A DNA stretch of 64,000 nt from Candidatus Sabulitectum sp. (GTDB taxonomy: Bacteria; Fermentibacterota; Fermentibacteria; Fermentibacterales; JCC-6): positions 1 through 64,000 of the forward strand of contig JAIOSV010000090.1 in assembly GCA_021107435.1 (NCBI GenBank). Direction: 5' to 3'. Under the pieces are notes generated by a model. The model was not told the origin of the DNA. It saw nothing but the letters and a program-made list of their open reading frames with translations, and made no database searches. Within the stretch, counting starts at the first letter, position 1, and the number at the start of each line of letters is the position of its first letter. A program made the translations under genes and the position numbers. Below, piece by piece: positions 1 to 64,000 of the stretch.

Positions 1-31
1 AATAGACAGAAACAATACCGCAGATTGGAAT

Positions 32-80
32 TTGTATTTTGGCGGGAACTATTCTATATTTGAACAGTTGATCAAATATA
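32..80 (+). promoter_or_regulatory. Promoter with ArsR/SmtB-type operator
   Basis: A -35-like TTGTAT (32-37) and a -10-like TATATT (55-60) are separated by 17 bases. The -10 box lies inside a perfect inverted repeat: TATATTTGA (55-63) and TCAAATATA (72-80) with an 8-base spacer. TCAAATA/TATTTGA palindromes overlapping the promoter are typical of ArsR/SmtB operators such as that of CadC. The second gene of this operon encodes an ArsR repressor, so autoregulation by metal release is inferred. Confidence 0.6.
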
Positions 81-108
81 AGAACTTATTCTCAAAAAGA
101 GGTATGAG

Positions 109-1398
109 ATGCAGTTTCTCAAAGAATTCATTCAGGCAATGTGGGATACCGGCACAGCACTTGCTCCTTCCCTTTTTCTCGGTCTTCTTATTGCCGGTAT
201 CCTCCATGTGTTTGTGAAGCGGGACAGGATTTTCAGGCACATGGGGAGGCCCGGATTACGCAGCTCAATAAAAGCCAGCCTGATTGGAGTACCGCTTCCC
301 CTCTGTTCCTGCGGTGTCCTTCCGGCGGCTCTGGGGCTCAGGAAGGATGGAGCGAGTAAGGGAGCTGCTGTCAGCTTTCTGGCAAGTACACCGCAGACAG
401 GCGTTGATTCCATAGCGGCCACCTGGGCGCTGCTCGGATGGCCAATAGCTTTTGCAAAGGTAATTGCTGCATTTATCGCGGGAGTGATCAGTGGTTCAGT
501 CGTAGATGCTCTTGACAAAGGGAACGGACACAGTTCTGCTCCTGTTTCTTCCAGGGCGGTTGAAAAGGGATCAGTTCCAGGCAGAATCTGGAGATACGCT
601 TTCGGAACACTTTTCAGGGACATCTATCTCTGGCTTTTAACAGGAGTGGCAATATCAGCCCTTGTAACTGTTTTCATCGAACCGGGGCAGCTTGCAGAGT
701 ATCCGGTTCTTGCGGGGCCTCTCGGGATGCTTGCTGCTCTTGCTATTGGAATACCCCTGTATGTCTGCTCTGTGTCATCAGTTCCTATTGCCGCTGCTCT
801 GGTCTACGCCGGTTTTCCGGTAGGGAGTGCTCTGGTGTTTCTTATGGCCGGCCCTGCCACAAATGCCGCAACAATGGGCGCGATAAGAAAGAACCTTGGG
901 AAACTATCATTCTGGAGTTACATACTTACATTGATCGGTGTCAGTATGCTTGCAGGACTGCTCTTGAACGGGCTTGAAATTCCGGTGAGCACAATACTGC
1001 ACCAGCATAACGAAGCGGGTGTTCAGGAAATACTGAGCATTGCTGCTGCTGGATTCTTCTTTCTGACCATCGTTTACTACGTGGCTAAGGATGTGCTGCA
1101 AAAGTTCCGCCCAACAAATTCGGTTGACCTTTTCAATTCTGATAGTATTACTTACAGTGTATCTGCAATGACCTGCTCAAACTGCGTGAGGGCTGTGACA
1201 GAATCTCTGCAGAAGCTTTCAGGAGTCAGATCTGTAGCGGTTTCTCTGGCAGATGGTGTCGCAGTTGTGGTTCCCGGTCCGGATTTCTCAAGTGAAACCG
1301 TACTTGAAACACTGACCGAAGCAGGTCACCCGGGAGAGTTGAGAAAAGAAGGTGAGGAAAGTGGAACTCAGTGTTCTTGCAGGACATGTGAAAGATAA
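109..1398 (+). CDS. SO_0444/ArsP-like metal efflux permease with C-terminal HMA domain
   Basis: This is a polytopic inner-membrane permease of the DUF318 family, 429 residues. The first part holds the family's hydrophobic segments and motifs, including PLPLCSCGVLPAA near residues 63-75 and a second CSVSSVPIAAAL copy near 222-233; the Cys residues probably bind metal. A soluble HMA-like domain follows, with the metal-binding motif MTCSNC near residue 354, and the protein ends in a CSCRTC cysteine cluster. A role in copper, zinc or arsenical efflux is inferred from this architecture and from the ArsR gene that overlaps its 3' end. AAAAGAGG sits six bases before the ATG. The exact substrate cannot be told from sequence. 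Confidence 0.85.
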   Translation: MQFLKEFIQAMWDTGTALAPSLFLGLLIAGILHVFVKRDRIFRHMGRPGLRSSIKASLIGVPLPLCSCGVLPAALGLRKDGASKGAAVSFLASTPQTGVDSIAATWALLGWPIAFAKVIAAFIAGVISGSVVDALDKGNGHSSAPVSSRAVEKGSVPGRIWRYAFGTLFRDIYLWLLTGVAISALVTVFIEPGQLAEYPVLAGPLGMLAALAIGIPLYVCSVSSVPIAAALVYAGFPVGSALVFLMAGPATNAATMGAIRKNLGKLSFWSYILTLIGVSMLAGLLLNGLEIPVSTILHQHNEAGVQEILSIAAAGFFFLTIVYYVAKDVLQKFRPTNSVDLFNSDSITYSVSAMTCSNCVRAVTESLQKLSGVRSVAVSLADGVAVVVPGPDFSSETVLETLTEAGHPGELRKEGEESGTQCSCRTCER

Positions 1399-1669
1399 CG
1401 AAGTAGAACAGCTTGCAGATCTGTTCAGCCAAATTTCAGACCCTACCAGGCTGAGAATCCTCCTGTACCTTCTCAGTGGAGAACAGTGTGTTTGCGGTAT
1501 TTCTGAGTGGCTTGATATGTCAGTGTCGGCAGTTTCACACCAGCTTCGCAGATTGAGAACTGGTGGTCTTGTCTATCGCAGAAAACAGGGAAGACATGTA
1601 TACTACAGTCTGGCGGATGATCACGTGCGAATACTGATTTCGGTCGGGCTGGAGCACATAAGAGAGTAG
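1352..1669 (+). CDS. ArsR/SmtB-family transcriptional repressor
   Basis: A 105-residue winged-helix regulator. It shows the ArsR core: DPTRLRILLYLL in helix 1, QCVCGIS at the place where the family carries its ELCVCDL metal motif, then SVSAVSHQLRRLR (recognition helix) and a GRHVYYSLAD wing. The two cysteines of CVC are present, which fits a metal or arsenic sensor. The GTG start lies 47 bases inside the end of the permease gene; a second GTG at 1361 with AGGTGAGG before it is equally possible. It most likely represses its own operon through the palindrome at 55-80. Confidence 0.9.
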   Translation: MRKVELSVLAGHVKDNEVEQLADLFSQISDPTRLRILLYLLSGEQCVCGISEWLDMSVSAVSHQLRRLRTGGLVYRRKQGRHVYYSLADDHVRILISVGLEHIRE

Positions 1670-1681
1670 ACAGGAGGGTAA

Positions 1682-4405
1682 ATGCCGTCTTACTGGTCAC
1701 TGTTATTGGGATATGTTCTTTTACTTGTCGTGATTATTCTCGTTCTTAAGAAAATCTTTCCCGGCATCAGTTACACGGCTTTAAAGAAACTGAAGCTGAA
1801 CGCTGATGCAGTTGGTTCCATACCCAACCTGACACTGTCAATTAACAAGACAGGTATTATTCTGGCAGTACATTCCATTCCACAAGATTACCCCGGTCAC
1901 TGCAACTATGAGTGCAACGGCAGGAACTGGTGTGAGTTTATTCATCAGGAATTTCATCAGGATTTCATTAATGCTGTTGAAAGAGCTGTATTTTCAGGAA
2001 CTCTCCACAGCTTTCAGTATTCAGTTAAGACAGACGCCGGGTTCAGGTGGTTTGAGTGCGAACTCATAAGAATTTCAGAAAATAGCCTTCTGCTTGTTTC
2101 AAAGGATTTTACCGAAAAAAAGATTACCAGAGAAAAACTTGATGTGGCACATCATTCCGAAAGAATGACAACATTTATTATTGATATAGACTCCAAGACT
2201 ATTACTTTCGACAGGAAAAATTATATCAGTAAGTGGTCAGGCAGAAAAATTCCGAAAGTAATGAAAATTGATGAGGCGATAAAACTGGTTTCCCTATCCG
2301 ATGCGGGAAAGCTCACCGAGGCTCTGGAACAGGTTATGGCAGGAGTTGAGCATGTTCCTGTCGTGAATGTACAGCTCCACAACGATCTCGGCCTGGAACC
2401 TGACTGGGTCAGCGTTAGAGGCTATGTTGCTGAAGGAAACTCCAGCAGCACTTCATCAACAACCATTCTTGGTGTTGTACGGTACATTACCAGATACATT
2501 CGTGCTGAAAATCAACTTAAGAACCTGAACTTCATGCTTAAGAATGTACTTGATACTATTCCAGTGGGCCTGTACTGGAAAGACGAGAATCTGAAGTATC
2601 AGGGGGCCAGTCGTGTTTTCCTCAGTGATAATGGCTTGCATTCAGAGGATTATCGTGATGAGAATGTATGGATTACTGATAAATCCGAGCAGATCGAACG
2701 GCAGGTCATAGAATCAGGACGGCCTGTATTGAACTGTCAGGAAAAGGTTTCACTGCCTGGCGCGGTTGATAAAAGAGTTAATATCAGCAGAGTACCTCTC
2801 AGGTCTCCTTCCGGATCTATTACTGGCCTGATGGTTACGTACACGGATGTGACGGAGAACACTCAATTCAGAGATCAGTTGATTCGGAGAAAGGAATTTC
2901 TTTCTAGACTGGTTGAGAATCTACCAGTGGGCTTTTTTGCAAAAGACCCGTCCCAGGGTATGACATATCGGATATGGAACAGAGAGATGGAAGAAATATT
3001 CGGGTTTCCAGCCTCTGAGGCAGTGGAACAGAGGGACTGGAATCTGTTTGGCAGTGAAACAGCAGCGATGCTTAAAAACGATGACGATGAATTACTGAAG
3101 AATCCGGATTCAGGAAAAACACCGAAGATATATAAACTCCACGGCAGGAGTGGACTTAAAACTGTGAGTATGGTCAGGGTACTTCTCTATGATGACCTGC
3201 TTGATTCAACTCTGGTAGCAGGCGTTGTTGATGACATTTCCAGAGAAAATGAGCTTGAAGATCAGCTCAGACAATCGCAGAAAATGGAGGCTATCGGCAG
3301 GCTCGCCGGGGGAGTGGCTCATGATTTCAACAACCTGCTTCAAGTGATGATGGGTTCTGCCGAACTCGGCGCCAGCGATATCAGCTCCGCTGGAAAATCC
3401 TTCAATCAGATACTTCAGGCAGGGAAGAAGGCGATGTTTCTTACCCGTCAACTTCTTTCCTTCAGCAGAGATGAGAGTTTCAACAGAATAGTATTTGCGG
3501 TGGATCACCGGGTTGGTGAATTCGTTCGAATGGTACACAGGATAATAGGTGCCAACGCAAAACTGGAATTTTTCGCAGGAGCACCGGGAGCACAGATTCA
3601 CGGTGATCCTTTTCAGCTCGAACAGGTTCTGATGAATCTTCTTGTTAATGCCAGAGATGCTATCCCTGAAGGCAGAGACGGTTTGATAAACGTAACCACC
3701 TCCATATTGAAGATGTCCTGTTTTGCCGGGAGTGAACCGGTGGAGTGTGCCGTTATTTCGGTTAGTGATACAGGAGAAGGTATTCCCGAGGATATCATTG
3801 ATAAGATATTTGAGCCCTTCTTTACCACTAAGGCTCAGGGCAAGGGAACCGGCCTTGGGCTTGCCAGCAGCTACGGCATAGTCGCAAAGCACAATGGAGT
3901 AATACTGGTCGAAAGTACTCTGGACGAGGGCACCCGTTTTAATGTGTGTATTCCATTGCACAGTGGAGGCCTTGAGAAAGCGATTGAAACCAAATCCAGA
4001 AAAACGCAGAGTGAACTGTTCTCACCCATCACAATTCTGCTTGCGGAAGATGAGGAGATGGTTAGAGAGATAGCAAGAACCGTTCTTGAAACCGCAGGGC
4101 ATTCGGTTATCGAAGCAAGGGATGGGGGAGAAGCGGTGAAACTGTTCCAGGAGAATCGTGGTGTTATTGATATGCTGGTTTTTGACGCCATTATGCCTGT
4201 GATAAGTGGCAGTGAAGCATTCAGAAAGATTCATTCAATTGATCCTGGCATTCCCGTTCTGTTCTGCACCGGCTACAGCAGAGACACTCTTATCAAGTCT
4301 TTCACAGGGCAGGAAATAACTGGTGTTCTCCAGAAGCCCTATGCTGCCGCGGATCTTCTTGAAGCTGTGAAAAGCCTTATCAAACGCATAGATCAAAGCC
4401 AATGA
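1682..4405 (+). CDS. Hybrid sensor histidine kinase with PAS domains and C-terminal receiver
   Basis: A 907-residue kinase. A hydrophobic segment at residues 5-22 anchors the N terminus. Several PAS-like sensory modules fill residues 30-530 (for example LDTIPVGLYWKDENLKY and VENLPVGFFAKDPS). The dimerisation/phosphoacceptor segment GGVAHDFNNLL carries His547, followed by a HATPase domain with N-box LLVNARDA, DTGEGIP and GTGLGLA. A receiver domain occupies about residues 785-905, with acidic pair EDEE and phosphoacceptor Asp835 in FDAIMP. AGGAGG precedes the ATG by five bases. No DNA-binding output gene is adjacent, so the downstream target is unknown. It starts 12 bases after the ArsR gene and could share its transcript. 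Confidence 0.9.
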   Translation: MPSYWSLLLGYVLLLVVIILVLKKIFPGISYTALKKLKLNADAVGSIPNLTLSINKTGIILAVHSIPQDYPGHCNYECNGRNWCEFIHQEFHQDFINAVERAVFSGTLHSFQYSVKTDAGFRWFECELIRISENSLLLVSKDFTEKKITREKLDVAHHSERMTTFIIDIDSKTITFDRKNYISKWSGRKIPKVMKIDEAIKLVSLSDAGKLTEALEQVMAGVEHVPVVNVQLHNDLGLEPDWVSVRGYVAEGNSSSTSSTTILGVVRYITRYIRAENQLKNLNFMLKNVLDTIPVGLYWKDENLKYQGASRVFLSDNGLHSEDYRDENVWITDKSEQIERQVIESGRPVLNCQEKVSLPGAVDKRVNISRVPLRSPSGSITGLMVTYTDVTENTQFRDQLIRRKEFLSRLVENLPVGFFAKDPSQGMTYRIWNREMEEIFGFPASEAVEQRDWNLFGSETAAMLKNDDDELLKNPDSGKTPKIYKLHGRSGLKTVSMVRVLLYDDLLDSTLVAGVVDDISRENELEDQLRQSQKMEAIGRLAGGVAHDFNNLLQVMMGSAELGASDISSAGKSFNQILQAGKKAMFLTRQLLSFSRDESFNRIVFAVDHRVGEFVRMVHRIIGANAKLEFFAGAPGAQIHGDPFQLEQVLMNLLVNARDAIPEGRDGLINVTTSILKMSCFAGSEPVECAVISVSDTGEGIPEDIIDKIFEPFFTTKAQGKGTGLGLASSYGIVAKHNGVILVESTLDEGTRFNVCIPLHSGGLEKAIETKSRKTQSELFSPITILLAEDEEMVREIARTVLETAGHSVIEARDGGEAVKLFQENRGVIDMLVFDAIMPVISGSEAFRKIHSIDPGIPVLFCTGYSRDTLIKSFTGQEITGVLQKPYAAADLLEAVKSLIKRIDQSQ

Positions 4406-4573
4406 CATTACCTTCCGCTGTTTCTCTTTGAACTCTACTGTTCACTCCAGGAATGTACCTTAAAGCTGCCTGAATACACTGATCTTATACACCATATTGA
4501 CAGAGGGTACACGGTAGAATATCATCAGATATTGGCGCTTAGCAGTAGGATACACACTGAGAGGAGTTCACCT

Positions 4574-6652
4574 GTGCGTAATCTTATAATAATATGGTCT
4601 TGTGCATTAACAGCGATTGCCGGAAATATCAAATATGAGTGGAGTATTAACCTCTCAGACATTCAGATAGACAGATGCGGTGAATGGGATGTGTTGAGTT
4701 TCGATGGGGCTGTACCTGTGTTTCCAAACGGGTATCCCAATCTGCCCGCCGTGTCCAGGTGTTACGTAATACCTCAGGGTACCAGTGTAACGGCTGTCGA
4801 AATCAGCGGTATTCGTACTGTGAGTCTGGGGAACGGTTTTCTTCCAGCTCCTGTAAAAATATTCCCGCTTACAGGCGATATTCCGCAGAACCCGGACTAT
4901 ACGGATGTTATTTTTGAAGAACTGGGTCTTTCGTTTCCATCCTCTCCTGTCGCGGGATATAAAACCGGGTCAAAAACCGGTTTCCGCGTGGGCAGTTACT
5001 CCTTTGTGCCGTTTGTTTACAATCAGATGAGCGGTGAGCTATTACTGATAGTCTCAGCCGAGATCAGCCTTGTATACCAATCAGACCCGGTTGCGCCTGT
5101 TTACTTTCTGTCAGAGGGGCAAGTGGAGCTGGCCAGTGCCGGTCTGGCCGCATTCATTGATAATCAAGATATGCTCGAGATCTGGAGTCCGTCTCACAGA
5201 CCGGACGCCGATAATGATATTGAGGTAATGGTGATAGGTTACAGTGAGCATTCGGATCAATTGTCTGAGCTGGCTGCTCTGCACAACACCCTGGGGTATA
5301 CAGCAGGCACAGCAACAGTGCAGTGGATTGATTCCAACTGTGAAGGTTTTGATACTCAGGAGAGAATACGCAATCACTTGAAGAACCTTTACGAGAACAA
5401 CGGTCTGCTTTTTGCTGTTATCTGCGGAGATCATGGAAACACAACCCGCTTATCCATGTTGACAAATTACAGTGGACAGATGAACACCACTGCTGACTTG
5501 TACTACAGTGATCTGGATGGAACCTGGGATGCGGATGGTGATCATTTATACGGTGAGCTGGATGACGAGATCGACTACTACTCGGATATCTATGCGGGCC
5601 GCTATCCAACAGGGATAGAAGAAGGCGCCACTCTTTCCGTAATGATAGACAAAGCTGTACAGTACAACACGCTTCCTCTTATGGGTGAGTGGAGGGAAAG
5701 AGTCTTTCTCATTGGAGCTGTGCTGTTCCCCCAGTATCCTGGAAACGACTGGCGTTTCGGTAGTAAGCACTGTGATTCGATTGCTGAATTTATCCCTGAT
5801 GAATGGGAAAGAGTGTATTTTTACGAGGACACCACAGGTGCTCATCCCGATTATGCTACCCTGGTGTTCAACGAGGGTTTTGCTTTCGTCGAATATGTTG
5901 CTCATGGATGTATTTACGGAATTATGTGGTATTACCCGGGGGATGAATTCATAATGGTTCTTTCTTCTATTGGGGGTATGCAGAATGGCGGCATGCTTCC
6001 CTGGATACACGGATCTGTCAGTTGCAGCACAGGCAGACTCAAACACGAAGAGTGGCAGGTAGAGGAAGGTTTTGCAGAGCTGATTGTACAAAAGAGTAAC
6101 GGTGGTGCTATCGTGTCAGTAGCTTCTTCAGCGACTGCATATGGATCATTTTTGGATCCTGGTCCTTCCGGATGGCTTTCTGTCTACTTCTCTGATTTAT
6201 TGTTCTCAGAGGATTTATACCCTGAAGCAGGGGTGATACACGGTGTTGCAAAAGATGTATTCTGGGCGAACTGGAACACAGCCTGGGATCCCTGGGTCGC
6301 TCAGTGGGTCGTTCAGTCACTCAATCTTTATGGAGATCCATGCACTCAATTTATTCCTGTGGCTGAGGGAATTGAAGACGATCATGCTTCCTGTTTCGGG
6401 ATCAGTCTTACTCCCAATCCGGTTCACGGTAATTGTGTTAGTGTTCATATTGAACTCTCCCTGCCAACTCCTGTATCCCTTGATTTTTATGATATGTCAG
6501 GCAGATCCGTTATTCAGGGTGCTGAGCAATTGCTGGGAGCCGGAGAAAACATCATTAATATGGATGTTTCAACTCTCACCGGAGGAATGTATTTTGTAAA
6601 GGCTTCCGCCGGGGACTTGCTTCTCACCGAAAAATGCGTGATTCTGCATTAA
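4574..6652 (+). CDS. Secreted C25 (gingipain-like) cysteine peptidase with T9SS sorting domain
   Basis: A 692-residue extracellular protease. I chose the GTG at 4574 because GAGGAG lies seven bases upstream and it yields a signal peptide (MRNLIIIWSCALTAIAG). Residues 20-200 resemble the C25 propeptide. The caspase-like catalytic domain follows, with the likely catalytic dyad His444 in VAHGC and Cys484 in SVSCSTG. The last 80 residues match a type A sorting domain of the type IX secretion system: LTPNPV, a FYDMSGRSV strand and GGMYFVKAS. Export across the outer membrane is inferred from that tail. It stands apart in a 168-base gap after the kinase. Confidence 0.85.
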   Translation: MRNLIIIWSCALTAIAGNIKYEWSINLSDIQIDRCGEWDVLSFDGAVPVFPNGYPNLPAVSRCYVIPQGTSVTAVEISGIRTVSLGNGFLPAPVKIFPLTGDIPQNPDYTDVIFEELGLSFPSSPVAGYKTGSKTGFRVGSYSFVPFVYNQMSGELLLIVSAEISLVYQSDPVAPVYFLSEGQVELASAGLAAFIDNQDMLEIWSPSHRPDADNDIEVMVIGYSEHSDQLSELAALHNTLGYTAGTATVQWIDSNCEGFDTQERIRNHLKNLYENNGLLFAVICGDHGNTTRLSMLTNYSGQMNTTADLYYSDLDGTWDADGDHLYGELDDEIDYYSDIYAGRYPTGIEEGATLSVMIDKAVQYNTLPLMGEWRERVFLIGAVLFPQYPGNDWRFGSKHCDSIAEFIPDEWERVYFYEDTTGAHPDYATLVFNEGFAFVEYVAHGCIYGIMWYYPGDEFIMVLSSIGGMQNGGMLPWIHGSVSCSTGRLKHEEWQVEEGFAELIVQKSNGGAIVSVASSATAYGSFLDPGPSGWLSVYFSDLLFSEDLYPEAGVIHGVAKDVFWANWNTAWDPWVAQWVVQSLNLYGDPCTQFIPVAEGIEDDHASCFGISLTPNPVHGNCVSVHIELSLPTPVSLDFYDMSGRSVIQGAEQLLGAGENIINMDVSTLTGGMYFVKASAGDLLLTEKCVILH

Positions 6653-6715
6653 CCGGTTGTCTTAGTGCTGTTGCGCTGTGGAACGGGAAGAGCAAAAAGT
6701 AGCATATTACCGCCC

Positions 6716-7573
6716 ATGAAAGAAAGCATCAGACTGATCAGCGGGGAGGAAATCTCCCGGGCGGTAGCGTCTCTTTATGCAGGGGCATGCATTGGCCCGC
6801 ACCAGAGTGTTGAAAGGAAACTGACCGGGATACTTGCGGAGGAAAATCCCGGCCCCGGCAGGGAAGCCCTGAGAATAGAGATTAACAACCTGAAGACAGC
6901 TGCGGAAACAGGATTGCCTGTCTGTCAGGATACGGGAACCGCTGTTGTGTTTGTTGAAATGGGGAATCTGGTCTGTGTTTCTGATTGCTCTCTTGCTGAC
7001 GCAGTAAACGAGGGGATCAGTCAAGCCTGTTTAAGGGCATATCTGCGTCCTTCTCAGGTGTTTCCACCCCTCGGTGACAGAGTGAACACAATGAATAACA
7101 CTCCTGCTGTTATTCACATGGAGCATGTATACGGATCGAATCTGAAGATATCGGTTCTTGCCAAGGGAGCAGGCAGTGAAAACGTATCCAGTTCGGTAAT
7201 GCTTCCTCCTCTGGCCGGTTCCGCAGGGATTATCGATCTGGCGGAAAGCTGTATTCGTGCCGGAGCTTCCAAGGCCTGCCCTCCGGTTATTATAGGAATT
7301 GGCATAGGGGGAAACCTGGAAACAAGCGGTATTCTGGCAAAGAAGGCACTGCTTCGAGATATGGGTGTGGAAAACACTGTACCTGAACTCGGGGAACTGG
7401 AAAAACAGATTACTGATAAACTCAACGCTACAGGCATCGGACCTCAGGGTTTTGGTGGGAAAACAACTGTAATGGAAACAAGAATACTGCAGCTGGCCTG
7501 TCACATGGCTTCACTTCCCGTTACTGTCTGCATAGAGTGTTATGCCCACAGAGCAGCATCATGCGTGCTGTAA
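6716..7573 (+). CDS. Class I fumarate hydratase, alpha subunit
   Basis: This is the iron-sulfur-containing subunit of a two-subunit class I fumarase (or the closely related tartrate dehydratase), which converts fumarate and malate. The three cluster cysteines are visible: CQDTG near residue 72, KACPPVIIG near 190 and ECYAHR near the C terminus. The length (285 residues from the ATG at 6716) is usual for split alpha subunits. No clear ribosome binding site precedes this ATG, and a GTG at 6665 is in frame, so the start is uncertain. The beta subunit overlaps by 13 bases and malic enzyme follows, which points to malate as the shared metabolite. Confidence 0.88.
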   Translation: MKESIRLISGEEISRAVASLYAGACIGPHQSVERKLTGILAEENPGPGREALRIEINNLKTAAETGLPVCQDTGTAVVFVEMGNLVCVSDCSLADAVNEGISQACLRAYLRPSQVFPPLGDRVNTMNNTPAVIHMEHVYGSNLKISVLAKGAGSENVSSSVMLPPLAGSAGIIDLAESCIRAGASKACPPVIIGIGIGGNLETSGILAKKALLRDMGVENTVPELGELEKQITDKLNATGIGPQGFGGKTTVMETRILQLACHMASLPVTVCIECYAHRAASCVL

Positions 7574-8097
7574 CCATTCCAGTATCCGGGCAGAGTCTGC
7601 AGTCTCTGAAAGCCGGAGAGCAGATACTGCTTTCAGGTCCGGTGGCGACAGCAAGGGACGCAGCTCACAATCTTATGTTGAATACAGGATCTGTACCTTT
7701 CGATATAAAAAGCATTCCCATTTTCTATACGGGGCCATCCCCGGCTCCGCCTGGCCATGTTATCGGAGCATGCGGTCCCACTACTTCGGCCAGAATGGAA
7801 CCATTTATACCTGAAATGCTGAAGCTCGGGATGAAAGTGGTAATTGGCAAAGGTGAAATGAGCGATGGGACAAGAAAGCTTTTCCATCAATACGGAGCGG
7901 TTTATCTGGCTGCCACCGGCGGTGCAGGAGCTCTTGCGTCAACAAAGATAAAATCAAGAAGAATAGTAGCCTGGGAACACCTGGGTCCGGAGGCGGTTTC
8001 CATTCTGGAACTGGAGAATTTCCCCGTCTTTGTGGCCTGGGATCTCCATCACGGCAATATCTTCAGAAGGAGAGCGAAGAGTAATGACACCGAATGA
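7561..8097 (+). CDS. Class I fumarate hydratase, beta subunit
   Basis: A 178-residue C-terminal (swivel) subunit of class I fumarase. Family motifs seen are ILLSGPVATARDAAH, the substrate-loop segment GPSPAPPGHVIGACGPTTSARM, GKGEMS and AATGGAGAL. The ATG at 7561 is preferred because earlier in-frame starts run deep into the alpha gene. It overlaps the alpha gene by 13 bases and malic enzyme by 14, so the three are translationally coupled. Confidence 0.9.
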   Translation: MRAVTIPVSGQSLQSLKAGEQILLSGPVATARDAAHNLMLNTGSVPFDIKSIPIFYTGPSPAPPGHVIGACGPTTSARMEPFIPEMLKLGMKVVIGKGEMSDGTRKLFHQYGAVYLAATGGAGALASTKIKSRRIVAWEHLGPEAVSILELENFPVFVAWDLHHGNIFRRRAKSNDTE

Positions 8098-9502
8098 AGC
8101 TCTTTACGAAATTAGAACCAGACTGACAGAGGAACAGGGGGAGAAAGCAACCACCGACTTCCTGTACAGGCTTTCCCTTGACGCGCATGAATTTCACGGC
8201 GGGAAAATGATGACAATTCCGCTTGTGGATGAGGTTGATAACGGCTGGCTTGAGGTATGGTATACACCCGGAGTGTCTTCTGTTTCCCGGGCAATTCGTG
8301 ATGATAACCGGAGTTCATTCTCTCATACATGTCGAGGTAGAACTGTGGCTGTGGTAAGCGATTCCACACGTGTTCTGGGAGATGGAGACTGTACCCCCCC
8401 GGGCGGTATGGGTGTTATGGAAGGCAAAGCTTTGCTGATGAAGCTTCTTGGAGGATTCGACTCTTTTCCCATTTGTCTTGACATCAACAAAGATATCAAC
8501 AGGCTGGTGGATACAGTCAATTCAATAGCGCCTTCTTTCGGAGCAATTAACCTTGAAGATATTGCCCAGCCGGGATGCTATATTGCCCTGAAAAGACTGC
8601 AGGAGAGCTGTTCAATTCCCGTCTGGCATGATGATGCTCAGGGTACAGCTTGTGTTGTGCTTGCCGGGCTGCTGAATTCGCTTAAAATAGTAAACAAAAA
8701 GATCAATGACATCTCAGTTGTGTTTTTTGGTGCCGGAGCCGCCAATTCAACATCTGCAAGGCTTATGATTGCTGCCGGCGCGGATCCTGGAAGGATTACC
8801 ATGTTTGATGAACACGGTGCGCTGGGATCTGACAGGACTGATTTCGACGGTGAGGGATGGGAGTGGCACAGGGAGCTTTGCGGAATCACCAATTCTCAGG
8901 GCTTCACTGATGTACGGGAGGCAGTAAAAGGAGCCGATGTGTTTATTGCAGCCTCAAAATCGGGACCTGATGTGGTTCACCCCATGTGGGTAAAAAAAAT
9001 GGCGGATGACGCCATCGTTTTTGCCTGTGCCAACCCGGTACCGGAGATATTTCCATCCGACGCAATAAATGCCGGTGCTGCCATTGTGGCCACAGGCAGA
9101 GGTGATTATCCCAATCAGGTAAACAACTCCCTCGGTTTTCCAGGAATTCTAAAGGGCGTTCTGCTCACAGGTGCTTCTGCCATCACAGACAGAATGGCGG
9201 TTGTGGCTGCAAGAGCCATCGCTGACTATGCCGTACAGGGAATTATAGGACCCGGCAGGATACTTCCGTCAATGACGGATACCGGTCTTTTCCCGCATGT
9301 GGCCGCAAAAGTCGCTTCTGCAGCCCAATCAGGAGGAGTGGCCAGGTTCTATCCTTCAGAAACTGAAGTGTTCAAGGCAGCCTCAGCAGATATGGAGAAT
9401 GCCAGAAAAGCATGGGCTGCAGTTACAACTTCCGGTGCAGTCAAACAGTTCCCGGTGGAGAGAGTAAAGGAACTGATGGAAGAAACAATCTCACAGTATT
9501 AG
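8084..9502 (+). CDS. NAD-dependent malic enzyme
   Basis: A 472-residue malate dehydrogenase (oxaloacetate-decarboxylating), giving pyruvate, CO2 and NADH. Visible motifs are GDCTPPGGMGVMEGKA, CLDINKD, the metal/substrate segment NLEDIAQPG, WHDDAQGTA and the Rossmann motif VVFFGAGAANS. The ATG at 8084 has AAGGAGAG upstream and matches the family N terminus. Together with the fumarase subunits it would route fumarate through malate to pyruvate, or run in reverse for anaplerosis. The gene converges on the minus-strand methyltransferase with only six bases between them and no visible terminator. Confidence 0.92.
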   Translation: MTPNEALYEIRTRLTEEQGEKATTDFLYRLSLDAHEFHGGKMMTIPLVDEVDNGWLEVWYTPGVSSVSRAIRDDNRSSFSHTCRGRTVAVVSDSTRVLGDGDCTPPGGMGVMEGKALLMKLLGGFDSFPICLDINKDINRLVDTVNSIAPSFGAINLEDIAQPGCYIALKRLQESCSIPVWHDDAQGTACVVLAGLLNSLKIVNKKINDISVVFFGAGAANSTSARLMIAAGADPGRITMFDEHGALGSDRTDFDGEGWEWHRELCGITNSQGFTDVREAVKGADVFIAASKSGPDVVHPMWVKKMADDAIVFACANPVPEIFPSDAINAGAAIVATGRGDYPNQVNNSLGFPGILKGVLLTGASAITDRMAVVAARAIADYAVQGIIGPGRILPSMTDTGLFPHVAAKVASAAQSGGVARFYPSETEVFKAASADMENARKAWAAVTTSGAVKQFPVERVKELMEETISQY

Positions 9503-9508
9503 CCCGAA

Positions 9509-10624
9509 TCAGTAGAGCTCAAATTTGGCGAGTCTTCCATCAAGGCCGCCGGAGAACAATTGTTTTCTCCAGGATGTTCTGAGGCCTACATGTTTGAGCA
9601 GTTTCCGGTCTCCCAGGTAGATGTATGCTTCAGAGCCTGAGCACTTCTGCTTCATAAAATCTCCGAAGTTTCTTATGAGTTCTTCTGCGACGTCTTCTGC
9701 CAGTCGAATACCGTGTGGCGGGTTGGTGAGGATTGTACACGAATTATATCCCGGATGAGTATTCCAGTCTCGTCTGGTTATCTCTACGTTCCTGCCGTCT
9801 CTGAAGCAGCTTAGATTGATTCTGGTGGCGTTTACTGCTCTGGATGTAATGTCAGATCCGGAAATAAGCCCCTCAGGAAGAGCGATAATCTTATCATCGG
9901 CTTCAGCCTTTACATTTTTCCAGACAAGCTTGCTGAATTCATCCATGCGGAAGAATCCCCATTTTTCTCTGTAGAACCCTGCCGGTATTCTGCAGTATTT
10001 CATGAGAGCCTCGCAGAGCAGGGTTCCTGATCCGCACATGGGATCAACCAGTGGTTTCTCACCGTTCCAGCCGGACATTTCCAGCGCGGCGGCAGCGATA
10101 GTTTCCCGCATGGGAGCCTTTACAGACTCCACTCTGTAGCCTCTGCGGTGCAGCGACCCTCCGGAAAGATCAAGACGTATTTCGGCGTGGTTGCCCCGGA
10201 TACGGAGATCAAGGTTTACATCTGCTTCATATCTGTCAACTGAGGGTCTTTTTCCACTGATCTCCCGAAAGTGATCGACAATGGCATCCTTGAGCCTGAG
10301 AGTTGCCCATTTTGAGTGATTGATCCTGGAGCCGGATGCGGCACTGCTTATTGCAAATGTCTGATTGATACCGAAAATGTTTTCCCAGGGATATTTAAGC
10401 GCTTTCTGGTACAGGTAATCGGAGGAGTGACATCCGAAGCCAACCAGTGGAAGAAGGAACCTGTCAAACAGACGGGATTCGTAATTCACTTTCATGACCA
10501 TCGCGGCATCCGCTTCAAAGAAAACACCTCTGTAGGCAGGATCAATCTTTCCCGCTCCGAGTTTTTTCAGTTCGATGGCTCCCAGTTCTTCAAGTCCCTG
10601 GGATATTTGTCCAAGTATCTTCAT
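9509..10624 (-). CDS. RlmL/Trm14-like THUMP-type RNA methyltransferase
   Basis: A 371-residue SAM-dependent RNA methyltransferase of the RlmL family. The N-terminal half fits a THUMP-like RNA-binding region (GFGCHSSDYLYQKALKY, then RLKDAIVDHFRE). The C-terminal Rossmann domain shows PLVDPMCGSGTLLCEA (SAM binding), GSDITSRAVNATRINL and the catalytic motif TNPPHG, the family's NPPYG variant. The likely target is a guanine N2 of 23S rRNA or tRNA. It is last in a four-gene minus-strand operon and overlaps the hydrolase stop by four bases. Confidence 0.85.
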   Translation of the reverse strand: MKILGQISQGLEELGAIELKKLGAGKIDPAYRGVFFEADAAMVMKVNYESRLFDRFLLPLVGFGCHSSDYLYQKALKYPWENIFGINQTFAISSAASGSRINHSKWATLRLKDAIVDHFREISGKRPSVDRYEADVNLDLRIRGNHAEIRLDLSGGSLHRRGYRVESVKAPMRETIAAAALEMSGWNGEKPLVDPMCGSGTLLCEALMKYCRIPAGFYREKWGFFRMDEFSKLVWKNVKAEADDKIIALPEGLISGSDITSRAVNATRINLSCFRDGRNVEITRRDWNTHPGYNSCTILTNPPHGIRLAEDVAEELIRNFGDFMKQKCSGSEAYIYLGDRKLLKHVGLRTSWRKQLFSGGLDGRLAKFELY

Positions 10625-11298
10625 TGTTGAAACTCCAGAATTCTGTCAGCGGTTTCCAAAGGGCACTGCCAGGGAAAACCGTGGCCGGTATCAAAAATTG
10701 TCAGAAAGACGTTTGGAAGAGTTTTATTTAGTGTTTCAGCATGTATCAAAGGTGTTATTATATCGTATCTTCCGGCTAGAATAAGAACAGGCAGAGACAC
10801 GTTTTTCAGTGTATCCAGACATCCTTTCCAGTCAGAAATGGCATTACTCTGTCTGATCAGTCGTTCTCCGGGAACCTGCCTCTTCACCCTGGGAAAGAAT
10901 TCACTGATGTTAGGATGAGCCGCAAGCCACTCAGGTGTGAACATCATCTCCAGCATTGACGTGGACCACTTCCCTCTGCCGTTGCTGAAGTCGTTGGCGT
11001 CCTCCGGCGGCTGCGGATAGTTATTGCCGGCCGGAGGAGCCATAAGTACCGCACTGGAAGTGATGTCGGGTCTGCGAGCAATCATCTCCTGTACCACAGC
11101 CGCGCCGATTGAAAATCCGATAAGAACATCAACAGGTTCTTCCGGCATGAGTTTCAGGGCAAACTCTGAAATGGTTGTTCCATCCGGGGGGAGCAGAGAG
11201 CTTTCAACTTTGAAGCATGTGGAAAGCCTTCCTGTGAAAACAGGTGCCCAGCAATCAGCGGCGCCTCCCAGTCCCGGAATTATGAGAGATTTTTTCAA
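10621..11298 (-). CDS. Alpha/beta hydrolase
   Basis: A 225-residue alpha/beta-fold hydrolase. The N-terminal LIIPGLGG holds the oxyanion glycines. The nucleophile elbow GFSIG gives Ser, LAGRYDIITP supplies Asp and DTGHGFPW supplies His, so the triad is complete. The organisation resembles BioH/MenH-type esterases but the substrate is not evident. The start is TTG, overlapping the thioesterase stop as TTGA, with only a poor ribosome binding site, so reinitiation from the upstream gene is likely. Confidence 0.8.
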   Translation of the reverse strand: MKKSLIIPGLGGAADCWAPVFTGRLSTCFKVESSLLPPDGTTISEFALKLMPEEPVDVLIGFSIGAAVVQEMIARRPDITSSAVLMAPPAGNNYPQPPEDANDFSNGRGKWSTSMLEMMFTPEWLAAHPNISEFFPRVKRQVPGERLIRQSNAISDWKGCLDTLKNVSLPVLILAGRYDIITPLIHAETLNKTLPNVFLTIFDTGHGFPWQCPLETADRILEFQQ

Positions 11299-11750
11299 TT
11301 GACCAGTCTTTCAGATATTATGTCCAGAGAGTTCTCAGCATACTTTATTGGAATCAGTACTGCCTTCGCCGACGCGAGAACCTTACCATTCAATTTCAGA
11401 GCGCCTGATGTGAGAATGGATCTGCCTCTGTTTTCCTCAATTCTACCGGTGATTGTGAGCAACTTTCCGGTAGGCACAGGTTTGTGGAACTTAACCTTGA
11501 TGGTTCCAGTTACAGTGAACCATCCTGAAGAAGTGCAGGCATAGACCATGATCTCGTCCAGCAGGGTGGTAATAATGCCGCCGTGCACCGCCCCCTTCCA
11601 TCCGTTGAAATGGTCAGCTATTACAGTTTCAGACACTGCTGTACCATTTTTCCGGTCAAGCCTGAACTTCAATTTCAGGCCAATCGGGTTATCAGAGCCA
11701 CACGCAAAACAGTTGTCGTCATCAAGGAGTGTCAGGTCAGTTGCAGTCAT
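11295..11750 (-). CDS. PaaI-like hotdog-fold thioesterase
   Basis: A 151-residue hotdog protein of the PaaI/YiiD type, expected to hydrolyse acyl-CoA thioesters in the cytoplasm. Motifs seen are CFACGSDNPIGL at the N terminus, then WKGAVHGGIITTLLDEIM, where the HGG turn and Asp/Glu mark the active-site helix. The family usually works as a dimer or tetramer. It lies between the cupin gene (three bases upstream) and the hydrolase (overlapping). Confidence 0.85.
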   Translation of the reverse strand: MTATDLTLLDDDNCFACGSDNPIGLKLKFRLDRKNGTAVSETVIADHFNGWKGAVHGGIITTLLDEIMVYACTSSGWFTVTGTIKVKFHKPVPTGKLLTITGRIEENRGRSILTSGALKLNGKVLASAKAVLIPIKYAENSLDIISERLVN

Positions 11751-11753
11751 AGT

Positions 11754-12263
11754 CTATTTGCTTACTTTGCTCAGGTGCATAATCTCGTTTACCAGATGCG
11801 GGAATATACTGATTAGTTCATCACTTGTGGGCATTTCAAAATCATCAAAGCTGAAGGCCGGTATCACGGTACATGAGGCAAGAGCAAAAGAGTTCTCTTC
11901 AGCGACTTCCGCTCCGAAATAGTATCCCGCAGGAACTACAAAGCAGGGCATTTCCCCAACAGTTACATTAATACCCAGCCGAATCATACGGTAAATCCCA
12001 TTTGGGCTGATCAGGTGTATCAGGAATGGTGAACCGTCATGAAAGTGCCATATTTCATCTGATTGCAGACGGTGGAATGCCGAGAAGCTGTCACTTGTAA
12101 GCATGTAGTGGATAACAGACCCAAGTTCTCGATTTCCGGTGAAACCAGGAGGTAAAGATTTTTGTCCAAGGATATGAGTCGATCTGTGAAATTCCCTGTA
12201 GAAGCCACCTTCAGGATGAGGGACAAGACCCAGCGCAATTATCCAGTCAGTACTTGTAACCAT
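11754..12263 (-). CDS. Cupin-fold DUF985 protein
   Basis: A 169-residue protein of the DUF985/Cupin_5 family. Family motifs include LGLVPHPEGGFYRE, SVIHYML, SAFHRLQSDEIWHFHDG (cupin metal-type histidines), CFVVPAGYYFGAEV and the C-terminal PAFSFDDFEM. The function of the family is not established; some members resemble sugar epimerases. The ATG at 12263 has GGAGG five bases before it, so it is preferred over the longer frame that starts at 12332. It heads the minus-strand operon that runs to the methyltransferase. Confidence 0.85.
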   Translation of the reverse strand: MVTSTDWIIALGLVPHPEGGFYREFHRSTHILGQKSLPPGFTGNRELGSVIHYMLTSDSFSAFHRLQSDEIWHFHDGSPFLIHLISPNGIYRMIRLGINVTVGEMPCFVVPAGYYFGAEVAEENSFALASCTVIPAFSFDDFEMPTSDELISIFPHLVNEIMHLSKVSK

Positions 12264-12553
12264 GAACTCCTCCATTTCATGCATACAAACTAACAGCGAT
12301 TTCCGCAGATGACAAGATGACCGTGGAATCATCTATATTCACACTGGAGTATTCTTCAGCAGAATGGAGGTCTGTTCATGAGATTTGTGCATTACTGTTT
12401 TCATTGGTTTTCATTGCGCAAGCAAGCACAGACATTCTCATTACCGCTGAAACGGAGATGCTCTCGGCATTTGAACGTGCGTGGTTTACTGTTACATTTA
12501 TCCAGAGGGAATAGCCGGCAGAGGGCTTTATATATGCGGAAAGGAACCATCTG
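12264..12553. other. Divergent intergenic region
   Basis: This 290-base gap separates two divergent genes and must hold the promoters of both. I see no convincing paired -35/-10 boxes, no RNA gene and no reading frame with a ribosome binding site. Confidence 0.4.
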
Positions 12554-13423
12554 ATGCTGAAGACAAACGAAAAGAGACTTGTTCAATTTATGCTGGAATG
12601 CAAACCCGGTCATCCATTCGCGGGAAACAGACTGCGCGTGGATCACACGGGAAGACCGTTTCAGCTTCCGGGTATCGGCGGAATAACTCTTAACATCGAA
12701 GCAGGTGATCACCTGGAACCGGGAGTAAGCTGCAAGTGGGGTGACAAAAGGAAAGAATATCCCAATCAGGCTCTTCAGATACTTGCCTGTGTAGGGAACA
12801 CCGCTCTGGTTACCAGCGGAAAGGCAAAAGGTACAAAGGGGATTGTTGTGGGGCACCACGGTGGCAGTGAGCACGTGATAATCGATTTTGACAGCAGGTC
12901 AAAGGCAAAACTTTCCTACGAAGACAGCATTCAAATCAAAGCAGTTGGAATGGGGCTTGAGATACTCAGTCAGCCCGAGGTTCGAATTGTCAACCTTGCC
13001 CCCTCGTTACTGAAGAAGATGGGCATAAAGGAGGACAGGAAAACCGGGAAGCTTACAGTTCCGGTAGCATCGAAGATTCCTTCGGAATGCATGGGTGCAG
13101 GTATATCCAGCGCGAATATTTCCAGCGGTGATTACGACATCATGACCAGTGACTGGGATACGGTTAAGGCAAACGGAATGGACAAGATGCGATTCGGAGA
13201 TTTCGTGGCTCTTATGGATCAGGACAATCGATTCGGAAGAACTCACCGCAGGGGCGCCGTGACCATTGGAATCGTGATACACAGTGACTGTAGAGGTTCA
13301 GGGCATGGCCCCGGCGTAACAACACTTCTCAGTTGCGGAAAAGGAGAGATAGAGCCTGTGATTGATTCCGGTGCCAACATTGCTGACGTGATGAAGATCG
13401 GTACCTGCCGGGAGAAGAAGTAA
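12554..13423 (+). CDS. DUF4438 domain protein
   Basis: A 289-residue member of the DUF4438 family, which has no established function. Characteristic segments are GIGGITLNIEAGDHLEPGVS, GKAKGTKGIVVGHHGG, LAPSLLKKMG and the C-terminal RFGRTHRRGAVTIG, with HSDCRGSGHGPG just after it. The His- and Asp-rich second half could form a metal or nucleotide site, but that is speculation. The ATG has AAAGG ten bases upstream. The stop overlaps the next start by one base (TAATG), so the YcxB-like gene is co-translated. Confidence 0.8.
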   Translation: MLKTNEKRLVQFMLECKPGHPFAGNRLRVDHTGRPFQLPGIGGITLNIEAGDHLEPGVSCKWGDKRKEYPNQALQILACVGNTALVTSGKAKGTKGIVVGHHGGSEHVIIDFDSRSKAKLSYEDSIQIKAVGMGLEILSQPEVRIVNLAPSLLKKMGIKEDRKTGKLTVPVASKIPSECMGAGISSANISSGDYDIMTSDWDTVKANGMDKMRFGDFVALMDQDNRFGRTHRRGAVTIGIVIHSDCRGSGHGPGVTTLLSCGKGEIEPVIDSGANIADVMKIGTCREKK

Positions 13424-13950
13424 TGGACACAGTGTTTACTGTAACATTCAATTCAACAATTGATGAAGCTGTTGGTGCAAATTTCAGGCTGGCGGAAATT
13501 ACGGGCAATGTAAGCAGGCAGAAATGGTACGGGCTGGCTCTTACTCCGGTCTTTTTCGTCATCCTCTTTTTTGTGTTTGACGAGCCTTTCCTGCAGTATG
13601 TCGCCGGAGGCATTTTTACTCTTCTCTGGGTACCGTATTTCCTGCTTACATACAAGAAACATCTGAGAAAGCAGATAAAGAAAACGATGGTTCGAATACT
13701 CGGAACAGATCAGCCTGTTCCATGCGAGTATCAATTAACTGACGAGGGAGTAATCTTCAAGCAGCTGGGGCAGGAGCTCAAGTTTGACTGGAAGAATGTA
13801 AGACAGTTTAACAACAGAGACAACGCGCTGGAGCTGGTCATGGAACCTGCGGCTGTTGCTCTGATACCGAAAAGGGTCTTCAGCGGTGGTGAGGAGTCTC
13901 AAGAATGGATTGATTGCATTAAGGATCATACTTCTGCCCGTCTGCGGTAG
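13423..13950 (+). CDS. YcxB-like membrane protein
   Basis: A 175-residue protein with two adjacent transmembrane helices (about residues 38-56 and 58-75), followed by a charged linker and a soluble C-terminal domain. The segment YQLTDEGVIFKQLGQELKFDWKNVRQF matches the YcxB-like domain pattern of a strand-rich pleckstrin-like fold. The function is unknown in the family. It is coupled to the DUF4438 gene by a one-base overlap. Confidence 0.7.
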   Translation: MDTVFTVTFNSTIDEAVGANFRLAEITGNVSRQKWYGLALTPVFFVILFFVFDEPFLQYVAGGIFTLLWVPYFLLTYKKHLRKQIKKTMVRILGTDQPVPCEYQLTDEGVIFKQLGQELKFDWKNVRQFNNRDNALELVMEPAAVALIPKRVFSGGEESQEWIDCIKDHTSARLR

Positions 13951-14015
13951 TGTATATTAAAGAAGTGAAGGCCTGTGTTTCCATAGCATTCTAGAATGAT
14001 CAGGTGGTTTTGAAT

Positions 14016-14531
14016 ATGGGTTGCAGTAACAATGAGCATGTTTGGACAGCAAGGTTCTACGAAGGGGGTTCTCTTGCCTTCTGGTTCTGCAGCAGGTGTG
14101 GTGAGATTGACAGGGACGCGGGTATCCTTTCGGAGTCTCTTGAGAGCACGAAAAATCCTTCCGGAGTAGTTTTCCCCGGCAAGGAACCGCCGATCAGCGA
14201 CAGGAAGTGGGGATTGACCGATGGATCAGTGCTGATTGAGGGTAATCCCTGTTCCGTAAGTTTCAGGGGAACTGACATCCCCACCATTTCTCGTGCACAT
14301 GAATATGATCTGACAGATACTGACGGTGCAGTTATCAGAGAGTACAGAGCTTTCAGAGAGAGGGTTTCCAGTAACGAAGAGAGCTTTATTCTGACACGTT
14401 TTCAGGTCGAGGGCAATCACCTTATCAAGTACAGAATCCGCTGTATCGAGAAGAATAATCCTAATGAAGCTGATGTTGGGGAATGCTCCAGCATTGCCAT
14501 AATCTTTAATCTCAAACCGGTTGAGGTATGA
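14016..14531 (+). CDS. Hypothetical protein with N-terminal CxxC
   Basis: I do not recognise this 171-residue protein. The N terminus (MGCSNNEHVWTARF...FWFCSRCGEID) carries a CxxC knuckle and several aromatic residues, and could bind zinc. The rest is polar and strand-rich with no membrane segment. The ATG at 14016 has CAGGTGG eight bases upstream; a GTG at 14004 is also in frame. Its stop overlaps the start of an acetyltransferase fragment as ATGA. Confidence 0.6.
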   Translation: MGCSNNEHVWTARFYEGGSLAFWFCSRCGEIDRDAGILSESLESTKNPSGVVFPGKEPPISDRKWGLTDGSVLIEGNPCSVSFRGTDIPTISRAHEYDLTDTDGAVIREYRAFRERVSSNEESFILTRFQVEGNHLIKYRIRCIEKNNPNEADVGECSSIAIIFNLKPVEV

Positions 14532-14662
14532 TCAGAAAAGCCGTACCCGGTGATATTTCTGATCTGATCCTTCTTAACTCTCAGGTTCATGGTCTTCATG
14601 TGCAGTTGCTTTTGAGAGATCAGTTATCAGAACCTTCAATCAGAAAATGTTTCTTTCTTTGA
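14528..14662 (+). pseudogene. GNAT acetyltransferase N-terminal remnant
   Basis: A 44-codon frame starts with ATG in the ATGA overlap with the previous gene and ends at TGA (14660-14662). It reads MIRKAVPGDISDLILLN and then VHGLHVQ, which is the standard first strand and helix of a GNAT acetyltransferase (IRxAxPxDxxxLxxLNxxVHxLH). The acetyl-CoA binding motif and all later strands are absent. It is best read as the stump left by a deletion between the 14016 gene and the DUF523 gene. A functional mini-protein is unlikely. Confidence 0.6.
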
Positions 14663-14688
14663 AAAAATGAAAGGCTGGCAGGGGCAGT

Positions 14689-15216
14689 ATGGATACAAAA
14701 CCGCTTGTGGGAATAAGCTCGTGCCTCCTGGGAGAGAATGTCCGGTACGATGGCGGCAACAAGCTTAATACCCGGTTGAGGGATGAGATGGGCAGGACAG
14801 TGGATTTCCTGCCGTTGTGCGCCGAAGCAGAGTCCGGAATGACAATTCCACGGGAACCCATGGATCTGTTCTATGAAAGCGGTGCCGTTTGTCTTATCAC
14901 TCTTGAAACGGGGCTTGATATGACGGGATCAATTACAGGGTGGATTGAAAGTAAATTGATTGATCTTGCAGTATTGAGCATTTGCGGATTTATCTTTAAA
15001 GCCAAATCACCCAGCTGCGCGCTTTTCAGTGCCAGGGTTTACCGTAAATCCGGAATGTATCCCCACGGCAGAGGACTTTTTGCAGGGGCCTTTACTGAAA
15101 GATTTCCTCTGATTCCTGTTGTGGAAGATGTTGAACTGCTTGACGGAACACAGAGGAGTGATTTTCTTGAGAAGGTTTTTGCCATGAAGCTTTTGTATAA
15201 ATCTTCACGAATTTGA
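14689..15216 (+). CDS. DUF523 family protein
   Basis: A 175-residue DUF523 protein. The family signature is clear: VGISSCLLGENVRYDGG at the N terminus, LPLCAEAESGM (many relatives have CPE here), then FKAKSPSCALFSARVY and GRGLFAGAFTERFP. The conserved cysteines and short length suggest a metal or cluster site, but no function is established. GGCAGGGG lies upstream of the ATG. It follows the acetyltransferase remnant by 26 bases. Confidence 0.85.
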   Translation: MDTKPLVGISSCLLGENVRYDGGNKLNTRLRDEMGRTVDFLPLCAEAESGMTIPREPMDLFYESGAVCLITLETGLDMTGSITGWIESKLIDLAVLSICGFIFKAKSPSCALFSARVYRKSGMYPHGRGLFAGAFTERFPLIPVVEDVELLDGTQRSDFLEKVFAMKLLYKSSRI

Positions 15217-15311
15217 CCTACTCGTCTTTTTTTTCTTATTATCAGTGCATAAATGATTTACTTCCTGCGAACTTATTGAATGAATAGTCCTGACAGATCG
15301 GAGGATGTTTT

Positions 15312-16067
15312 TTGCTCAGAGTAGAAAGACTTTCAAAGGAATTCCAGAATGGCAGAGGCAGATCAAAAACAACTGTGAAAGCAGTGGACAACCTCTGCTT
15401 TCAGTGTCAGCCAGGAGAGATCTACGGGCTGCTGGGGCCTAACGGAGCCGGGAAGACCACCACGCTCAGGTGCCTTTCCACTCTGATAAAGCCTACTTCC
15501 GGGAATGTCTTTATCGATCAGTTCAATGTTCTGGAGCATGGACAGATATTTCGATCGAGGATTGGCTTTCTCACCTCTGATATGAAGCTTGACGGGTATT
15601 TTACTCCTGACTACATGATGAACTGGTTCGGACGGTTGAACAAGATGGAAGCGGGCAGGATTGAACAGCAGAAGGAAAAGCTTTTTAACGATCTTCAGAT
15701 GACAGACTTTGTTAACAAGAAGATTGACCAGCTCTCCACCGGCATGAAGCAGAAGACTGCGGTGGCCATCAGCCTTATTCATGATCCGGAGGTTATAATT
15801 TTCGATGAGCCCACTAACGGCCTTGATATCGTTACCTCAAAAGCTGTAACTGATTTCCTTGTGAGCCGTGCGGAATCCGGCAAGATCGTGATAATATCGA
15901 CTCATAATATGACCATAGCGGAGAAACTTTGTCACCGGTTTGGAATTCTTGTGGACGGAGAGCTTAAGGAAGAAGGAACACTGAACGAGATCATTGAAGG
16001 CAGTACCCGGGATAATCTTGAGGATGTTTTCTTCAGCTACATTCTGCCTGGAGGTAGTCATGTTTAA
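15312..16067 (+). CDS. NatA-like ABC transporter ATPase
   Basis: A 251-residue ATP-binding subunit. Walker A is GPNGAGKTT, the signature is LSTGMKQK and Walker B is VIIFDEPTNGLD, followed by the H-loop STHN. The overall pattern, including VLEHGQIFRSRIGFL and LIHDPEV, fits the NatA sodium-efflux/ABC-2 group. The TTG start at 15312 has CGGAGG seven bases before it. The permease gene overlaps its last eight bases, so the two form one exporter. Confidence 0.92.
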   Translation: MLRVERLSKEFQNGRGRSKTTVKAVDNLCFQCQPGEIYGLLGPNGAGKTTTLRCLSTLIKPTSGNVFIDQFNVLEHGQIFRSRIGFLTSDMKLDGYFTPDYMMNWFGRLNKMEAGRIEQQKEKLFNDLQMTDFVNKKIDQLSTGMKQKTAVAISLIHDPEVIIFDEPTNGLDIVTSKAVTDFLVSRAESGKIVIISTHNMTIAEKLCHRFGILVDGELKEEGTLNEIIEGSTRDNLEDVFFSYILPGGSHV

Positions 16068-17298
16068 GGACAGTCTCATTATCCTGCGTAAAGAACTCAG
16101 GAGGATGTTCACAGATAGGCGTCTCCTGTTTATGCTGGTGGTACTTCCTCTGGTCATGCTTCCTCTGATGTATTCCTTTATGGGCAAAGCCAACAAAGCA
16201 AGAATGGTTGAAATAAACTCCTACTCATCAAGAATCGCCATCTGCTCCGGTGAAGGGGGAGAAGAAGTGAAAGGGTGGTTTCTTGAGTCATTGTTTACTC
16301 TGAATGCTCATATTGAGACTACCGGGATTAACGAACTTGATTCCCTGAAACAGAGGGTAATTGATAAAGATCTTGAACTGCTCGTTGTAATGCCGGAAAA
16401 CATGGATGAGCACGTTCGAGACAATTCTGTGTTCGATTTGTCCATTTTCTACAACTCGACAGGCGACTATTCCATGTTTGCTTTTGACCAGGTGGATATT
16501 GCCTTTGCTGCAGTAGCTGAAGCCATTATCAGAAAGCGAATCATTGAAAGCGGTATGCCGGAAGATGTACTGACTGCCTTTACTATCAATCAACAATTGT
16601 CCGCTGATGAAACTGCCGATCTTGCCGAAGAGGGCAGTGCAATGGGGAAGCTGATCGGGGTCATGATGCCCTTCTTTATCGTGATTTACCTCTTTGCCAA
16701 CTCTATGAAAGTAGGCCTGGACAGTGTCGCGGGCGAGAAGGAAAGGGGAACTCTCGCCATGCTGCTTGTTAATCAGGTCAGCAGGCTTTCCATAGTGCTT
16801 GGGAAGATGATCTCTGTGATGGTAGCTGCTATAGTCGGGGCGGTGAGTTCGGCCATTGGGTTGAGGATTGCTTCCAGATACCTTATAGGCATGTCCAGGG
16901 ATTCGGGGGCATCTATTTCAGATTACACCATGGGTTCTATGGCAATACTCCAGTTTGCTATTGTCGTTGTTCCACTTGCAATACTGATTTCCAGTCTCGT
17001 TCTGCTGGTTTCCACTTTTGCCAGGAATGTGAAAGAGGGTCAGGGCATGATAATGCCCGTATACATTGCGGTGATGGTTATGGGTGTTACTACAATGCAG
17101 ACTGGTGATATTCCGCCGGAGTGGATGAGACTGGCTCCCATCTTTAATTCTCTTGTGGTGCTGAAAGACATTTTCATGCAGAATGCGGTGTGGGGTAACA
17201 TCGTGTTTTCTCTGGCAACCAGCCTTGCCGTTGCCTCTGTTCTTGTTTTCATAACACTGAGAATGTTCAACGACGAGAGGGTGTTGTTCAGGATTTAG
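16060..17298 (+). CDS. NatB-like ABC-2 permease
   Basis: A 412-residue ABC-2 permease. Residues 1-45 hold the first membrane helix (RRLLFMLVVLPLVMLPLMY). A large periplasmic domain of about 170 residues follows, then five or six helices from MGKLIGVMMPFFIVIYLFA to the C terminus. The segment AGEKERGTLAMLLVNQVSR is the conserved ABC-2 coupling helix (EKERGTL). This is the organisation of NatB, which with NatA extrudes sodium in Bacillus, but drug, lipid or peptide export is equally possible. The ATG at 16060 has GGAGG six bases upstream. Confidence 0.88.
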   Translation: MFKDSLIILRKELRRMFTDRRLLFMLVVLPLVMLPLMYSFMGKANKARMVEINSYSSRIAICSGEGGEEVKGWFLESLFTLNAHIETTGINELDSLKQRVIDKDLELLVVMPENMDEHVRDNSVFDLSIFYNSTGDYSMFAFDQVDIAFAAVAEAIIRKRIIESGMPEDVLTAFTINQQLSADETADLAEEGSAMGKLIGVMMPFFIVIYLFANSMKVGLDSVAGEKERGTLAMLLVNQVSRLSIVLGKMISVMVAAIVGAVSSAIGLRIASRYLIGMSRDSGASISDYTMGSMAILQFAIVVVPLAILISSLVLLVSTFARNVKEGQGMIMPVYIAVMVMGVTTMQTGDIPPEWMRLAPIFNSLVVLKDIFMQNAVWGNIVFSLATSLAVASVLVFITLRMFNDERVLFRI

Positions 17299-17505
17299 CG
17301 TTGCAGGGTAACGAATTTACTCAATCCGCTGTTATCGATCGAATCAAAAACACTGGCCATTTTCGGGAAGGAAGGCCTGCTTTTCCTTCTGAGGAAAACA
17401 TCAGTGTGCTCTGCGGGTTTATCCTCTTGTTTCGCTTGAGGTATTTATGTACAATACTGTTAAAAACTAAATAAAGGAAGGAAATCTGAGGAGGGTCTAA
17501 TTCCC

Positions 17506-17518
17506 CGCCCCTGGGGCG
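17506..17518. repeat. Left-end hairpin of the IS200/IS605 element
   Basis: A perfect 6-base inverted repeat with a one-base loop, 28 bases before the tnpA start codon. This is a typical position for the left-end hairpin, which also tends to occlude transposase translation. Confidence 0.75.
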
Positions 17519-17545
17519 TACAATCAGTTTTTGTATTCTTGGTGT

Positions 17546-17995
17546 ATGAGTGAACACATTTACAAGAGTCATAATAAGTCGTTGCTAATGTATCATTTGG
17601 TATTTCCAGTCAAGTATCGTCGGAAGGTTTTCAGCAAGGCTGTCGAAATCTCCTTGCGTGATGTTTGTTTGGAAATTGGCAGACGTTATGAAATATATTT
17701 TGTTGAGATAGGAATGGAAGAGGATCATGTACATTTTTTGGTGCAAAGCGTGTCCACTTATCCTGTGTATAAGATAGTCAGGATCATAAAAAGTATTACT
17801 GCTCGGGAGATTTTCAAGATACACAAAGAAGTTAGGAAAGAATTGTGGGGTGCAGCTCTTTGGACAAGTGGATATTACGCAAATACGGTAGGTCAATTTG
17901 CGAGTGCAGAGGTAATAAAGAAGTATGTGGCCAATCAGGGAAGAGAGTACAAGAAGCTGTATTCAGCGCAGCTGAAGTTTGACTTTGACTTTTAG
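17546..17995 (+). CDS. tnpA: IS200/IS605 Y1 transposase TnpA
   Basis: A 149-residue HUH single-strand transposase. The metal-binding HUH motif is His61-Val-His63 in EEDHVHFL, and the catalytic tyrosine is Tyr110 or Tyr111 in SGYYANTVG, followed by the helix EVIKKYVANQG. The length and both motifs are intact, so the copy is probably active. The ATG at 17546 is preferred over a TTG at 17531. No strong ribosome binding site is visible, consistent with the low expression usual for this family. Confidence 0.92.
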   Translation: MSEHIYKSHNKSLLMYHLVFPVKYRRKVFSKAVEISLRDVCLEIGRRYEIYFVEIGMEEDHVHFLVQSVSTYPVYKIVRIIKSITAREIFKIHKEVRKELWGAALWTSGYYANTVGQFASAEVIKKYVANQGREYKKLYSAQLKFDFDF

Positions 17996-18000
17996 ATACC

Positions 18001-18016
18001 CCGCCCCTTGGGGCGG
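18001..18016. repeat. Right-end hairpin of the IS200/IS605 element
   Basis: A perfect 7-base stem (CCGCCCC/GGGGCGG) with a two-base loop, six bases after the tnpA stop and 14 bases before the start of the next gene. It could also act as a weak terminator, though no T-tract follows. Confidence 0.75.
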
Positions 18017-18029
18017 TTGGAGTGAAATT

Positions 18030-19295
18030 ATGAAATCTGTCTTTGCAGTTATGCTTACTGTCTTCGTATCCGGTGCTGCTGCCCAGGAGGAAAGTTATTC
18101 CTACTACTGCTGTTTTCAGGATTCCCCCTCTCTTGACGGTGCTTTTGCGGATGGCTGCTACTTTGGAGGACCCTTCAGAGCCAACGGTCCTGTCCGCCTG
18201 ATAAGCAGCAGTCCCGGCAGAGACAACGATCCCTGGTTCTACAGTTTCACTCTTTCATCCGATTACTACATATACGGGTGGGGTTCAGGTGCCCAGAGTA
18301 CGACTCCCCACATCGGAGACCTGTGGATTGAACCATATGAGCTTATGGAGCAGGGATCTCCCTGGTTCAACCTTGGAGTTGACCCTCTGCCTTTCGGTTT
18401 CGATCAGGTGGAGTGGCAGGTTGTAAGAGCTTCAGCTTTATTGAATGGTCTCTATCTTACAAGCACGGAGGTTCCCGATAATTCCAGAATACTACTCGAA
18501 GGTGATCAGCTAACAATAAAGACAGGTGTGTATTCAGATCCTGTTGTTTACAGCCTGACAGACCTGGATGAGCCGGTTGTCTGGATTGAGAATTGCTCTA
18601 ATGACAAAATCCTTTTGAAGGGGCACCCGGATTCTCAGGGATTTTCAGAGGAGCTGACAATTGGAACCATGGGAAACATTCTTTTCTCGGGACCACTTGA
18701 ATACAACGGAGATTTGCCTGGAATACTCGGACTGATATCAGTTTGCGGAGATGGTCTAATTGCTGATAAACCATATTCTGACTGGGACCCGCCGTTTGAT
18801 ATAGAAACCGATGAAGATGTTGTTTACAGTGCATCGATTCTTCTGCTTGAAGGGGATTTTGCGGCGGAGAACTATACACAGCCATATCCCAAGGTTGATT
18901 TTACTCTCTACGGTGGTATACAGATGCAGCGCGAGGGTTATACATGTAGTTCTGCTTCAGGTTTTAACCTTTGCCTGGAGTACGACGAGAGGCTATTCAA
19001 TCAGAGTCCTCCCTGCTATCCGCAGTACCAGATGTCAGGTGTGGAGATATCAGGCTCATCTCCATTCCTGCTGGAGTTTACAGCTTCCTGCAATCCATTT
19101 TCATCCCTTGTTACACTGAGTGTGTCTGAGCCGGGCATCATCAGTATTTTCGACAACACCGGGAGAATGGTGGACAGGAGAGATACAAAATGCAAGTGGG
19201 TATGGAACGGATCATCGCTTTCATCAGGTGTGTATCTCGCTGTAGCCATCGGCGAGAACGGGGCCAGGTCATTTATTCATCTTGTTAGGTTATAG
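18030..19295 (+). CDS. Secreted hypothetical protein with T9SS-type sorting domain
   Basis: A 421-residue exported protein. The ATG at 18030, with GGAG seven bases upstream, gives a signal peptide (MKSVFAVMLTVFVSGAAA). The body is rich in Gly, Asp, Tyr and Ser with aromatic strands and resembles no family I know. The last 75 residues look like a type A sorting domain: NPFSSLVTLSVSEPG, IFDNTGRMV and GVYLAVAIG. Many cysteines suggest disulfides or surface exposure. Its start lies directly against the right end of the IS200/IS605 copy, so its native promoter may have been displaced. Confidence 0.7.
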   Translation: MKSVFAVMLTVFVSGAAAQEESYSYYCCFQDSPSLDGAFADGCYFGGPFRANGPVRLISSSPGRDNDPWFYSFTLSSDYYIYGWGSGAQSTTPHIGDLWIEPYELMEQGSPWFNLGVDPLPFGFDQVEWQVVRASALLNGLYLTSTEVPDNSRILLEGDQLTIKTGVYSDPVVYSLTDLDEPVVWIENCSNDKILLKGHPDSQGFSEELTIGTMGNILFSGPLEYNGDLPGILGLISVCGDGLIADKPYSDWDPPFDIETDEDVVYSASILLLEGDFAAENYTQPYPKVDFTLYGGIQMQREGYTCSSASGFNLCLEYDERLFNQSPPCYPQYQMSGVEISGSSPFLLEFTASCNPFSSLVTLSVSEPGIISIFDNTGRMVDRRDTKCKWVWNGSSLSSGVYLAVAIGENGARSFIHLVRL

Positions 19296-19446
19296 CGGAG
19301 TTCATGCGGGGATGGGCAATCCTGAAGGTAATTTCAATGAGTTCCGCACAGGTAGGTACTGGATTCCAGTGTTTTTCTGATGTTTCTTTTACTATAATGC
19401 TTATTATGCTGCAGTTGTTCAGACGAAAAGAAAAGAGGGAGCGCCG

Positions 19447-20664
19447 TTGAATTCAGAAACATCTTTTACAGACCACTATCAGGATGATGGTGTATCCCGT
19501 ACTCAGCTTGAACTCGAATGGCAGATTCAGCATTCGCAGTACCTTGAAAGCCTGAAAATTCTGGCCGGGGGTGTTGGACATGACTTGAACAATCTGCTGA
19601 TGACCATTGTCGGGAATACGGATCTGATGCTTCAACACACAGCAGATGAAGTGCAGATTGTGAAGAATCTGGGTAGAATCAGAGAAGCTGCCGGGAAGGC
19701 TTCCGAACTCACTCATCAGATACTTTCTTTTATCGGAAAGGGTAACACCGCTCTGGAGACTGTTAACCTGAAGAGAATAATAATTGATATTGAGAGGATG
19801 CTCAGGCTGACATCCGAAAAAAGGGCCATTCTGCAGATTGATCTGGACGATGTCCCGGCGATAAACGCTGATATGTCTCAGGTCATTCGTCTGGTCATGA
19901 ACATGATAACCAATGCCTCAGAGATTATCTGTTCAGACCATGGTACAATAGGTATTTCCCTTAAATGCCGGAAGATAACCGGAGAAGAGCTTGAAGAGCT
20001 GTTTAAAGATACTGACAGCCCGGAGGGAGAGTACATCGTTCTTAGGGTATTCGATATTGGATGCGGCCTGGACAGAGATCAGATAGTGAACATATTCGGA
20101 CCGTTTTTTCACACGGAACTTACCGGGAAAGGACACGGAATGGCTACTGCTCTTGAACTGGTGAGTAACCAGAATGGAGCTATCAGAGTCAGGTTCGACA
20201 ACGAGGGCGAAAGATCGATTTCAGCCTATTTCCCCTGTGCGGATTCCCTTTGTGAAAGACTGGCCTCTCCCGTGCCGCTTTCAGTGGATAGAGCATCAAA
20301 GAAAACAGTACTTCTTGTTGATGATGATCAGTCAGTGCTTGTGACCACAAGAGATATGATTGAAGGTTTGGGTCATTCGGCAGTTACAGCAAAAGACGGA
20401 TTCGAGGCAGTGGAAATATTCAGATTATCAGAATGTGAAATTGACTGTGTTATCCTTGACCTTACAATGCCTGAAATGGACGGTTCACAAACATTCTCCC
20501 TGCTGCGGGGGCTGAAACCCGGTATTCCAGTGATTCTGTCAAGCGGTTACAGTCCTGTTGATGCTGTGAAAGATTTCAGTTCCAGGGGGTTTAGCGGCTT
20601 TCTTCAAAAACCCTATGACCTTATCAAGCTGCAGAATACCCTTGAGAGTGTTTTCAGCAAGTAA
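19447..20664 (+). CDS. Hybrid histidine kinase-receiver protein
   Basis: A 405-residue soluble kinase without membrane segments. His45 in GGVGHDLNNLL is the phosphoacceptor. The HATPase domain has N-box MNMITNASEI, DIGCGLD and a divergent GKGHGMATAL in place of GTGLGLA. The C-terminal receiver (about residues 285-402) has VDDDQ and the phosphoacceptor Asp338 in ILDLTMPEMDG. It resembles the core of the 1682-4405 kinase without its PAS region. The start is TTG with GAGGGAG five bases upstream. No partner regulator is adjacent. Confidence 0.88.
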   Translation: MNSETSFTDHYQDDGVSRTQLELEWQIQHSQYLESLKILAGGVGHDLNNLLMTIVGNTDLMLQHTADEVQIVKNLGRIREAAGKASELTHQILSFIGKGNTALETVNLKRIIIDIERMLRLTSEKRAILQIDLDDVPAINADMSQVIRLVMNMITNASEIICSDHGTIGISLKCRKITGEELEELFKDTDSPEGEYIVLRVFDIGCGLDRDQIVNIFGPFFHTELTGKGHGMATALELVSNQNGAIRVRFDNEGERSISAYFPCADSLCERLASPVPLSVDRASKKTVLLVDDDQSVLVTTRDMIEGLGHSAVTAKDGFEAVEIFRLSECEIDCVILDLTMPEMDGSQTFSLLRGLKPGIPVILSSGYSPVDAVKDFSSRGFSGFLQKPYDLIKLQNTLESVFSK

Positions 20665-20715
20665 TGCAATCACAATCAGCTTTTTTGTTAAAATATGTCC
20701 AGGCCGGAAAGATTT

Positions 20716-21216
20716 ATGAAAAAGATCGTTCCTGAAAAACTGTTTTTTAAGCCGGTGGATATCTGGAAGAGACAATGGTTTCTGCTAACTGCCGGTACCA
20801 TGGAAGACTGCAATATGATGACGGTGGCATGGGGAAGCATCGGGTGCATGTGGAACAAACCATTTGCTCAGATAGTAGTGAGACCTCAGAGATACACCCT
20901 TCAGTATCTTGAGAAATCAGAGTGTTTTACTCTCTGCTCATTTCCGAAGAAGTACCATGATGACCTTTTGCATCTGGGTACAGTCTCCGGAAGGGATTGC
21001 GACAAACTCGCAGGTACTTCATTGACCCTGAAAGAGTCTTCATCAGTGATTTCACCCTGCTATGAAGAGGCTTCACTTATTCTGGAGTGCAGGAGGATAT
21101 ACTCCCAGAATATGGATCCTGCCTGCTTCATTACAGATACAGGTTCAAAGGTTTATCCTGACAGGGATTACCACAGGATTTTCTTTGGAGAGATAGTGGA
21201 AGCCTTTGGCGTGTAG
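20716..21216 (+). CDS. Flavin reductase-like domain protein
   Basis: A 166-residue protein of the flavin reductase-like split-barrel family, which binds FMN and reduces free flavin or acts on other substrates. Seen are the N-terminal PVDIWKRQWFLLTAGT, the FMN-binding segment NMMTVAWGSIGCMWNKP, VVRPQRYTLQYLEKSECFTLCSF and GRDCDKLAG. The ATG at 20716 has GGAAAG upstream and is preferred to the ATG at 20695, which lacks a ribosome binding site. Confidence 0.85.
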   Translation: MKKIVPEKLFFKPVDIWKRQWFLLTAGTMEDCNMMTVAWGSIGCMWNKPFAQIVVRPQRYTLQYLEKSECFTLCSFPKKYHDDLLHLGTVSGRDCDKLAGTSLTLKESSSVISPCYEEASLILECRRIYSQNMDPACFITDTGSKVYPDRDYHRIFFGEIVEAFGV

Positions 21217-21245
21217 ATACTGCTTTTTCTTACTATCTTAGATAC

Positions 21246-22898
21246 ATGCTTAACCATCTTGTCATTCTTTTCTCAATGCAGATCAGGTCCTTCCGCGGGG
21301 CAGTTGCGGAGGAATGGAAAACCAATCGTCTCAAGTTGATCTCAGGTATAATCACTCTTTCTGTGATGGCTGTTGGGTTCTATTATATGTTTAACTGGTT
21401 ATTCAGCTATTTATCTTCTCTGGATGCTGAACTTTTCGGATTTGGCACAGCCCTTGCTACGCGGTTGTTCGGTATGGCTCTTCTGGCATTTGGAGTGTTT
21501 GTTGGGGTTTCTTCTCTTATCACAGGCAATTCCTCCCTTTACAGATCCTCCAGAGCAACACTGCTTCTTTCCTCAGCGGTGAATCATTCATCCATGGCTG
21601 TCTCTGCTGTGCTGGAAAGCTGGTTTCTTGCCGGCTGGACCATGCTCCTTATGGGCATCCCGATGCTGCTGGCATTTGCCCGCGGATTGGAGTTCACTGA
21701 AATCAATCTTGCCGTGGGATTTTTTCTCTATCCATTTCTTCTTCTTGCCTGGACAGCTATAGGAACCATAGTTACGGTGTTTCTCAGCAGATTCGGTGGA
21801 ACAAGCGGCTGGAAATTCTTCGGTGGCATTGCTCTGATTGCCGGAAGTGGAGCACTTTTCTTTTTTGCCAGTGGAAGCAAATCAGACCTTGTGATAGAGG
21901 AAGCACCCGGAATGAAGCTGGGAGGACTTCACTCGTTCGTTTCAACCCTTCCCGGTCAGAACTCCGGTTACTGGCCCCATGTGCTTTTTCTGCGAGCAAT
22001 GAGTGAGGGCGAAGTTCGCCCCGCAGTTCTACTGGTTGTTGAGGCTCTTATGTTGTCAGCTTTGTCTCTGTGGTTTGCTGCAAGGGGTTATCTGAAGGCA
22101 TGGAACAGATGCGGAGCTGTTTCTTCAAAGTATCAGTCTTCAGAATATTTCCGTGGTGGAGGTAGAAGCTCAACGATATTTCAGAAGGATCTTCTGCTTT
22201 TTCTCAGGGATCCTGTGCAGTGGAGCCAGTTGGGTCTGCTTGCAGGAATGTTTTCTATTTATGTGGTGAATCTGAACAGGTTTCCCATTGATTTCAGTAA
22301 CCCGTACTGGCTTGCAGTTGGCATTTTCATAAACATATCCTTCAGCGCTTTCGTTGTGGCTACTATGATGGTCAGGTTCGCTTTCCCGGCTCCCAGTATG
22401 GAGGCACCGGGGTTGCACGTTATGATTCAGCTTCCCGGGGGGAGGGAACTGTTTTACAGATCCAAATGGATACAAACTCTGCTGCTTTCCGCCATTCCGG
22501 CAAGTTTTCTCGCCTGGCTATCAACCAGAAGCATTGGTGCCGGGTTTCTTCTTCAAATGGAATCTGTAGCGTGTATCTTTATTACCTCTGTGGTACTTGC
22601 CACAATAAATATTTCCCTTGGATGCATTTTTCTGAGACGCGGGTCTGAAAGCGCAGTAAGTGTTTCCAGCGGGCAGGGCGGTATTATAGCTGCTTTTTCT
22701 TCTGTGGCTTTTGTGCTGTTTATGGTTACAGTACTCTCCTGGGTTACCAGACGATATATGACAGATAACTTTACTGAAATGATGCTTGCTGTACCTGTGC
22801 GAAATTCTATTCTGTATCTTATGCTGCCTGCCGGTGTTATCACTTCTGTTATTGTGTACAGGGCTGGAATGAACAATCTCAGGAAAAGGATATTCTAA
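21246..22898 (+). CDS. Large polytopic membrane protein, ABC-2 exporter-like
   Basis: A 550-residue integral membrane protein with about twelve hydrophobic segments in two halves. The halves are joined near residues 285-320 by a soluble stretch ending in FQKDLLLFLRDPVQWSQL. The FQKDL...RDP motif and the overall layout resemble the permeases of putative ABC exporters found in Bacillus and other bacteria. No ATPase gene is next to it, so the partner may be encoded elsewhere. The stop overlaps the ruvX start as TAATG, so it is in the same operon as ruvX and mltG. Confidence 0.6.
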   Translation: MLNHLVILFSMQIRSFRGAVAEEWKTNRLKLISGIITLSVMAVGFYYMFNWLFSYLSSLDAELFGFGTALATRLFGMALLAFGVFVGVSSLITGNSSLYRSSRATLLLSSAVNHSSMAVSAVLESWFLAGWTMLLMGIPMLLAFARGLEFTEINLAVGFFLYPFLLLAWTAIGTIVTVFLSRFGGTSGWKFFGGIALIAGSGALFFFASGSKSDLVIEEAPGMKLGGLHSFVSTLPGQNSGYWPHVLFLRAMSEGEVRPAVLLVVEALMLSALSLWFAARGYLKAWNRCGAVSSKYQSSEYFRGGGRSSTIFQKDLLLFLRDPVQWSQLGLLAGMFSIYVVNLNRFPIDFSNPYWLAVGIFINISFSAFVVATMMVRFAFPAPSMEAPGLHVMIQLPGGRELFYRSKWIQTLLLSAIPASFLAWLSTRSIGAGFLLQMESVACIFITSVVLATINISLGCIFLRRGSESAVSVSSGQGGIIAAFSSVAFVLFMVTVLSWVTRRYMTDNFTEMMLAVPVRNSILYLMLPAGVITSVIVYRAGMNNLRKRIF

Positions 22899-23278
22899 TG
22901 GTGCTTATTGGATTGGACTACGGAAGGGAAAGGACAGGTTTTGCCATATTCATGGAAGGACTTGTACTTCCTGCCGAACCTGTCTTTGGATCCTGGAGCA
23001 AGATCCTGGAGAGGCTTGTTGAACACACTGAAAGATACGATGATATCAAGGTCATACTGGGGCTTCCGCTTTCAGCACTGGGGAAATCTACAGAACTCAG
23101 TCTGGAAGTGGAGGAGTTTGCGGAAAGACTCGGCGAATCAGGTTACTGCGTTGAACTGGTAAATGAAGTGGGATCTTCCGCGGCAGCCGTGAAGCTTCTG
23201 GGTAAAAAGGACAGGAAAGGTCATGTGGACTCACTGGCAGCCTGCGAAATATTGAAAAGGTATTTAAATCTTACATGA
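22898..23278 (+). CDS. ruvX: RuvX/YqgF Holliday junction resolvase family protein
   Basis: A 126-residue RNase H-fold nuclease, implicated in 16S rRNA 5' processing and Holliday junction resolution. The acidic positions are present: Asp in IGLDYGRERTGFA, Glu in VNEVGSS (where most relatives have DERLTS) and Asp in HVDSLAACEIL. The length is slightly short. The relaxed second motif marks it as a divergent member. It overlaps mltG by four bases (ATGA); the pairing of ruvX with mltG is common in bacteria. Confidence 0.85.
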   Translation: MVLIGLDYGRERTGFAIFMEGLVLPAEPVFGSWSKILERLVEHTERYDDIKVILGLPLSALGKSTELSLEVEEFAERLGESGYCVELVNEVGSSAAAVKLLGKKDRKGHVDSLAACEILKRYLNLT

Positions 23279-24273
23279 GAAAGAAAAGAGCAATCATCAG
23301 AGGGCTGATACTGTTACTTGTCTTTAGCCTCGCTGGTCTTATTTTTATTAGAAAGCTGGAAACTCCACCTGGAAATGGTGTTACCGGGGAGTTTTCTCTG
23401 GAGCGGGGCTGGGGTGTCAGAGATGTGGCTCAGGCTCTGGAAGACAGAGCATTTGTGAGGAGCAAGTGGATAGTTCTTGTTAAATACAGACGGAATTTTT
23501 CTGGCGCCACTCTTCAGGCAGGCAGTTACAGTCTGAGTGATACAATGGAAGTGGACTCGATCCTTGCCGGATTTATTGCCGGCGATGTTATTCCTGTACC
23601 CACCAGCTGGGTTACTCTCCCGCCTGGTCTTAGAATGGAACAAAGTCTTCCGATCATATCAGATTGCCTGGGTATACCACAGGATGAGCTTGAAGCTCTT
23701 TCCAGAGACATTGAATTCCGGGAAGCCATGGGTATTCCCTGTTTTGAGGGATATCTGTTTCCGGAGACCTATGAATTCGCTGATTCAATTCCGGGATGGG
23801 GTGTTGTAGACCGGATTGTGAGAACAGGCTTTCAGGTTATGGATGTCCGGTGGGAAGCCCGTTGTGAATCTTCAGGTCTTTCTCCTTTTGAGGCGGTGAT
23901 ACTTGCATCAATCGTGGAGAGGGAAGCCGCGTCTGATGCTGAACGTGATCTTGTTGCTGGAGTTTTTATCAACAGACTTCGTATCAGAATGAAGCTGGAG
24001 AGTTGCGCTACAGTTCAGTATGCTCTAGGAGAGGTTCGTGAAGTACTTCTTTACAGCGATCTGGAAATAGAAAGCCCCTACAATACTTATCGTTATTCCG
24101 GCCTCCCCCCCGGACCAATCTGTTCCCCCGGTACTGCCTCTCTTGAGGCTGTTGCCAGCCCGGATACTACAGATGGCTACCTGTTTTTCGTCAGCAGGGG
24201 TGATGGATCCGGAGAGCATCTCTTTGCTGTTACTGCTGCCGGGCATGAGCAGAACATCAGGTCTGTTCGTTGA
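23275..24273 (+). CDS. mltG: MltG/YceG endolytic murein transglycosylase
   Basis: A 332-residue membrane-anchored transglycosylase that cuts nascent glycan strands and so sets their length. One N-terminal helix (residues 6-24) anchors it; a LysM-like region (GWGVRDVAQALE) follows. The catalytic domain shows EGYLFPETYEF, the catalytic Glu in ASIVEREA, AGVFINRLRIRMKLESCATVQYAL and SPYNTYRYSGLPPGPICSPG. All expected motifs are intact. It is translationally coupled to ruvX. Confidence 0.94.
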   Translation: MRKKRAIIRGLILLLVFSLAGLIFIRKLETPPGNGVTGEFSLERGWGVRDVAQALEDRAFVRSKWIVLVKYRRNFSGATLQAGSYSLSDTMEVDSILAGFIAGDVIPVPTSWVTLPPGLRMEQSLPIISDCLGIPQDELEALSRDIEFREAMGIPCFEGYLFPETYEFADSIPGWGVVDRIVRTGFQVMDVRWEARCESSGLSPFEAVILASIVEREAASDAERDLVAGVFINRLRIRMKLESCATVQYALGEVREVLLYSDLEIESPYNTYRYSGLPPGPICSPGTASLEAVASPDTTDGYLFFVSRGDGSGEHLFAVTAAGHEQNIRSVR

Positions 24274-24390
24274 ATAGTTTACTGTTATTCCAGCTCATCC
24301 TGATAGAGCCTCTTATTGACGCGAACAGCTGTTGTATAATAGGTATGATATTCAAGAGTATATTGGGTAACAACATGTCTGGAGGATGGG

Positions 24391-24915
24391 ATGAGTAACG
24401 GGAGACAGCTTAATTTCCTGGAAAAGGCTATTCGGATAATTCCAGGATACAAGGGATACAAGGGCAAAGAGGAGAGAAGAGACAATGATGCTCTCTTCAG
24501 ATCCATGCTTGCTACCAGAATTGAGGGGCTTTCAGCTATTGCCACAAGTGGTCTTGCTAATCTGAAAGGTCCTGCGGCGCTTGATGCTGCAAGTGGCTTT
24601 GATCGGCTTACAAAAAAGCTTGAGCTGGCTGCCGACAAGGTTAGATTTGCTTCCAGGGGATACAGGGGCTGGTTCGATATGCACAAAGTGCAGGAGAACG
24701 AGCTGGACAAACTCTATGAATTTGACTGCTCGCTCACAGAGGATGTGGAGAATATGCAGGCGGATTTTGAGGCACTGGGGTCTGCTGTGGATAGCGGAAC
24801 CGGAGTGAAGGAAACTCTTGAGGTAGCCATCGCCGGTCTTGATGACTTCATCCACAGGCTTGAGGGTAGAAGCTCACTTATGGTTGATCTTCAGAACAAC
24901 ACACCGATTGATTAG
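24391..24915 (+). CDS. Hypothetical helical protein paired with SPFH protein
   Basis: A 174-residue, mostly alpha-helical soluble protein. Residues 10-35 contain a motif (IIPGYKGYKGKEERRDND) that I associate with small proteins encoded next to SPFH-domain genes in several phyla. The C-terminal 110 residues are amphipathic and could form a coiled coil or helical bundle. It ends 11 bases before the SPFH gene, so the two are probably made together and may act on membranes as scaffold and partner. No catalytic motif is seen. Confidence 0.7.
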   Translation: MSNGRQLNFLEKAIRIIPGYKGYKGKEERRDNDALFRSMLATRIEGLSAIATSGLANLKGPAALDAASGFDRLTKKLELAADKVRFASRGYRGWFDMHKVQENELDKLYEFDCSLTEDVENMQADFEALGSAVDSGTGVKETLEVAIAGLDDFIHRLEGRSSLMVDLQNNTPID

Positions 24916-24926
24916 GGAGGGTAACC

Positions 24927-26051
24927 ATGTTTAAAAGACCCGAAATTATTGAATTTCTGGATAACTCAGGAAAAGAGATTGCTCACAGGATTCCGGAACA
25001 GGGTTCCGGGGAATTTCGTCTTGGGAGTCAGTGTGTAGTAAGAGAAAGTCAGGAAGCTGTATTCTACCGCGACGGCAAGGCGATGGATGTTCTGGGACCG
25101 GGCAGACACACGCTGACCACTCAGAACATTCCTCTACTCGCCGGCCTGGTTGACATGGCATTTTCCGGTGAAGGTACACCATTCAAGGCCGAAGTTTATT
25201 ACATAAACAAGAAGACTTTCACAGATATGAAGTGGGGCACAAAAGAACCGATACTTTTCCGCGACTCGGAGCTTTCAATGGTAAGACTCCGCGCCTTTGG
25301 AAGTTTCTCAATGAAAATTGTTGACAGTCTGCTTTTTGTCAATAAAATTGTGGGAACCGAAGGCAAGTATTCCACTGGAGATATAGAAAGCTTCCTGAAG
25401 AACATCATCATCGCCAGGCTTGCCGATCTTCTTGGTGAAACCATGTCCACCATTTTTGATCTTGCTGCGAAGTATGACGAACTCGGCACTCTCGCTAAAG
25501 CCAGATTCACCGACGACTTCAACAAATACGGTATTCAGATGGTTGATTTTTATATCACTGCCATCACCCCGCCAGAGGAAGTGCAGAAGCGGATAGATGA
25601 GAGAAGCGGCATGGGCGTTTTGGGTGACATGAACGAGTATATGAGGTTCAAGACCGCTACTGCGATGGGTGACGCAGCCAAGGCCGGAGCCGGTGGAGCT
25701 GCCGGTGCCGGAGTTGGAATGGGCGCAGGGCTTGGAATGGGTATGGTAATGGCCAACCAGATGGGTCAGGCAATGACGCCGCAGGCAGGAGGCGGAGCTG
25801 CTGCTCCTCCATCTGTTGCTCTGGTTGTCTGCCCGTCATGTGGAAAATCAGTACCCGATGGCAAATTCTGTCCTGAGTGCGGTAAAACTATGGTGGAAAG
25901 TTGTCCGTCCTGTGGCAAGCCGGTTCCCGCAGGCGGTAAATTCTGCCCGGGCTGCGGAACAAAATTAGGTGGAGGAACAACCTGTGAGTGCGGTGCCGAT
26001 ATTCCCGCCGGCAGTAAGTTCTGCCCCGATTGCGGCAAAAAGGTTGAATAG
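24927..26051 (+). CDS. SPFH-domain protein with triple zinc ribbon
   Basis: A 374-residue protein of the YdjI ('virion core protein') type. Residues 20-235 form the SPFH/band-7 region (EAVFYRDGKAMDVLGPGRHTL, FGSFSMKIVD). A Gly/Ala/Met-rich linker (about 250-290) leads to three tandem zinc-ribbon pairs at 301-374 (CPSCGK...CPECGK, CPSCGK...CPGCG, CECGA...CPDCGK). There is no N-terminal membrane helix. In Bacillus such proteins take part in membrane stress responses with PspA-like partners, which suggests a similar role. GGGAGG precedes the ATG. Confidence 0.9.
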   Translation: MFKRPEIIEFLDNSGKEIAHRIPEQGSGEFRLGSQCVVRESQEAVFYRDGKAMDVLGPGRHTLTTQNIPLLAGLVDMAFSGEGTPFKAEVYYINKKTFTDMKWGTKEPILFRDSELSMVRLRAFGSFSMKIVDSLLFVNKIVGTEGKYSTGDIESFLKNIIIARLADLLGETMSTIFDLAAKYDELGTLAKARFTDDFNKYGIQMVDFYITAITPPEEVQKRIDERSGMGVLGDMNEYMRFKTATAMGDAAKAGAGGAAGAGVGMGAGLGMGMVMANQMGQAMTPQAGGGAAAPPSVALVVCPSCGKSVPDGKFCPECGKTMVESCPSCGKPVPAGGKFCPGCGTKLGGGTTCECGADIPAGSKFCPDCGKKVE

Positions 26052-27714
26052 AACAATTCTTACAGTCCATGGTCTGCTTGAGAAGTGGGCCATGGAGACA
26101 CCCGACAAGATTGCCCTTCAAGACAGCGAGTGCTCCATGACTTTTGCCCAGTGGCACCGGGCTTCAGAGCACCTGGCCAGCAGGCTTCAAACTGCAGGTG
26201 TGGAAAAGGGTACTCTTGTGGGAGTGCAGGTTGGCAGAACTTGCGGGCTTCCAGTGGCATTTACAGCTGTTTCAAAGGTTGGAGCCCGTTTCCTGGGTTT
26301 GAACCCCAGCTGGCTTTCTGAAGACAGAGAGATGGTTTTTACCAGGTGGGACAAGCGTTTTATCCTCTGCTGGGAGGGTATGGAGATCGGGGGGTGGAAG
26401 GCAAGTACCCTCCTGCCTTTCGGAGCATCAGATATTTTATCTCCTGCTCTTTCTCCCCAGGGCAGTCCGAGGGTAGATACTTTTGATGAGTTCTACATGA
26501 ATGTAACCAGTGGGTCTACAGGCTTGCCTAAAGTGGCAGTCACTACTCACAGAGAATTAATGATAAATACAGCATCTGTTTGTGAGGATCTTGAACTAAC
26601 AACAGATGATGTTCTAATGTCGCTCTTCGGGGTTATCGGGCATCCCCACGAAATATTTATGCGAGGTTTGTATCTTGGCGCAACCACTGTCCTTGAACCA
26701 TCTGTCTATCCGAGACAACACATTCACATGATTACACAGCATGGGGTCACTTTTCTTATGGGCCTTCCACCTCAACTTGATGCTTTAAGCCGCCTTGCCA
26801 GCAGAGAAGACGCGGATGTTTCATCTCTGCGCATTGTTGAAACCGGAGGCATGAGGGTTACAGATAGATTTCTTGCTTCATTCGAAGAGCGAACTGGAGA
26901 AAAGGTTACACCTGTATGGGGCAGTACGGAAACATCAGGTGTGGTTCTTACAGGCGATCCCGGGATTGTGGGATTTTCATCTGTGGTATTCGGGTACAGT
27001 ATTCAGCTTCGTGACGGGAATGCCATTATAAAGGACAACGGCAGAGGAGAATTGTGGATTTCAGGGGAGGGTATTGTTAATCGCTATCTCGGCGAACGAT
27101 CCGATTCCTCGGAAGTGCTTGTTGACGGATGGTATAAAACAGGAGACATCTTTACCAGACGCGGTGAACGGCTGTATTTCACAGGAAGGCGCGGCGGCCT
27201 TATCAAAGCCTCCGGACTTAAGGTCTACCCCAGCGAGGTTGAACTTGCTGTTCTGAAACATCCATCCGTAAGGGATGTGTGCGTTGTGGGGAAAGAGATG
27301 CCCGGCAGAGGCGAAGCTCCAGTGGCCTACATTGTCCTTCGAGGCGGAGTGGAACTCTCCATTCATGACCTGAGAAGTTTTCTCTCCAATATTCTTGAGG
27401 ATTTCAAGATGCCCAGAAAGTACTTTTTTGTACTGGGCCTTCCTCGTACGATTTCCGGAAAGCTGGACAGATCAAGGATTGGCAGACAGGATATTGCCCC
27501 GGACTTCAGAGCGGAACTTTTAAGGATGGATGTTGACCTTGTAAAGTTGCTGAACATCAGAGCGGATCTTATGGAAAGAATAGACGCAGGATACAACCCC
27601 AACTGGGTTGAGGAACAGATTAATAATGCAATGGGACACAATCCCGGACCCCTTTCCGACAGCATTGTCAGGGAAGTTATCCGATTCATCATGAACAACC
27701 TGGGGAGGGGATAG
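26044..27714 (+). CDS. AMP-forming acyl-CoA synthetase-like enzyme with chorismate-mutase-like tail
   Basis: A 556-residue adenylate-forming enzyme. Motifs in order: phosphate loop VTSGSTGLPKVA, GSTETSG, DGWYKTGD, the hinge GRRGGLIKASGLKVYPSEVE and the catalytic lysine in TISGKLDR. These fit activation of an organic acid, then thioester formation. The last 70 residues (from about 485) are extra: LLRMDVDLVKLLNIRADL, NPNWVEEQINNAM and NPGPLSDSIVREVIRFI. That pattern matches the three helices of an AroQ chorismate mutase, though its catalytic Lys and Arg-Glu pair look lost. DAHP synthase starts one base after the stop. The TTG at 26044 overlaps the SPFH stop; ATG 26093 would truncate the first helix. 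Confidence 0.8.
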   Translation: MNRTILTVHGLLEKWAMETPDKIALQDSECSMTFAQWHRASEHLASRLQTAGVEKGTLVGVQVGRTCGLPVAFTAVSKVGARFLGLNPSWLSEDREMVFTRWDKRFILCWEGMEIGGWKASTLLPFGASDILSPALSPQGSPRVDTFDEFYMNVTSGSTGLPKVAVTTHRELMINTASVCEDLELTTDDVLMSLFGVIGHPHEIFMRGLYLGATTVLEPSVYPRQHIHMITQHGVTFLMGLPPQLDALSRLASREDADVSSLRIVETGGMRVTDRFLASFEERTGEKVTPVWGSTETSGVVLTGDPGIVGFSSVVFGYSIQLRDGNAIIKDNGRGELWISGEGIVNRYLGERSDSSEVLVDGWYKTGDIFTRRGERLYFTGRRGGLIKASGLKVYPSEVELAVLKHPSVRDVCVVGKEMPGRGEAPVAYIVLRGGVELSIHDLRSFLSNILEDFKMPRKYFFVLGLPRTISGKLDRSRIGRQDIAPDFRAELLRMDVDLVKLLNIRADLMERIDAGYNPNWVEEQINNAMGHNPGPLSDSIVREVIRFIMNNLGRG

Positions 27715-27715
27715 C

Positions 27716-28513
27716 ATGCTTGTACGGGAAATCAGGGTAGGAAATGCCATTTTCGGTGGATCGGAAATTCTGCTTATCGCGGGTCCCTGCTCTGTTGAGA
27801 GCGAAGAAATGGCCATGCTTACTGCGGAAACTGTTGTTGAATGCGGAGCCGGAATGCTCAGAGGCGGTTCATGGAAACCCCGCACATCTCCTTATTCATT
27901 CCAGGGGCTGGGAGAAGATGCTCTGAAAATACTGCGAAGAGCCGGGAATGAATACAATGTTCCTGTGGTGAGCGAGGTAATGTCAGCGGAGCAGATAGAG
28001 ATTGCTTCCGAGTATGTGGATATGCTTCAAGTTGGTGCCCGGAACATGCACAACTTCGCTCTTCTTACTGAAATCGGGCGCAGCGGAATGCCTGTTATGC
28101 TGAAGCGGGGCTTCATGGCTACAGTTGAGGAGTGGCTGCTTGCTGCGGAATATGTACTTAAAGAGGGAAATGAGAGAGTGGTACTTTGCGAAAGGGGAAT
28201 CAGAACCTTCGAAACCTGGACTCGGGCCACTCTGGATATTTCCGCGGTACCGCTTGCAAGGAACTCTCTGGGTCTTCCTGTAATTGTTGATCCATGTCAT
28301 GCTGCCGGCAGAAGGGATCTTATTTTACCTCTGTCCCTTGCTGCTCTGGGCGCCGGTGCTGACGGTTTGATGATTGAGGTGCATCCTGATCCGGATAAAG
28401 CACTTTCAGACGGAGGGCAGTCTCTTTCTCTTGAGCAATTCAGGCTGTATTCACAGAAGATTGGTGCTGCCCCGCAGTCACCGTGTCGTTTAAAAGAAAA
28501 AACCAGGAGGTAG
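27716..28513 (+). CDS. aroF: 3-Deoxy-7-phosphoheptulonate (DAHP) synthase
   Basis: A 265-residue type I-beta DAHP synthase, which joins phosphoenolpyruvate and erythrose 4-phosphate at the entry to the shikimate pathway. Motifs seen: IAGPCSVES, LRGGSWKPRTSPYSFQGLG, VSEVM, QVGARNMHNF, LKRGF, CERGIRTFE, VIVDPCHAAGRRDL and EVHPDPDKALSDGGQSL. In Bacillus this enzyme carries an N-terminal chorismate mutase regulatory domain. Here it has none, but a similar domain ends the gene just upstream. GGGGAGGGG lies five bases before the ATG, inside the previous gene. It is followed by glycolytic genes that make or use its substrate PEP. Confidence 0.95.
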   Translation: MLVREIRVGNAIFGGSEILLIAGPCSVESEEMAMLTAETVVECGAGMLRGGSWKPRTSPYSFQGLGEDALKILRRAGNEYNVPVVSEVMSAEQIEIASEYVDMLQVGARNMHNFALLTEIGRSGMPVMLKRGFMATVEEWLLAAEYVLKEGNERVVLCERGIRTFETWTRATLDISAVPLARNSLGLPVIVDPCHAAGRRDLILPLSLAALGAGADGLMIEVHPDPDKALSDGGQSLSLEQFRLYSQKIGAAPQSPCRLKEKTRR

Positions 28514-28517
28514 ACAA

Positions 28518-29555
28518 GTGCACTTTGGAATACTCACCGGTGGCGGTGACGCTCCGGGTTTGAATGCTGTAATCAGGGGCGTAGTTGTTCGTGCTGAATC
28601 AGGTGGACACAGAGTAACCGGCTTTCTCAGAGGGTGGAAGGGGGCCATTGAGAACACCACAGTCTCCCTGGACCGTGAGGCAGTTCGAGATATACACACT
28701 CTGGGTGGAACTATTCTTTTCTCGTCCAGAACCAATCCGAGAAAGATTGAGAATGGATTGGAAAAAATAAAGAAGACTCTTAAAGAGAACGAGATTGACG
28801 TTCTTATTGCTCTGGGCGGAGAGGATACTCTGGGTGTAGCGGATTCTCTGGGTGAGATGGGGGTTTTTGTGATCGGTGTGCCCAAAACCATCGACAATGA
28901 CCTTTCCGCGACGGATTACACCTTTGGCTTCGACAGTGCCATAAATAATGTTATGGAAGCCATTGATAAGCTTAAAACCACTGCAAAAAGTCACGAGAGA
29001 ATCATGGTGGTTGAGATAATGGGCCGCCATGCAGGCTGGATGGCTCTGTATGGAGGGATGGCAGGAGGCGCACATGTGATTCTTACTCCTGAAAAGGAGT
29101 TTGATACCGACGAAGTCTGTGCCCTTCTTAAGAACCGCTACAATCAGGGCAGGAGATATGCCCTGGTGGCTGTGGCTGAAGGGGCAATTGATCCAGGTCT
29201 TGCCCGTCATGTTTATCATTCTGCGGAAACGGATTCATTCGGGCATGTTCAGCTCGGTACCGGTATCGGAATTGGAGAGGTGCTGAAGAACGAGATAGAA
29301 GACAGAACCGGTCTTGAAACCAGGCATGTTGTTCTCGGTCACGTTCAGCGCGGTGGAAGCCCTTCGGCGTTTGACCGGGTGCTGGGCACCCGGCTTGGAG
29401 TTAAGGCTGTGGAGATTGGCGAATCCGGCGAGAATCGCAAGATGGCGGCGCTCCGAGGGACAGAGATAGTAGCAGCTGACCTGGCGGAAGCTGTTGGAAC
29501 TCTTAAAACTGTTCCGGAGGAACACATCAAAACAGCCGAACTGTTTTTCGGCTGA
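28518..29555 (+). CDS. 6-Phosphofructokinase, predicted pyrophosphate-dependent
   Basis: A 345-residue phosphofructokinase. The N terminus ILTGGGDAPGLNAVIRG binds the phosphoryl donor. The selectivity positions read Gly-Gly-Glu-Asp-Thr at residues 100-104 and Pro-Lys-Thr-Ile-Asp-Asn-Asp at 122-128. An Asp at the position of E. coli Gly104 and a Lys at that of Gly124 are the marks of pyrophosphate users. MGRHAGWMAL and GHVQRGGSPSAFDR complete the active site. A reversible, PPi-linked step in glycolysis and gluconeogenesis is inferred. The start is GTG with AGGAGG seven bases upstream; it lies four bases after aroF. Confidence 0.9.
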   Translation: MHFGILTGGGDAPGLNAVIRGVVVRAESGGHRVTGFLRGWKGAIENTTVSLDREAVRDIHTLGGTILFSSRTNPRKIENGLEKIKKTLKENEIDVLIALGGEDTLGVADSLGEMGVFVIGVPKTIDNDLSATDYTFGFDSAINNVMEAIDKLKTTAKSHERIMVVEIMGRHAGWMALYGGMAGGAHVILTPEKEFDTDEVCALLKNRYNQGRRYALVAVAEGAIDPGLARHVYHSAETDSFGHVQLGTGIGIGEVLKNEIEDRTGLETRHVVLGHVQRGGSPSAFDRVLGTRLGVKAVEIGESGENRKMAALRGTEIVAADLAEAVGTLKTVPEEHIKTAELFFG

Positions 29556-29576
29556 TATATCGGGGAGGAGAATACT

Positions 29577-30593
29577 GTGTCAGTTAAAGTAGCCATTAAC
29601 GGGTTTGGTCGAATCGGCAGACTTGTTTACAGACAGTCTCTGAAACATGATGATATTGATATTGTAGCTGTGAATGATCTTACAGATCCAGGTATGCTTG
29701 CGCATCTTCTTAAGTACGATTCTGTTCACGGAGTATTCCCTGACGAGGTTAAGGTGGAGGGGGAAAGAATTGTAGCCGGCAGAGATTCCTTTGTTGTATC
29801 AAATCAGCCGGATCCTCTGAAGCTGCCCTGGAAAGAGATGGGTGTAGACATTGTTATAGAGTCCACCGGTTTTTTTAGAACCAGGGAAAAGGCTGCGTAT
29901 CATATACAGGCCGGTGCGAAGAAAGTAATAATCAGCGCTCCCGCAAAAGGCAAGCCAGGGGCTGACTTGACTGTGGTTTTCGGAGTCAATTCAGATCTCT
30001 ACGATCCCAGAATACATGATGTTGTGAGTACCGCGAGTTGTACCACAAACTGTCTTGCTCCTGTTGCTAAAGTTCTTAACGACACCTTCGGTATTGAAAC
30101 AGGTATAATGACTACAATTCATGCCTATACCAATGACCAGAGAATTCTTGACCTTCCTCACTCCGACATGAGAAGAGCCCGTTCCGCCGCTATTAATGTT
30201 ATTCCGACAACTACCGGTGCCGCCGCTGCTGTAGCTCTTGTCATTCCGGAGCTTAAGGGCAGGCTTGACGGTATGGCGGTCAGGGTTCCGGTACCTGATG
30301 GTTCTCTGGTGGATCTGGTCTGCATGTTGAAGACCGATACCACGGAAGAAGCTGTGAATAATGCGATGAAGGCAGCTTCAGAGACATCTCTGAAGGGTGT
30401 TCTTCAGTATACAGATGAACCAATTGTTTCATCTGATGTCGTGGGCAACCCCTACAGCAGCATTTTTGACAGCGGTATTACCAGGATGATAGGACCAAGG
30501 ATGCTGAAGGTTCTTTCCTGGTACGATAATGAATTCGGCTACTCTTCCAGAATGGTTGACATGCTTCTGCTCATGGCCGCAAAGGGGTTCTGA
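29577..30593 (+). CDS. gap: Glyceraldehyde-3-phosphate dehydrogenase, type I
   Basis: A 338-residue NAD(P)-dependent GAPDH. It has the Rossmann start VAINGFGRIGRLVYR, the catalytic Cys in STASCTTNCLAPV, the phosphate-site stretch RSAAINVIPTTTGAA and WYDNEFGYSSRMVDM at the C terminus. Asn-Asp-Leu after the second strand favours NAD. The start is GTG with GGGGAGGAG upstream. The stop is one base from the PGK-TIM start, so the products of this step are handled by the next enzyme in the operon. Confidence 0.96.
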   Translation: MSVKVAINGFGRIGRLVYRQSLKHDDIDIVAVNDLTDPGMLAHLLKYDSVHGVFPDEVKVEGERIVAGRDSFVVSNQPDPLKLPWKEMGVDIVIESTGFFRTREKAAYHIQAGAKKVIISAPAKGKPGADLTVVFGVNSDLYDPRIHDVVSTASCTTNCLAPVAKVLNDTFGIETGIMTTIHAYTNDQRILDLPHSDMRRARSAAINVIPTTTGAAAAVALVIPELKGRLDGMAVRVPVPDGSLVDLVCMLKTDTTEEAVNNAMKAASETSLKGVLQYTDEPIVSSDVVGNPYSSIFDSGITRMIGPRMLKVLSWYDNEFGYSSRMVDMLLLMAAKGF

Positions 30594-30594
30594 T

Positions 30595-32544
30595 ATGCAG
30601 TATCCTTCAATTCGAGATCTCAAGACCGGAGGGAAAAGAATATTCCTCAGGGCAGACCTCAATGTTCCAATTGAGGATGGGAAGATACTTGATGACACAA
30701 GGATAAGATCGGTACTCAGAACTATCCGCTACCTGATTGAGCAGGGCTCACCAGTCATTCTTGCTTCCCATCTTGGCAGACCGAATGGCAAGATTGTTCC
30801 TGATTTCAGTATGAAGCCCGTCGCGGAGAAACTGAAGGAAATACTGACGGAAACCCGGATTCTCTTTGCCAGAGATTGTATTGGCAAAAGGGTTGAGGCT
30901 ATGGCTGCCGGTCTCAGACCGGGAGAGATTCTTGTTCTTGAAAACCTCCGCTTTCATCCTGAAGAGACTGCCAATGATCCTGGATTTGCCAGGAAACTGG
31001 CGGTACTTGGAGATGTTTATGTGAATGATGCTTTTGGCACAAGCCACAGAGAGCATGCTTCAATGGTCGGTGTCCCTGAGATCCTTGGTGGAGGTTACGT
31101 GGGATTCCTTGTGGAAAAAGAACTGAGAGTTTTTGGAGAACTTATAAGACATCCCAGAAAACCCTATACGGTAATACTGGGCGGAGTGAAAGTCAGTGAC
31201 AAGGTTGCCGTAATAGAAAATGTTCTGCCCAAGCTGGATAATCTTATCGTTGGTGGAGCCATGGCGTTTACCTTCTACAAAGCAATGGGTCTTGAAACGG
31301 GTACAAGTATTGTGGAGGAGGGTTCTATTCAAACCGCTCTGGACATCATAAAGGCTGCTGAAACCAGAGGGGTAAATCTGATACTTCCGGTGGATATCGT
31401 CTGTGCTCTTTCAAAAGATCAGGGCGATGAAGCAGTTGTGAGACGTTTTGATGACCTCCCTGAGGATATGGCCGGATTTGACATTGGACCGGAATCCATT
31501 GAGTTGTTCCGCAAAACAATGCTGAAGAGTAAGACCATTGTCTGGAACGGCCCCATGGGATTGTTTGAGATTCGTCCGTTTGATGTGGGAACCAGGCAAC
31601 TTGCGGCGTGCATGGCTGATGCGACTTCCTACGGTACAATAGCCGTAGTAGGTGGCGGCGACAGTATGCGTGCCGTCCGAGAAGCTGGTGTGGCTGAACA
31701 GATTACCCATGTGTCTACAGGTGGAGGAGCTTCTTTGAAATTGCTTCAAGGCGAGGAACTGCCAGCCCTTGAACATCTTAAGATTGATGGTGTTAAACCG
31801 TTTGTAGGAGCAAACTGGAAAATGAATGGATCTCTTGCAATGGGCATGGAGTACATTACACTGCTGGATGAGGGGAATGTTAACTATTTTGGAGCTGATG
31901 TGGTTCTTTTCGCTCCCTTCACCCTTCTTGCCGCGTTCGCGCCTCTTGCGGAAATGGCTGGAATTCACCTTGGGGCACAGGATATTTTCTGGGAGGAAAA
32001 GGGCGCGTTTACAGGTGAGATAAGTGCCGGAATGCTTAAGGAGGCAGGTTGTACATGGTTCCTTGCGGGGCACAGCGAGAGACGGCATGTTCTTGGTGAA
32101 ACAGATGAGATAGTCAGAAAGAAAATGGAAGCCGGTCTTGCGGCTGAGTTGTCCTGTGTGCTCTGTGTGGGCGAGCTTCTTGATCAGCGTGAAGCTGGAA
32201 AAACCGAGGAGGTTGTCCGAGGGCAGATAGAGTCAGCCCTCAGAGGTCTGGAAAATGCTACTCCCTACAATCTGATAATCGCATATGAACCTGTCTGGGC
32301 CATCGGTACAGGGAAAACCGCCACCCCCCAGGAGGCGCAGAGGATGCACTCCCTTATCAGAGAATGGGTATCAGAGATAACAGATGAAGAGTTTGCGGAA
32401 GAAATGGGAATTATCTACGGAGGCAGTGTGAAACCGGCTAATGCCGCTGAAGTAATGTCCGGCAAGGATGTTAACGGGGCACTGGTAGGTGGCGCGAGCC
32501 TGAAGGCAGATAACTTTATCGAGATAGTGGCTGAGTGCCGGTAA
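30595..32544 (+). CDS. pgk-tpi: Phosphoglycerate kinase-triosephosphate isomerase fusion
   Basis: A 649-residue bifunctional enzyme. Residues 1-395 are phosphoglycerate kinase: FLRADLNVPIEDG, ASHLGRPNG, ENLRFHPEE, NDAFGTSHR and the nucleotide site GGGDSMRAV. From about residue 401 a complete triosephosphate isomerase follows: Lys in GANWKMNGS, His in AGHSERR, Glu in AYEPVWAIGTGKTA and the phosphate loop YGGSVKP. The same fusion order is known in Thermotoga maritima. All catalytic residues of both halves are intact. The ATG at 30595 is right after the gap stop; a hairpin follows the gene. Confidence 0.96.
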   Translation: MQYPSIRDLKTGGKRIFLRADLNVPIEDGKILDDTRIRSVLRTIRYLIEQGSPVILASHLGRPNGKIVPDFSMKPVAEKLKEILTETRILFARDCIGKRVEAMAAGLRPGEILVLENLRFHPEETANDPGFARKLAVLGDVYVNDAFGTSHREHASMVGVPEILGGGYVGFLVEKELRVFGELIRHPRKPYTVILGGVKVSDKVAVIENVLPKLDNLIVGGAMAFTFYKAMGLETGTSIVEEGSIQTALDIIKAAETRGVNLILPVDIVCALSKDQGDEAVVRRFDDLPEDMAGFDIGPESIELFRKTMLKSKTIVWNGPMGLFEIRPFDVGTRQLAACMADATSYGTIAVVGGGDSMRAVREAGVAEQITHVSTGGGASLKLLQGEELPALEHLKIDGVKPFVGANWKMNGSLAMGMEYITLLDEGNVNYFGADVVLFAPFTLLAAFAPLAEMAGIHLGAQDIFWEEKGAFTGEISAGMLKEAGCTWFLAGHSERRHVLGETDEIVRKKMEAGLAAELSCVLCVGELLDQREAGKTEEVVRGQIESALRGLENATPYNLIIAYEPVWAIGTGKTATPQEAQRMHSLIREWVSEITDEEFAEEMGIIYGGSVKPANAAEVMSGKDVNGALVGGASLKADNFIEIVAECR

Positions 32545-32562
32545 ACAGAAAAAAGAGCAGAA

Positions 32563-32586
32563 GGGGGGAGCCAAACGGCTCCCCCT
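32563..32586. terminator. GC-rich hairpin after pgk-tpi
   Basis: GGGGGAGCC (32564-32572) and GGCTCCCCC (32577-32585) pair perfectly around an AAAC loop. No T-tract follows on the plus strand, but an A-rich run precedes it, so it is a weak or Rho-assisted terminator, or a transcript-stabilising hairpin, at the end of the glycolytic operon. The DMT transporter starts 25 bases later. Confidence 0.6.
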
Positions 32587-32610
32587 CTGAGTAAACAGGG
32601 AGCAAACCCC

Positions 32611-33456
32611 ATGGGAATTCTGAGTTTCATAATTACTCTGCTTCTCTTTGCGTCAATGGAAGTAGCCAGCAAACCTCTTATGGGGTCGATCGATCCGCTG
32701 GTACTTACATTCTGGAGATTTGTCTGCGGTATTGTCGTTCTGGGAATTGTCATGGCAGCAAGACGGAAGAAAGTAAGGCTGTCAGCAGGCGAAGTATCCA
32801 TCCTTGCCCTTATGGGAATTCTCAATACCTTTATGAGCATGTCTTTTCTTCAGCTTGCAGTTAAGAACACTGAAGCTTCAAGAGCAGCTACTATCTTCGG
32901 ATCCAATCCGGTTTTCGTTGTAGTAATCGCGGCAATCCTTGGCTGGGAGAAGTTTACAAAAAGAAAAAGTCTCGGTCTTTTTCTGGGTATATCCGGTCTT
33001 GTCATTGTCACCGGTATGCACACTATGTCAATAGATACTGGAACTGTATATGCACTGCTGGCATCAATCACATTTGCCGTATACATCCTTCTGGGCAGAA
33101 AAGCTTCACTAACCACAGACCCGATTACTGTTAATGTTATCTCATTCGCCTTCGGCCTGTTTGCCCTTGCTGTCTGGCTGGCTGCAAAAGGTGTGCCCAT
33201 GAACCCGGAACCCCTGATATCAGAACTGCCATCTTTCCTTTTCCTGGGCATTGGTGTCAGCGGGCTGGGATATGTAACCTTTATATCCGCCATCAGAAAG
33301 CTCGGCGCGGGAAAGACCTCAACAATCTTTCTACTGAAACCGGCCATAGCGACAGTTCTCGCAATACTGATTCTTGGCGAAACCGTGACCACTAATTTCA
33401 TAATCGGATTATTGCTGGCCGGAGCAGGCAGTTATCTGGTGGCAGGAAAGAGATAG
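32611..33456 (+). CDS. EamA/DMT-family transporter
   Basis: A 281-residue permease of the drug/metabolite transporter superfamily with ten hydrophobic segments in two EamA repeats. The first repeat ends near NTEASRAATIFGSNPVFVVVIAAILGWE and the second near GAGKTSTIFLLKPAIATVLAILILGE, both typical motifs before the fifth helix of each half. The substrate could be an amino acid, nucleotide sugar or other metabolite. An AGGGAG-like site lies upstream of the ATG. It stands alone after the hairpin. Confidence 0.88.
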   Translation: MGILSFIITLLLFASMEVASKPLMGSIDPLVLTFWRFVCGIVVLGIVMAARRKKVRLSAGEVSILALMGILNTFMSMSFLQLAVKNTEASRAATIFGSNPVFVVVIAAILGWEKFTKRKSLGLFLGISGLVIVTGMHTMSIDTGTVYALLASITFAVYILLGRKASLTTDPITVNVISFAFGLFALAVWLAAKGVPMNPEPLISELPSFLFLGIGVSGLGYVTFISAIRKLGAGKTSTIFLLKPAIATVLAILILGETVTTNFIIGLLLAGAGSYLVAGKR

Positions 33457-33554
33457 AAAAGTCAGACCCGGGGTCCGACCCATCCAGGATCCATCACAAA
33501 TACTCTACTGCAACACCGTATACAGCAGCGGTAATATGATGGATTTTGTTATGC

Positions 33555-33767
33555 TCATTCTCTGCTTCTTGCCGAAGAGACTGTTTGCCAGATGGCCAGG
33601 ATACCGGTGATAACAGTCAAAACAAGTGATGACGGGTATACAAAAGTAATTGCTTTTTCCGCTGATGAGCCTGGAGCAGTGGAAACCGCTGATGACATCA
33701 GCCAAATGAGCAGACAGACTGCAAAAAGCAGCCAGAATGGAAATAGCTTAGTTTTTTGTGACTTCAT
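33555..33767 (-). CDS. Small two-helix membrane protein
   Basis: A 70-residue protein with two strong transmembrane helices (about residues 9-29 and 40-62) separated by a short polar loop. The ATG at 33767 is chosen because GAGAGGAA lies just upstream and the helix begins soon after. I recognise no family. It is convergent with the DMT transporter and shares orientation with the acetyltransferase gene 50 bases upstream. Confidence 0.5.
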   Translation of the reverse strand: MKSQKTKLFPFWLLFAVCLLIWLMSSAVSTAPGSSAEKAITFVYPSSLVLTVITGILAIWQTVSSARSRE

Positions 33768-33816
33768 GTTTCCTCTCTGACAATGCCTGGAATCAGAAGA
33801 CAAGAGGATGATTCTA

Positions 33817-34398
33817 TCAACCTGACTGCAGGTCTGCTGAATTATTTACACTGTGTGTTGTCTTTGTTTTGTCTCTTTGAATAGCTTCCCATTCTTCACG
33901 CATGATTCCCATGTTAACCAGATCTGTATAATCACCATCTATCCAGCAGACTTTCCGAGGGCGGCCTTCTTCAACGAATCCACAAGCCTTGAAGCATTTG
34001 ATAGCTCTAACATTCTTAGCATTGGTTCCCAGATCAATCCGGCGTGAACCAAGGTAGTGAAAGCCATAATAGAGCAACAGTTTGACAGCATCGCTGCCGT
34101 ACCCTTTTCCCCAGTATTCCCTGTCACCAATAAGAATTCCAAGTCTGCGAACACCCGGATAGACAAGATACAATCCGCAATACCCGATGTATTTACCATC
34201 TGCCTCAATAGCGAAGCGTTCTTTTTCGCTATCTTTCTCAACATACCGCTCATACATCTTTTCCGCTCTCTCAAAGGGCAGGACATGCGGCAGGATGCCA
34301 TTTAGAATATGGCACTCAACATCTTGATTGAATTTGTGCATTCGCTCGATATCTTCCCTTTTTATCGCGCGGAGTATGACTTTTTCTCCTGTAAACAT
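33817..34398 (-). CDS. RimJ/RimL-like GNAT N-acetyltransferase
   Basis: A 193-residue acetyltransferase that uses acetyl-CoA to modify an amino group. The fold is complete: VILRAIKREDIERM at the N terminus, FAIEADGKYIGYCGLY, the acetyl-CoA loop IGDREYWGKGYGSDAVKLLL and NAKNVRAIKCFKACGFVEEGR. The pattern matches the RimJ/RimL group that acetylates protein N termini or small molecules; the substrate is unknown. GAGGAG precedes the ATG. Confidence 0.9.
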   Translation of the reverse strand: MFTGEKVILRAIKREDIERMHKFNQDVECHILNGILPHVLPFERAEKMYERYVEKDSEKERFAIEADGKYIGYCGLYLVYPGVRRLGILIGDREYWGKGYGSDAVKLLLYYGFHYLGSRRIDLGTNAKNVRAIKCFKACGFVEEGRPRKVCWIDGDYTDLVNMGIMREEWEAIQRDKTKTTHSVNNSADLQSG

Positions 34399-34427
34399 TG
34401 ATCTCCTCTTTTGTAACGGTTCGGTAT

Positions 34428-35399
34428 TTAGGCCTTAACTGAAGCTTTCATGAACTGTACCCGCTCGAATTCAGCGGGATTCCCGCTCTGTTTCTGGCTG
34501 AGCCTTTCGCGGAAGTCTTCAATACAGTTGTAGTTGTGATTACGCATCCAGTCAGCGACGAATCCGTGCATATCAGCCATTACCCCGAGGCCATTTTTGT
34601 AAAGAGTGGAGCATATCTGCACGGCATTGGCACCCGCAAGCAGATGTTTGACAACAGCTTCCCCGTCGTGAATTCCAGTTGTGGCAGCAATGTCGCAGGA
34701 AGTAACCGGGCTGATCAGACTTACCCAGCGGAGCACCTGCTCTGTTTCATCTGGTGTTGAAAGCAGAGAGCCATTGATTACCTCAAGGTTCTCAATGTCA
34801 AAATTAATTCTGAAGAATCTGTTGAAAAGAACAATGGCATCCACACCGCAGTCATCAAGTTCCTTCGCGAATGACGAAACACTGGAGAAGTAGGAACCAA
34901 TCTTTACCGATACTGGAATACTGATCTGGGATTTAGTATCAGAAACTATATCAAGAATAGTATTCTCATTTTCACGGCCGGTTCTTCGGGGGTCAGACGG
35001 GAGAATGAAAGTGTTGAGTTCGATGGCTGAAGCACCTGCGTTTTCAAGCTTTTTCGCGAAATCAATCCAGTTGCCTTTACCGAAGCAGTGAATACTGGGG
35101 ATGATAGGTATGTCTGTGGCACTTATGGATTTTTCCAGAAGATCAAGATACTCTGAAACCGCATTCTGCATTCCGTAGCTGTTGATGTAATCAACTGCCT
35201 CAGGATACCAGGCGCCATCACCGGCCATATTGCCGAGATTGGACTCAATCTGTTCTTCGAAGATGGATTTAAGTACAACTGCGCCGGCTCCGGCATCGGC
35301 ACAGGCTTTCACTTTGTCAGGTGTACCGGTAAGTCCGCAGCTTCCCACTATTATCGGATTTCGCAGCTTCATGTTCATGTACACTGTGGAAAGGTTCAT
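34428..35399 (-). CDS. Dihydroorotate dehydrogenase-like flavoprotein
   Basis: A 323-residue TIM-barrel protein of the family annotated as dihydroorotate dehydrogenase-like. Seen are LRNPIIVGSCGLTGTPDKVKACADAGAGAVVLKSIFE, the FMN-site lysine in VSVKIGSYFS, AIVLFNRFFRIN and LLAGANAVQICSTLYKNG, which resembles the C-terminal phosphate site. These proteins often occur outside pyrimidine operons and may use other substrates. No other pyrimidine gene is near. AGAGGA lies upstream of the ATG. It borders the accessory island. Confidence 0.85.
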   Translation of the reverse strand: MNLSTVYMNMKLRNPIIVGSCGLTGTPDKVKACADAGAGAVVLKSIFEEQIESNLGNMAGDGAWYPEAVDYINSYGMQNAVSEYLDLLEKSISATDIPIIPSIHCFGKGNWIDFAKKLENAGASAIELNTFILPSDPRRTGRENENTILDIVSDTKSQISIPVSVKIGSYFSSVSSFAKELDDCGVDAIVLFNRFFRINFDIENLEVINGSLLSTPDETEQVLRWVSLISPVTSCDIAATTGIHDGEAVVKHLLAGANAVQICSTLYKNGLGVMADMHGFVADWMRNHNYNCIEDFRERLSQKQSGNPAEFERVQFMKASVKA

Positions 35400-35711
35400 G
35401 AATTATTCCTCTCGTTGGTTGTGTTTCTCGTTTTCATTCACAGAATATATTGGCGGTATCCAAAATCGGACAGGTCCTGTTTACATTTCTTATACTTTCA
35501 TACACTGGACTAAAATTGTTTCATTCTTCGAACCACACAGTACACATGCCACATTAAGCATTCTTCAAGCATCAAAGCATCTGAATTGAAGCAGTTTTCA
35601 GCAATCTGTTGAATCGGGCAATTCCGTACAATAGAATGCTGTGCTTTAAAATGTGCATCCGGAAATATAAAATAAATAGATAGTTGGAACCTTCTGCCTT
35701 GACGGCTTCAG

Positions 35712-35738
35712 CTAACCCACGTAGATCCAGTGGGTTAG
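35712..35738. repeat. Perfect 9-base hairpin
   Basis: CTAACCCAC (35712-35720) and GTGGGTTAG (35730-35738) are perfect inverted repeats around GTAGATCCA. It is in a gene-free stretch. It could be a REP-like element, a decayed insertion-sequence end or a recombination site. Confidence 0.5.
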
Positions 35739-35903
35739 TAGACATATGCTAACAACTGATGTCAGGTGAATCATCGTTGACGGGACTAAACATACTCTGC
35801 ATGTTAGTCGGGAAAGACTCATTCTCTGGATACACCGACTGCAGTAGAATCATTGTTGTAGAGACTTGTACAGGCTCTGATAATCCTCTTTATAATCCGG
35901 AGA

Positions 35904-36041
35904 AATGCTCAGTTGATGCTTCGCAAGCTCTGCAAATTCTCCATACAATACAATATCACCCTTGTACAATCTGCCATTGGGCACTATGATTACAGAAGTA
36001 GCCATAGAACCTGATAAAAGCAATATTTTCTACAACAACTA
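35904..36041. repeat. Direct repeat, copy 1
   Basis: This 137-base segment (from AAATGCTCAGTTGATGCTTC onward) is repeated with few differences at 36922-37058, about one kilobase away in the same orientation. Weaker similarity continues past the end: CTGATTTAGG occurs just beyond both copies (36094 and 37088). The acetyltransferase cassette lies between the copies. Confidence 0.8.
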
Positions 36042-36122
36042 AATTCAACAGAACTGCGGCTATGGCCATTAGTATCCATATTATTGCAGTTTACTGATTT
36101 AGGGCGTTGTGCAGAGGAGACA

Positions 36123-36581
36123 ATGAGCCAATTCAATTGGACAGACCCAGGGGAACTGGTTGATGATGATCTGATGCTCCTTCTCGCAGAAAAGAGCCCG
36201 GCAGATCCGTCCAAGGGGTATGTGCCAACCTACAAGTTCGAGATGCGACTCGTCGGCACTCCGGAGAAGATCGGAAACATAGACCTTCGCGTTGGTGAAA
36301 CCGAGCGACTTCGGATGTATGGTGGTCAATTGGCATACGGGGTCACACCAGATTTTCGAGGCCATCGCTATGCCGCCCGGGCTTGTCGGTTGCTCCTGCA
36401 ATTGGCGAGGCAACACGACATGAGTGAGCTCTGGATTACCTGCAATCCAGACAATGTCGCCTCCAAACGCACTTGCGAACTCGCCGGAGCCATCTTCGTT
36501 GAGGTTGTCGATCTGCCTGAAGACATTGACATGTACCAGGAGGGTGAACGGCAGAAGTGCCGTTACAGGATCGACCTATGA
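36123..36581 (+). CDS. GNAT acetyltransferase in a possible integron-type gene cassette
   Basis: A 152-residue GNAT protein. The acetyl-CoA region reads AYGVTPDFRGHRYAARACRLLLQLA and the later NPDNVASKRTCELAGAIFVEVV is the usual last helix. The substrate is unknown; relatives are common cargo of integron cassettes. Its G+C content is visibly higher than that of the AT-rich surroundings, which suggests transfer. The ATG at 36123 has GAGGAG upstream. An attC-like site begins six bases after the stop, and a complementary GTTGTGC lies 11 bases before the start codon. Confidence 0.85.
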   Translation: MSQFNWTDPGELVDDDLMLLLAEKSPADPSKGYVPTYKFEMRLVGTPEKIGNIDLRVGETERLRMYGGQLAYGVTPDFRGHRYAARACRLLLQLARQHDMSELWITCNPDNVASKRTCELAGAIFVEVVDLPEDIDMYQEGERQKCRYRIDL

Positions 36582-36587
36582 TGAATT

Positions 36588-36634
36588 GCACAACAAGCCG
36601 GATGCACGCGACGGCTGATAGCCGCGCGTTAGGT
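36588..36634 (+). other. attC-like recombination site
   Basis: Right after the acetyltransferase stop. GCACAAC (36588-36594) fits an attC R'' box with one mismatch and GTTAGGT (36628-36634) fits the R' consensus GTTRRRY. Between them GCG-A-CGGCT and AGCCGCGC fold into a stem around GAT with a single unpaired A, like the extrahelical base of attC sites. GCACAAC is also the exact reverse complement of GTTGTGC at 36106-36112, the relation expected between a cassette's own site and its left edge. At 47 bases the site is shorter than most attC and its spacers are asymmetric. Confidence 0.5.
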
Positions 36635-36733
36635 GATTCTCCGATCAAAGGATATGACGATAACTATTCAAATGGCAAGCCAATTCCCGTGAGTGGAGAT
36701 AATTACCATTGGGAGCTGAGATTCCGAGCAAAT
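36635..36733. repeat. Diverged 100-base repeat, copy A
   Basis: This segment begins inside the attC-like junction (GATTCTCCGATCAAAGG...) and matches 36826-36925 at roughly four bases in five, in direct orientation. A shorter third match lies at 37874-37914. One frame reads GDNYHWELRFRAN, and the other copies read EDNYPWELKFRAN and EDNYPWELGFRTK, so it may be a decayed coding piece. Confidence 0.65.
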
Positions 36734-36825
36734 CAAACCAAAACCCAAGTAATTTCTGATGCCTGACTTATTCTCAATACAGGGAATTTGATCAGTGAGC
36801 TTTTAATGCTTTCGCATGGCCTGAT

Positions 36826-36925
36826 GATTCCCTGATCAAAAATTAGTGACGATAAACACTGAAATGGTAGGCCAATTCCCTTGAGTGAAGATAATTACCC
36901 TTGGGAGCTGAAATTCCGGGCAAAT
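36826..36925. repeat. Diverged 100-base repeat, copy B
   Basis: Second copy of the segment at 36635-36733. It runs straight into copy 2 of the 137-base direct repeat, so the two repeat families are adjacent here. Confidence 0.65.
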
Positions 36926-37058
36926 GCTCAATGATGCTTCGCAAGCTCTACAAATTCCCCATACAATACAATATCAACCTTGTACTATCTGCCATTGGGT
37001 ACTATGATAACAGAAGTAGCCTGTGAACCTGATAAAAGGCAATAATTTTCTACAACAA
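36922..37058. repeat. Direct repeat, copy 2
   Basis: Near-identical to 35904-36041 in the same orientation. No coding frame is preserved across both copies. After this copy the stretch to 37221 holds no gene that I can support. Confidence 0.8.
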
Positions 37059-37221
37059 GAAGAATGCAGAGGACTCGTATCTCGCCGCTGATTTAGGATG
37101 TTCCCGAGACTTGTGCAGAATCTTAGAATCCCATCTCAATGTTCCGGACAATTCCTCTGGTAATTGCTAACGCGGAATCTCTGTTAATCCACAAAGAAAA
37201 TCAGAATCAGGACTGCAATTG

Positions 37222-37560
37222 TTAGCTCCCGATAATTTCATTCAGACCAGCAAGAATTGCAGTAAGTTCCTCGGGAGATATCCTTGTGATTTTCTTGCCG
37301 ATACGCCGGACCGACAGAGTCCTGATCTGGCTGATCTTGATCCATGACTTCTTCGGGAGCAATGTATCTGATAGTTCATAGGTCAGAGGAAATCCTGCCC
37401 TGGGCTCTACGCTGGTTAGAGCAACAGCTATCACTGTTCCAGAGCGGTCATTGAACACATCATTGCTGAGAACCAGTACAGGTCTTTTCCCGGATTGTTC
37501 ATGCCCGATTGCAGGATTCAGATCAGCCCAGAGAATATCACCTCTCAGTATTCCGGCCAT
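37222..37560 (-). CDS. MazF/PemK-family toxin
   Basis: A 112-residue endoribonuclease toxin. Family motifs are RGDILWADLNPAIGHEQSGKRPVLVLSN at the N terminus, then AVALTS and KKSWIKISQIRTLSVRRIGKKI, where the conserved Ser/Thr and Arg contribute to RNA cleavage. The fold and length fit MazF. Its start overlaps the antitoxin gene by 16 bases, so the two are co-translated with the antitoxin first. Confidence 0.92.
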   Translation of the reverse strand: MAGILRGDILWADLNPAIGHEQSGKRPVLVLSNDVFNDRSGTVIAVALTSVEPRAGFPLTYELSDTLLPKKSWIKISQIRTLSVRRIGKKITRISPEELTAILAGLNEIIGS

Positions 37561-37787
37561 GATCCAATCTCACTATTCATACCTTCCTCAGCTATAGCAA
37601 TCTCTTCTTCTGGATCCAGCTTCGCACATTCCCGTGCAAGACGATTGCTGTATCTCTTCTTAAGCATTTCACGAACTGCTTTTTGTATGGCTCCGCTTCT
37701 ACTGGGAAATTCTGCTTTTGAAACAAGATCATCAAGTTGATGAAGCATCTTTTCATTCATACTGATAGCTATTTTTGCGGTACTCAT
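37545..37787 (-). CDS. Ribbon-helix-helix (CopG-type) antitoxin
   Basis: An 80-residue partner of the MazF-like toxin. The N terminus (TAKIAISMNEKMLHQLDDLVSKAEFPSRSGAIQKAVREML) is a ribbon-helix-helix DNA-binding domain; the acidic tail (CAKLDPEEEIAIAEEGM) should wrap the toxin. The ATG at 37787 has GGAGG eight bases upstream. Autorepression of the pair is expected. Confidence 0.9.
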   Translation of the reverse strand: MSTAKIAISMNEKMLHQLDDLVSKAEFPSRSGAIQKAVREMLKKRYSNRLARECAKLDPEEEIAIAEEGMNSEIGSWPEY

Positions 37788-37938
37788 GCTATTTACCTCC
37801 AGTAATACCATTTGTTATACCGCTGGTCTTGTCAAGGGATGACAATCTTTCAACAGAGCGGCTTATTGTCACTGTGAAGATAATTATCCATGGGAGCTTG
37901 GATTCCGAACAAAGAATGAAACTGGAATCCCCACTGAT

Positions 37939-38270
37939 TCATATATCAAGGCTAATCCCGAATGATCTTACAGCAAACCCCTGTGATTGATAAAATTGAG
38001 CATTATCATTCTCAGGTAAACTGGAACAGTACACAAGACAATAAGAAACCGAACAGAGATCCGACATCCGGTACCAGGTAAAGATACATTCCACTCCGAT
38101 AAGAATATCCGGTCTGTAAGGCTTGATGGCCCTGAGAAGGGATTCCGGATCAGCTTTCATATTACGATATAGAACGATTTCACCCTCAGAATTAATGATG
38201 CAGAGATACATCACCCTGGCGTGCAGATCGATTCCGCAGTAATATTGGTGTGTAGTGGTATAAACCTCAT
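37939..38270 (-). pseudogene. IS110-family transposase, 5' fragment
   Basis: The minus-strand frame reads HQYYCGIDLHARVMYLCI, KADPESLLRAIKPYR and IGVECIFTWYRMSDLC. These are the first RuvC-like block of an IS110-family DEDD transposase, with the Asp of GIDLH and the Glu of GVEC. After about residue 75 the homology stops abruptly and the C-terminal Ser domain is missing. AAAGGAGGAGA lies just before the ATG at 38270, but that ATG is out of frame with the conserved region, so a frameshift has also occurred. Confidence 0.8.
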
Positions 38271-38308
38271 TGGGGTCTCCTCCTTTGGTTTAAGGTTCGC
38301 ACCACCAG

Positions 38309-38325
38309 CATATCAGATTGATATG
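38309..38325. repeat. Hairpin near the IS110 5' end
   Basis: CATATCA and TGATATG pair around GAT, 38 bases upstream of the transposase start. It may belong to the former left end of the IS110 element. Confidence 0.4.
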
Positions 38326-38491
38326 AATAGTGGGAGGCCTCAATGAGTATCAAATCACAGTACTGGATTTTATTCCGCTGCACTCCATAAAATCAGTGAG
38401 TTCAAACGTTGGTACAAATAAAGGGATTGACATACGGTATCATTAATGATACTATACGCTATGGCAAAGATAAAACTTCCTGATACGAAAA

Positions 38492-38722
38492 ATGAAGGAG
38501 AATCCGAAGGATGTGCGATTCTTGGATTTGTGCAAAATATGCGAGTACCATTTTGGTAAGCCCAGACATATCGCATCAAGCCAGCATATTTACAAAATCC
38601 CATGGCCTGGCGACCCGAGAGTAAACATCCAGAACAGGAAAGGCAAAGCTAAAGCCTATCAGATTAAACAGGTTCTTCGAGCCATAGAAAGGTTGAATGA
38701 AGAACATGCAACTGAAGAATGA
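38492..38722 (+). CDS. hicA: HicA-family mRNA interferase toxin
   Basis: A 76-residue HicA-like toxin. The sequence KDVRFLDLCKICEYHFGKPRHIASSQHIYKIPWPGDPRVNIQNRKGKAKAYQIKQVLRAIERL follows the double-stranded-RNA-binding-like fold of the family. The usual catalytic His appears in SSQHIYK (the common version is GSSHRVYK). Replacement of the Ser-His context by Ser-Gln-His may affect activity. The ATG follows an A-rich stretch without a clear ribosome binding site. The antitoxin gene overlaps its end by 26 bases. Confidence 0.82.
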   Translation: MKENPKDVRFLDLCKICEYHFGKPRHIASSQHIYKIPWPGDPRVNIQNRKGKAKAYQIKQVLRAIERLNEEHATEE

Positions 38723-39035
38723 TCTTTACACCTACCGAGTAACATGGTCCGAAGAGGATCAAGAGTATGTGGGGCTTTGCACTGAGTTTCCCGGTCTTAG
38801 CTGGCTTGCTGAAACCCAGGAGTTAACCCTTATTGGTATAAGACAATTGGTGGCTAATGTAATTTCTGATATGAAAGATAACAATGAAGAAATTCCAATT
38901 CCTATCTCTATCAGAAAATACAGCGGGAAATTCATGGTGCGGATTCCTCCTGAAGTTCATCGGAAACTTGCTGAAATTGCAGCAGAAGAGGGAGTAAGTA
39001 TCAATCGATTGGTTAGTGCTAGGCTCGCTAAATAA
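38697..39035 (+). CDS. hicB: HicB-family antitoxin
   Basis: A 112-residue antitoxin. The N-terminal half (YTYRVTWSEEDQEYVGLCTEFPGLSWLAETQELTLIGIRQLV) is the degraded RNase H-like HicB fold that blocks HicA. The C-terminal half (YSGKFMVRIPPEVHRKLAEIAAEEGVSINRLVSARL) is a ribbon-helix-helix DNA-binding domain. Toxin-first order is usual for hicAB. The ATG at 38697 has AAAGG upstream; ATG 38706 is an alternative. Confidence 0.88.
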   Translation: MKNMQLKNDLYTYRVTWSEEDQEYVGLCTEFPGLSWLAETQELTLIGIRQLVANVISDMKDNNEEIPIPISIRKYSGKFMVRIPPEVHRKLAEIAAEEGVSINRLVSARLAK

Positions 39036-39446
39036 AGTGCTAATGGCATGAACTTGTCGCAGACATTTATATACCAACAGGTTACTGTTATGATTGTGCA
39101 AATTATGCCGAGTAATTAGGATGAGATAGACAGAAGAGAAATACAAATAGGGTAGAAAAGATTAATATACAACCAAGTCAACTGTATATATGCTCTGATA
39201 AGCTATCTTGCGTGGTTGGTGTGTTAAGCAAAAGATATGCTCAATCAGGGATTTGAAAGGCAGAATCCTTTCTTAAGAGGATTATCAGAATATATGGCTT
39301 AAGCGTTGTATCGCAAAGCGATACAGGCATTTTAGGAAACGATAATGCAAACAGAGTATAGCAAAATGCAATAGAATTGTGATTGCATATAGTTAATTCC
39401 TGCTTGTGCAGTCTACTTGTTAGAACGCAGGATGAAGGGTAAATTT
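39036..39446. other. AT-rich spacer with hairpin
   Basis: About 410 AT-rich bases without a supportable gene. A perfect 8-base inverted repeat, TGTATCGC-AAA-GCGATACA, lies at 39307-39325 directly after GCGT. A GTTAGAAC sequence at 39419-39426, just before the next gene, weakly recalls an attC R' box. No matching partner is found. Confidence 0.45.
39307..39325. repeat. 8-base perfect hairpin
   Basis: TGTATCGC and GCGATACA pair around AAA in a gene-free stretch after hicB. No T-tract follows. Confidence 0.5.
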
Positions 39447-39842
39447 ATGAAAAGAAGAGGCGAAAAACTCGGATGGATTGGTGGCTGGTTTGGTAGTTTT
39501 GTATGGTTGAGTCTGCTTTCTGCTATTTGGCTGTTTCAGAATAAGATAAGCGAAGGGATGATAGGGCTGGCAGCATTTATACTCGCAATATTGGTTATTA
39601 GTATGACTGCCCCCTGGAAACATCCAAACACAAAATATTGGAAATTGATGTTGCCGATATATTCACTCTTTATTTGTTCAATTATCTTATCGATTTACCT
39701 TTATGGTGGATTGGAAGTCATTGGGTTGAAATGGACATCTTTCTTCTGGGTAATCCCGGGCTTCATACCGTTTGTAACAACAGGCAGTCGAACCTGGAAC
39801 AGTAGTGCCAAACAAGATTATTCGCCCGACAAGGCAAACTAG
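39447..39842 (+). CDS. Four-helix hypothetical membrane protein
   Basis: A 131-residue protein with four transmembrane helices (about residues 10-28, 35-54, 66-86 and 93-111). The N terminus MKRRGEKLGWIGGWFGSFVWL and the loop APWKHPNTKYWKLMLPIY are patterned motifs that I believe recur in an uncharacterised family of small membrane proteins, but I cannot name it. The ATG at 39447 has GAAGGG seven bases upstream. Low G+C and isolation within the island suggest it is acquired. Confidence 0.6.
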   Translation: MKRRGEKLGWIGGWFGSFVWLSLLSAIWLFQNKISEGMIGLAAFILAILVISMTAPWKHPNTKYWKLMLPIYSLFICSIILSIYLYGGLEVIGLKWTSFFWVIPGFIPFVTTGSRTWNSSAKQDYSPDKAN

Positions 39843-40276
39843 GATCGTGTACGACAATGGGCGCTGTGCAGTTACGCTGCAGGATTCAATCCGGTGGGAT
39901 TTCTGAAACCACAGGTTTGTGCCTGTTGAGATAGAAGCCATAACCAGAGGCTGCAGTGGAATAGTACACGCAACTCCGAATCCCAGGTCGGTTCTATCTG
40001 CTAAGCCTCGGCGTTAAGCCTAAATCTGTTTTCGCTGGGGTTCCCTGGTAACCTGGAGTTAAAGGGTTTATTTTCAAGAAGAGTCTTTGCGGGAAGGAAT
40101 AGCGCAGAACAGTATCCATCAATATTTGCACGCTGCCATCCTGAATCGCTTGAGACTAAGGCCATGCGAGATGTAATATTGATTCTGAATCAGGAGAACT
40201 CGCTTTTTCAGAGGGAGCAAAAAGTTTCTTTGTTATTCAGGCTGAAAAAATTGAATTTGATTCTTGATGGGGTACA
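39843..40276. other. Gene-free spacer
   Basis: About 430 bases with no supportable gene. GCGTTAAGC at 40011-40019 matches the attC R' consensus GTTRRRY, but I find no convincing R'' partner upstream, so it may be chance. Confidence 0.4.
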
Positions 40277-40900
40277 ATGATTTTAAGCAGGTGTATTTGT
40301 GAACAGACCGTTATGAGTATTAAGCAGGCATTCAAAATGCTCGCGCCATACTTTGCCGTTGGAATTTTCTGGTGTATTTTTTCCAATGCGTGGCTTGCCA
40401 TTTTTGCCTATCATCTGCAGATTCTTTTGTGGGCACGCCGTCCGTTTCCATCCATGCGTCTGCCCGGTTTGAAGCAGATCATTTGTTTTGCCCTGCCTGC
40501 AGTGATTGCCGGACCTTTGTTTTACTTTATTCTGCCCTCGATAATCCATGCGGATTTATTTACCTGGCTGGCTGACTATCACCTGTCCGGTCTGTCTCTT
40601 GTTCTGATGATTCCCTATTTTGGCATAGTTCATCCTTATCTGGAACAGCTGCACTGGGCCCAGCTTCGCGAGGACACACCTGTGGCCCATCCTCTGTTCG
40701 CAGGATATCACATTATGGTTTTGTATTCACTGCTGACCATTCCGTGGCTGATCGCGTGTTTTGCAGTTCTCACCGCAGCATCACTTATGTGGCGGCAGAT
40801 GCGAAGAAGGTCAGGCAGTTCAGCTCTGCCGGTTATATCGCATGCTCTTGCAGATACCGGTATTATCATCGCAGCGTTTATTCGGGTGTACAGAGGGTAG
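40277..40900 (+). CDS. CPBP/CAAX-protease-like membrane protein, degenerate
   Basis: A 207-residue polytopic protein. Late segments resemble the CPBP (CAAX protease and bacteriocin-processing) domain: HPYLEQLHWAQL where active members have EExxxR, GYHIMVLYSLL where they have the second motif, and PVISHALADTGIIIA where they have HxxxN/D. The glutamate pair is reduced to a single Glu, so catalysis is doubtful. The start could be ATG 40277 or ATG 40313. It ends just before a bidirectional terminator. Confidence 0.5.
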   Translation: MILSRCICEQTVMSIKQAFKMLAPYFAVGIFWCIFSNAWLAIFAYHLQILLWARRPFPSMRLPGLKQIICFALPAVIAGPLFYFILPSIIHADLFTWLADYHLSGLSLVLMIPYFGIVHPYLEQLHWAQLREDTPVAHPLFAGYHIMVLYSLLTIPWLIACFAVLTAASLMWRQMRRRSGSSALPVISHALADTGIIIAAFIRVYRG

Positions 40901-40915
40901 AAGAATGCGAGGCTC

Positions 40916-40954
40916 ACAGAAAAAGGGGACGCCGTTAAGCGCCCCCTCTTCTGT
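40916..40954. terminator. Bidirectional hairpin terminator
   Basis: An imperfect stem of about 16 base pairs (ACAGAAAAAGGGG-ACGC against GCG-CCCCCTCTTCTGT) with a CGTTAA loop lies between two convergent genes. T-rich flanks on either strand suit termination in both directions. Confidence 0.7.
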
Positions 40955-40965
40955 ATTTAAAGCGA

Positions 40966-42171
40966 TCAGGGCTTGTACTCTTTGATTAGTTCCCCCAGTC
41001 TTCTGCAGCCCTCTCTGATTTGTTCTTCTCCGCAGTAGCTGAAATTGAAACGCATCGAACGGTGGTCTTCGTTCCTTGGAAAGAAAGCGCTTCCCGGAAC
41101 ATAGGCCACATTTTTTTTGATGGCCTTCTTGAAAAGCTCATCAGAATCCATGCCTTCAGGCAGTGTGAGCCAGAGGAAAAGTCCGCCCTCGGGTTTTGTC
41201 CAGGAAATACCCTCTACATCTCCCAGGTTATTCTCCAGTTCTTCAAGCATTACATTGCATCTCTTGTTGTAGAGTTTGGTGATAGTCTCCAGACCTGCGT
41301 CAAGAGCACCGTTCTCAAGCATGTGATAGGTTATTGCCTGGTTGAATGGAGGTGTACACAGATCCATGGACTGCTTTGCCATTACGAATTTATCAATGAG
41401 CCAGTCCGGTCCGTAGGCCCAGCCAAGGCGGAACCCGGGAAGCATGATTTTGGAGAATGTATACAGGCTGAGAACCCTCTCAGGGGCAAGGGACTGGAAT
41501 GTTGGCTGGTGCTCGCCCTCGAATCTGATCTGACGATAGGGAGTGTCCTCCACGATAATGTAATCCCTGTCACGGGTGATTTTCACTATTTCTTTCCTGC
41601 GCTCAAGTGGAATCGTTACTCCCGCAGGATTCTGGAAATCAGGAATCAGGTAGATCAACCTTGGTCTTCTGCCCTCAGCTTCAAGCTTATCCAGCATTTC
41701 AACCAGTTTCCCGGGAATCATGCCGTGTTCATCAAGTTCCACTCCTACGGGTACTCCACCGTAGCTCTTAATTGATTGAAGCCCGCCAAGGTAAGTGGGG
41801 AGTCCAACAATGCACGTATCTCCAGGGTTGAAAAAGACCTTTGCCATAATTTCAAGACCCTGCTGACTCGCGGTGGTTACAAGAACTCGATCGGGGTCAG
41901 CGTCAATGCCGTCTTTCTGCATGATTTCAGCAAGTTTTCTCCGAAGCCTTGGGTCACCCTCTGTCGCACCGTACTGAAGAGCTTTTTCCGCTTCTTCGGC
42001 AATAACCTTCGCAACAGCATCCTTCACATAATTTACCGGGAATGTTTCAGAAGCGGGAAGACCACCTGCAAACGAGATGACCTCCGGATTGTTTGTAAGC
42101 TTTAAAAGCTCTCGAATTACCGAGCGCTGCATGCCGTTTGCGCGGTCGCTGAAGTAGGAAGTTCGGTCCAA
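40966..42171 (-). CDS. PLP-dependent class I/II aminotransferase (LysN/MocR-like)
   Basis: A 401-residue fold type I aminotransferase related to 2-aminoadipate and aromatic aminotransferases. Features seen: ISFAGGLPASETFP, LQYGATEGDPRLRRKLAEIM, TTASQQGLEIMAKVFFNPGD, IPDFQNPAGVTI, the PLP-binding lysine in YTFSKIMLPGFRLGWA and RFNFSYC near the C terminus for the carboxylate Arg. The substrate (lysine pathway, branched-chain or aromatic amino acids) cannot be fixed. The start is TTG with AAAGGAGG eight bases upstream. Confidence 0.92.
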   Translation of the reverse strand: MDRTSYFSDRANGMQRSVIRELLKLTNNPEVISFAGGLPASETFPVNYVKDAVAKVIAEEAEKALQYGATEGDPRLRRKLAEIMQKDGIDADPDRVLVTTASQQGLEIMAKVFFNPGDTCIVGLPTYLGGLQSIKSYGGVPVGVELDEHGMIPGKLVEMLDKLEAEGRRPRLIYLIPDFQNPAGVTIPLERRKEIVKITRDRDYIIVEDTPYRQIRFEGEHQPTFQSLAPERVLSLYTFSKIMLPGFRLGWAYGPDWLIDKFVMAKQSMDLCTPPFNQAITYHMLENGALDAGLETITKLYNKRCNVMLEELENNLGDVEGISWTKPEGGLFLWLTLPEGMDSDELFKKAIKKNVAYVPGSAFFPRNEDHRSMRFNFSYCGEEQIREGCRRLGELIKEYKP

Positions 42172-42328
42172 TTCGGACCTCCTTTCTGATTGTTCTTTAT
42201 GTAAAACTATTCAACGAACATATCAATACACAACCATACTATCGGTTGTGATGTCTATCGGTGTCAACTCTCCAAAAAGAGGCTATATTCCACCCCTGAA
42301 CCCTGAACTCTCAAACAAGGAGAAAATC

Positions 42329-42811
42329 GTGAGAAAATATTTGTACATCATATCCGCTGTGCTTCTGGTGCTTGCATGCGGTCAGGAAGAACCTGCAGAC
42401 GATGCAGTAACTGGAGATACTGAAGCAGAGACACTGGATTCCACAATTGCAGAAACAGTGGAGGATATTCAAGTGGAAGACGCGCCCCCGATCACCGTTG
42501 CCGCCAGGCACATACTCATCTGCTACGACGGTTGTGCAGTAGACGGACCTTTCAACCGTACAGAGGATGAGGCTTTTGCTCTTATTGAAGACATAAACGG
42601 CAGAATCCAGTCAGAAGAGCTTACCTTTACACAGGCAGCAGTTGATTACTCCGACTGTCCCTCAAGCGCCGATGGCGGACTGCTGGGCGAATTTGGGCGT
42701 GGAGCTATGGTTCCAGCTTTTGAGGATGCCGCGTTCAGCCTGACCGTTGGTGGAATGTCCGGAATCGTTGAAACCCAGTTCGGTTATCATCTGATCTACA
42801 GAGAGATTTAA
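42329..42811 (+). CDS. Parvulin-type peptidyl-prolyl isomerase lipoprotein
   Basis: A 160-residue lipoprotein. The GTG at 42329 has AAGGAG seven bases upstream and gives a type II signal peptide with lipobox LACG. After an acidic linker, a single parvulin (rotamase) domain runs from about residue 55: AARHILICYDG, DYSDCPSSADGGLLGEFGRGAMVPAFEDAAF and ETQFGYHLIYREI. It should assist folding of envelope proteins in the periplasm. The rluD-like gene starts six bases after the stop. Confidence 0.9.
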   Translation: MRKYLYIISAVLLVLACGQEEPADDAVTGDTEAETLDSTIAETVEDIQVEDAPPITVAARHILICYDGCAVDGPFNRTEDEAFALIEDINGRIQSEELTFTQAAVDYSDCPSSADGGLLGEFGRGAMVPAFEDAAFSLTVGGMSGIVETQFGYHLIYREI

Positions 42812-42816
42812 AGTAT

Positions 42817-43806
42817 TTGAGTATTCCTGAATTCAGAGTGGAAGAGGATGACTCCGGTCTCAGGCTGGACAGTTTTCTTGCGCTTCAGGACGATCTTGGT
42901 CTGAGCAGAAGCTACATAAGCACACTGATCAGGAACGGGCATGTGAGGGTTGACGGCAAGGCACCTGTCAAGCCGTCAATCCATTTGCACAACGATCAGA
43001 TTGTTACCGTGAATGTTCCTGATCCTGAGCCCATTGACCTCATGCCCGAGAATATTCCGATTGACATTGTCTATGAAGATGCCCATCTGATTGTTGTCGA
43101 TAAACATGCAGGGCTTGTGGTTCATCCCACACCCAGTACGCGCAGTGGAACACTGGTTAATACACTGCTCTATCACTGCCGGGATACACTTTCCGGTATA
43201 TCGGGTGATTTGAGACCGGGTATTGTTCACCGTCTCGACAAGGACACCACCGGTCTGATGATGGTGGCTAAAGACGATGAAACCCACAGACATCTTTCTG
43301 CTCAGCTGGCATCCAGAACAGTAAAAAGAAGGTACGTAGCTCTGTGCTGGGGTTTTCCATCCCCCTCTCACGGAAGAATAGATGCCCCCATAGGCAGAGA
43401 TCCTTACAACAGGCAGAAGATGACAGTGATTGAAAGTGGCAGGAGGGCAGCTACGAATTACAAGATAATTAAAAAGTATTCTATTGCCAGCCTGATTGAA
43501 TGCAGACTCGAGACAGGCAGAACCCACCAGATAAGAGTACACATGTCTGTTATGAAGAAGTGTCCCATTATCTCCGACATCAAGTATGGAGGCATGGCCC
43601 CCAGAGGAGTTCCTTCCACAAGAGTAAACAGAGAGTTGATAGCGGATGCGATCAGACTTGCCGGCCATCACATGCTTCACGCCGAAACACTTGGTTTTAT
43701 TCATCCAATCACCAATGAAGAGCTTGAGTTTAATTCCGCCCCTCCCATAGAATTCCGTCTGGTCCAGAAGAAACTCGACTCTGCTTCTGCCGGTAATGAC
43801 TGCTGA
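42817..43806 (+). CDS. rluD: RluD-like 23S rRNA pseudouridine synthase
   Basis: A 329-residue RluA-family synthase. An N-terminal S4 RNA-binding domain (LDSFLALQDDLGLSRSYISTLIRNGHVRVDG) precedes the catalytic domain. HRLDKDTTGLMMVAKDD holds the catalytic Asp; VVDKHAGLVVHP and ECRLETGRTHQIRVHM are also present. The family modifies uridines of helix 69 in 23S rRNA. The TTG start follows the isomerase stop with little ribosome binding site. The gene overlaps the next by 11 bases. Confidence 0.93.
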   Translation: MSIPEFRVEEDDSGLRLDSFLALQDDLGLSRSYISTLIRNGHVRVDGKAPVKPSIHLHNDQIVTVNVPDPEPIDLMPENIPIDIVYEDAHLIVVDKHAGLVVHPTPSTRSGTLVNTLLYHCRDTLSGISGDLRPGIVHRLDKDTTGLMMVAKDDETHRHLSAQLASRTVKRRYVALCWGFPSPSHGRIDAPIGRDPYNRQKMTVIESGRRAATNYKIIKKYSIASLIECRLETGRTHQIRVHMSVMKKCPIISDIKYGGMAPRGVPSTRVNRELIADAIRLAGHHMLHAETLGFIHPITNEELEFNSAPPIEFRLVQKKLDSASAGNDC

Positions 43807-44371
43807 ATACCTGGTTTTCGCAACTTTACTGACGGTTCCTCTTTCAGCAATGATATGCACCAGTAACTTTCTCTACTTTTTTATTCTTTTTCCTGCTGCT
43901 GCTGTTTTCAGTGGAAGGTGGAAGTACTGCGGAAGGCTTTTCTTCCTTTCGTTTCCTCCAGTTGTTTTGCTCGTATGGGCTTGTCTTGCAGGTAATGATC
44001 AAAGCGCCTTGAGATCGCTCAGGTGGATTTGCGCTCTGGCTTCCGGTACCTATTTTGCGTCAGAGCTTGGAACTGCTGGTACGGCAGGAGTTCTCAGATC
44101 AATGAGAATGTTTCCTTCAGCCGGAAAACTTTCAGAACTAATGCTTCTGGCGGGGAGTACCGCTTCAAATGTCAGACGATGCTGGATGGAGAACGCGGAA
44201 CTGCCGCTTTTCCCCAGAATCATTCAGAGTGCAGGAGATTCTGTATCAGGAGCCAGTCTCAATCTTCCTGAACAGCAACCGCCTGGTGTATTTCCTCTTT
44301 CAATAGCTGTAGTATCCTGGCTATTTGTGCTGGTTTCTGTTTCCGGGATTGCGGATGGAGTGGTGGAATGA
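43796..44371 (+). CDS. Hypothetical membrane protein, possibly EcfT/CbiQ-like
   Basis: A 191-residue protein with four or five hydrophobic helices. A stretch after the third helix (LRWICALASGTYFASELGTAG, then GVLRSMRMFPSAGKLSELMLLAGSTASNVRRCW) recalls the coupling region of ECF-transporter T components (CbiQ family), where an Ala-Arg motif follows such helices. No energy-coupling ATPase or substrate subunit is near, so the assignment is tentative. It overlaps both rluD and truA. Confidence 0.4.
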   Translation: MTAEYLVFATLLTVPLSAMICTSNFLYFFILFPAAAVFSGRWKYCGRLFFLSFPPVVLLVWACLAGNDQSALRSLRWICALASGTYFASELGTAGTAGVLRSMRMFPSAGKLSELMLLAGSTASNVRRCWMENAELPLFPRIIQSAGDSVSGASLNLPEQQPPGVFPLSIAVVSWLFVLVSVSGIADGVVE

Positions 44372-45105
44372 GGTTACTTGCACGTTTTGAGTTTGATGGA
44401 ACTGCATACTCCGGCTGGCAGATACAACCAAGGGATATCACTGTGCAGAGAGAGATTGAGAAAGCCCTGGATAAATTGTGCGGCAGACATATTCCAGTCA
44501 CAGGCGCTGGCAGAACAGATGCCGGCGTGCATGCTGCCTGTATGCCGGTTCACTTCGATATCAACCCCGGTGAATCCGGTCGGATAGAAAGAGGGCTTAA
44601 CACAATACTTCCACGGGATATTTCCTGCCTGTCAGTCAACCGGGTGACCGACGATTTCCATGCCAGATTTCATGCGATTTCAAGGAGTTATGAGTACAGA
44701 ATTGGAAAAGGTCAGCATCCTCTCAGGAGCCGGTATGAATACCAGCCTGGCAAGTGCGACCTTGACACTGATTTTATGAAAAGGGCTGCTGAACTGTCAC
44801 CGGGTCATTCAAACTGGCGGGGTTTCGCGCGGGAAGGGGGAGGAAACTCCACCTGGGATATGCATGTCTTTTCAACATCTGTTGTGGAAAATGACAGGGG
44901 CTGGACACTGACCATTACTGCAAACAGGTTCCTGAGAGGTGCGGTGAGAATCTGGTCCGGTACGATTTTCAGAATTGGTACCGGAAGAATACCCCCGGAA
45001 ACCGTGAGAACTATACTTGATACTACTGATAAAAGACTGGCCGGTCCCTCGTTGCCAGCCTGCGGACTGACACTTGCGGAGGTGATGTACCCTCATGAAA
45101 TTTAA
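44368..45105 (+). CDS. truA: tRNA pseudouridine synthase A
   Basis: A 245-residue TruA, which makes pseudouridine at positions 38-40 of the tRNA anticodon stem. Motifs: FEFDGTAYSGWQIQP, the catalytic Asp in AGRTDAGVHA, FHARFHAISRSYEYRI and FLRGAVRIWSGT. Length and motifs are normal. It starts in the ATGA overlap with the preceding gene and overlaps the next by 11 bases. Confidence 0.95.
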   Translation: MRLLARFEFDGTAYSGWQIQPRDITVQREIEKALDKLCGRHIPVTGAGRTDAGVHAACMPVHFDINPGESGRIERGLNTILPRDISCLSVNRVTDDFHARFHAISRSYEYRIGKGQHPLRSRYEYQPGKCDLDTDFMKRAAELSPGHSNWRGFAREGGGNSTWDMHVFSTSVVENDRGWTLTITANRFLRGAVRIWSGTIFRIGTGRIPPETVRTILDTTDKRLAGPSLPACGLTLAEVMYPHEI

Positions 45106-46021
45106 TAGAGAAGATCTGAAATTGAAAAGTCTTTCCGGCAGAACATCCAAAATTACAAGTGATCTGCTTGCAGGAGAATGGCAGGCAGATACGCCGGTAA
45201 GCGAATTTGTTTGCTCTTTGCCTGATATACTTGCGGTGAGGGAAATGAGAAAGCTGGCCCGAGCGCTGGTAGAGGCAAGAGAGACTGGTGGAGCTCGTCT
45301 GCTGATGTATGGTGGACATGTAATCAAGTGTGGTCTTGGCCCCCTCATCGTCCGATGGCTTGAAGACGGTGTTTTCACCGCACTGGCTACTAACGGCGCC
45401 GGATCAATCCATGATCTGGAAATGGCTCTGTACGGAGCCACTTCTGAAGATGTTCAAGCAGGCATTAAAGACGGTTCTTTCGGCATGTGGGAGGAAACTG
45501 CGAAACACTACGGTAAAGCCCTTGATCGTCGGCAGGGCATAGGGTACGGTATTGGTCTGGAGATAATAGAGAATGGCGGAAACACCAGGATCAGTCCTAT
45601 GGCAGCAGCAGTTGAGAAGGGCTGTACCGTTACAGTTCATCCAAGTTTGGGGTCTGATATAGTTCATCCGGCACACCATGTTGACTGGCAATCACTTGGT
45701 CGGGAGGCCGAAAAGGATTTTGTTCTGTTTGCTGAAGTTGTTGGCAGTCTGGCGAATGGTGTTGTTCTTAATGCCGGTAGCGCCGTTGTTATGCCTGAGG
45801 TTTTCCTGAAGGCTCTTTCTTCAGTAAGAAATCTGGGTTTTCCCGTGGAGAATATTACCACAGCTGATTTTGATATGATCAAACAGTACAGATCCACTTT
45901 CAATGTTGTAAGGCGTCCTGTGGATGCTCTGGGCGGTCAGACCGTGGAGATTACAGGTCATCACGAGCTCATGATGCCCCTGCTTGATGTATTCATCAGG
46001 GCAGAGGAGGGGGAGAAATGA
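45095..46021 (+). CDS. Deoxyhypusine synthase-like protein
   Basis: A 308-residue Rossmann-like protein. MYGGHVIKCGLGPLIVRWLEDG and the strong motif TNGAGSIHDLEMALYGATSEDV resemble the NAD-binding core of the deoxyhypusine synthase superfamily; VHPSLGSDIVHPAHHVDW and NAGSAVVMPEVFLKAL are also conserved-looking. Bacteria lack eIF5A, so the true substrate is unknown. The catalytic lysine of deoxyhypusine synthase is not obvious. GGAGGTGA lies upstream of the ATG. It overlaps truA by 11 bases. Confidence 0.65.
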   Translation: MKFNREDLKLKSLSGRTSKITSDLLAGEWQADTPVSEFVCSLPDILAVREMRKLARALVEARETGGARLLMYGGHVIKCGLGPLIVRWLEDGVFTALATNGAGSIHDLEMALYGATSEDVQAGIKDGSFGMWEETAKHYGKALDRRQGIGYGIGLEIIENGGNTRISPMAAAVEKGCTVTVHPSLGSDIVHPAHHVDWQSLGREAEKDFVLFAEVVGSLANGVVLNAGSAVVMPEVFLKALSSVRNLGFPVENITTADFDMIKQYRSTFNVVRRPVDALGGQTVEITGHHELMMPLLDVFIRAEEGEK

Positions 46022-46455
46022 AATACCTTTTTTGGGTGACAGCTTTTATCCTGTTAGCTGCTTGCGGAACCACCACGTCCTTAGACGACAGTGATGATGA
46101 AATCATCGATCCTTACGCCGACCCTCCCGGCTACTCCGGTGATCCTTTTGCCGGATTCGGCCCTGTGTCTTCAATAAGGTTTCCTGCCGAAGGATCTATC
46201 GGTACAGAAATAGAAGAACCTGCTGTTTTGGATGGGCCGTGGTGTGTTCAGGTGGCTGCTTGCGGTTCAATGGATGCCGCGCTTACCCTTCGTGACACTG
46301 TAGCCGCTCAGACTGATCTGCCGGTTTTTGTAGACCACATTGGCAGTTACTACAAGGTCAGGGTTGGTTCTTTTGCAACGTCATCTGATAGTGATGGATT
46401 AAGAGTTCAACTCAGATCAAGCGGGTATCCTGATGCCTGGAGTGTTCAGAGGTAA
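46018..46455 (+). CDS. SPOR-domain lipoprotein
   Basis: A 145-residue lipoprotein. The signal peptide ends in the lipobox LAACG. An acidic, Pro-rich linker (residues 22-70) leads to a C-terminal SPOR domain (WCVQVAACGSMDAALTLRDTV, then YYKVRVGSFATSSDSDGLRVQL), which binds denuded peptidoglycan at division sites. It starts in an ATGA overlap with the preceding gene and converges on the broken TPR gene. Confidence 0.9.
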   Translation: MKYLFWVTAFILLAACGTTTSLDDSDDEIIDPYADPPGYSGDPFAGFGPVSSIRFPAEGSIGTEIEEPAVLDGPWCVQVAACGSMDAALTLRDTVAAQTDLPVFVDHIGSYYKVRVGSFATSSDSDGLRVQLRSSGYPDAWSVQR

Positions 46456-46456
46456 A

Positions 46457-47179
46457 CTATGCCCCCAGAGTCTCTCTGATCCTGATTTCCATTTCCGGTT
46501 CAGGAACCAGATAGTTCAGCAGCAGATTTATGTTGTCTAAAACATATTCGGACACTTCGCTGCTTTGGGACAGTGCTGTTTTATACCATGATTCCGCTGC
46601 TTCCAGTCTGCCTCTCAGCAGGTTAACTTCCGCGATAGTTACAGCATAGCTCTCATGCTGCAAAGAATCGTTCTCGATTATCAGCTGTCTGCAATGGCGT
46701 GCTGTATCGTCAGCTCTTTTGTATGCTTCTTTCTCTTTTCCACTCAAGAGAAGCAGAGTCGCAGAGTTGATTCCAGCTTCGATAGAGCCTGTTAGAAGAT
46801 GACACCGGGAGAAAAGTTGAATTGCTTCTTCGAGTAGAGAGTAATCCTTGCAACTGGAAGCCATCCACATTTTTTTTCTCAAATGAGCTTTGTTGAGGAG
46901 TAGACTTTTGTCCCATGGCTTAGCTACTATTAACTTGTCAAGAATACTCTCAGCTTTTCCCCATTGCTCAAGAGAAGCAAAAGCAGCGACCCTTATCAGT
47001 AGTCTTTCTACGGCTTCACTTTTAATAATCAGCCCCTTAACAGTATTAATGGAATCAGGCTATGACAGCGATTCCAGTTTTGATAAATAATAGTTTTGCT
47101 CTGAATTTACAAGAGTGGAATTGTGAGTAGAGGCGAATATAAAATGCAGATACAGAGAAATAGATCCCGGTGGTGAGTT
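46457..47179 (-). pseudogene. Broken TPR-like protein gene with in-frame stop
   Basis: The minus-strand frame can be read from 47179 to the stop at 46457 with one TAG at 47060-47062. Upstream of the TAG it reads NSPPGSISLYLHF, then NYYLSKLESLS. Downstream it reads AVERLLIRVAAFASLEQWGKAESIL and, further on, AESWYKTALSQS, which are TPR-like helix pairs. No start codon with a ribosome binding site exists after the TAG except a TTG at 46882 that would cut a repeat. The 5' end is lost against tRNA-Gly. A shorter translated product cannot be excluded. Confidence 0.55.
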
Positions 47180-47192
47180 TCATGAATTGCCC

Positions 47193-47223
47193 TTGACACT
47201 TTCTATTGGATCAAGCATATACG
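47193..47223 (+). promoter_or_regulatory. Promoter of tRNA-Gly
   Basis: A consensus -35 TTGACA (47193-47198) is followed 17-19 bases later by CATATA/TATACG (47216-47223), 18 bases before the tRNA. Confidence 0.5.
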
Positions 47224-47241
47224 GCGCACGCAATAAACGGA

Positions 47242-47350
<109 letters not shown>

Positions 47351-47401
47351 GGGACCAGTGCTGTCGCCCTGCTTCCCGCCCTCGTGTTCCATCAATACAG
47401 A

Positions 47402-47418
47402 CAATATAAAAATGGAGC
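47402..47418. repeat. Third copy of the tRNA-Gly 3' flank, inverted
   Basis: These 17 bases are the exact reverse complement of 47312-47328, the end of tRNA-Gly and its flank. Confidence 0.75.
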
Positions 47419-47618
47419 AGTGTCAGCCAGGTACTGAAGGAGACGCAGTAAACTGCGCGTTCTGGTCCAACAACTCCCCGCTTCTTTTCATTCATATTTA
47501 TAGATAATCATTGAATTCTATGGAACACACCGCATTCCGGGGGTGTATAGTTCAGTGAGGTTAATCCTTTATGATACAGTGGACTGTTGTTGAACCGGTT
47601 CTTGTATGAAGGAGTGTT

Positions 47619-48257
47619 ATGATTCTTCTTTTATTACTTACGGCAGGCTTGATGATTGACGGACTTCCAGGCGGAGAACTTCTCTGGAGAGAGGTTGGTT
47701 CCATGGAATATGAGATCGCCGTATCGTACAATGATGGAGACTATGTATCTCTCTGGGTTCTTTACCCGCTTAATTTTAATCCGGTGAAAACCATCTGTTA
47801 CTACATCCCTGAAGACTCTACAATCAAGGTAGTTTCCCAGCAGCCTTTCTCTGCTGAATGTACCCGTGCCTGGTTCCTTGTTGACGGTGAGGGTGGCATC
47901 ATGCTCTCGGAAGAAGGCGGCGGCGGGTACTATCGTGAGGCCTTTGCGGAGATAGAGCGCCTCTTCCTGGAAAATGACTACGCCGGTGCATTTTCTGCGG
48001 CTAATGAAGTTATGTATCCGGGAGCAATGCCTGATGCTGAGGAGTTGTGCATTTTGTTTGTTGTTAAGGCTGCAGATATTGGAACTCTTGAGGTTTTTGA
48101 GATGGCGGATGATATTTCATTCCAGTATCTTGGTGTAAGGGCGTATCAGATTCAGAGTGATGAGCCTGAATATTTTACCGCTCTGAAAGTTTACAGTAAA
48201 CTTGCTGATCCGGAAACGGCTCAACAGGTTCTGGAAAGGCTGGGGAATCATGAATAA
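47619..48257 (+). CDS. Exported hypothetical protein
   Basis: A 212-residue protein with an N-terminal hydrophobic leader (MILLLLLTAGLMIDGLPGG), followed by a strand-rich first half and a helical second half (EIERLFLENDYAGAFSAANEVMY and LKVYSKLADPETAQQVLERL) that may form TPR-like helices. I recognise no family. AAGGAG lies seven bases before the ATG. Its end overlaps the next lipoprotein gene by eight bases. Confidence 0.6.
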   Translation: MILLLLLTAGLMIDGLPGGELLWREVGSMEYEIAVSYNDGDYVSLWVLYPLNFNPVKTICYYIPEDSTIKVVSQQPFSAECTRAWFLVDGEGGIMLSEEGGGGYYREAFAEIERLFLENDYAGAFSAANEVMYPGAMPDAEELCILFVVKAADIGTLEVFEMADDISFQYLGVRAYQIQSDEPEYFTALKVYSKLADPETAQQVLERLGNHE

Positions 48258-48888
48258 CAAGTTACTTATTGCTCCTGTGGTATTTTTACTGGTTACAGGA
48301 TGCGGTGTTACCGATGTCCTTAACTTTGCCAATGCGAATTTCAGGGTTGAAAATACAACCGAGTTTACCATTTGCGGTATCGACATCTCGGATCTTGGCA
48401 GTTTGACAATTCCTCAGGCGCTTACCATTGGCGAATACTGGCTTCAAGGTGAATGTCCCATGAATTTTAATCTTGGTCTGGGTATTAAGAATCCGAATGT
48501 CGGTACTTCCGGTTTGCCAAAGATTGCCATTACTCTCACATCTCTCGATTATGATGTTTTCATGGATACCATTGAGGGCGTTGAAGAAGATACTGTTCAG
48601 GTGGCAGAAGGCTTGTTTACAGGTGAGTTCGGTATCGGGGACGATGGAGAAATCGCGGTACTTGACCTTGGTATTGACTTCGACGGTTTTCAGATCTTTG
48701 GGATTCTCGGAGTTGATGGTCTTATTGATCTTGTCCTTGCTGTGGGTGGGATAGACGGCGATATAAGAGATGAGAATCATCTTGGAAGACTTCAGATGTT
48801 CATGATTCCAACAATAGATACTCCACTTGGTGATATGACCTGGGAAGAAGGCTTCTGGGTGGGGCTGGACTGGACTGACGGATCATAG
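48250..48888 (+). CDS. LEA14/WHy-like lipoprotein
   Basis: A 212-residue lipoprotein with lipobox VTGCG. The segment MNFNLGLGIKNPNVGTSGLPKIAITLTSLDYDVFMD resembles the N-terminal strands of LEA14/WHy domains, where xNPN follows the first strand. Such domains occur in envelope lipoproteins of unknown role. The ATG at 48250 is inside the end of the preceding gene. Confidence 0.55.
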   Translation: MNNKLLIAPVVFLLVTGCGVTDVLNFANANFRVENTTEFTICGIDISDLGSLTIPQALTIGEYWLQGECPMNFNLGLGIKNPNVGTSGLPKIAITLTSLDYDVFMDTIEGVEEDTVQVAEGLFTGEFGIGDDGEIAVLDLGIDFDGFQIFGILGVDGLIDLVLAVGGIDGDIRDENHLGRLQMFMIPTIDTPLGDMTWEEGFWVGLDWTDGS

Positions 48889-48893
48889 GCATC

Positions 48894-48922
48894 TTGATTT
48901 AAAATCTGATATTTTATATGAT
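48894..48922 (+). promoter_or_regulatory. Promoter of tRNA-Cys
   Basis: TTGATT (48894-48899) and TATGAT (48917-48922) are spaced by exactly 17 bases and end 25 bases before the tRNA. Confidence 0.6.
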
Positions 48923-48947
48923 TGCGTCTCTATGGGCAAAAAAGAAA

Positions 48948-49022
48948 GGCGACGTGGCCAAGTGGTAAGGCAGTGGACTGCAAATCCACCATTCACCAGT
49001 TCGACTCTGGTCGTCGCCTCCA
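48948..49022 (+). tRNA. tRNA-Cys (GCA)
   Basis: A complete 75-base cloverleaf. Acceptor GGCGACG pairs with CGTCGCC, with discriminator T and an encoded CCA. The anticodon stem GTGGA/TCCAC encloses CTGCAAA, giving anticodon GCA. The T arm contains GTTCGACTC. Confidence 0.96.
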
Positions 49023-49131
49023 TTCCTCTGCGAATCACTCTTATTGTTGTGGCACTTCTTTTGGTTGTTGCCGGATATGTGTTCGGTGATTCTGCTGCAA
49101 TACTCTCTAAAGCAACGAATATCTGTCTGGA

Positions 49132-50007
49132 ATGCATAGGGATAGGCTGACACGGCACTCCGTGTTGAGGAAAACCGTACAGCTGGTTACACTGCTGGCC
49201 ACCAATCTGCACCTTTCCGGCTGGGTGGATGGCTCTATTTACACTGGAGCATCCAAAGCAGCAATGATTCCGGGGCTTCACTGCTACAGTTGTCCCTCCA
49301 GCATTCTCGCGTGCCCTGCTGGCACTCTTCAGTCCATTCTGGCAACACCGGGATTCTGGGGTCTGCTGGCAACAGGAAGACCTGATGCACTGATAGTGCT
49401 GGGCGTTGTCGGGTTTATTGCTCTGGTGGGCCTGCTTGCCGGAAGATTTGCCTGCGGATGGTTCTGCCCGTTCGGTCTTCTGCAGGAGCTTCTGTATAAG
49501 ATTCCTTTTCCCAGGATGTCATTTCAGGAGTCTCTGCGGCCCGCGAAGTACGCAATGCTTTTCCTTCTTGTTTTTGCCCTGCCTGCTTTTCTAAGACAAG
49601 TTCCCGGAGGAGCTGGTGATCCCTGGTTCTGCAAGGTTGTATGCCCCGCAGGAACAGTCCTGGCAGGATGGCCGCTGGTTTCTGTTTCAAATGGAGCATA
49701 TCAGCTGGGGTTCCTCTTCTGGTGGAAATCAGCTGTTGCCGTTCTTGTGCTGTTGTGGGCAATGGCTGTTGAACGACCTTTTTGTCGGACATTGTGTCCT
49801 CTGGGGGCAGCATGGGGGCTGCTGGGAAAAGTATCTGTGTTTCGGATGCATGTATCAGATGCCTGTATCAACTGCGGTAAATGCGGTACAGTGTGTCCCA
49901 TGGGAATTGAAATCTATAAAACGCCATCAAGTGCTGAATGCATCCGCTGCGGACAATGCGAAAAAATATGCCCTGTTGACGCGATTTCCCACAGGATAAA
50001 GGGTTAG
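49132..50007 (+). CDS. NapH/YccM-like 4Fe-4S membrane protein
   Basis: A 291-residue polytopic protein with about five helices. Cysteine motifs on membrane loops include CYSCPSSILACPAG, the pattern CGWFCPFG (NapH/NosR type), FCKVVCPAG and CRTLCPLG. The C terminus is a ferredoxin-like pair of clusters: CINCGKCGTVCP and CIRCGQCEKICP. It should pass electrons across or along the membrane. The TlpA-like gene follows after two bases, suggesting a redox pathway for thiols or respiratory proteins. Confidence 0.85.
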   Translation: MHRDRLTRHSVLRKTVQLVTLLATNLHLSGWVDGSIYTGASKAAMIPGLHCYSCPSSILACPAGTLQSILATPGFWGLLATGRPDALIVLGVVGFIALVGLLAGRFACGWFCPFGLLQELLYKIPFPRMSFQESLRPAKYAMLFLLVFALPAFLRQVPGGAGDPWFCKVVCPAGTVLAGWPLVSVSNGAYQLGFLFWWKSAVAVLVLLWAMAVERPFCRTLCPLGAAWGLLGKVSVFRMHVSDACINCGKCGTVCPMGIEIYKTPSSAECIRCGQCEKICPVDAISHRIKG

Positions 50008-50009
50008 TT

Positions 50010-50798
50010 TTGAAAAAGCACCTGTGGATACCTCTTGTCGTGGTTATGATGATACCTGTCTTTGTTGTTTCGCTTTTTCACCATTCACTCGCTGGATCGT
50101 CCGTAAACGGGGCTCTTGTAACTGGAATTCAGTCACTGGACAGTATACTTGTTTCAGCTGTGGGGAGGCCTGTACTGATTAACTTCTGGGCTACATGGTG
50201 CGGTCCCTGTGTGCGGGAGCTGCCTTTGCTTGAAGAACTTGCTCTGGAACTCGGGGAAGATGCCGTGTTTATTGCTGTGGATCTGGGTGATCCGGAGCTG
50301 TCAACGGTGGAGATGTTTCGCGAGAACAACCCTGTGGGAATTACTGTAGTGTGGCTTTCTTCTGAAGAAGCACGTCTGGTATCTGAGCGCTATGAACTGG
50401 CGGATGCGCTCCCTATGACTGTGATTCTCAACGGGCTGGGAGAAGAAACCGCACGGGCAGTTGGTGCCCGGAGCTTTGAATGGTTCGCTTCTGCCATGGA
50501 CGGCGCTTCCGGCGCTGATGCTGAGGTAACTGATGAGGAAACGGATATTCACATATATGTAGTCGGTGCTGCAGATGACGAGGTTGTAGCCTCTCTTATC
50601 ATTGAAGCAGCTGCAATAGCCGGGGATGATGGTTTTGATGTTCTTGATCCGACTGTGCCCCTGGACTCTGTTGCTATGGCAGAGGCCTATCTCCCGGACT
50701 CCGGGTGGCCTTACGCTCAGCTTTGCGTAGGTGGCGCCTGTAATCGGCCTGTCAGCACTCCTGAAGAACTACGTGCTGCATTTGAGAGTATGAGATAG
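50010..50798 (+). CDS. Membrane-anchored TlpA-like thioredoxin protein
   Basis: A 262-residue protein. One N-terminal helix (residues 5-24) anchors it outside the membrane. The thioredoxin domain follows, with active site WATWCGPCVRELP (CGPC) and a cis-Pro region ALPMTV. An extra C-terminal region of about 85 residues (IHIYVVGAADDEVVASLII, then LCVGGACNRPVSTPEEL) has a second thioredoxin-like strand order and a Cys pair, perhaps a second degenerate domain. The start is TTG. It is coupled to the iron-sulfur protein. Confidence 0.85.
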   Translation: MKKHLWIPLVVVMMIPVFVVSLFHHSLAGSSVNGALVTGIQSLDSILVSAVGRPVLINFWATWCGPCVRELPLLEELALELGEDAVFIAVDLGDPELSTVEMFRENNPVGITVVWLSSEEARLVSERYELADALPMTVILNGLGEETARAVGARSFEWFASAMDGASGADAEVTDEETDIHIYVVGAADDEVVASLIIEAAAIAGDDGFDVLDPTVPLDSVAMAEAYLPDSGWPYAQLCVGGACNRPVSTPEELRAAFESMR

Positions 50799-51806
50799 TT
50801 GGGCTCTCCAGCGGTTTCTGTTCTGATGCCTTTCAAAAACACAGATAGATTTATTTCTGTTGCACTGGAATCTCTTGTCTCTCAAACAATGGCTGACTTT
50901 GAAGTGATAATGGTTGATGATGGATCTTCGGATAATTCTCGAAGAATCGCACTTGATTTTTGCAAGCGTGATGCCCGGTTCAAACTATTTGAGGGGGGCA
51001 GAGGGCTGATTTCATCACTTAATGAGGGTCTTTCTGTTGCTCGGGGTAAATGGATAGCAAGATTTGACAGTGATGATATCTGCCACCCTGAAAGACTTGC
51101 TATGCAATTGATGACTGCCGGGAACAACGGAGAGAGTACTGTTGTTTCCTGCCGGGTAAGGAGTTTTCCTCACTCGGAAGTCAGCTCGGGCTTCAGACAG
51201 TATGAGGAATGGATAAACAATCTTGAGTCCCCGGAGGAAATGGAACACAGCCTGTTCATTGAGAGTCCTGTTCCACATCCCACAGCTTTTTACAGCAGAG
51301 CAGCTGTGATTGGTGCCGGGGGATATCGAAACCTGGGTCTTCCCGAGGACTATGAATTATGGCTGAGGCTCTGGAGTCTGGGTTTTAAATATGTCAGGGT
51401 ACCAAGAACACTTCTTGCCTGGAGGGAGAGAACGGACAGGTTCAGCAGAATCAGTTCCATGTACTCTCTTACATCATTCTATAAAGTAAAGGCATTGTAC
51501 CTGGAACATGTACCGTGCCTTCAGAGCAAAAGGGTTTTTGTGGCTGGTACCGGCCAGACAGCCCGCAGGCTGGGTAAACATATCCAGAGACAGGGATTCC
51601 GGATTGAAGCTTTTCTTTCACCGGGTCCTGTACAAAAGGGAAGGGAACTGAGAGGTCGGCCTGTGTTAAGTATCTTCCAATGGAAAAGCGATAAAGGACT
51701 ACCCATAATCGTAGCATCCAGAAAGCCGGGAGCCAGAGCTGCCATCAGAGAATATCTTGAGGGAGAAGGATTACTTAACTGGGTGGATTTTGTGTTATGC
51801 TCGTGA
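50799..51806 (+). CDS. Family 2 glycosyltransferase with C-terminal Rossmann-like domain
   Basis: A 335-residue enzyme. Residues 1-220 are a GT-A fold family 2 glycosyltransferase: SVLMPFKNTDRFISVALESLVSQT, EVIMVDDGSSDNS, the metal motif ARFDSDD and LPEDYELWLRL. Residues 240-335 add a domain starting RVFVAGTGQTARRLGKHIQRQGFRI, like the nucleotide-binding start of sugar-modifying enzymes. Polysaccharide or glycolipid synthesis is inferred. The TTG start directly follows the preceding stop. Confidence 0.85.
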   Translation: MGSPAVSVLMPFKNTDRFISVALESLVSQTMADFEVIMVDDGSSDNSRRIALDFCKRDARFKLFEGGRGLISSLNEGLSVARGKWIARFDSDDICHPERLAMQLMTAGNNGESTVVSCRVRSFPHSEVSSGFRQYEEWINNLESPEEMEHSLFIESPVPHPTAFYSRAAVIGAGGYRNLGLPEDYELWLRLWSLGFKYVRVPRTLLAWRERTDRFSRISSMYSLTSFYKVKALYLEHVPCLQSKRVFVAGTGQTARRLGKHIQRQGFRIEAFLSPGPVQKGRELRGRPVLSIFQWKSDKGLPIIVASRKPGARAAIREYLEGEGLLNWVDFVLCS

Positions 51807-51877
51807 CATTGGTTTGCTAATTATCTATTTTTGATTAGTACGTGAGCGGGCGATTCATCTTTTACAGGAGGCATACA

Positions 51878-52219
51878 GTGAAAATTAAAGAAGAGATCAA
51901 AGACGGAGTAATGGTTATAAGATTGAGCGGCAAGGTGATAAGTGGTCCTGATCTGATGGATCTTAAATCTGTTTTTCAGACAGCAGTCAGTAAAGCAACA
52001 GGGAATGTTCTTCTTGATCTCGGGCATGTCGCATGGATGGACAGCTCCGGTCTTGGTGTTCTGGTCAGTGGCCATACTTCACTGGCAAGAGAAGGCGGGC
52101 GTATGGCTATCCTGAATGCCACAAAGAAGATTCACGAGCTTTTCATAATTACAAAACTTATAACGATATTCGAGACCTTCACTGATGAAAGTGAAGCCCT
52201 CGCCAGCCTTAAGGAATAG
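51878..52219 (+). CDS. STAS-domain anti-sigma factor antagonist
   Basis: A 113-residue STAS protein of the SpoIIAA/RsbV type. The phosphorylatable Ser is in MDSSGLGVLVSGH. In partner switching the unphosphorylated form binds the kinase and frees its target. The GTG at 51878 has ACAGGAGG upstream. It is followed by the RsbW-like kinase after two bases and by a phosphatase-bearing protein, which gives a complete switch. Confidence 0.93.
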   Translation: MKIKEEIKDGVMVIRLSGKVISGPDLMDLKSVFQTAVSKATGNVLLDLGHVAWMDSSGLGVLVSGHTSLAREGGRMAILNATKKIHELFIITKLITIFETFTDESEALASLKE

Positions 52220-52221
52220 CT

Positions 52222-52638
52222 TTGCTTAAGGGGATAGTTCTCAAGATTCCGAGCGATGACATCATTGTGGAAGCTGTACAGATCTTCGTGGAGAAAATTG
52301 GTCTTACCGCAGGCATAAACGAGGAAGATGTTACCGGTTTGTCCATTGCAGTTATGGAAGTAGTTAAAAACTCTATAGAGCATGGCAATGGTGGTGATCC
52401 AAAGAAGCAGGTGACAATACACGTTGATGCTTACCCCGGCAGATTGCAATTTCTGATTGATGATTGCGGCAGCTGGCAGCCTGATGCAGATATGGGGCAC
52501 AAGCCTGGAGAGGGTGAGGCTCTTGTCAGCAGTCGAGGCAGAGGTGTTCTCATTGCACGGAATCTTGCTCGCTGGTTGGATTACGGGTTGAATCCGGAAG
52601 GAAAAACCAGAGTCACTCTGATCTGGCCACTCAGCTGA
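52222..52638 (+). CDS. RsbW-like serine kinase (anti-sigma regulatory factor)
   Basis: A 138-residue HATPase of the RsbW/SpoIIAB type. The N-box is AVMEVVKNSIEHGNGG, the G1 region IDDCGSW and the ATP lid GRGVLIARNLARW. It should phosphorylate the STAS protein and hold a sigma factor or other target. No sigma factor gene is in the window. The TTG start and tight spacing suggest coupling with the STAS gene. Confidence 0.92.
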   Translation: MLKGIVLKIPSDDIIVEAVQIFVEKIGLTAGINEEDVTGLSIAVMEVVKNSIEHGNGGDPKKQVTIHVDAYPGRLQFLIDDCGSWQPDADMGHKPGEGEALVSSRGRGVLIARNLARWLDYGLNPEGKTRVTLIWPLS

Positions 52639-52648
52639 CGGAGTATTG

Positions 52649-55600
52649 ATGGCCCACAGCTTTAAACTGTTTGTCTGGACGGATAGTCACGTCCTTTCAG
52701 CTGGCGAGGGTGCTGTTGTTGTTTCTGAGGCCGGGAAATTACGCGTGCCAGAGTGGGCTGACGGGATGAAACTGGTAGATGAATTCCGGACTTTGAAACC
52801 TGATGCAGCGCTTCTGCTCATCGGCACGAGTCCGTCTGCGCTCGCCCGTTCCAGATTTTTCTCTCTTTTCAGAGAAGGGATACCGTTAGCTGCGCTTGTC
52901 AGCGGAGAACCCTCATTTTCTGAGCCTATTTTTGCAAAACTGAAAGAGTGGAAACGCTGCTGGGCATTCAGAGATCAGGGACACCTTGTTTCCACCATTC
53001 ACAACGCAGTTCAGGACTGGGTTTCCGGTATTAACAAAGGCATGACATCGTATCCTTCAGGAGAGGATCTTATCCGATCCTGGAACGGTGTAGCCGGTGA
53101 ATCCATCGATAGTGAGAGTCTTATTACCGCCTCGGGAATACTCAGGAACAGAGGATTTGTCTGCCTTTCCGGGTCCCCGGGTGCGGGGAAAACCACACTT
53201 GCCCGTCTTCTTCTGATGGAAGCTGCCGATGAAGGGCTTGTCCCTGTTGAACTGGTGGACAACGATGTAGATTCCGGTCGTGTTGAAATGAAATTGCGGG
53301 GTCCTGAAGACTGCGCTCTTCTCTTTGATATTGACTCCATTCGAAGAATGACAATGATCCATCCCCTTCATCTTTTTCATGCGGTGTTTACCATTATTCT
53401 AAGAGCAACTGATTCCCGGAGGAGGGTAGTCCTCACCTCGTCTGATCCCAGGATTTCCGGTCTCTTTTCTTTGTTCGGTGATGCTCATGTTGAACTTCCA
53501 TCCCCGGAGAAAAACAGGCAGTGGAGAGTGAACCAGGGGAAAAAGGCTCTTGAGACTTTCAGAAATCTTGATCTTCTGGCCAAAGCGGAACTGGTTCTTC
53601 TATCACTTTTTGAGCCAATGGTTTCAGAAACAGTTTTCAAAAGTTCTCTCAGGGAGGTCTGGTCAAGACTTCATTTTCTTCTCAGGGAAAGTTTTCCATC
53701 CTCCGGGTCTCTTGACGATATGTATACTGATACCCGGGCCAACAGTGGTATTCTTCCATTCAGGCGGTTGATGATTAGCGGTGAAATGCATCTCTGTAGT
53801 GGCGATACTCTCATTCTTGATGCCGTTGACAAAGGTATGGCAGAGCTTTCAGGAGCTGGAAGTCCTCTTGTCCGAGTGGTCATGGAAACGCTTTTAAACG
53901 GTAACAGTCCCGAGCAGAGAAGAGCCGGTTACAACATCGCACACATGTACAGGCATCTTTCATCCTCGGAGAAATCCAGACTGCTATTTACAGCTTCCAG
54001 AGAAACTCAGGCTGAGGGGCTGATTGATTTCTTTGCCATGCTGCTTGCGGATAAGGAAGCCTTTGACAGGGCTGCTGAGGGGTTTTGCCGTCATATACTC
54101 GAGTCAGGCTCCGCCTTTGCGAGAAGATCTCTGGCACGCTCTTTGGGAAACCCATGGTTAAGAAAAGATCACTACTTCAGGGATCTTGTTGAAATGGCAT
54201 TGAACGATCCTGATGACTCAGTGAGAGCCGGTCTGCTTTTAAGTATTGACATGTGGGGATTTCCCGGTGATCCAGGCAATTTTGTTACGCGCCTCCTTGA
54301 AGATTCATCTCCACTGGTCTTAAGGGTAGTACTATTTTATCTAGGCAGGAAGTTCCCCGATCTTTCAGGAAGGGAAATGAAAATTGTTAATTCTGCCCTG
54401 GACAGAGGAGATACCACAGAGCTTATGGCTCTTGTTAAGGGTCTGATGAACAGGCAACTCGGAGAATTTGAGGAAGAATCCTGTGATCTGCTGTGGCTTC
54501 TCATGCAGCGTCTTCCCGATGGAGGCCGTGGTCTTGTTGCCTTCAACATTGGTGCCCGGATCAGATTCTTCGGAAGTACTATCAGGGATACACTGTTTTC
54601 TGATATCTCAGAGAACGATATCAGAACTGTTGCTCAATGCATGCTGATGAATTATGAAGATCTCACGGCTGGAGAAAAATCTGCTTTATGGAAGCTTATC
54701 TCGGAAAATATGCCTCAGAGCAGTGAGATGGCCAGAATGGTTCTTCCTTACATAATGATATTAGAAGAAACTGAACAAACCGAACTTATTCGTATAACAC
54801 TTGCTTCGGAAAGGTATGGAGCCAGAGAGGCACTTTCACAGCTTCTTGCCAGCGGCAGGAGTGATATTGCCGGAATTGCGGTTGCCGTTATTAAGGGGCT
54901 TCTCAAAAACGGTTCAGTGGAAGAGCGGTCACGGCTGCCATGGTTCATTCTCTGGAACAGGCAGTCTGTTCCGGATAACGCTGATGAAATACTTACCCGG
55001 TTATCCAGGGACATTGATCCATCAGTAAGAAAGGCGGTTGCTTCAGGTATCCGACGCCTGGGAATCATGACTGCATGGAATACTGACCTTTTGAATCACC
55101 TTGCCGAGGATAAGGAGAGATCGGTAAGAGCAGCAGCCGGCGAAGCTTTGGCAGAATTCTCCCGGTCGGGAGAGACAGCGGAACAGATTCATATACTTGC
55201 AGCAGACAACGATCCTTATGTGAGAACAGCAATTCTCCGGGGCATCAGCAATTCTCCATTCCTGAAAGTTGAGGACAGGGCTCACTTTTATTTGAGAGCT
55301 CTTGGAGATTACGATGCCTCAGTAAAGCTTCAAACAATCGGGTCTATTGAAAGGCTGACAAACCTGGACAGTATTCCGGGTCTTGTAGAAAAGATAACTG
55401 AACTTCTCAGTGACAGATCAGAGGATGTGAGGAACGCTGTTGCCCGTCTGGTCACAAGCCATCCGTCTATAACAACTTCCAGAGAACTTCGAGAAAAACT
55501 GCCGGACCTGTATCTGGGAAGACTTACCGGTGGAGACTCTCTTGCGGAGGAATTGAATACTGCCAGAAGAATTCAGATGGGTTTGCTGCCCTCAGAGGCT

Positions 55601-56263
55601 CCCCGGTACGAGAGTTACACAATTGCAGTTCACTACAACCCGGCAAAAGAGGTTGGGGGAGATTACTATGACTTTTTCAGTCTTCCCGATGGAAACCTCG
55701 GCATGGCTGTTGCTGATGTCGCCGGGAAAGGCATTCCCGCCGCGCTGACGATGGCCGGGATGAAGGGCATTCTTGGAGCAAGCGTGAGAAGCCTGTTTGA
55801 TATCAGTCAGATCATGAAAAGGGTAAATTCCGAGCTTACTGTGGAGGGAGAAGTGACCGGACTTGTGGGTCTTTTCTACAGTGTTCTTAATACTCGGAAT
55901 GGTATTCTTACCTACTGTAACGCTGGCCACAATCCACCTCTTCTTGTTTCAAGGACTGGTGATGTCAGATTCCTTGAAGAGGGCGGTCTGCTTATGGGTG
56001 TGGTTAAGAATGCAGACTACAGTCACGGAACCGCGCAGACACATCCAGGTGATGTGCTTGTTCTTTACACTGACGGAATTACGGAAACCATGGATAGCAA
56101 TGATGTTGAATTTGATGTTACAGGGCTTACAGAAACTGTTCTGGAGTACAGGGATCTTAATGCCGAACAGATCGTTGCTCGTGTTCTTAAAGCAATGAAC
56201 ACCCATGGGCAAGGCCTGGCACAGGCAGATGACAGAACACTTGTGGTGGTGAAACACCGCTGA
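52649..56263 (+). CDS. P-loop ATPase-HEAT repeat-SpoIIE phosphatase fusion
   Basis: A 1204-residue multidomain protein. Residues 1-130 form an alpha/beta region like a degenerate receiver domain. A P-loop NTPase follows, with Walker A GSPGAGKTT near residue 174 and Walker B ALLFDID near 222. Residues 300-430 may be its winged or helical end. About 430-970 is a helical solenoid with HEAT-like units (DPDDSVRAGLLLSI, DPSVRKAVASGIRRLG, ERSVRAAAGEALAEF, SEDVRNAVARLV). From about 985 comes a PP2C-type SpoIIE/RsbU phosphatase: VGGDYYDFF, ADVAGKGIPAAL, NAGHNPP, YTDGITE and ADDRTLVVV, with metal Asp residues intact. It should dephosphorylate the upstream STAS protein. GGAG precedes the ATG by five bases. 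Confidence 0.88.
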   Translation: MAHSFKLFVWTDSHVLSAGEGAVVVSEAGKLRVPEWADGMKLVDEFRTLKPDAALLLIGTSPSALARSRFFSLFREGIPLAALVSGEPSFSEPIFAKLKEWKRCWAFRDQGHLVSTIHNAVQDWVSGINKGMTSYPSGEDLIRSWNGVAGESIDSESLITASGILRNRGFVCLSGSPGAGKTTLARLLLMEAADEGLVPVELVDNDVDSGRVEMKLRGPEDCALLFDIDSIRRMTMIHPLHLFHAVFTIILRATDSRRRVVLTSSDPRISGLFSLFGDAHVELPSPEKNRQWRVNQGKKALETFRNLDLLAKAELVLLSLFEPMVSETVFKSSLREVWSRLHFLLRESFPSSGSLDDMYTDTRANSGILPFRRLMISGEMHLCSGDTLILDAVDKGMAELSGAGSPLVRVVMETLLNGNSPEQRRAGYNIAHMYRHLSSSEKSRLLFTASRETQAEGLIDFFAMLLADKEAFDRAAEGFCRHILESGSAFARRSLARSLGNPWLRKDHYFRDLVEMALNDPDDSVRAGLLLSIDMWGFPGDPGNFVTRLLEDSSPLVLRVVLFYLGRKFPDLSGREMKIVNSALDRGDTTELMALVKGLMNRQLGEFEEESCDLLWLLMQRLPDGGRGLVAFNIGARIRFFGSTIRDTLFSDISENDIRTVAQCMLMNYEDLTAGEKSALWKLISENMPQSSEMARMVLPYIMILEETEQTELIRITLASERYGAREALSQLLASGRSDIAGIAVAVIKGLLKNGSVEERSRLPWFILWNRQSVPDNADEILTRLSRDIDPSVRKAVASGIRRLGIMTAWNTDLLNHLAEDKERSVRAAAGEALAEFSRSGETAEQIHILAADNDPYVRTAILRGISNSPFLKVEDRAHFYLRALGDYDASVKLQTIGSIERLTNLDSIPGLVEKITELLSDRSEDVRNAVARLVTSHPSITTSRELREKLPDLYLGRLTGGDSLAEELNTARRIQMGLLPSEAPRYESYTIAVHYNPAKEVGGDYYDFFSLPDGNLGMAVADVAGKGIPAALTMAGMKGILGASVRSLFDISQIMKRVNSELTVEGEVTGLVGLFYSVLNTRNGILTYCNAGHNPPLLVSRTGDVRFLEEGGLLMGVVKNADYSHGTAQTHPGDVLVLYTDGITETMDSNDVEFDVTGLTETVLEYRDLNAEQIVARVLKAMNTHGQGLAQADDRTLVVVKHR

Positions 56264-56288
56264 TTGGGGGAGAATTCTGAAAACACCT

Positions 56289-57062
56289 TTGTTCATTCTG
56301 TCGGACTTTGGCAATTCCGACACATACGTTGCCCAGATGAAGGCTGCAATACTGTCTTTTTCAGGATATGATACTCCCGTGATAGATCTTACCCACATGG
56401 TTGAACCGGGCAATATTATTCAGGCCGCTTATCATCTTAGATCATCGCTTCCGCATCTGCCGGAAGGTTCCGTGACTCTTGCAGTAGTTGATCCAGGCGT
56501 TGGAAGTAGTCGTCTGGGCCTGGCTGCTTTCTGGCGGGGAAGGTTTATTGTAGGGCCGGATAATGGATTAATAACTATGCTGTCCGATCCTTTGAAAACA
56601 TGGAAGTTACCGCCTCCCGAATCCGATTCAGCCCCTACATTTCATGGCAGGGATGTTTTTGCGAGGTGTGCCGCAAGATTGTTGATTGATCCCGGCTGGA
56701 CATCGTATCTTGATCGTCTTGAGAATCCTGTATTACTGGAAGAGCCGAAACCTGTTCTGAATGGCAACACTATGTCTGTAATTATTCTGCATGTGGATTA
56801 TTTCGGTAATTGCATACTGGGTATTACAGCAGATGATGTTCAGCAGTTTTTTCCCATATCCATCTCAACCGGTTCCGGCGATGTTCTCCTGTTTCCAGTC
56901 AGCTCATATCATCAAGCGCCTGAAAGTGACTCCATACTGTTTCTGCAGGGAAGTCAGGGGTTTTACGAGCTGGCCCTGAACGGCAGATCCGCTGCGGATA
57001 TGCTTGGTCTGCGGCCGGGACAACGCATAAAACTCAAAGGAAAATGGAGCAATTCACTATGA
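56289..57062 (+). CDS. SAM hydroxide adenosyltransferase (DUF62)
   Basis: A 257-residue enzyme of the DUF62 family, which cleaves S-adenosylmethionine with hydroxide to adenosine and methionine. Motifs: ILSDFGNSDTYVAQMKA, VIDLTHMVEPGNIIQAAYHL, AVVDPGVGSSR, VGPDNGLITML and FHGRDVFARCAARL, with HVDYFGNCIL later. The TTG at 56289 is the first usual start codon; a CTG at 56277, nearer the GGGGGAG at 56266, may be the true start. It is in the switch operon and overlaps the GH57 gene. Confidence 0.85.
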   Translation: MFILSDFGNSDTYVAQMKAAILSFSGYDTPVIDLTHMVEPGNIIQAAYHLRSSLPHLPEGSVTLAVVDPGVGSSRLGLAAFWRGRFIVGPDNGLITMLSDPLKTWKLPPPESDSAPTFHGRDVFARCAARLLIDPGWTSYLDRLENPVLLEEPKPVLNGNTMSVIILHVDYFGNCILGITADDVQQFFPISISTGSGDVLLFPVSSYHQAPESDSILFLQGSQGFYELALNGRSAADMLGLRPGQRIKLKGKWSNSL

Positions 57063-58186
57063 AGCATATTGGATTCCTGCTTCACTTCTATCAGCCTCCA
57101 ACGCAGGATTCCGAAATCGTTAAAAAGATTGACAGAGAGTGCTACAGACCTCTCTTTCAGTTGCTGCTGGACACTGGTGTGGAAGTTACTGTGAACATGA
57201 ATTACTCCCTTACCGAGCAGTTGGCAAAGTATGCTCCCGAGACACTGGAGATTGTTTCAAAGCTGTCCGGTTGCACTTTCACTTCCAGCGGTGCCTACCA
57301 TCCGATTCTACCGCTTATACCTCCGGAAGAAGTAGAAAGACAAATAGAACTGAATGACAGAGGGAATCTGGAGCTTATCCGGGAAGTCTATCATCCTGAA
57401 GGTATTTTTCCTCCAGAGATGGCCCTGAATATGGATACAGTACGACTTTTGGGTTCCATGGGTTTCAGATGGACAATCACTGATGATGTTCCCTGGGTAT
57501 ATTCTCATTCGGAAGTTCCCGCCAGTTGGATTCCATCTGTTGAAGGAACGGGAGTATTTCTTAGAAGCAACTTCTGGTCCAACCTGATATCCTTTCATGG
57601 AGGCAGCGGTATCGAAATGGTGGACAGGATGGTTAGAGATCTTCATTCGTGGTCAGGGGACGGGGATTCCTATGTGATTCTTGCAATGGACGGAGAAACT
57701 TTTGGTCACCACAGAGATGGGGCCATTAACTCTTTTCTCAAACCTTTCTTTGAGCAGATCACTTCACTGGAGAGGATAAGAATTTCTTCACTCGACAGAA
57801 TTCTGGATGAATTTCCTTTAAAAGAGTGTGCGGTACCATCCGGGAGCTGGTCAACAACTTCAGGTGATCTGGATGCCGGTGAGCCTTTTCCGCTTTGGAA
57901 CAATTCCAGCAATAGAGACCACAAAACCTACTGGGAGTTTTTGAATTTTGTTTTGATGGAATGCAGGAAATCCAACCCTGAAGGGGTTGCAGATTCAGTG
58001 GATAAGATGTTATACTCGTGCCCTCTGTGGTGGGCCTCGACGAGCCGTGAATCTTATTCACAGGTTCGAAGAGGTATTTTACTGGTAATTGAAGCTGCCC
58101 TTAACGGGCTTTCGGAAAGGGCGCTCCTTGACAAAGTCATGGAGCTTGCCGGGCAAATACCGGCTATGGCGCGAAAGGATAGATAA
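57059..58186 (+). CDS. Glycoside hydrolase family 57 protein
   Basis: A 375-residue GH57-type enzyme. The family motifs appear as HIGFLLHFYQPP (motif 1), SGAYHPILPLIP (motif 2), GIFPPEMALN with the nucleophile-region Glu (motif 3) and AMDGETFGHH with the acid Asp (motif 4). The length is that of the short GH57 members, close to an amylase or branching enzyme core. The substrate is probably an alpha-glucan. I prefer ATG 57059, which overlaps the DUF62 stop; ATG 57044 is possible. Confidence 0.85.
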   Translation: MKHIGFLLHFYQPPTQDSEIVKKIDRECYRPLFQLLLDTGVEVTVNMNYSLTEQLAKYAPETLEIVSKLSGCTFTSSGAYHPILPLIPPEEVERQIELNDRGNLELIREVYHPEGIFPPEMALNMDTVRLLGSMGFRWTITDDVPWVYSHSEVPASWIPSVEGTGVFLRSNFWSNLISFHGGSGIEMVDRMVRDLHSWSGDGDSYVILAMDGETFGHHRDGAINSFLKPFFEQITSLERIRISSLDRILDEFPLKECAVPSGSWSTTSGDLDAGEPFPLWNNSSNRDHKTYWEFLNFVLMECRKSNPEGVADSVDKMLYSCPLWWASTSRESYSQVRRGILLVIEAALNGLSERALLDKVMELAGQIPAMARKDR

Positions 58187-58386
58187 TGGCGAAGAAAGAA
58201 AGAACATTTGCAGCGAAACTTGCGCATGAGAGTCGTACATCTCACAAAGAGACATGTCCTGTATGCGGTAAGGAAAAGACCCCTATTGTATACATTGCTG
58301 CCCGCACAGGGCTGAAGGACACCTGGCGCCCCCAGCGTAGAAGAATTAAAGTTTGTGATTGCAACAGGAAAGAGATATACGGATAA
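58186..58386 (+). CDS. Small zinc-ribbon-like protein
   Basis: A 66-residue basic protein with a CPVC knuckle and a CDC pair 38 residues later, which together could bind one zinc. The N terminus AKKERTFAAKLAHES and RRIKVCDCNRKEIYG look conserved, but I cannot name the family. It starts in the stop of the GH57 gene (TAATG) and overlaps the MurU-like gene by 32 bases. Confidence 0.65.
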   Translation: MAKKERTFAAKLAHESRTSHKETCPVCGKEKTPIVYIAARTGLKDTWRPQRRRIKVCDCNRKEIYG

Positions 58387-59248
58387 ATTATCCGCTAAAC
58401 GCATTCAGGGGGTTCTGTTCCTTACTGCCGGTTACGGCACAAGAGCAGAACCCCTTTCTTTTTGCCGTCCGAAGGCTCTTCTGCCATGGCAGAGTACTAC
58501 ACTTCTCAGCAATCTTGTAAGTCAGTTCGCGGTTCTTGATCTGGAAATCATGGCCTTCAACGCGTCAAGGTGTCCGGAACTTGTTCTTCAGGAGGGTAGC
58601 AGGCACTGGAGCGGCAAGACAAAACTGCTTTTTGAAGAAAGACCTCTAGGCCTTCCAGGAACACTTTCGCGGAACAGGGAAATGTTCAAGGGTGACTGGA
58701 TTGTAGTGAATACCGATATGGTTCTTGATGTACCGGTGGAGGAAATGGTTGAGTTTCACCTGATGTCCGGCTCCAGGTGGACAGTGCTCACGGGGAATTT
58801 TCCGGATTTTGGTAATTATGGCGGTTTACACCTGAATGGAAGAATTTGCCACTACCTGGGGATCAGCATAATATCTCCGGAAATTGTGGCTCTCGCCGCA
58901 AGAGAACAGCTGGGGACCGGATACTTTACAAGTCTGAGGAGCGCGGCGAAGGCCGGGAACATTTCCATCAGAGAGTTTTTTACAGATTCACAATGGCTTG
59001 ACATGGGCGAGGTTCACCTCTTTCGGAAACATCTTCTCTCTCAGGGAAGTTATATTCACCCGTCTGCTCAAGTCCATGATGAAGCTACTCTCGGGGGCTT
59101 TTATTGGATTGGTAGTTCGTGTATAGTTAATCGTGGTGCGGTAATCCGGGATTCCGTTATGCTTGAAGGGTCAATCCTTTTGCCCGGAAAGTCGCTTATC
59201 GGTTGTGTTTTGCCGTGGTTTTCAAATAAGGAGCTTGAGATTGACTGA
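58355..59248 (+). CDS. MurU-like sugar-1-phosphate nucleotidyltransferase
   Basis: A 297-residue NDP-sugar pyrophosphorylase. The nucleotide motif is FLTAGYGTRAEPLSFCRPKALLPW; other family segments are VNTDMVLD (metal Asp) and WLDMGEVHLFRKH. A left-handed beta-helix tail follows (SYIHPSAQVHDEATLGGFYWIGSSCIV). Pairing with the AmgK-like kinase suggests uridylylation of MurNAc-1-phosphate, the cell-wall recycling route known in Pseudomonas, or a related sugar. The GTG at 58355 is the frame's best start, though no strong ribosome binding site is visible. Confidence 0.8.
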   Translation: MIATGKRYTDKLSAKRIQGVLFLTAGYGTRAEPLSFCRPKALLPWQSTTLLSNLVSQFAVLDLEIMAFNASRCPELVLQEGSRHWSGKTKLLFEERPLGLPGTLSRNREMFKGDWIVVNTDMVLDVPVEEMVEFHLMSGSRWTVLTGNFPDFGNYGGLHLNGRICHYLGISIISPEIVALAAREQLGTGYFTSLRSAAKAGNISIREFFTDSQWLDMGEVHLFRKHLLSQGSYIHPSAQVHDEATLGGFYWIGSSCIVNRGAVIRDSVMLEGSILLPGKSLIGCVLPWFSNKELEID

Positions 59249-60251
59249 GCGAATGGAGGATCTTACACGCTGGATAGGAGAGAGATACAGCGCAGCCAGC
59301 AGCATTACTTCCATTGCCGGTGACGCATCAGACAGAGATTTCTATCGGATGGAATGCGGTGGAAAATCTTTCGTCGTGATGGATAGTTCCCGTACTCCTC
59401 TATGGCCCTGGCTCGATATATACGGTCTTCTCAAAGGAATGAATTTCCCGTTGCCCGAGATTCTCCTTCGTGATGAAGTACACGGATATGTCATTCAGGA
59501 GGATCTTGGGAACACCCGTCTTTGCGATGTGGAGCAGGATGAGAGCTACAACGCATATCTGAGTGAATCGCTCGGGCTTCTTAAGCGGCTTCAGCGCGAG
59601 ATCACTCCGGAACTTGCCAGTAACAGCATAGCAGGAAGAAGATTTTTTGCTCCCAGTTTTTTCATGGCAGAGCTTGAGCATACTCTTGAACACCTTTTTT
59701 TCAGGCTGCTTCGCGTACCGGTTGAAGATCTGTTTGTGCTTCAAGGCCATTTCAGAGAACTTTCTCAAAGAGCTACCGGACACGCTAAAACTGTATTCAC
59801 CCACAGAGATTTTCATTCCGCGAACCTGTTAATCCACAAAGGTAGAGTACACATTATTGACTGGCAGGATGCACGCCAGGGACCTCCATGCTACGATCTT
59901 ACCAGCATTCTCAGGGACAGCTACAGGGATTGCGGTGACAGGTGGAAGGGTCTGGCATCTTCATACATTCTCGGAATAGGCGGCTCAAATATGTTTGGCT
60001 TTGTTTTCAGTGCCCTGCAGAGAAACCTGAAAGCTATCGGAACATTCGCTTATCAATACAGAGTTCTTGGAAACGACAAATATCTCAAGTACATTCCACT
60101 GACACTGCGCTATTTTGAAGGCTACTCAAAGGTATGTCCGGCAGTTAAACCGACTGTAGACACTGTTATTAATCTTATCGACACACACACTGGTGAAATA
60201 GATCTGAGGAATTTCAGAGATTCCGATTCACCAGTGAGGATCAACCTGTAA
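59241..60251 (+). CDS. AmgK-like sugar kinase (APH fold)
   Basis: A 336-residue aminoglycoside-phosphotransferase-fold kinase. SITSIAGDASDRDFYRM holds the glycine loop, VIQEDLGN the hinge, FTHRDFHSANLL the catalytic loop with Asp and Asn, and IIDWQDARQGPPCYDLTSIL the metal Asp. This pattern matches AmgK, which phosphorylates MurNAc and GlcNAc at C1. The TTG at 59241 has AAGGAG eight bases upstream and overlaps the MurU-like stop by eight bases; ATG 59253 is an alternative. Confidence 0.85.
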   Translation: MTERMEDLTRWIGERYSAASSITSIAGDASDRDFYRMECGGKSFVVMDSSRTPLWPWLDIYGLLKGMNFPLPEILLRDEVHGYVIQEDLGNTRLCDVEQDESYNAYLSESLGLLKRLQREITPELASNSIAGRRFFAPSFFMAELEHTLEHLFFRLLRVPVEDLFVLQGHFRELSQRATGHAKTVFTHRDFHSANLLIHKGRVHIIDWQDARQGPPCYDLTSILRDSYRDCGDRWKGLASSYILGIGGSNMFGFVFSALQRNLKAIGTFAYQYRVLGNDKYLKYIPLTLRYFEGYSKVCPAVKPTVDTVINLIDTHTGEIDLRNFRDSDSPVRINL

Positions 60252-60268
60252 AGACTGAAAGAGGAAAA

Positions 60269-61258
60269 ATGGAGAGAATTCTTACCGGTGACAGGCCCAC
60301 CGGGTCCCTTCACCTGGGGCATTTCGCGGGTTCACTAAGAAACAGGGTAAAACTTCAGGATCAGTACGAAACATTTATTATTGTAGCTGATATACAGGCT
60401 CTTACTACCCACTGGGAGACTCCTGAGCTTATCAGAACCAATGTTCGTGAAGTGACTCTGGATAACATCGCGGCGGGTCTTGACCCGAAGAAAACCAGCA
60501 TATTCGTTCAGAGTATGGTTCCCCAGATCGCAGAGCTTACGGTGCTTTTCGGGCTTTACACCACAGTCAGCCGTCTTAAGCACAACCCCACCATCAAGAC
60601 AGAAGCAAAACAATACGGCTTTACCGATATGACATATGGATTCCTTGGATATCCGGTGAGTCAGGCAGCAGATATTCTGTTCTGTCGCGCTGACCTTGTT
60701 CCAGTGGGCGAAGATCAGCTTCCTCATATTGAGGTTACGAGGTTTATTGCCAGAAGGTTTAATGAGCTTTACAGCGAGGTTTTCCCGGAGCCTAAGGCCG
60801 GGGTCAGCGAGATTTCAAGACTGATCGGACTGGATGGAAACACCAAGATGAGCAAATCTCTTGGTAATGCCATCTATTTGAAGGATGATTCCCGGACAGT
60901 AAAGAAGAAGGTGATGAGTGCGGTGACTGATCCGGCCAGGATTCACAAGACAGATCCCGGGCATCCGGATATATGTACCATATTCGCGTATCACAAAGCT
61001 TTCAATGCCATGGAAGTACCGGAGATCGAGGAATCCTGCAAAAAGGGCACAATTGGATGCGTTGCCTGTAAGAAGAATCTGATCAGAAAACTGGAAGAGA
61101 TTCTTGCCCCTATCAGGGAGAGAAGGGCAGAGTATGATAAACCCGGCGTGATAGAAGACATCCTTATCAGCGGCACAGCGAGGGCTGCTGAAGCGGGAGC
61201 GGAAACTATGGCTTTGGTCAGAGAAGCCATGCATACAAATTACTGGAAAGAGAGATAG
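60269..61258 (+). CDS. trpS: Tryptophanyl-tRNA synthetase
   Basis: A 329-residue class Ic synthetase. The HIGH motif reads GSLHLGHF near residue 14, and KMSKS is intact near residue 195 (TKMSKSLGN). VADIQALTTHWETP, GYPVSQAADILFCRADLVPVGEDQLPHIE and a CVACKKN cysteine pair are also seen. Length is normal. GAGGAAAA precedes the ATG. It sits between the sugar kinase and cysS. Confidence 0.96.
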   Translation: MERILTGDRPTGSLHLGHFAGSLRNRVKLQDQYETFIIVADIQALTTHWETPELIRTNVREVTLDNIAAGLDPKKTSIFVQSMVPQIAELTVLFGLYTTVSRLKHNPTIKTEAKQYGFTDMTYGFLGYPVSQAADILFCRADLVPVGEDQLPHIEVTRFIARRFNELYSEVFPEPKAGVSEISRLIGLDGNTKMSKSLGNAIYLKDDSRTVKKKVMSAVTDPARIHKTDPGHPDICTIFAYHKAFNAMEVPEIEESCKKGTIGCVACKKNLIRKLEEILAPIRERRAEYDKPGVIEDILISGTARAAEAGAETMALVREAMHTNYWKER

Positions 61259-61264
61259 CGAAAA

Positions 61265-62692
61265 ATGCTTTCCCTTTACAACACAATGACCAGACAGAAA
61301 CAGGAGTTTACTCCATTGGCCCCGCCATTTGTGGGGCTGTATGTCTGCGGTCCTACAGTATACGGAGACAGCCATCTTGGACACGCTAAAAGTTATGTGA
61401 GTTTTGATGTTCTTCTAAGATACCTCAGGTATCTTGATTACAAAGTCAGGTATGTACAGAACATTACTGATGTGGGTCATCTTACAGATGATGCTGATTC
61501 AGGAGAGGACAAGCTGCAGAAACAGGCAAGGCTGGAGAAGCTTGAACCCATGGAAATAGCAGAGAAGTACACCGCAAGCTATTTCCGTGATATGGATCAT
61601 CTGGGCAATCTGAGACCCGATATCTCGCCCAGAGCCAGCGGACACATTCCCGAGCAGATAGAGCTTATTAAGATACTCTTCGAGAAGGGACATGCTTATC
61701 AGGCCGGAGGCAATGTGTACTTCGATGTTTCTTCTTTTCCCGATTACGGTAAACTCAGTGGCAGGATAGGTGATGACCAGAAGAGCGGTACCCGTGTCTG
61801 TTCCGCTGATGACAAGAGAAACCCCAGAGACTTTGCGCTCTGGAAAGATGCGGGAGAGGATCACCTCCTCAGGTGGGACAGCCCGTGGGGCTGGGGATAC
61901 CCCGGCTGGCATCTGGAATGCTCTGCTATGGCCATGCGCTATCTTGGGGAAACAATAGATATTCATGGTGGCGGTCTTGATAATGTCTTTCCACACCATG
62001 AGTGCGAAATAGCCCAGTCCACAGCAGCAACAGGCAGGGAATTCGCCAGGTACTGGATACACAACAACATGGTAACTGTAGACGGCAGGAAAATGGGTAA
62101 GAGTCTGGGCAATTTCACTTTTCTTAGAGACCTGTTTGAACAGTGGGATCCAATGGTTGTAAGGCTCTACATTCTCAGAAGTCACTACAGAAGTCCACTG
62201 GACTTTTCAGATGAGGGGTTTGCAGGGGCAAAGAGCGGTCTTGAAAGGCTTCTTTCCTTCAGATCAAGGCTGGGCAGCCGGGAAGCCGGAGTGCCAGCAC
62301 AGGCAGTATTAGACCTTGTTGAGAAAACGGAGGCTGAGTTTAGAAAATCCATGGATGATGATCTGAATACTCCAGAAGCACTTGCGGCTCTTTTTAAGTT
62401 CGTCAGGGACGGTAACATCGTTCTGGGAGGACAACCCTCCGAAGGAGATAAATACGAAATGGCAGCTCTGCTGGATCGTCTTGCAACCGGTGTTCTGGGA
62501 ATTGAACTTACTTCCGGGAGCAGTGGAGGATCATTAGAAGACCTCTGCAGAATTCTCGGGGAACTCAGGGGATATCTCAGGAAAAACAAGCTTTTTACGG
62601 AAGCAGACAAATTGAGGAACGATCTTGCTGATGCGGGGTTTTCTGTACATGACCTCTCCGGTGGAGTCAGCGAGGTGACGCCGGATATCTGA
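61265..62692 (+). CDS. cysS: Cysteinyl-tRNA synthetase
   Basis: A 475-residue synthetase. [29 protein letters not shown] carries the first zinc Cys and the HIGH motif; [12 protein letters not shown] and HHECEIAQS supply more zinc ligands; KMGKSLGNF is the KMSKS motif. The C-terminal helical anticodon region is complete. It follows trpS by six bases and ends the operon. Confidence 0.96.
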
Positions 62693-62745
62693 TTGGAATA
62701 ACTTCCTTTCAGAAACTGTATCACAGTAAAGAAAGGAGGCATGAG

Positions 62746-63390
62746 ATGACACGCACAAATGGAATGGGAATGGAGATCGGCCTTCTTGCCGGTCTCCTGT
62801 TTGTTAATATCCTTTTTCAGTTCATACCCGGCACGGAACTTGGCAGGCTCTCCACAAGAACTCTTGATGATGCAATGGAGGCGGTGGATGCTTTCCTTCC
62901 TTACGACTCTTCTGTAGAGGACAAGGAAGATGAGGTGATAGAGGATCAGCAGATTATGGAGGACCAGATTGATCAGGCTATTGAGGATGTTGCTTCTGAT
63001 GTGACTATTGCTCTCGGCACAGATACTGTGGGATTGAGTACCGTGACCACCATTGAGAATTTTAGTCCTGGAATTGGAACTGGTGAGGAAATCGGCCCTC
63101 CCGGTTTCATGCCTGCTGAAGTTTATCCGAACTGCACATTCATGCCTCCACCTGCCTATCCTGAGATAGCCCGGCTTGCGGGAGTGGAAGGTGCAGTTAC
63201 CCTCTGGGTATATATCGACCGTGACGGAGTGGTACAGGATATACGGCTGATGCACGGCAGCGGAGTCTCCTCTCTGGATGAAGCGGCTCTCTCCGCCGCA
63301 GCTAACACCTGCTGGACAAGCGCCAGGAACAATGGATTACCCGTTGGTGTCTGGACCACACTGCGATACAACTTTTCACTCTCGGATTAA
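62746..63390 (+). CDS. TonB-family protein
   Basis: A 214-residue periplasmic energy transducer. One N-terminal helix (about residues 8-26) is followed by a Glu/Asp-rich linker (65-90) instead of the usual Pro-rich one. The C-terminal TonB domain reads YPEIARLAGVEGAVTLWVYIDRDGVVQDIRLMHGSGVSSLDEAAL and ends with TLRYNFSLSD. AAAGGAGG lies upstream of the ATG. No ExbB/ExbD genes are adjacent. Confidence 0.9.
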   Translation: MTRTNGMGMEIGLLAGLLFVNILFQFIPGTELGRLSTRTLDDAMEAVDAFLPYDSSVEDKEDEVIEDQQIMEDQIDQAIEDVASDVTIALGTDTVGLSTVTTIENFSPGIGTGEEIGPPGFMPAEVYPNCTFMPPPAYPEIARLAGVEGAVTLWVYIDRDGVVQDIRLMHGSGVSSLDEAALSAAANTCWTSARNNGLPVGVWTTLRYNFSLSD

Positions 63391-63404
63391 CAGAATGGAT
63401 ACAG

Positions 63405-63431
63405 AGCCCTCTGTTCAGGAGGGTTTTGTTT
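63405..63431 (+). terminator. Rho-independent terminator after the TonB gene
   Basis: CCCTC (63407-63411) pairs with GAGGG (63419-63423), extended by A-T and G-T pairs, followed by TTTTGTTTATT. It closes the TonB transcript before the final gene. Confidence 0.75.
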
Positions 63432-63571
63432 ATTAAAGCTGCCTTAATCCATTTACTTAATATACAGGCTAATCCTTTTGTCCTATTGACCTGATGTCAT
63501 AATACAAATATCATCAGCTTCAATGTTGTAATTTCTGACGGATACCACTGCAGAGGAACGAGGAGCGTACT

Positions 63572-64000
63572 ATGGGAATCACAGCCTGCTTTATACTTTT
63601 CGTCATTTCCACCACAGGTGTGAATATCACAGAACCTGTTGACGGAGAGACTTATGACGGCGACTGGCTTACAGTCAGGGCAATTGTAGAGAATGAGAAT
63701 GAGATTCCTGATTATGTTCAGTATTCACTCAACGGACAGCCTGTGATTGATATCCCCAGACTGAATACCGACTGGTACACATACATGCAGAATGACCTGC
63801 ATCATGGCTTTTCGGAGTCGCCTGCCCCGACAGACAATACGATACTCTGGACTGCACCTGTCACTGGAGAAATACACGAGTTTCCTACTCCGGTAATTGT
63901 GGATGGAATTGTGTATTATCCCTCCGATTATTTGGGTACTGATTCCCTGTATGCCCTCAATGCTGCTACAGGTGAATTGATCTGGAAATACCGGGTTGGC
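63572..64000 (+). CDS. Secreted PQQ-repeat-like protein, 5' part
   Basis: The first 143 codons of a gene cut by the window end. A signal peptide (MGITACFILFVISTTG) is followed by an Ig-like segment (VNITEPVDGETYDGDWLTVRAIVENE). Then comes NTDWYTYMQNDLHHGFSESPAPT and a PQQ/YVTN-type blade ending in SLYALNAATGELIWKYRVG, which is typical of eight-bladed propellers. AGGAG lies six bases before the ATG. A surface or periplasmic binding role is inferred; a C-terminal sorting domain would lie outside the window. Confidence 0.8.
   Translation, partial: MGITACFILFVISTTGVNITEPVDGETYDGDWLTVRAIVENENEIPDYVQYSLNGQPVIDIPRLNTDWYTYMQNDLHHGFSESPAPTDNTILWTAPVTGEIHEFPTPVIVDGIVYYPSDYLGTDSLYALNAATGELIWKYRVG

Follow-up and report, generated by a model that had tools for sequence, protein, structure and literature searches.

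A predicted partner-switching gene trio of Candidatus Fermentibacterota whose SpoIIE phosphatase carries a P-loop NTPase and a HEAT solenoid

The partner switches RsbU/RsbP/RsbV/RsbW-SigB and SpoIIE/SpoIIAA/SpoIIAB-SigF are built from a STAS antagonist, a GHKL serine kinase, and a SpoIIE/PPM phosphatase. One proposal treats bacterial PPM phosphatases as a modular output to which a coiled-coil linker connects inputs of the PAS, receiver, GAF, and HAMP types (PMC12143880). Experiments on RsbU have established that control passes from the linker to the switch helices, and this mechanism has been argued to hold generally (PMC12143880, PMC5468089). For the Rba partner switch of Rhodobacter capsulatus, a cognate sigma factor was not identified (PMC3999984). 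Here, we describe a gene trio with the same three components as the SigB and SigF switches. As in RsbU-type enzymes, a linker helix stands ahead of the phosphatase domain, but an NTPase-HEAT input replaces the RsbT-binding, PAS, GAF, HAMP, or receiver input of those switches. On our best reading, this is a phylum-specific partner switch with an NTPase-HEAT input on the phosphatase.

The trio is found in a 3.38 Mb draft genome (~92% complete). Among named genomes, those of Candidatus Sabulitectum, Aegiribacteria, and Hyd24-12, in the phylum Candidatus Fermentibacterota, are its closest relatives. In the window (the whole 64,000-nucleotide stretch of DNA that was analyzed), the STAS, RsbW-like kinase, and phosphatase genes are tandem open reading frames on the plus strand at positions 51878 to 56263, with intergenic gaps of 2 and 10 bases when the conserved start codons at 51878 and 52649 are used. 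The first of these codons is GTG, with AGGAGG 6 bases 5' of it. The second is ATG, and counting from it gives the phosphatase the same length as in a preliminary description made from the sequence. The features are as follows (window coordinates).

51878-52219, plus strand: STAS-domain antagonist of 113 amino acids with the phospho-site motif MDSSGLG (Pfam STAS, 7.2e-14; TIGR00377, above cut-off).
52222-52638, plus strand: RsbW/SpoIIAB-like GHKL serine kinase of 138 amino acids, TTG start (HATPase_c_2, 1.8e-17).
52649-56263, plus strand: 1204-residue phosphatase comprising an N-terminal alpha/beta domain, P-loop NTPase, winged-helix-like segment, HEAT solenoid, linker helix, and SpoIIE (PPM) domain (profiles, alignment, and AlphaFold2 model).
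52649-53032, plus strand: N-terminal five-strand alpha/beta domain with a receiver-like strand/helix order and no phospho-acceptor Asp (AlphaFold2 model and column check).
53069-53503, plus strand: P-loop NTPase core, with Walker A at residues 175-183 (53171-53197) and DxD at 227-229 (alignment, AlphaFold2, and Foldseek).
53504-53863, plus strand: helical, winged-helix-like segment 3' of the NTPase (AlphaFold2 secondary structure: helices and a hairpin at 370-383).
53864-55528, plus strand: HEAT-type alpha solenoid (HEAT_2 profile and PDB profile matches).
55529-55603, plus strand: linker helix with the motif EEL..AR.IQ...LLP (invariant in the alignment).
55604-56260, plus strand: SpoIIE/PPM phosphatase domain (Pfam SpoIIE, 2.6e-42 at residues 1014-1204).

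The open reading frames and Pfam profiles bear out the adjacent STAS, kinase, and phosphatase genes of the preliminary description, and an NCBIfam scan of the three proteins agrees with Pfam at the superfamily level. This gene order is kept in 31 operons, in all of which the acceptor-serine stretch of the STAS protein (D55-S56-S57-G58-L59) and the N-box E46 and N50 (catalytic Glu and Asn) and RGRG loop of the kinase are invariant. The SpoIIE metal-site aspartates D1005, D1023, D1142, and D1194/D1195 are likewise present as expected and invariant, and the Pfam match confirms the SpoIIE domain of the preliminary description. The catalytic or acceptor residues of all three proteins are unchanged among the ~30 relatives compared, and by every sequence criterion tested the genes make up a complete partner-switch trio. 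The kinase is the only stand-alone HATPase_c_2 protein of the genome, which also encodes one clear stand-alone STAS protein; a second STAS match is weak and lies inside a 391-residue frame. The linker motif and metal-site aspartates are common to the two other SpoIIE phosphatases of the genome. These are encoded at L001 (G000:C123) and L002 (G000:C8), where the open frames are 406 and 773 residues long.

Receiver-SpoIIE phosphatases (RssB-type, 3eq2/3es2) match the phosphatase by sequence in the SpoIIE domain and the stretch directly before it. At the N terminus, the receiver-like region noted in the preliminary description held up in its strand/helix order, as seen in the AlphaFold2 model, but not in sequence relationship or phospho-acceptor. 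The alignment columns at the end of strand 3, where the acceptor Asp of a receiver was sought, hold N, G, D, E, or S; the conserved Lys is missing as well. Compared by profile with 29 receivers that this genome encodes, the domain returned a probability of 0.8%. Identification of this domain as a true receiver is therefore unsupported by sequence. Unlike RssB-type enzymes, the phosphatase has no phosphorylatable receiver, and ~800 residues of NTPase and HEAT solenoid separate its N-terminal domain from SpoIIE.

Both parts of this intervening module are well conserved. The Walker A residues of the GxxxxGKT motif (G175, G180, K181, and T182) are invariant in 30/30 full-length sequences, as are D227, D229, R232, and R233, and the AlphaFold2 model of residues 2-425 (alignment of 8 sequences; pLDDT 78, pTM 0.63) contains the five-strand alpha/beta domain, a P-loop NTPase, and the winged-helix-like segment. 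HEAT_2 matches the phosphatase at 7e-14 and is found in 17/17 members, and a profile of the region matches alphaRep proteins and the PP2A A subunit in the PDB with E-values of 1e-15 to 1e-25. The repeats are strongest at residues ~770-940, and the first half of the solenoid (~410-770) is less certain. The P-loop (GSPGAGKTT) and long HEAT-like solenoid of the preliminary description thus stand, and its proposal that they take the place of a PAS, GAF, HAMP, or receiver input is supported by sequence. The whole phosphatase is 36-88% identical within the phylum, and dN/dS is 0.01-0.18 across all of its domains, NTPase and HEAT parts included, indicating purifying selection. These values and the invariance of Walker A and D227-x-D229 argue that the architecture did not arise by chance.

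Compared with sequences from outside the phylum, the architecture is unusual. Across 343 genomes from other phyla, a profile of the NTPase module gave no convincing match; its two hits were short and lay at the P-loop. The P-loop is present in 0/71 of the closest SpoIIE relatives outside the phylum, the ten longest of which carry GAF, PDZ, or Cache-HAMP domains. On 335 plasmid records the SpoIIE domain matches ordinary phosphatases, and the N-terminal 980 residues gave 0 matches to plasmid records. Among the papers searched, none has SpoIIE together with HEAT repeats, and the one in which STAND, SpoIIE, and NTPase all occur is unrelated. Some databases list cyanobacterial multidomain proteins with kinase, ATP-binding, and SpoIIE parts; such proteins would combine an NTPase with SpoIIE independently.

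Within Candidatus Fermentibacterota, the phosphatase was traced in 39/42 genomes, and its N-terminal 975 residues are matched whole or in part in 37/42. Contig ends account for a phosphatase fragment in one genome (G024) and for the apparent absence in the two further genomes of the 39 (G018 and G029), where the gene is cut beside SAM_HAT. The three remaining genomes are G044 (61% complete), G047 (66% complete), and G013 (98% complete). G013 lost precisely the trio and nothing else at the locus: STAS, kinase, and phosphatase genes are all gone, GT2 and SAM_HAT lie 156 bases apart, and the rest is collinear. A genome-wide search of G013 for the kinase found none. In G011 (L068, G011:C3), the phosphatase frame is in several pieces, possibly through assembly errors or decay. 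All Candidatus Fermentibacterota genome records named in this analysis are metagenome assemblies.

Based on these observations, we consider it reasonably probable that the trio is a dedicated, phylum-specific partner switch in which the NTPase-HEAT input would gate the phosphatase by way of the linker and switch helices usual for such enzymes. The kinase is predicted to phosphorylate Ser56/57 of the STAS protein and would then be free to bind its target; removal of the phosphate by the large phosphatase would let the STAS protein capture the kinase and so release the target. A single dedicated switch is suggested by the retention of catalytic and acceptor residues, by genes that travel together, and by the presence of only one clear stand-alone STAS protein and RsbW-type kinase, and the trio-only loss in G013, where the kinase is absent, supports this explanation. 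The STAS protein could be a substrate of the two other SpoIIE phosphatases of the genome as well, which would count against a dedicated switch. Less certain than the phosphorylation cycle is control of the phosphatase by its N-terminal half. Such control is suggested by the fusion of this half to the linker helix, by its conservation, and by the linker mechanism argued to be general (PMC12143880, PMC5468089). Nucleotide binding or hydrolysis at the P-loop may be coupled to the binding of a ligand or partner on the HEAT solenoid, and the coupled change might alter the geometry or oligomeric state of the linker helix and thereby the SpoIIE switch helices. The architecture suggests in this way that ATP-driven sensing may control the switch. 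Beside the inputs proposed for PPM phosphatases, an NTPase-HEAT module would form a different class, on which the generality of the modular-output rule could be tested (PMC12143880).

What such a switch would control is a question raised by its retention across a phylum together with the lack of a SigB/F-type sigma factor. The genome has nine sigma70_r2 matches, three of which are non-ECF-like by inspection. No sigma factor was found near the trio, in agreement with the preliminary description, and genome-wide (~92% complete) the three non-ECF-like proteins all fall below the cut-off of the SigB/F/G model TIGR02980, a difference from the SigB and SigF switches. The target is thus probably not a SigB/F-type sigma factor, judging from these profiles; candidates are two short RpoD/RpoS-like sigma factors encoded elsewhere in the genome (C44 and C60) and a non-sigma protein. 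We give a sizeable but less than even chance to the trio being a conventional anti-sigma system, unusual in its input, that acts on the C44 or C60 protein. This proposal concerns the output and is compatible with the dedicated switch favored above. The two RpoD/RpoS-like proteins speak for it, but none of the sigma factors reaches the SigB/F/G subfamily cut-off or lies nearby, and partner switches without an identified cognate sigma factor are described elsewhere. Rba shares this absence with the trio, according to parts of its report; unlike here, those parts do not mention an NTPase-HEAT phosphatase (PMC3999984).

We also considered whether the P-loop binds nucleotide structurally or as an energy-charge sensor, with the HEAT solenoid serving as a docking scaffold to a partner or location and no STAND-like switching. 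The Walker B motif is DxD, and an invariant S265 ends the presumed sensor-1 strand; neither a DD/DE Walker B nor a sensor-1 Arg was found in the alignment of 30 NTPase sequences. Since Walker B is DxD, hydrolysis cannot be judged from sequence. These substitutions fit a structural role, as do the frequent use of HEAT solenoids as scaffolds and the profile match to the PP2A A scaffold. However, Walker A, D227/D229, and R232/R233 do not vary across the phylum, beyond what a structural role usually needs, and we regard this alternative as possible but rather doubtful.

The STAND NTPases that carry C-terminal repeats (nSTAND3, Avs, Sso1545, and animal SAMD9) resemble the phosphatase in having a P-loop NTPase ahead of a repeat solenoid, with a segment between them that looks winged-helix-like in the AlphaFold2 model, but here the sequence link is weak and limited to the P-loop, Walker B is DxD, and the effector, the phosphatase, is C-terminal. 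A Foldseek search with the AlphaFold2 model returned SAMD9 at the top, followed by AAA+ proteins, several of them receiver-bearing (NtrC4, NtrC1, and LuxO); the STAND proteins Avs5 and Sso1545 were also among the matches. Because TM-scores over the whole query were low (0.4 or less) and the matched folds mixed, we place the NTPase within the P-loop AAA+/STAND group and choose neither. Pfam nSTAND3 (PF20720) matches at 2.9e-8 over the P-loop only (positions 6-55 of 155), and hhalign aligned 55 columns there. The nSTAND3 model also matches at E<=0.001 in 120/121 genomes and 14/14 control genomes, mostly through its P-loop part, so partial matches to it say little, and we set the match aside as evidence for STAND. 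The STAND likeness proposed in the preliminary description thus persists in the domain succession and the Foldseek matches to SAMD9, Avs5, and Sso1545, but not in the P-loop-only nSTAND3 match, the DxD, or the missing sensor-1 Arg. We think it unlikely that the phosphatase is a STAND-like, ligand-triggered NTPase-HEAT sensor in which ATP-driven rearrangement would activate the PPM domain toward a non-sigma output; if true, an NLR-like sensor would be wired to serine phosphorylation control at an ordinary housekeeping locus throughout a phylum. That the N-terminal half is a defense-type, SAMD9- or Avs-like STAND sensor with the phosphatase as effector is very improbable: Foldseek matches to SAMD9 and Avs5 and weak PADLOC matches to HEAT/ARM and P-loop models favor it, but the latter span only the repeats or the P-loop, and the slow evolution of the module and its vertical, single-copy, syntenic inheritance in 39/42 genomes are unlike those of defense genes.

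The trio belongs to a block of ~12 genes (window 49132-62692) whose order is kept across Candidatus Fermentibacterota. It contains genes for a ferredoxin-like protein, TlpA, and GT2, then the trio, SAM_HAT, GH57, a nucleotidyltransferase, an APH-like kinase, TrpS, and CysS. Two tRNA genes lie 5' of the conserved block, at window positions 47242-47314 and 48948-49019.
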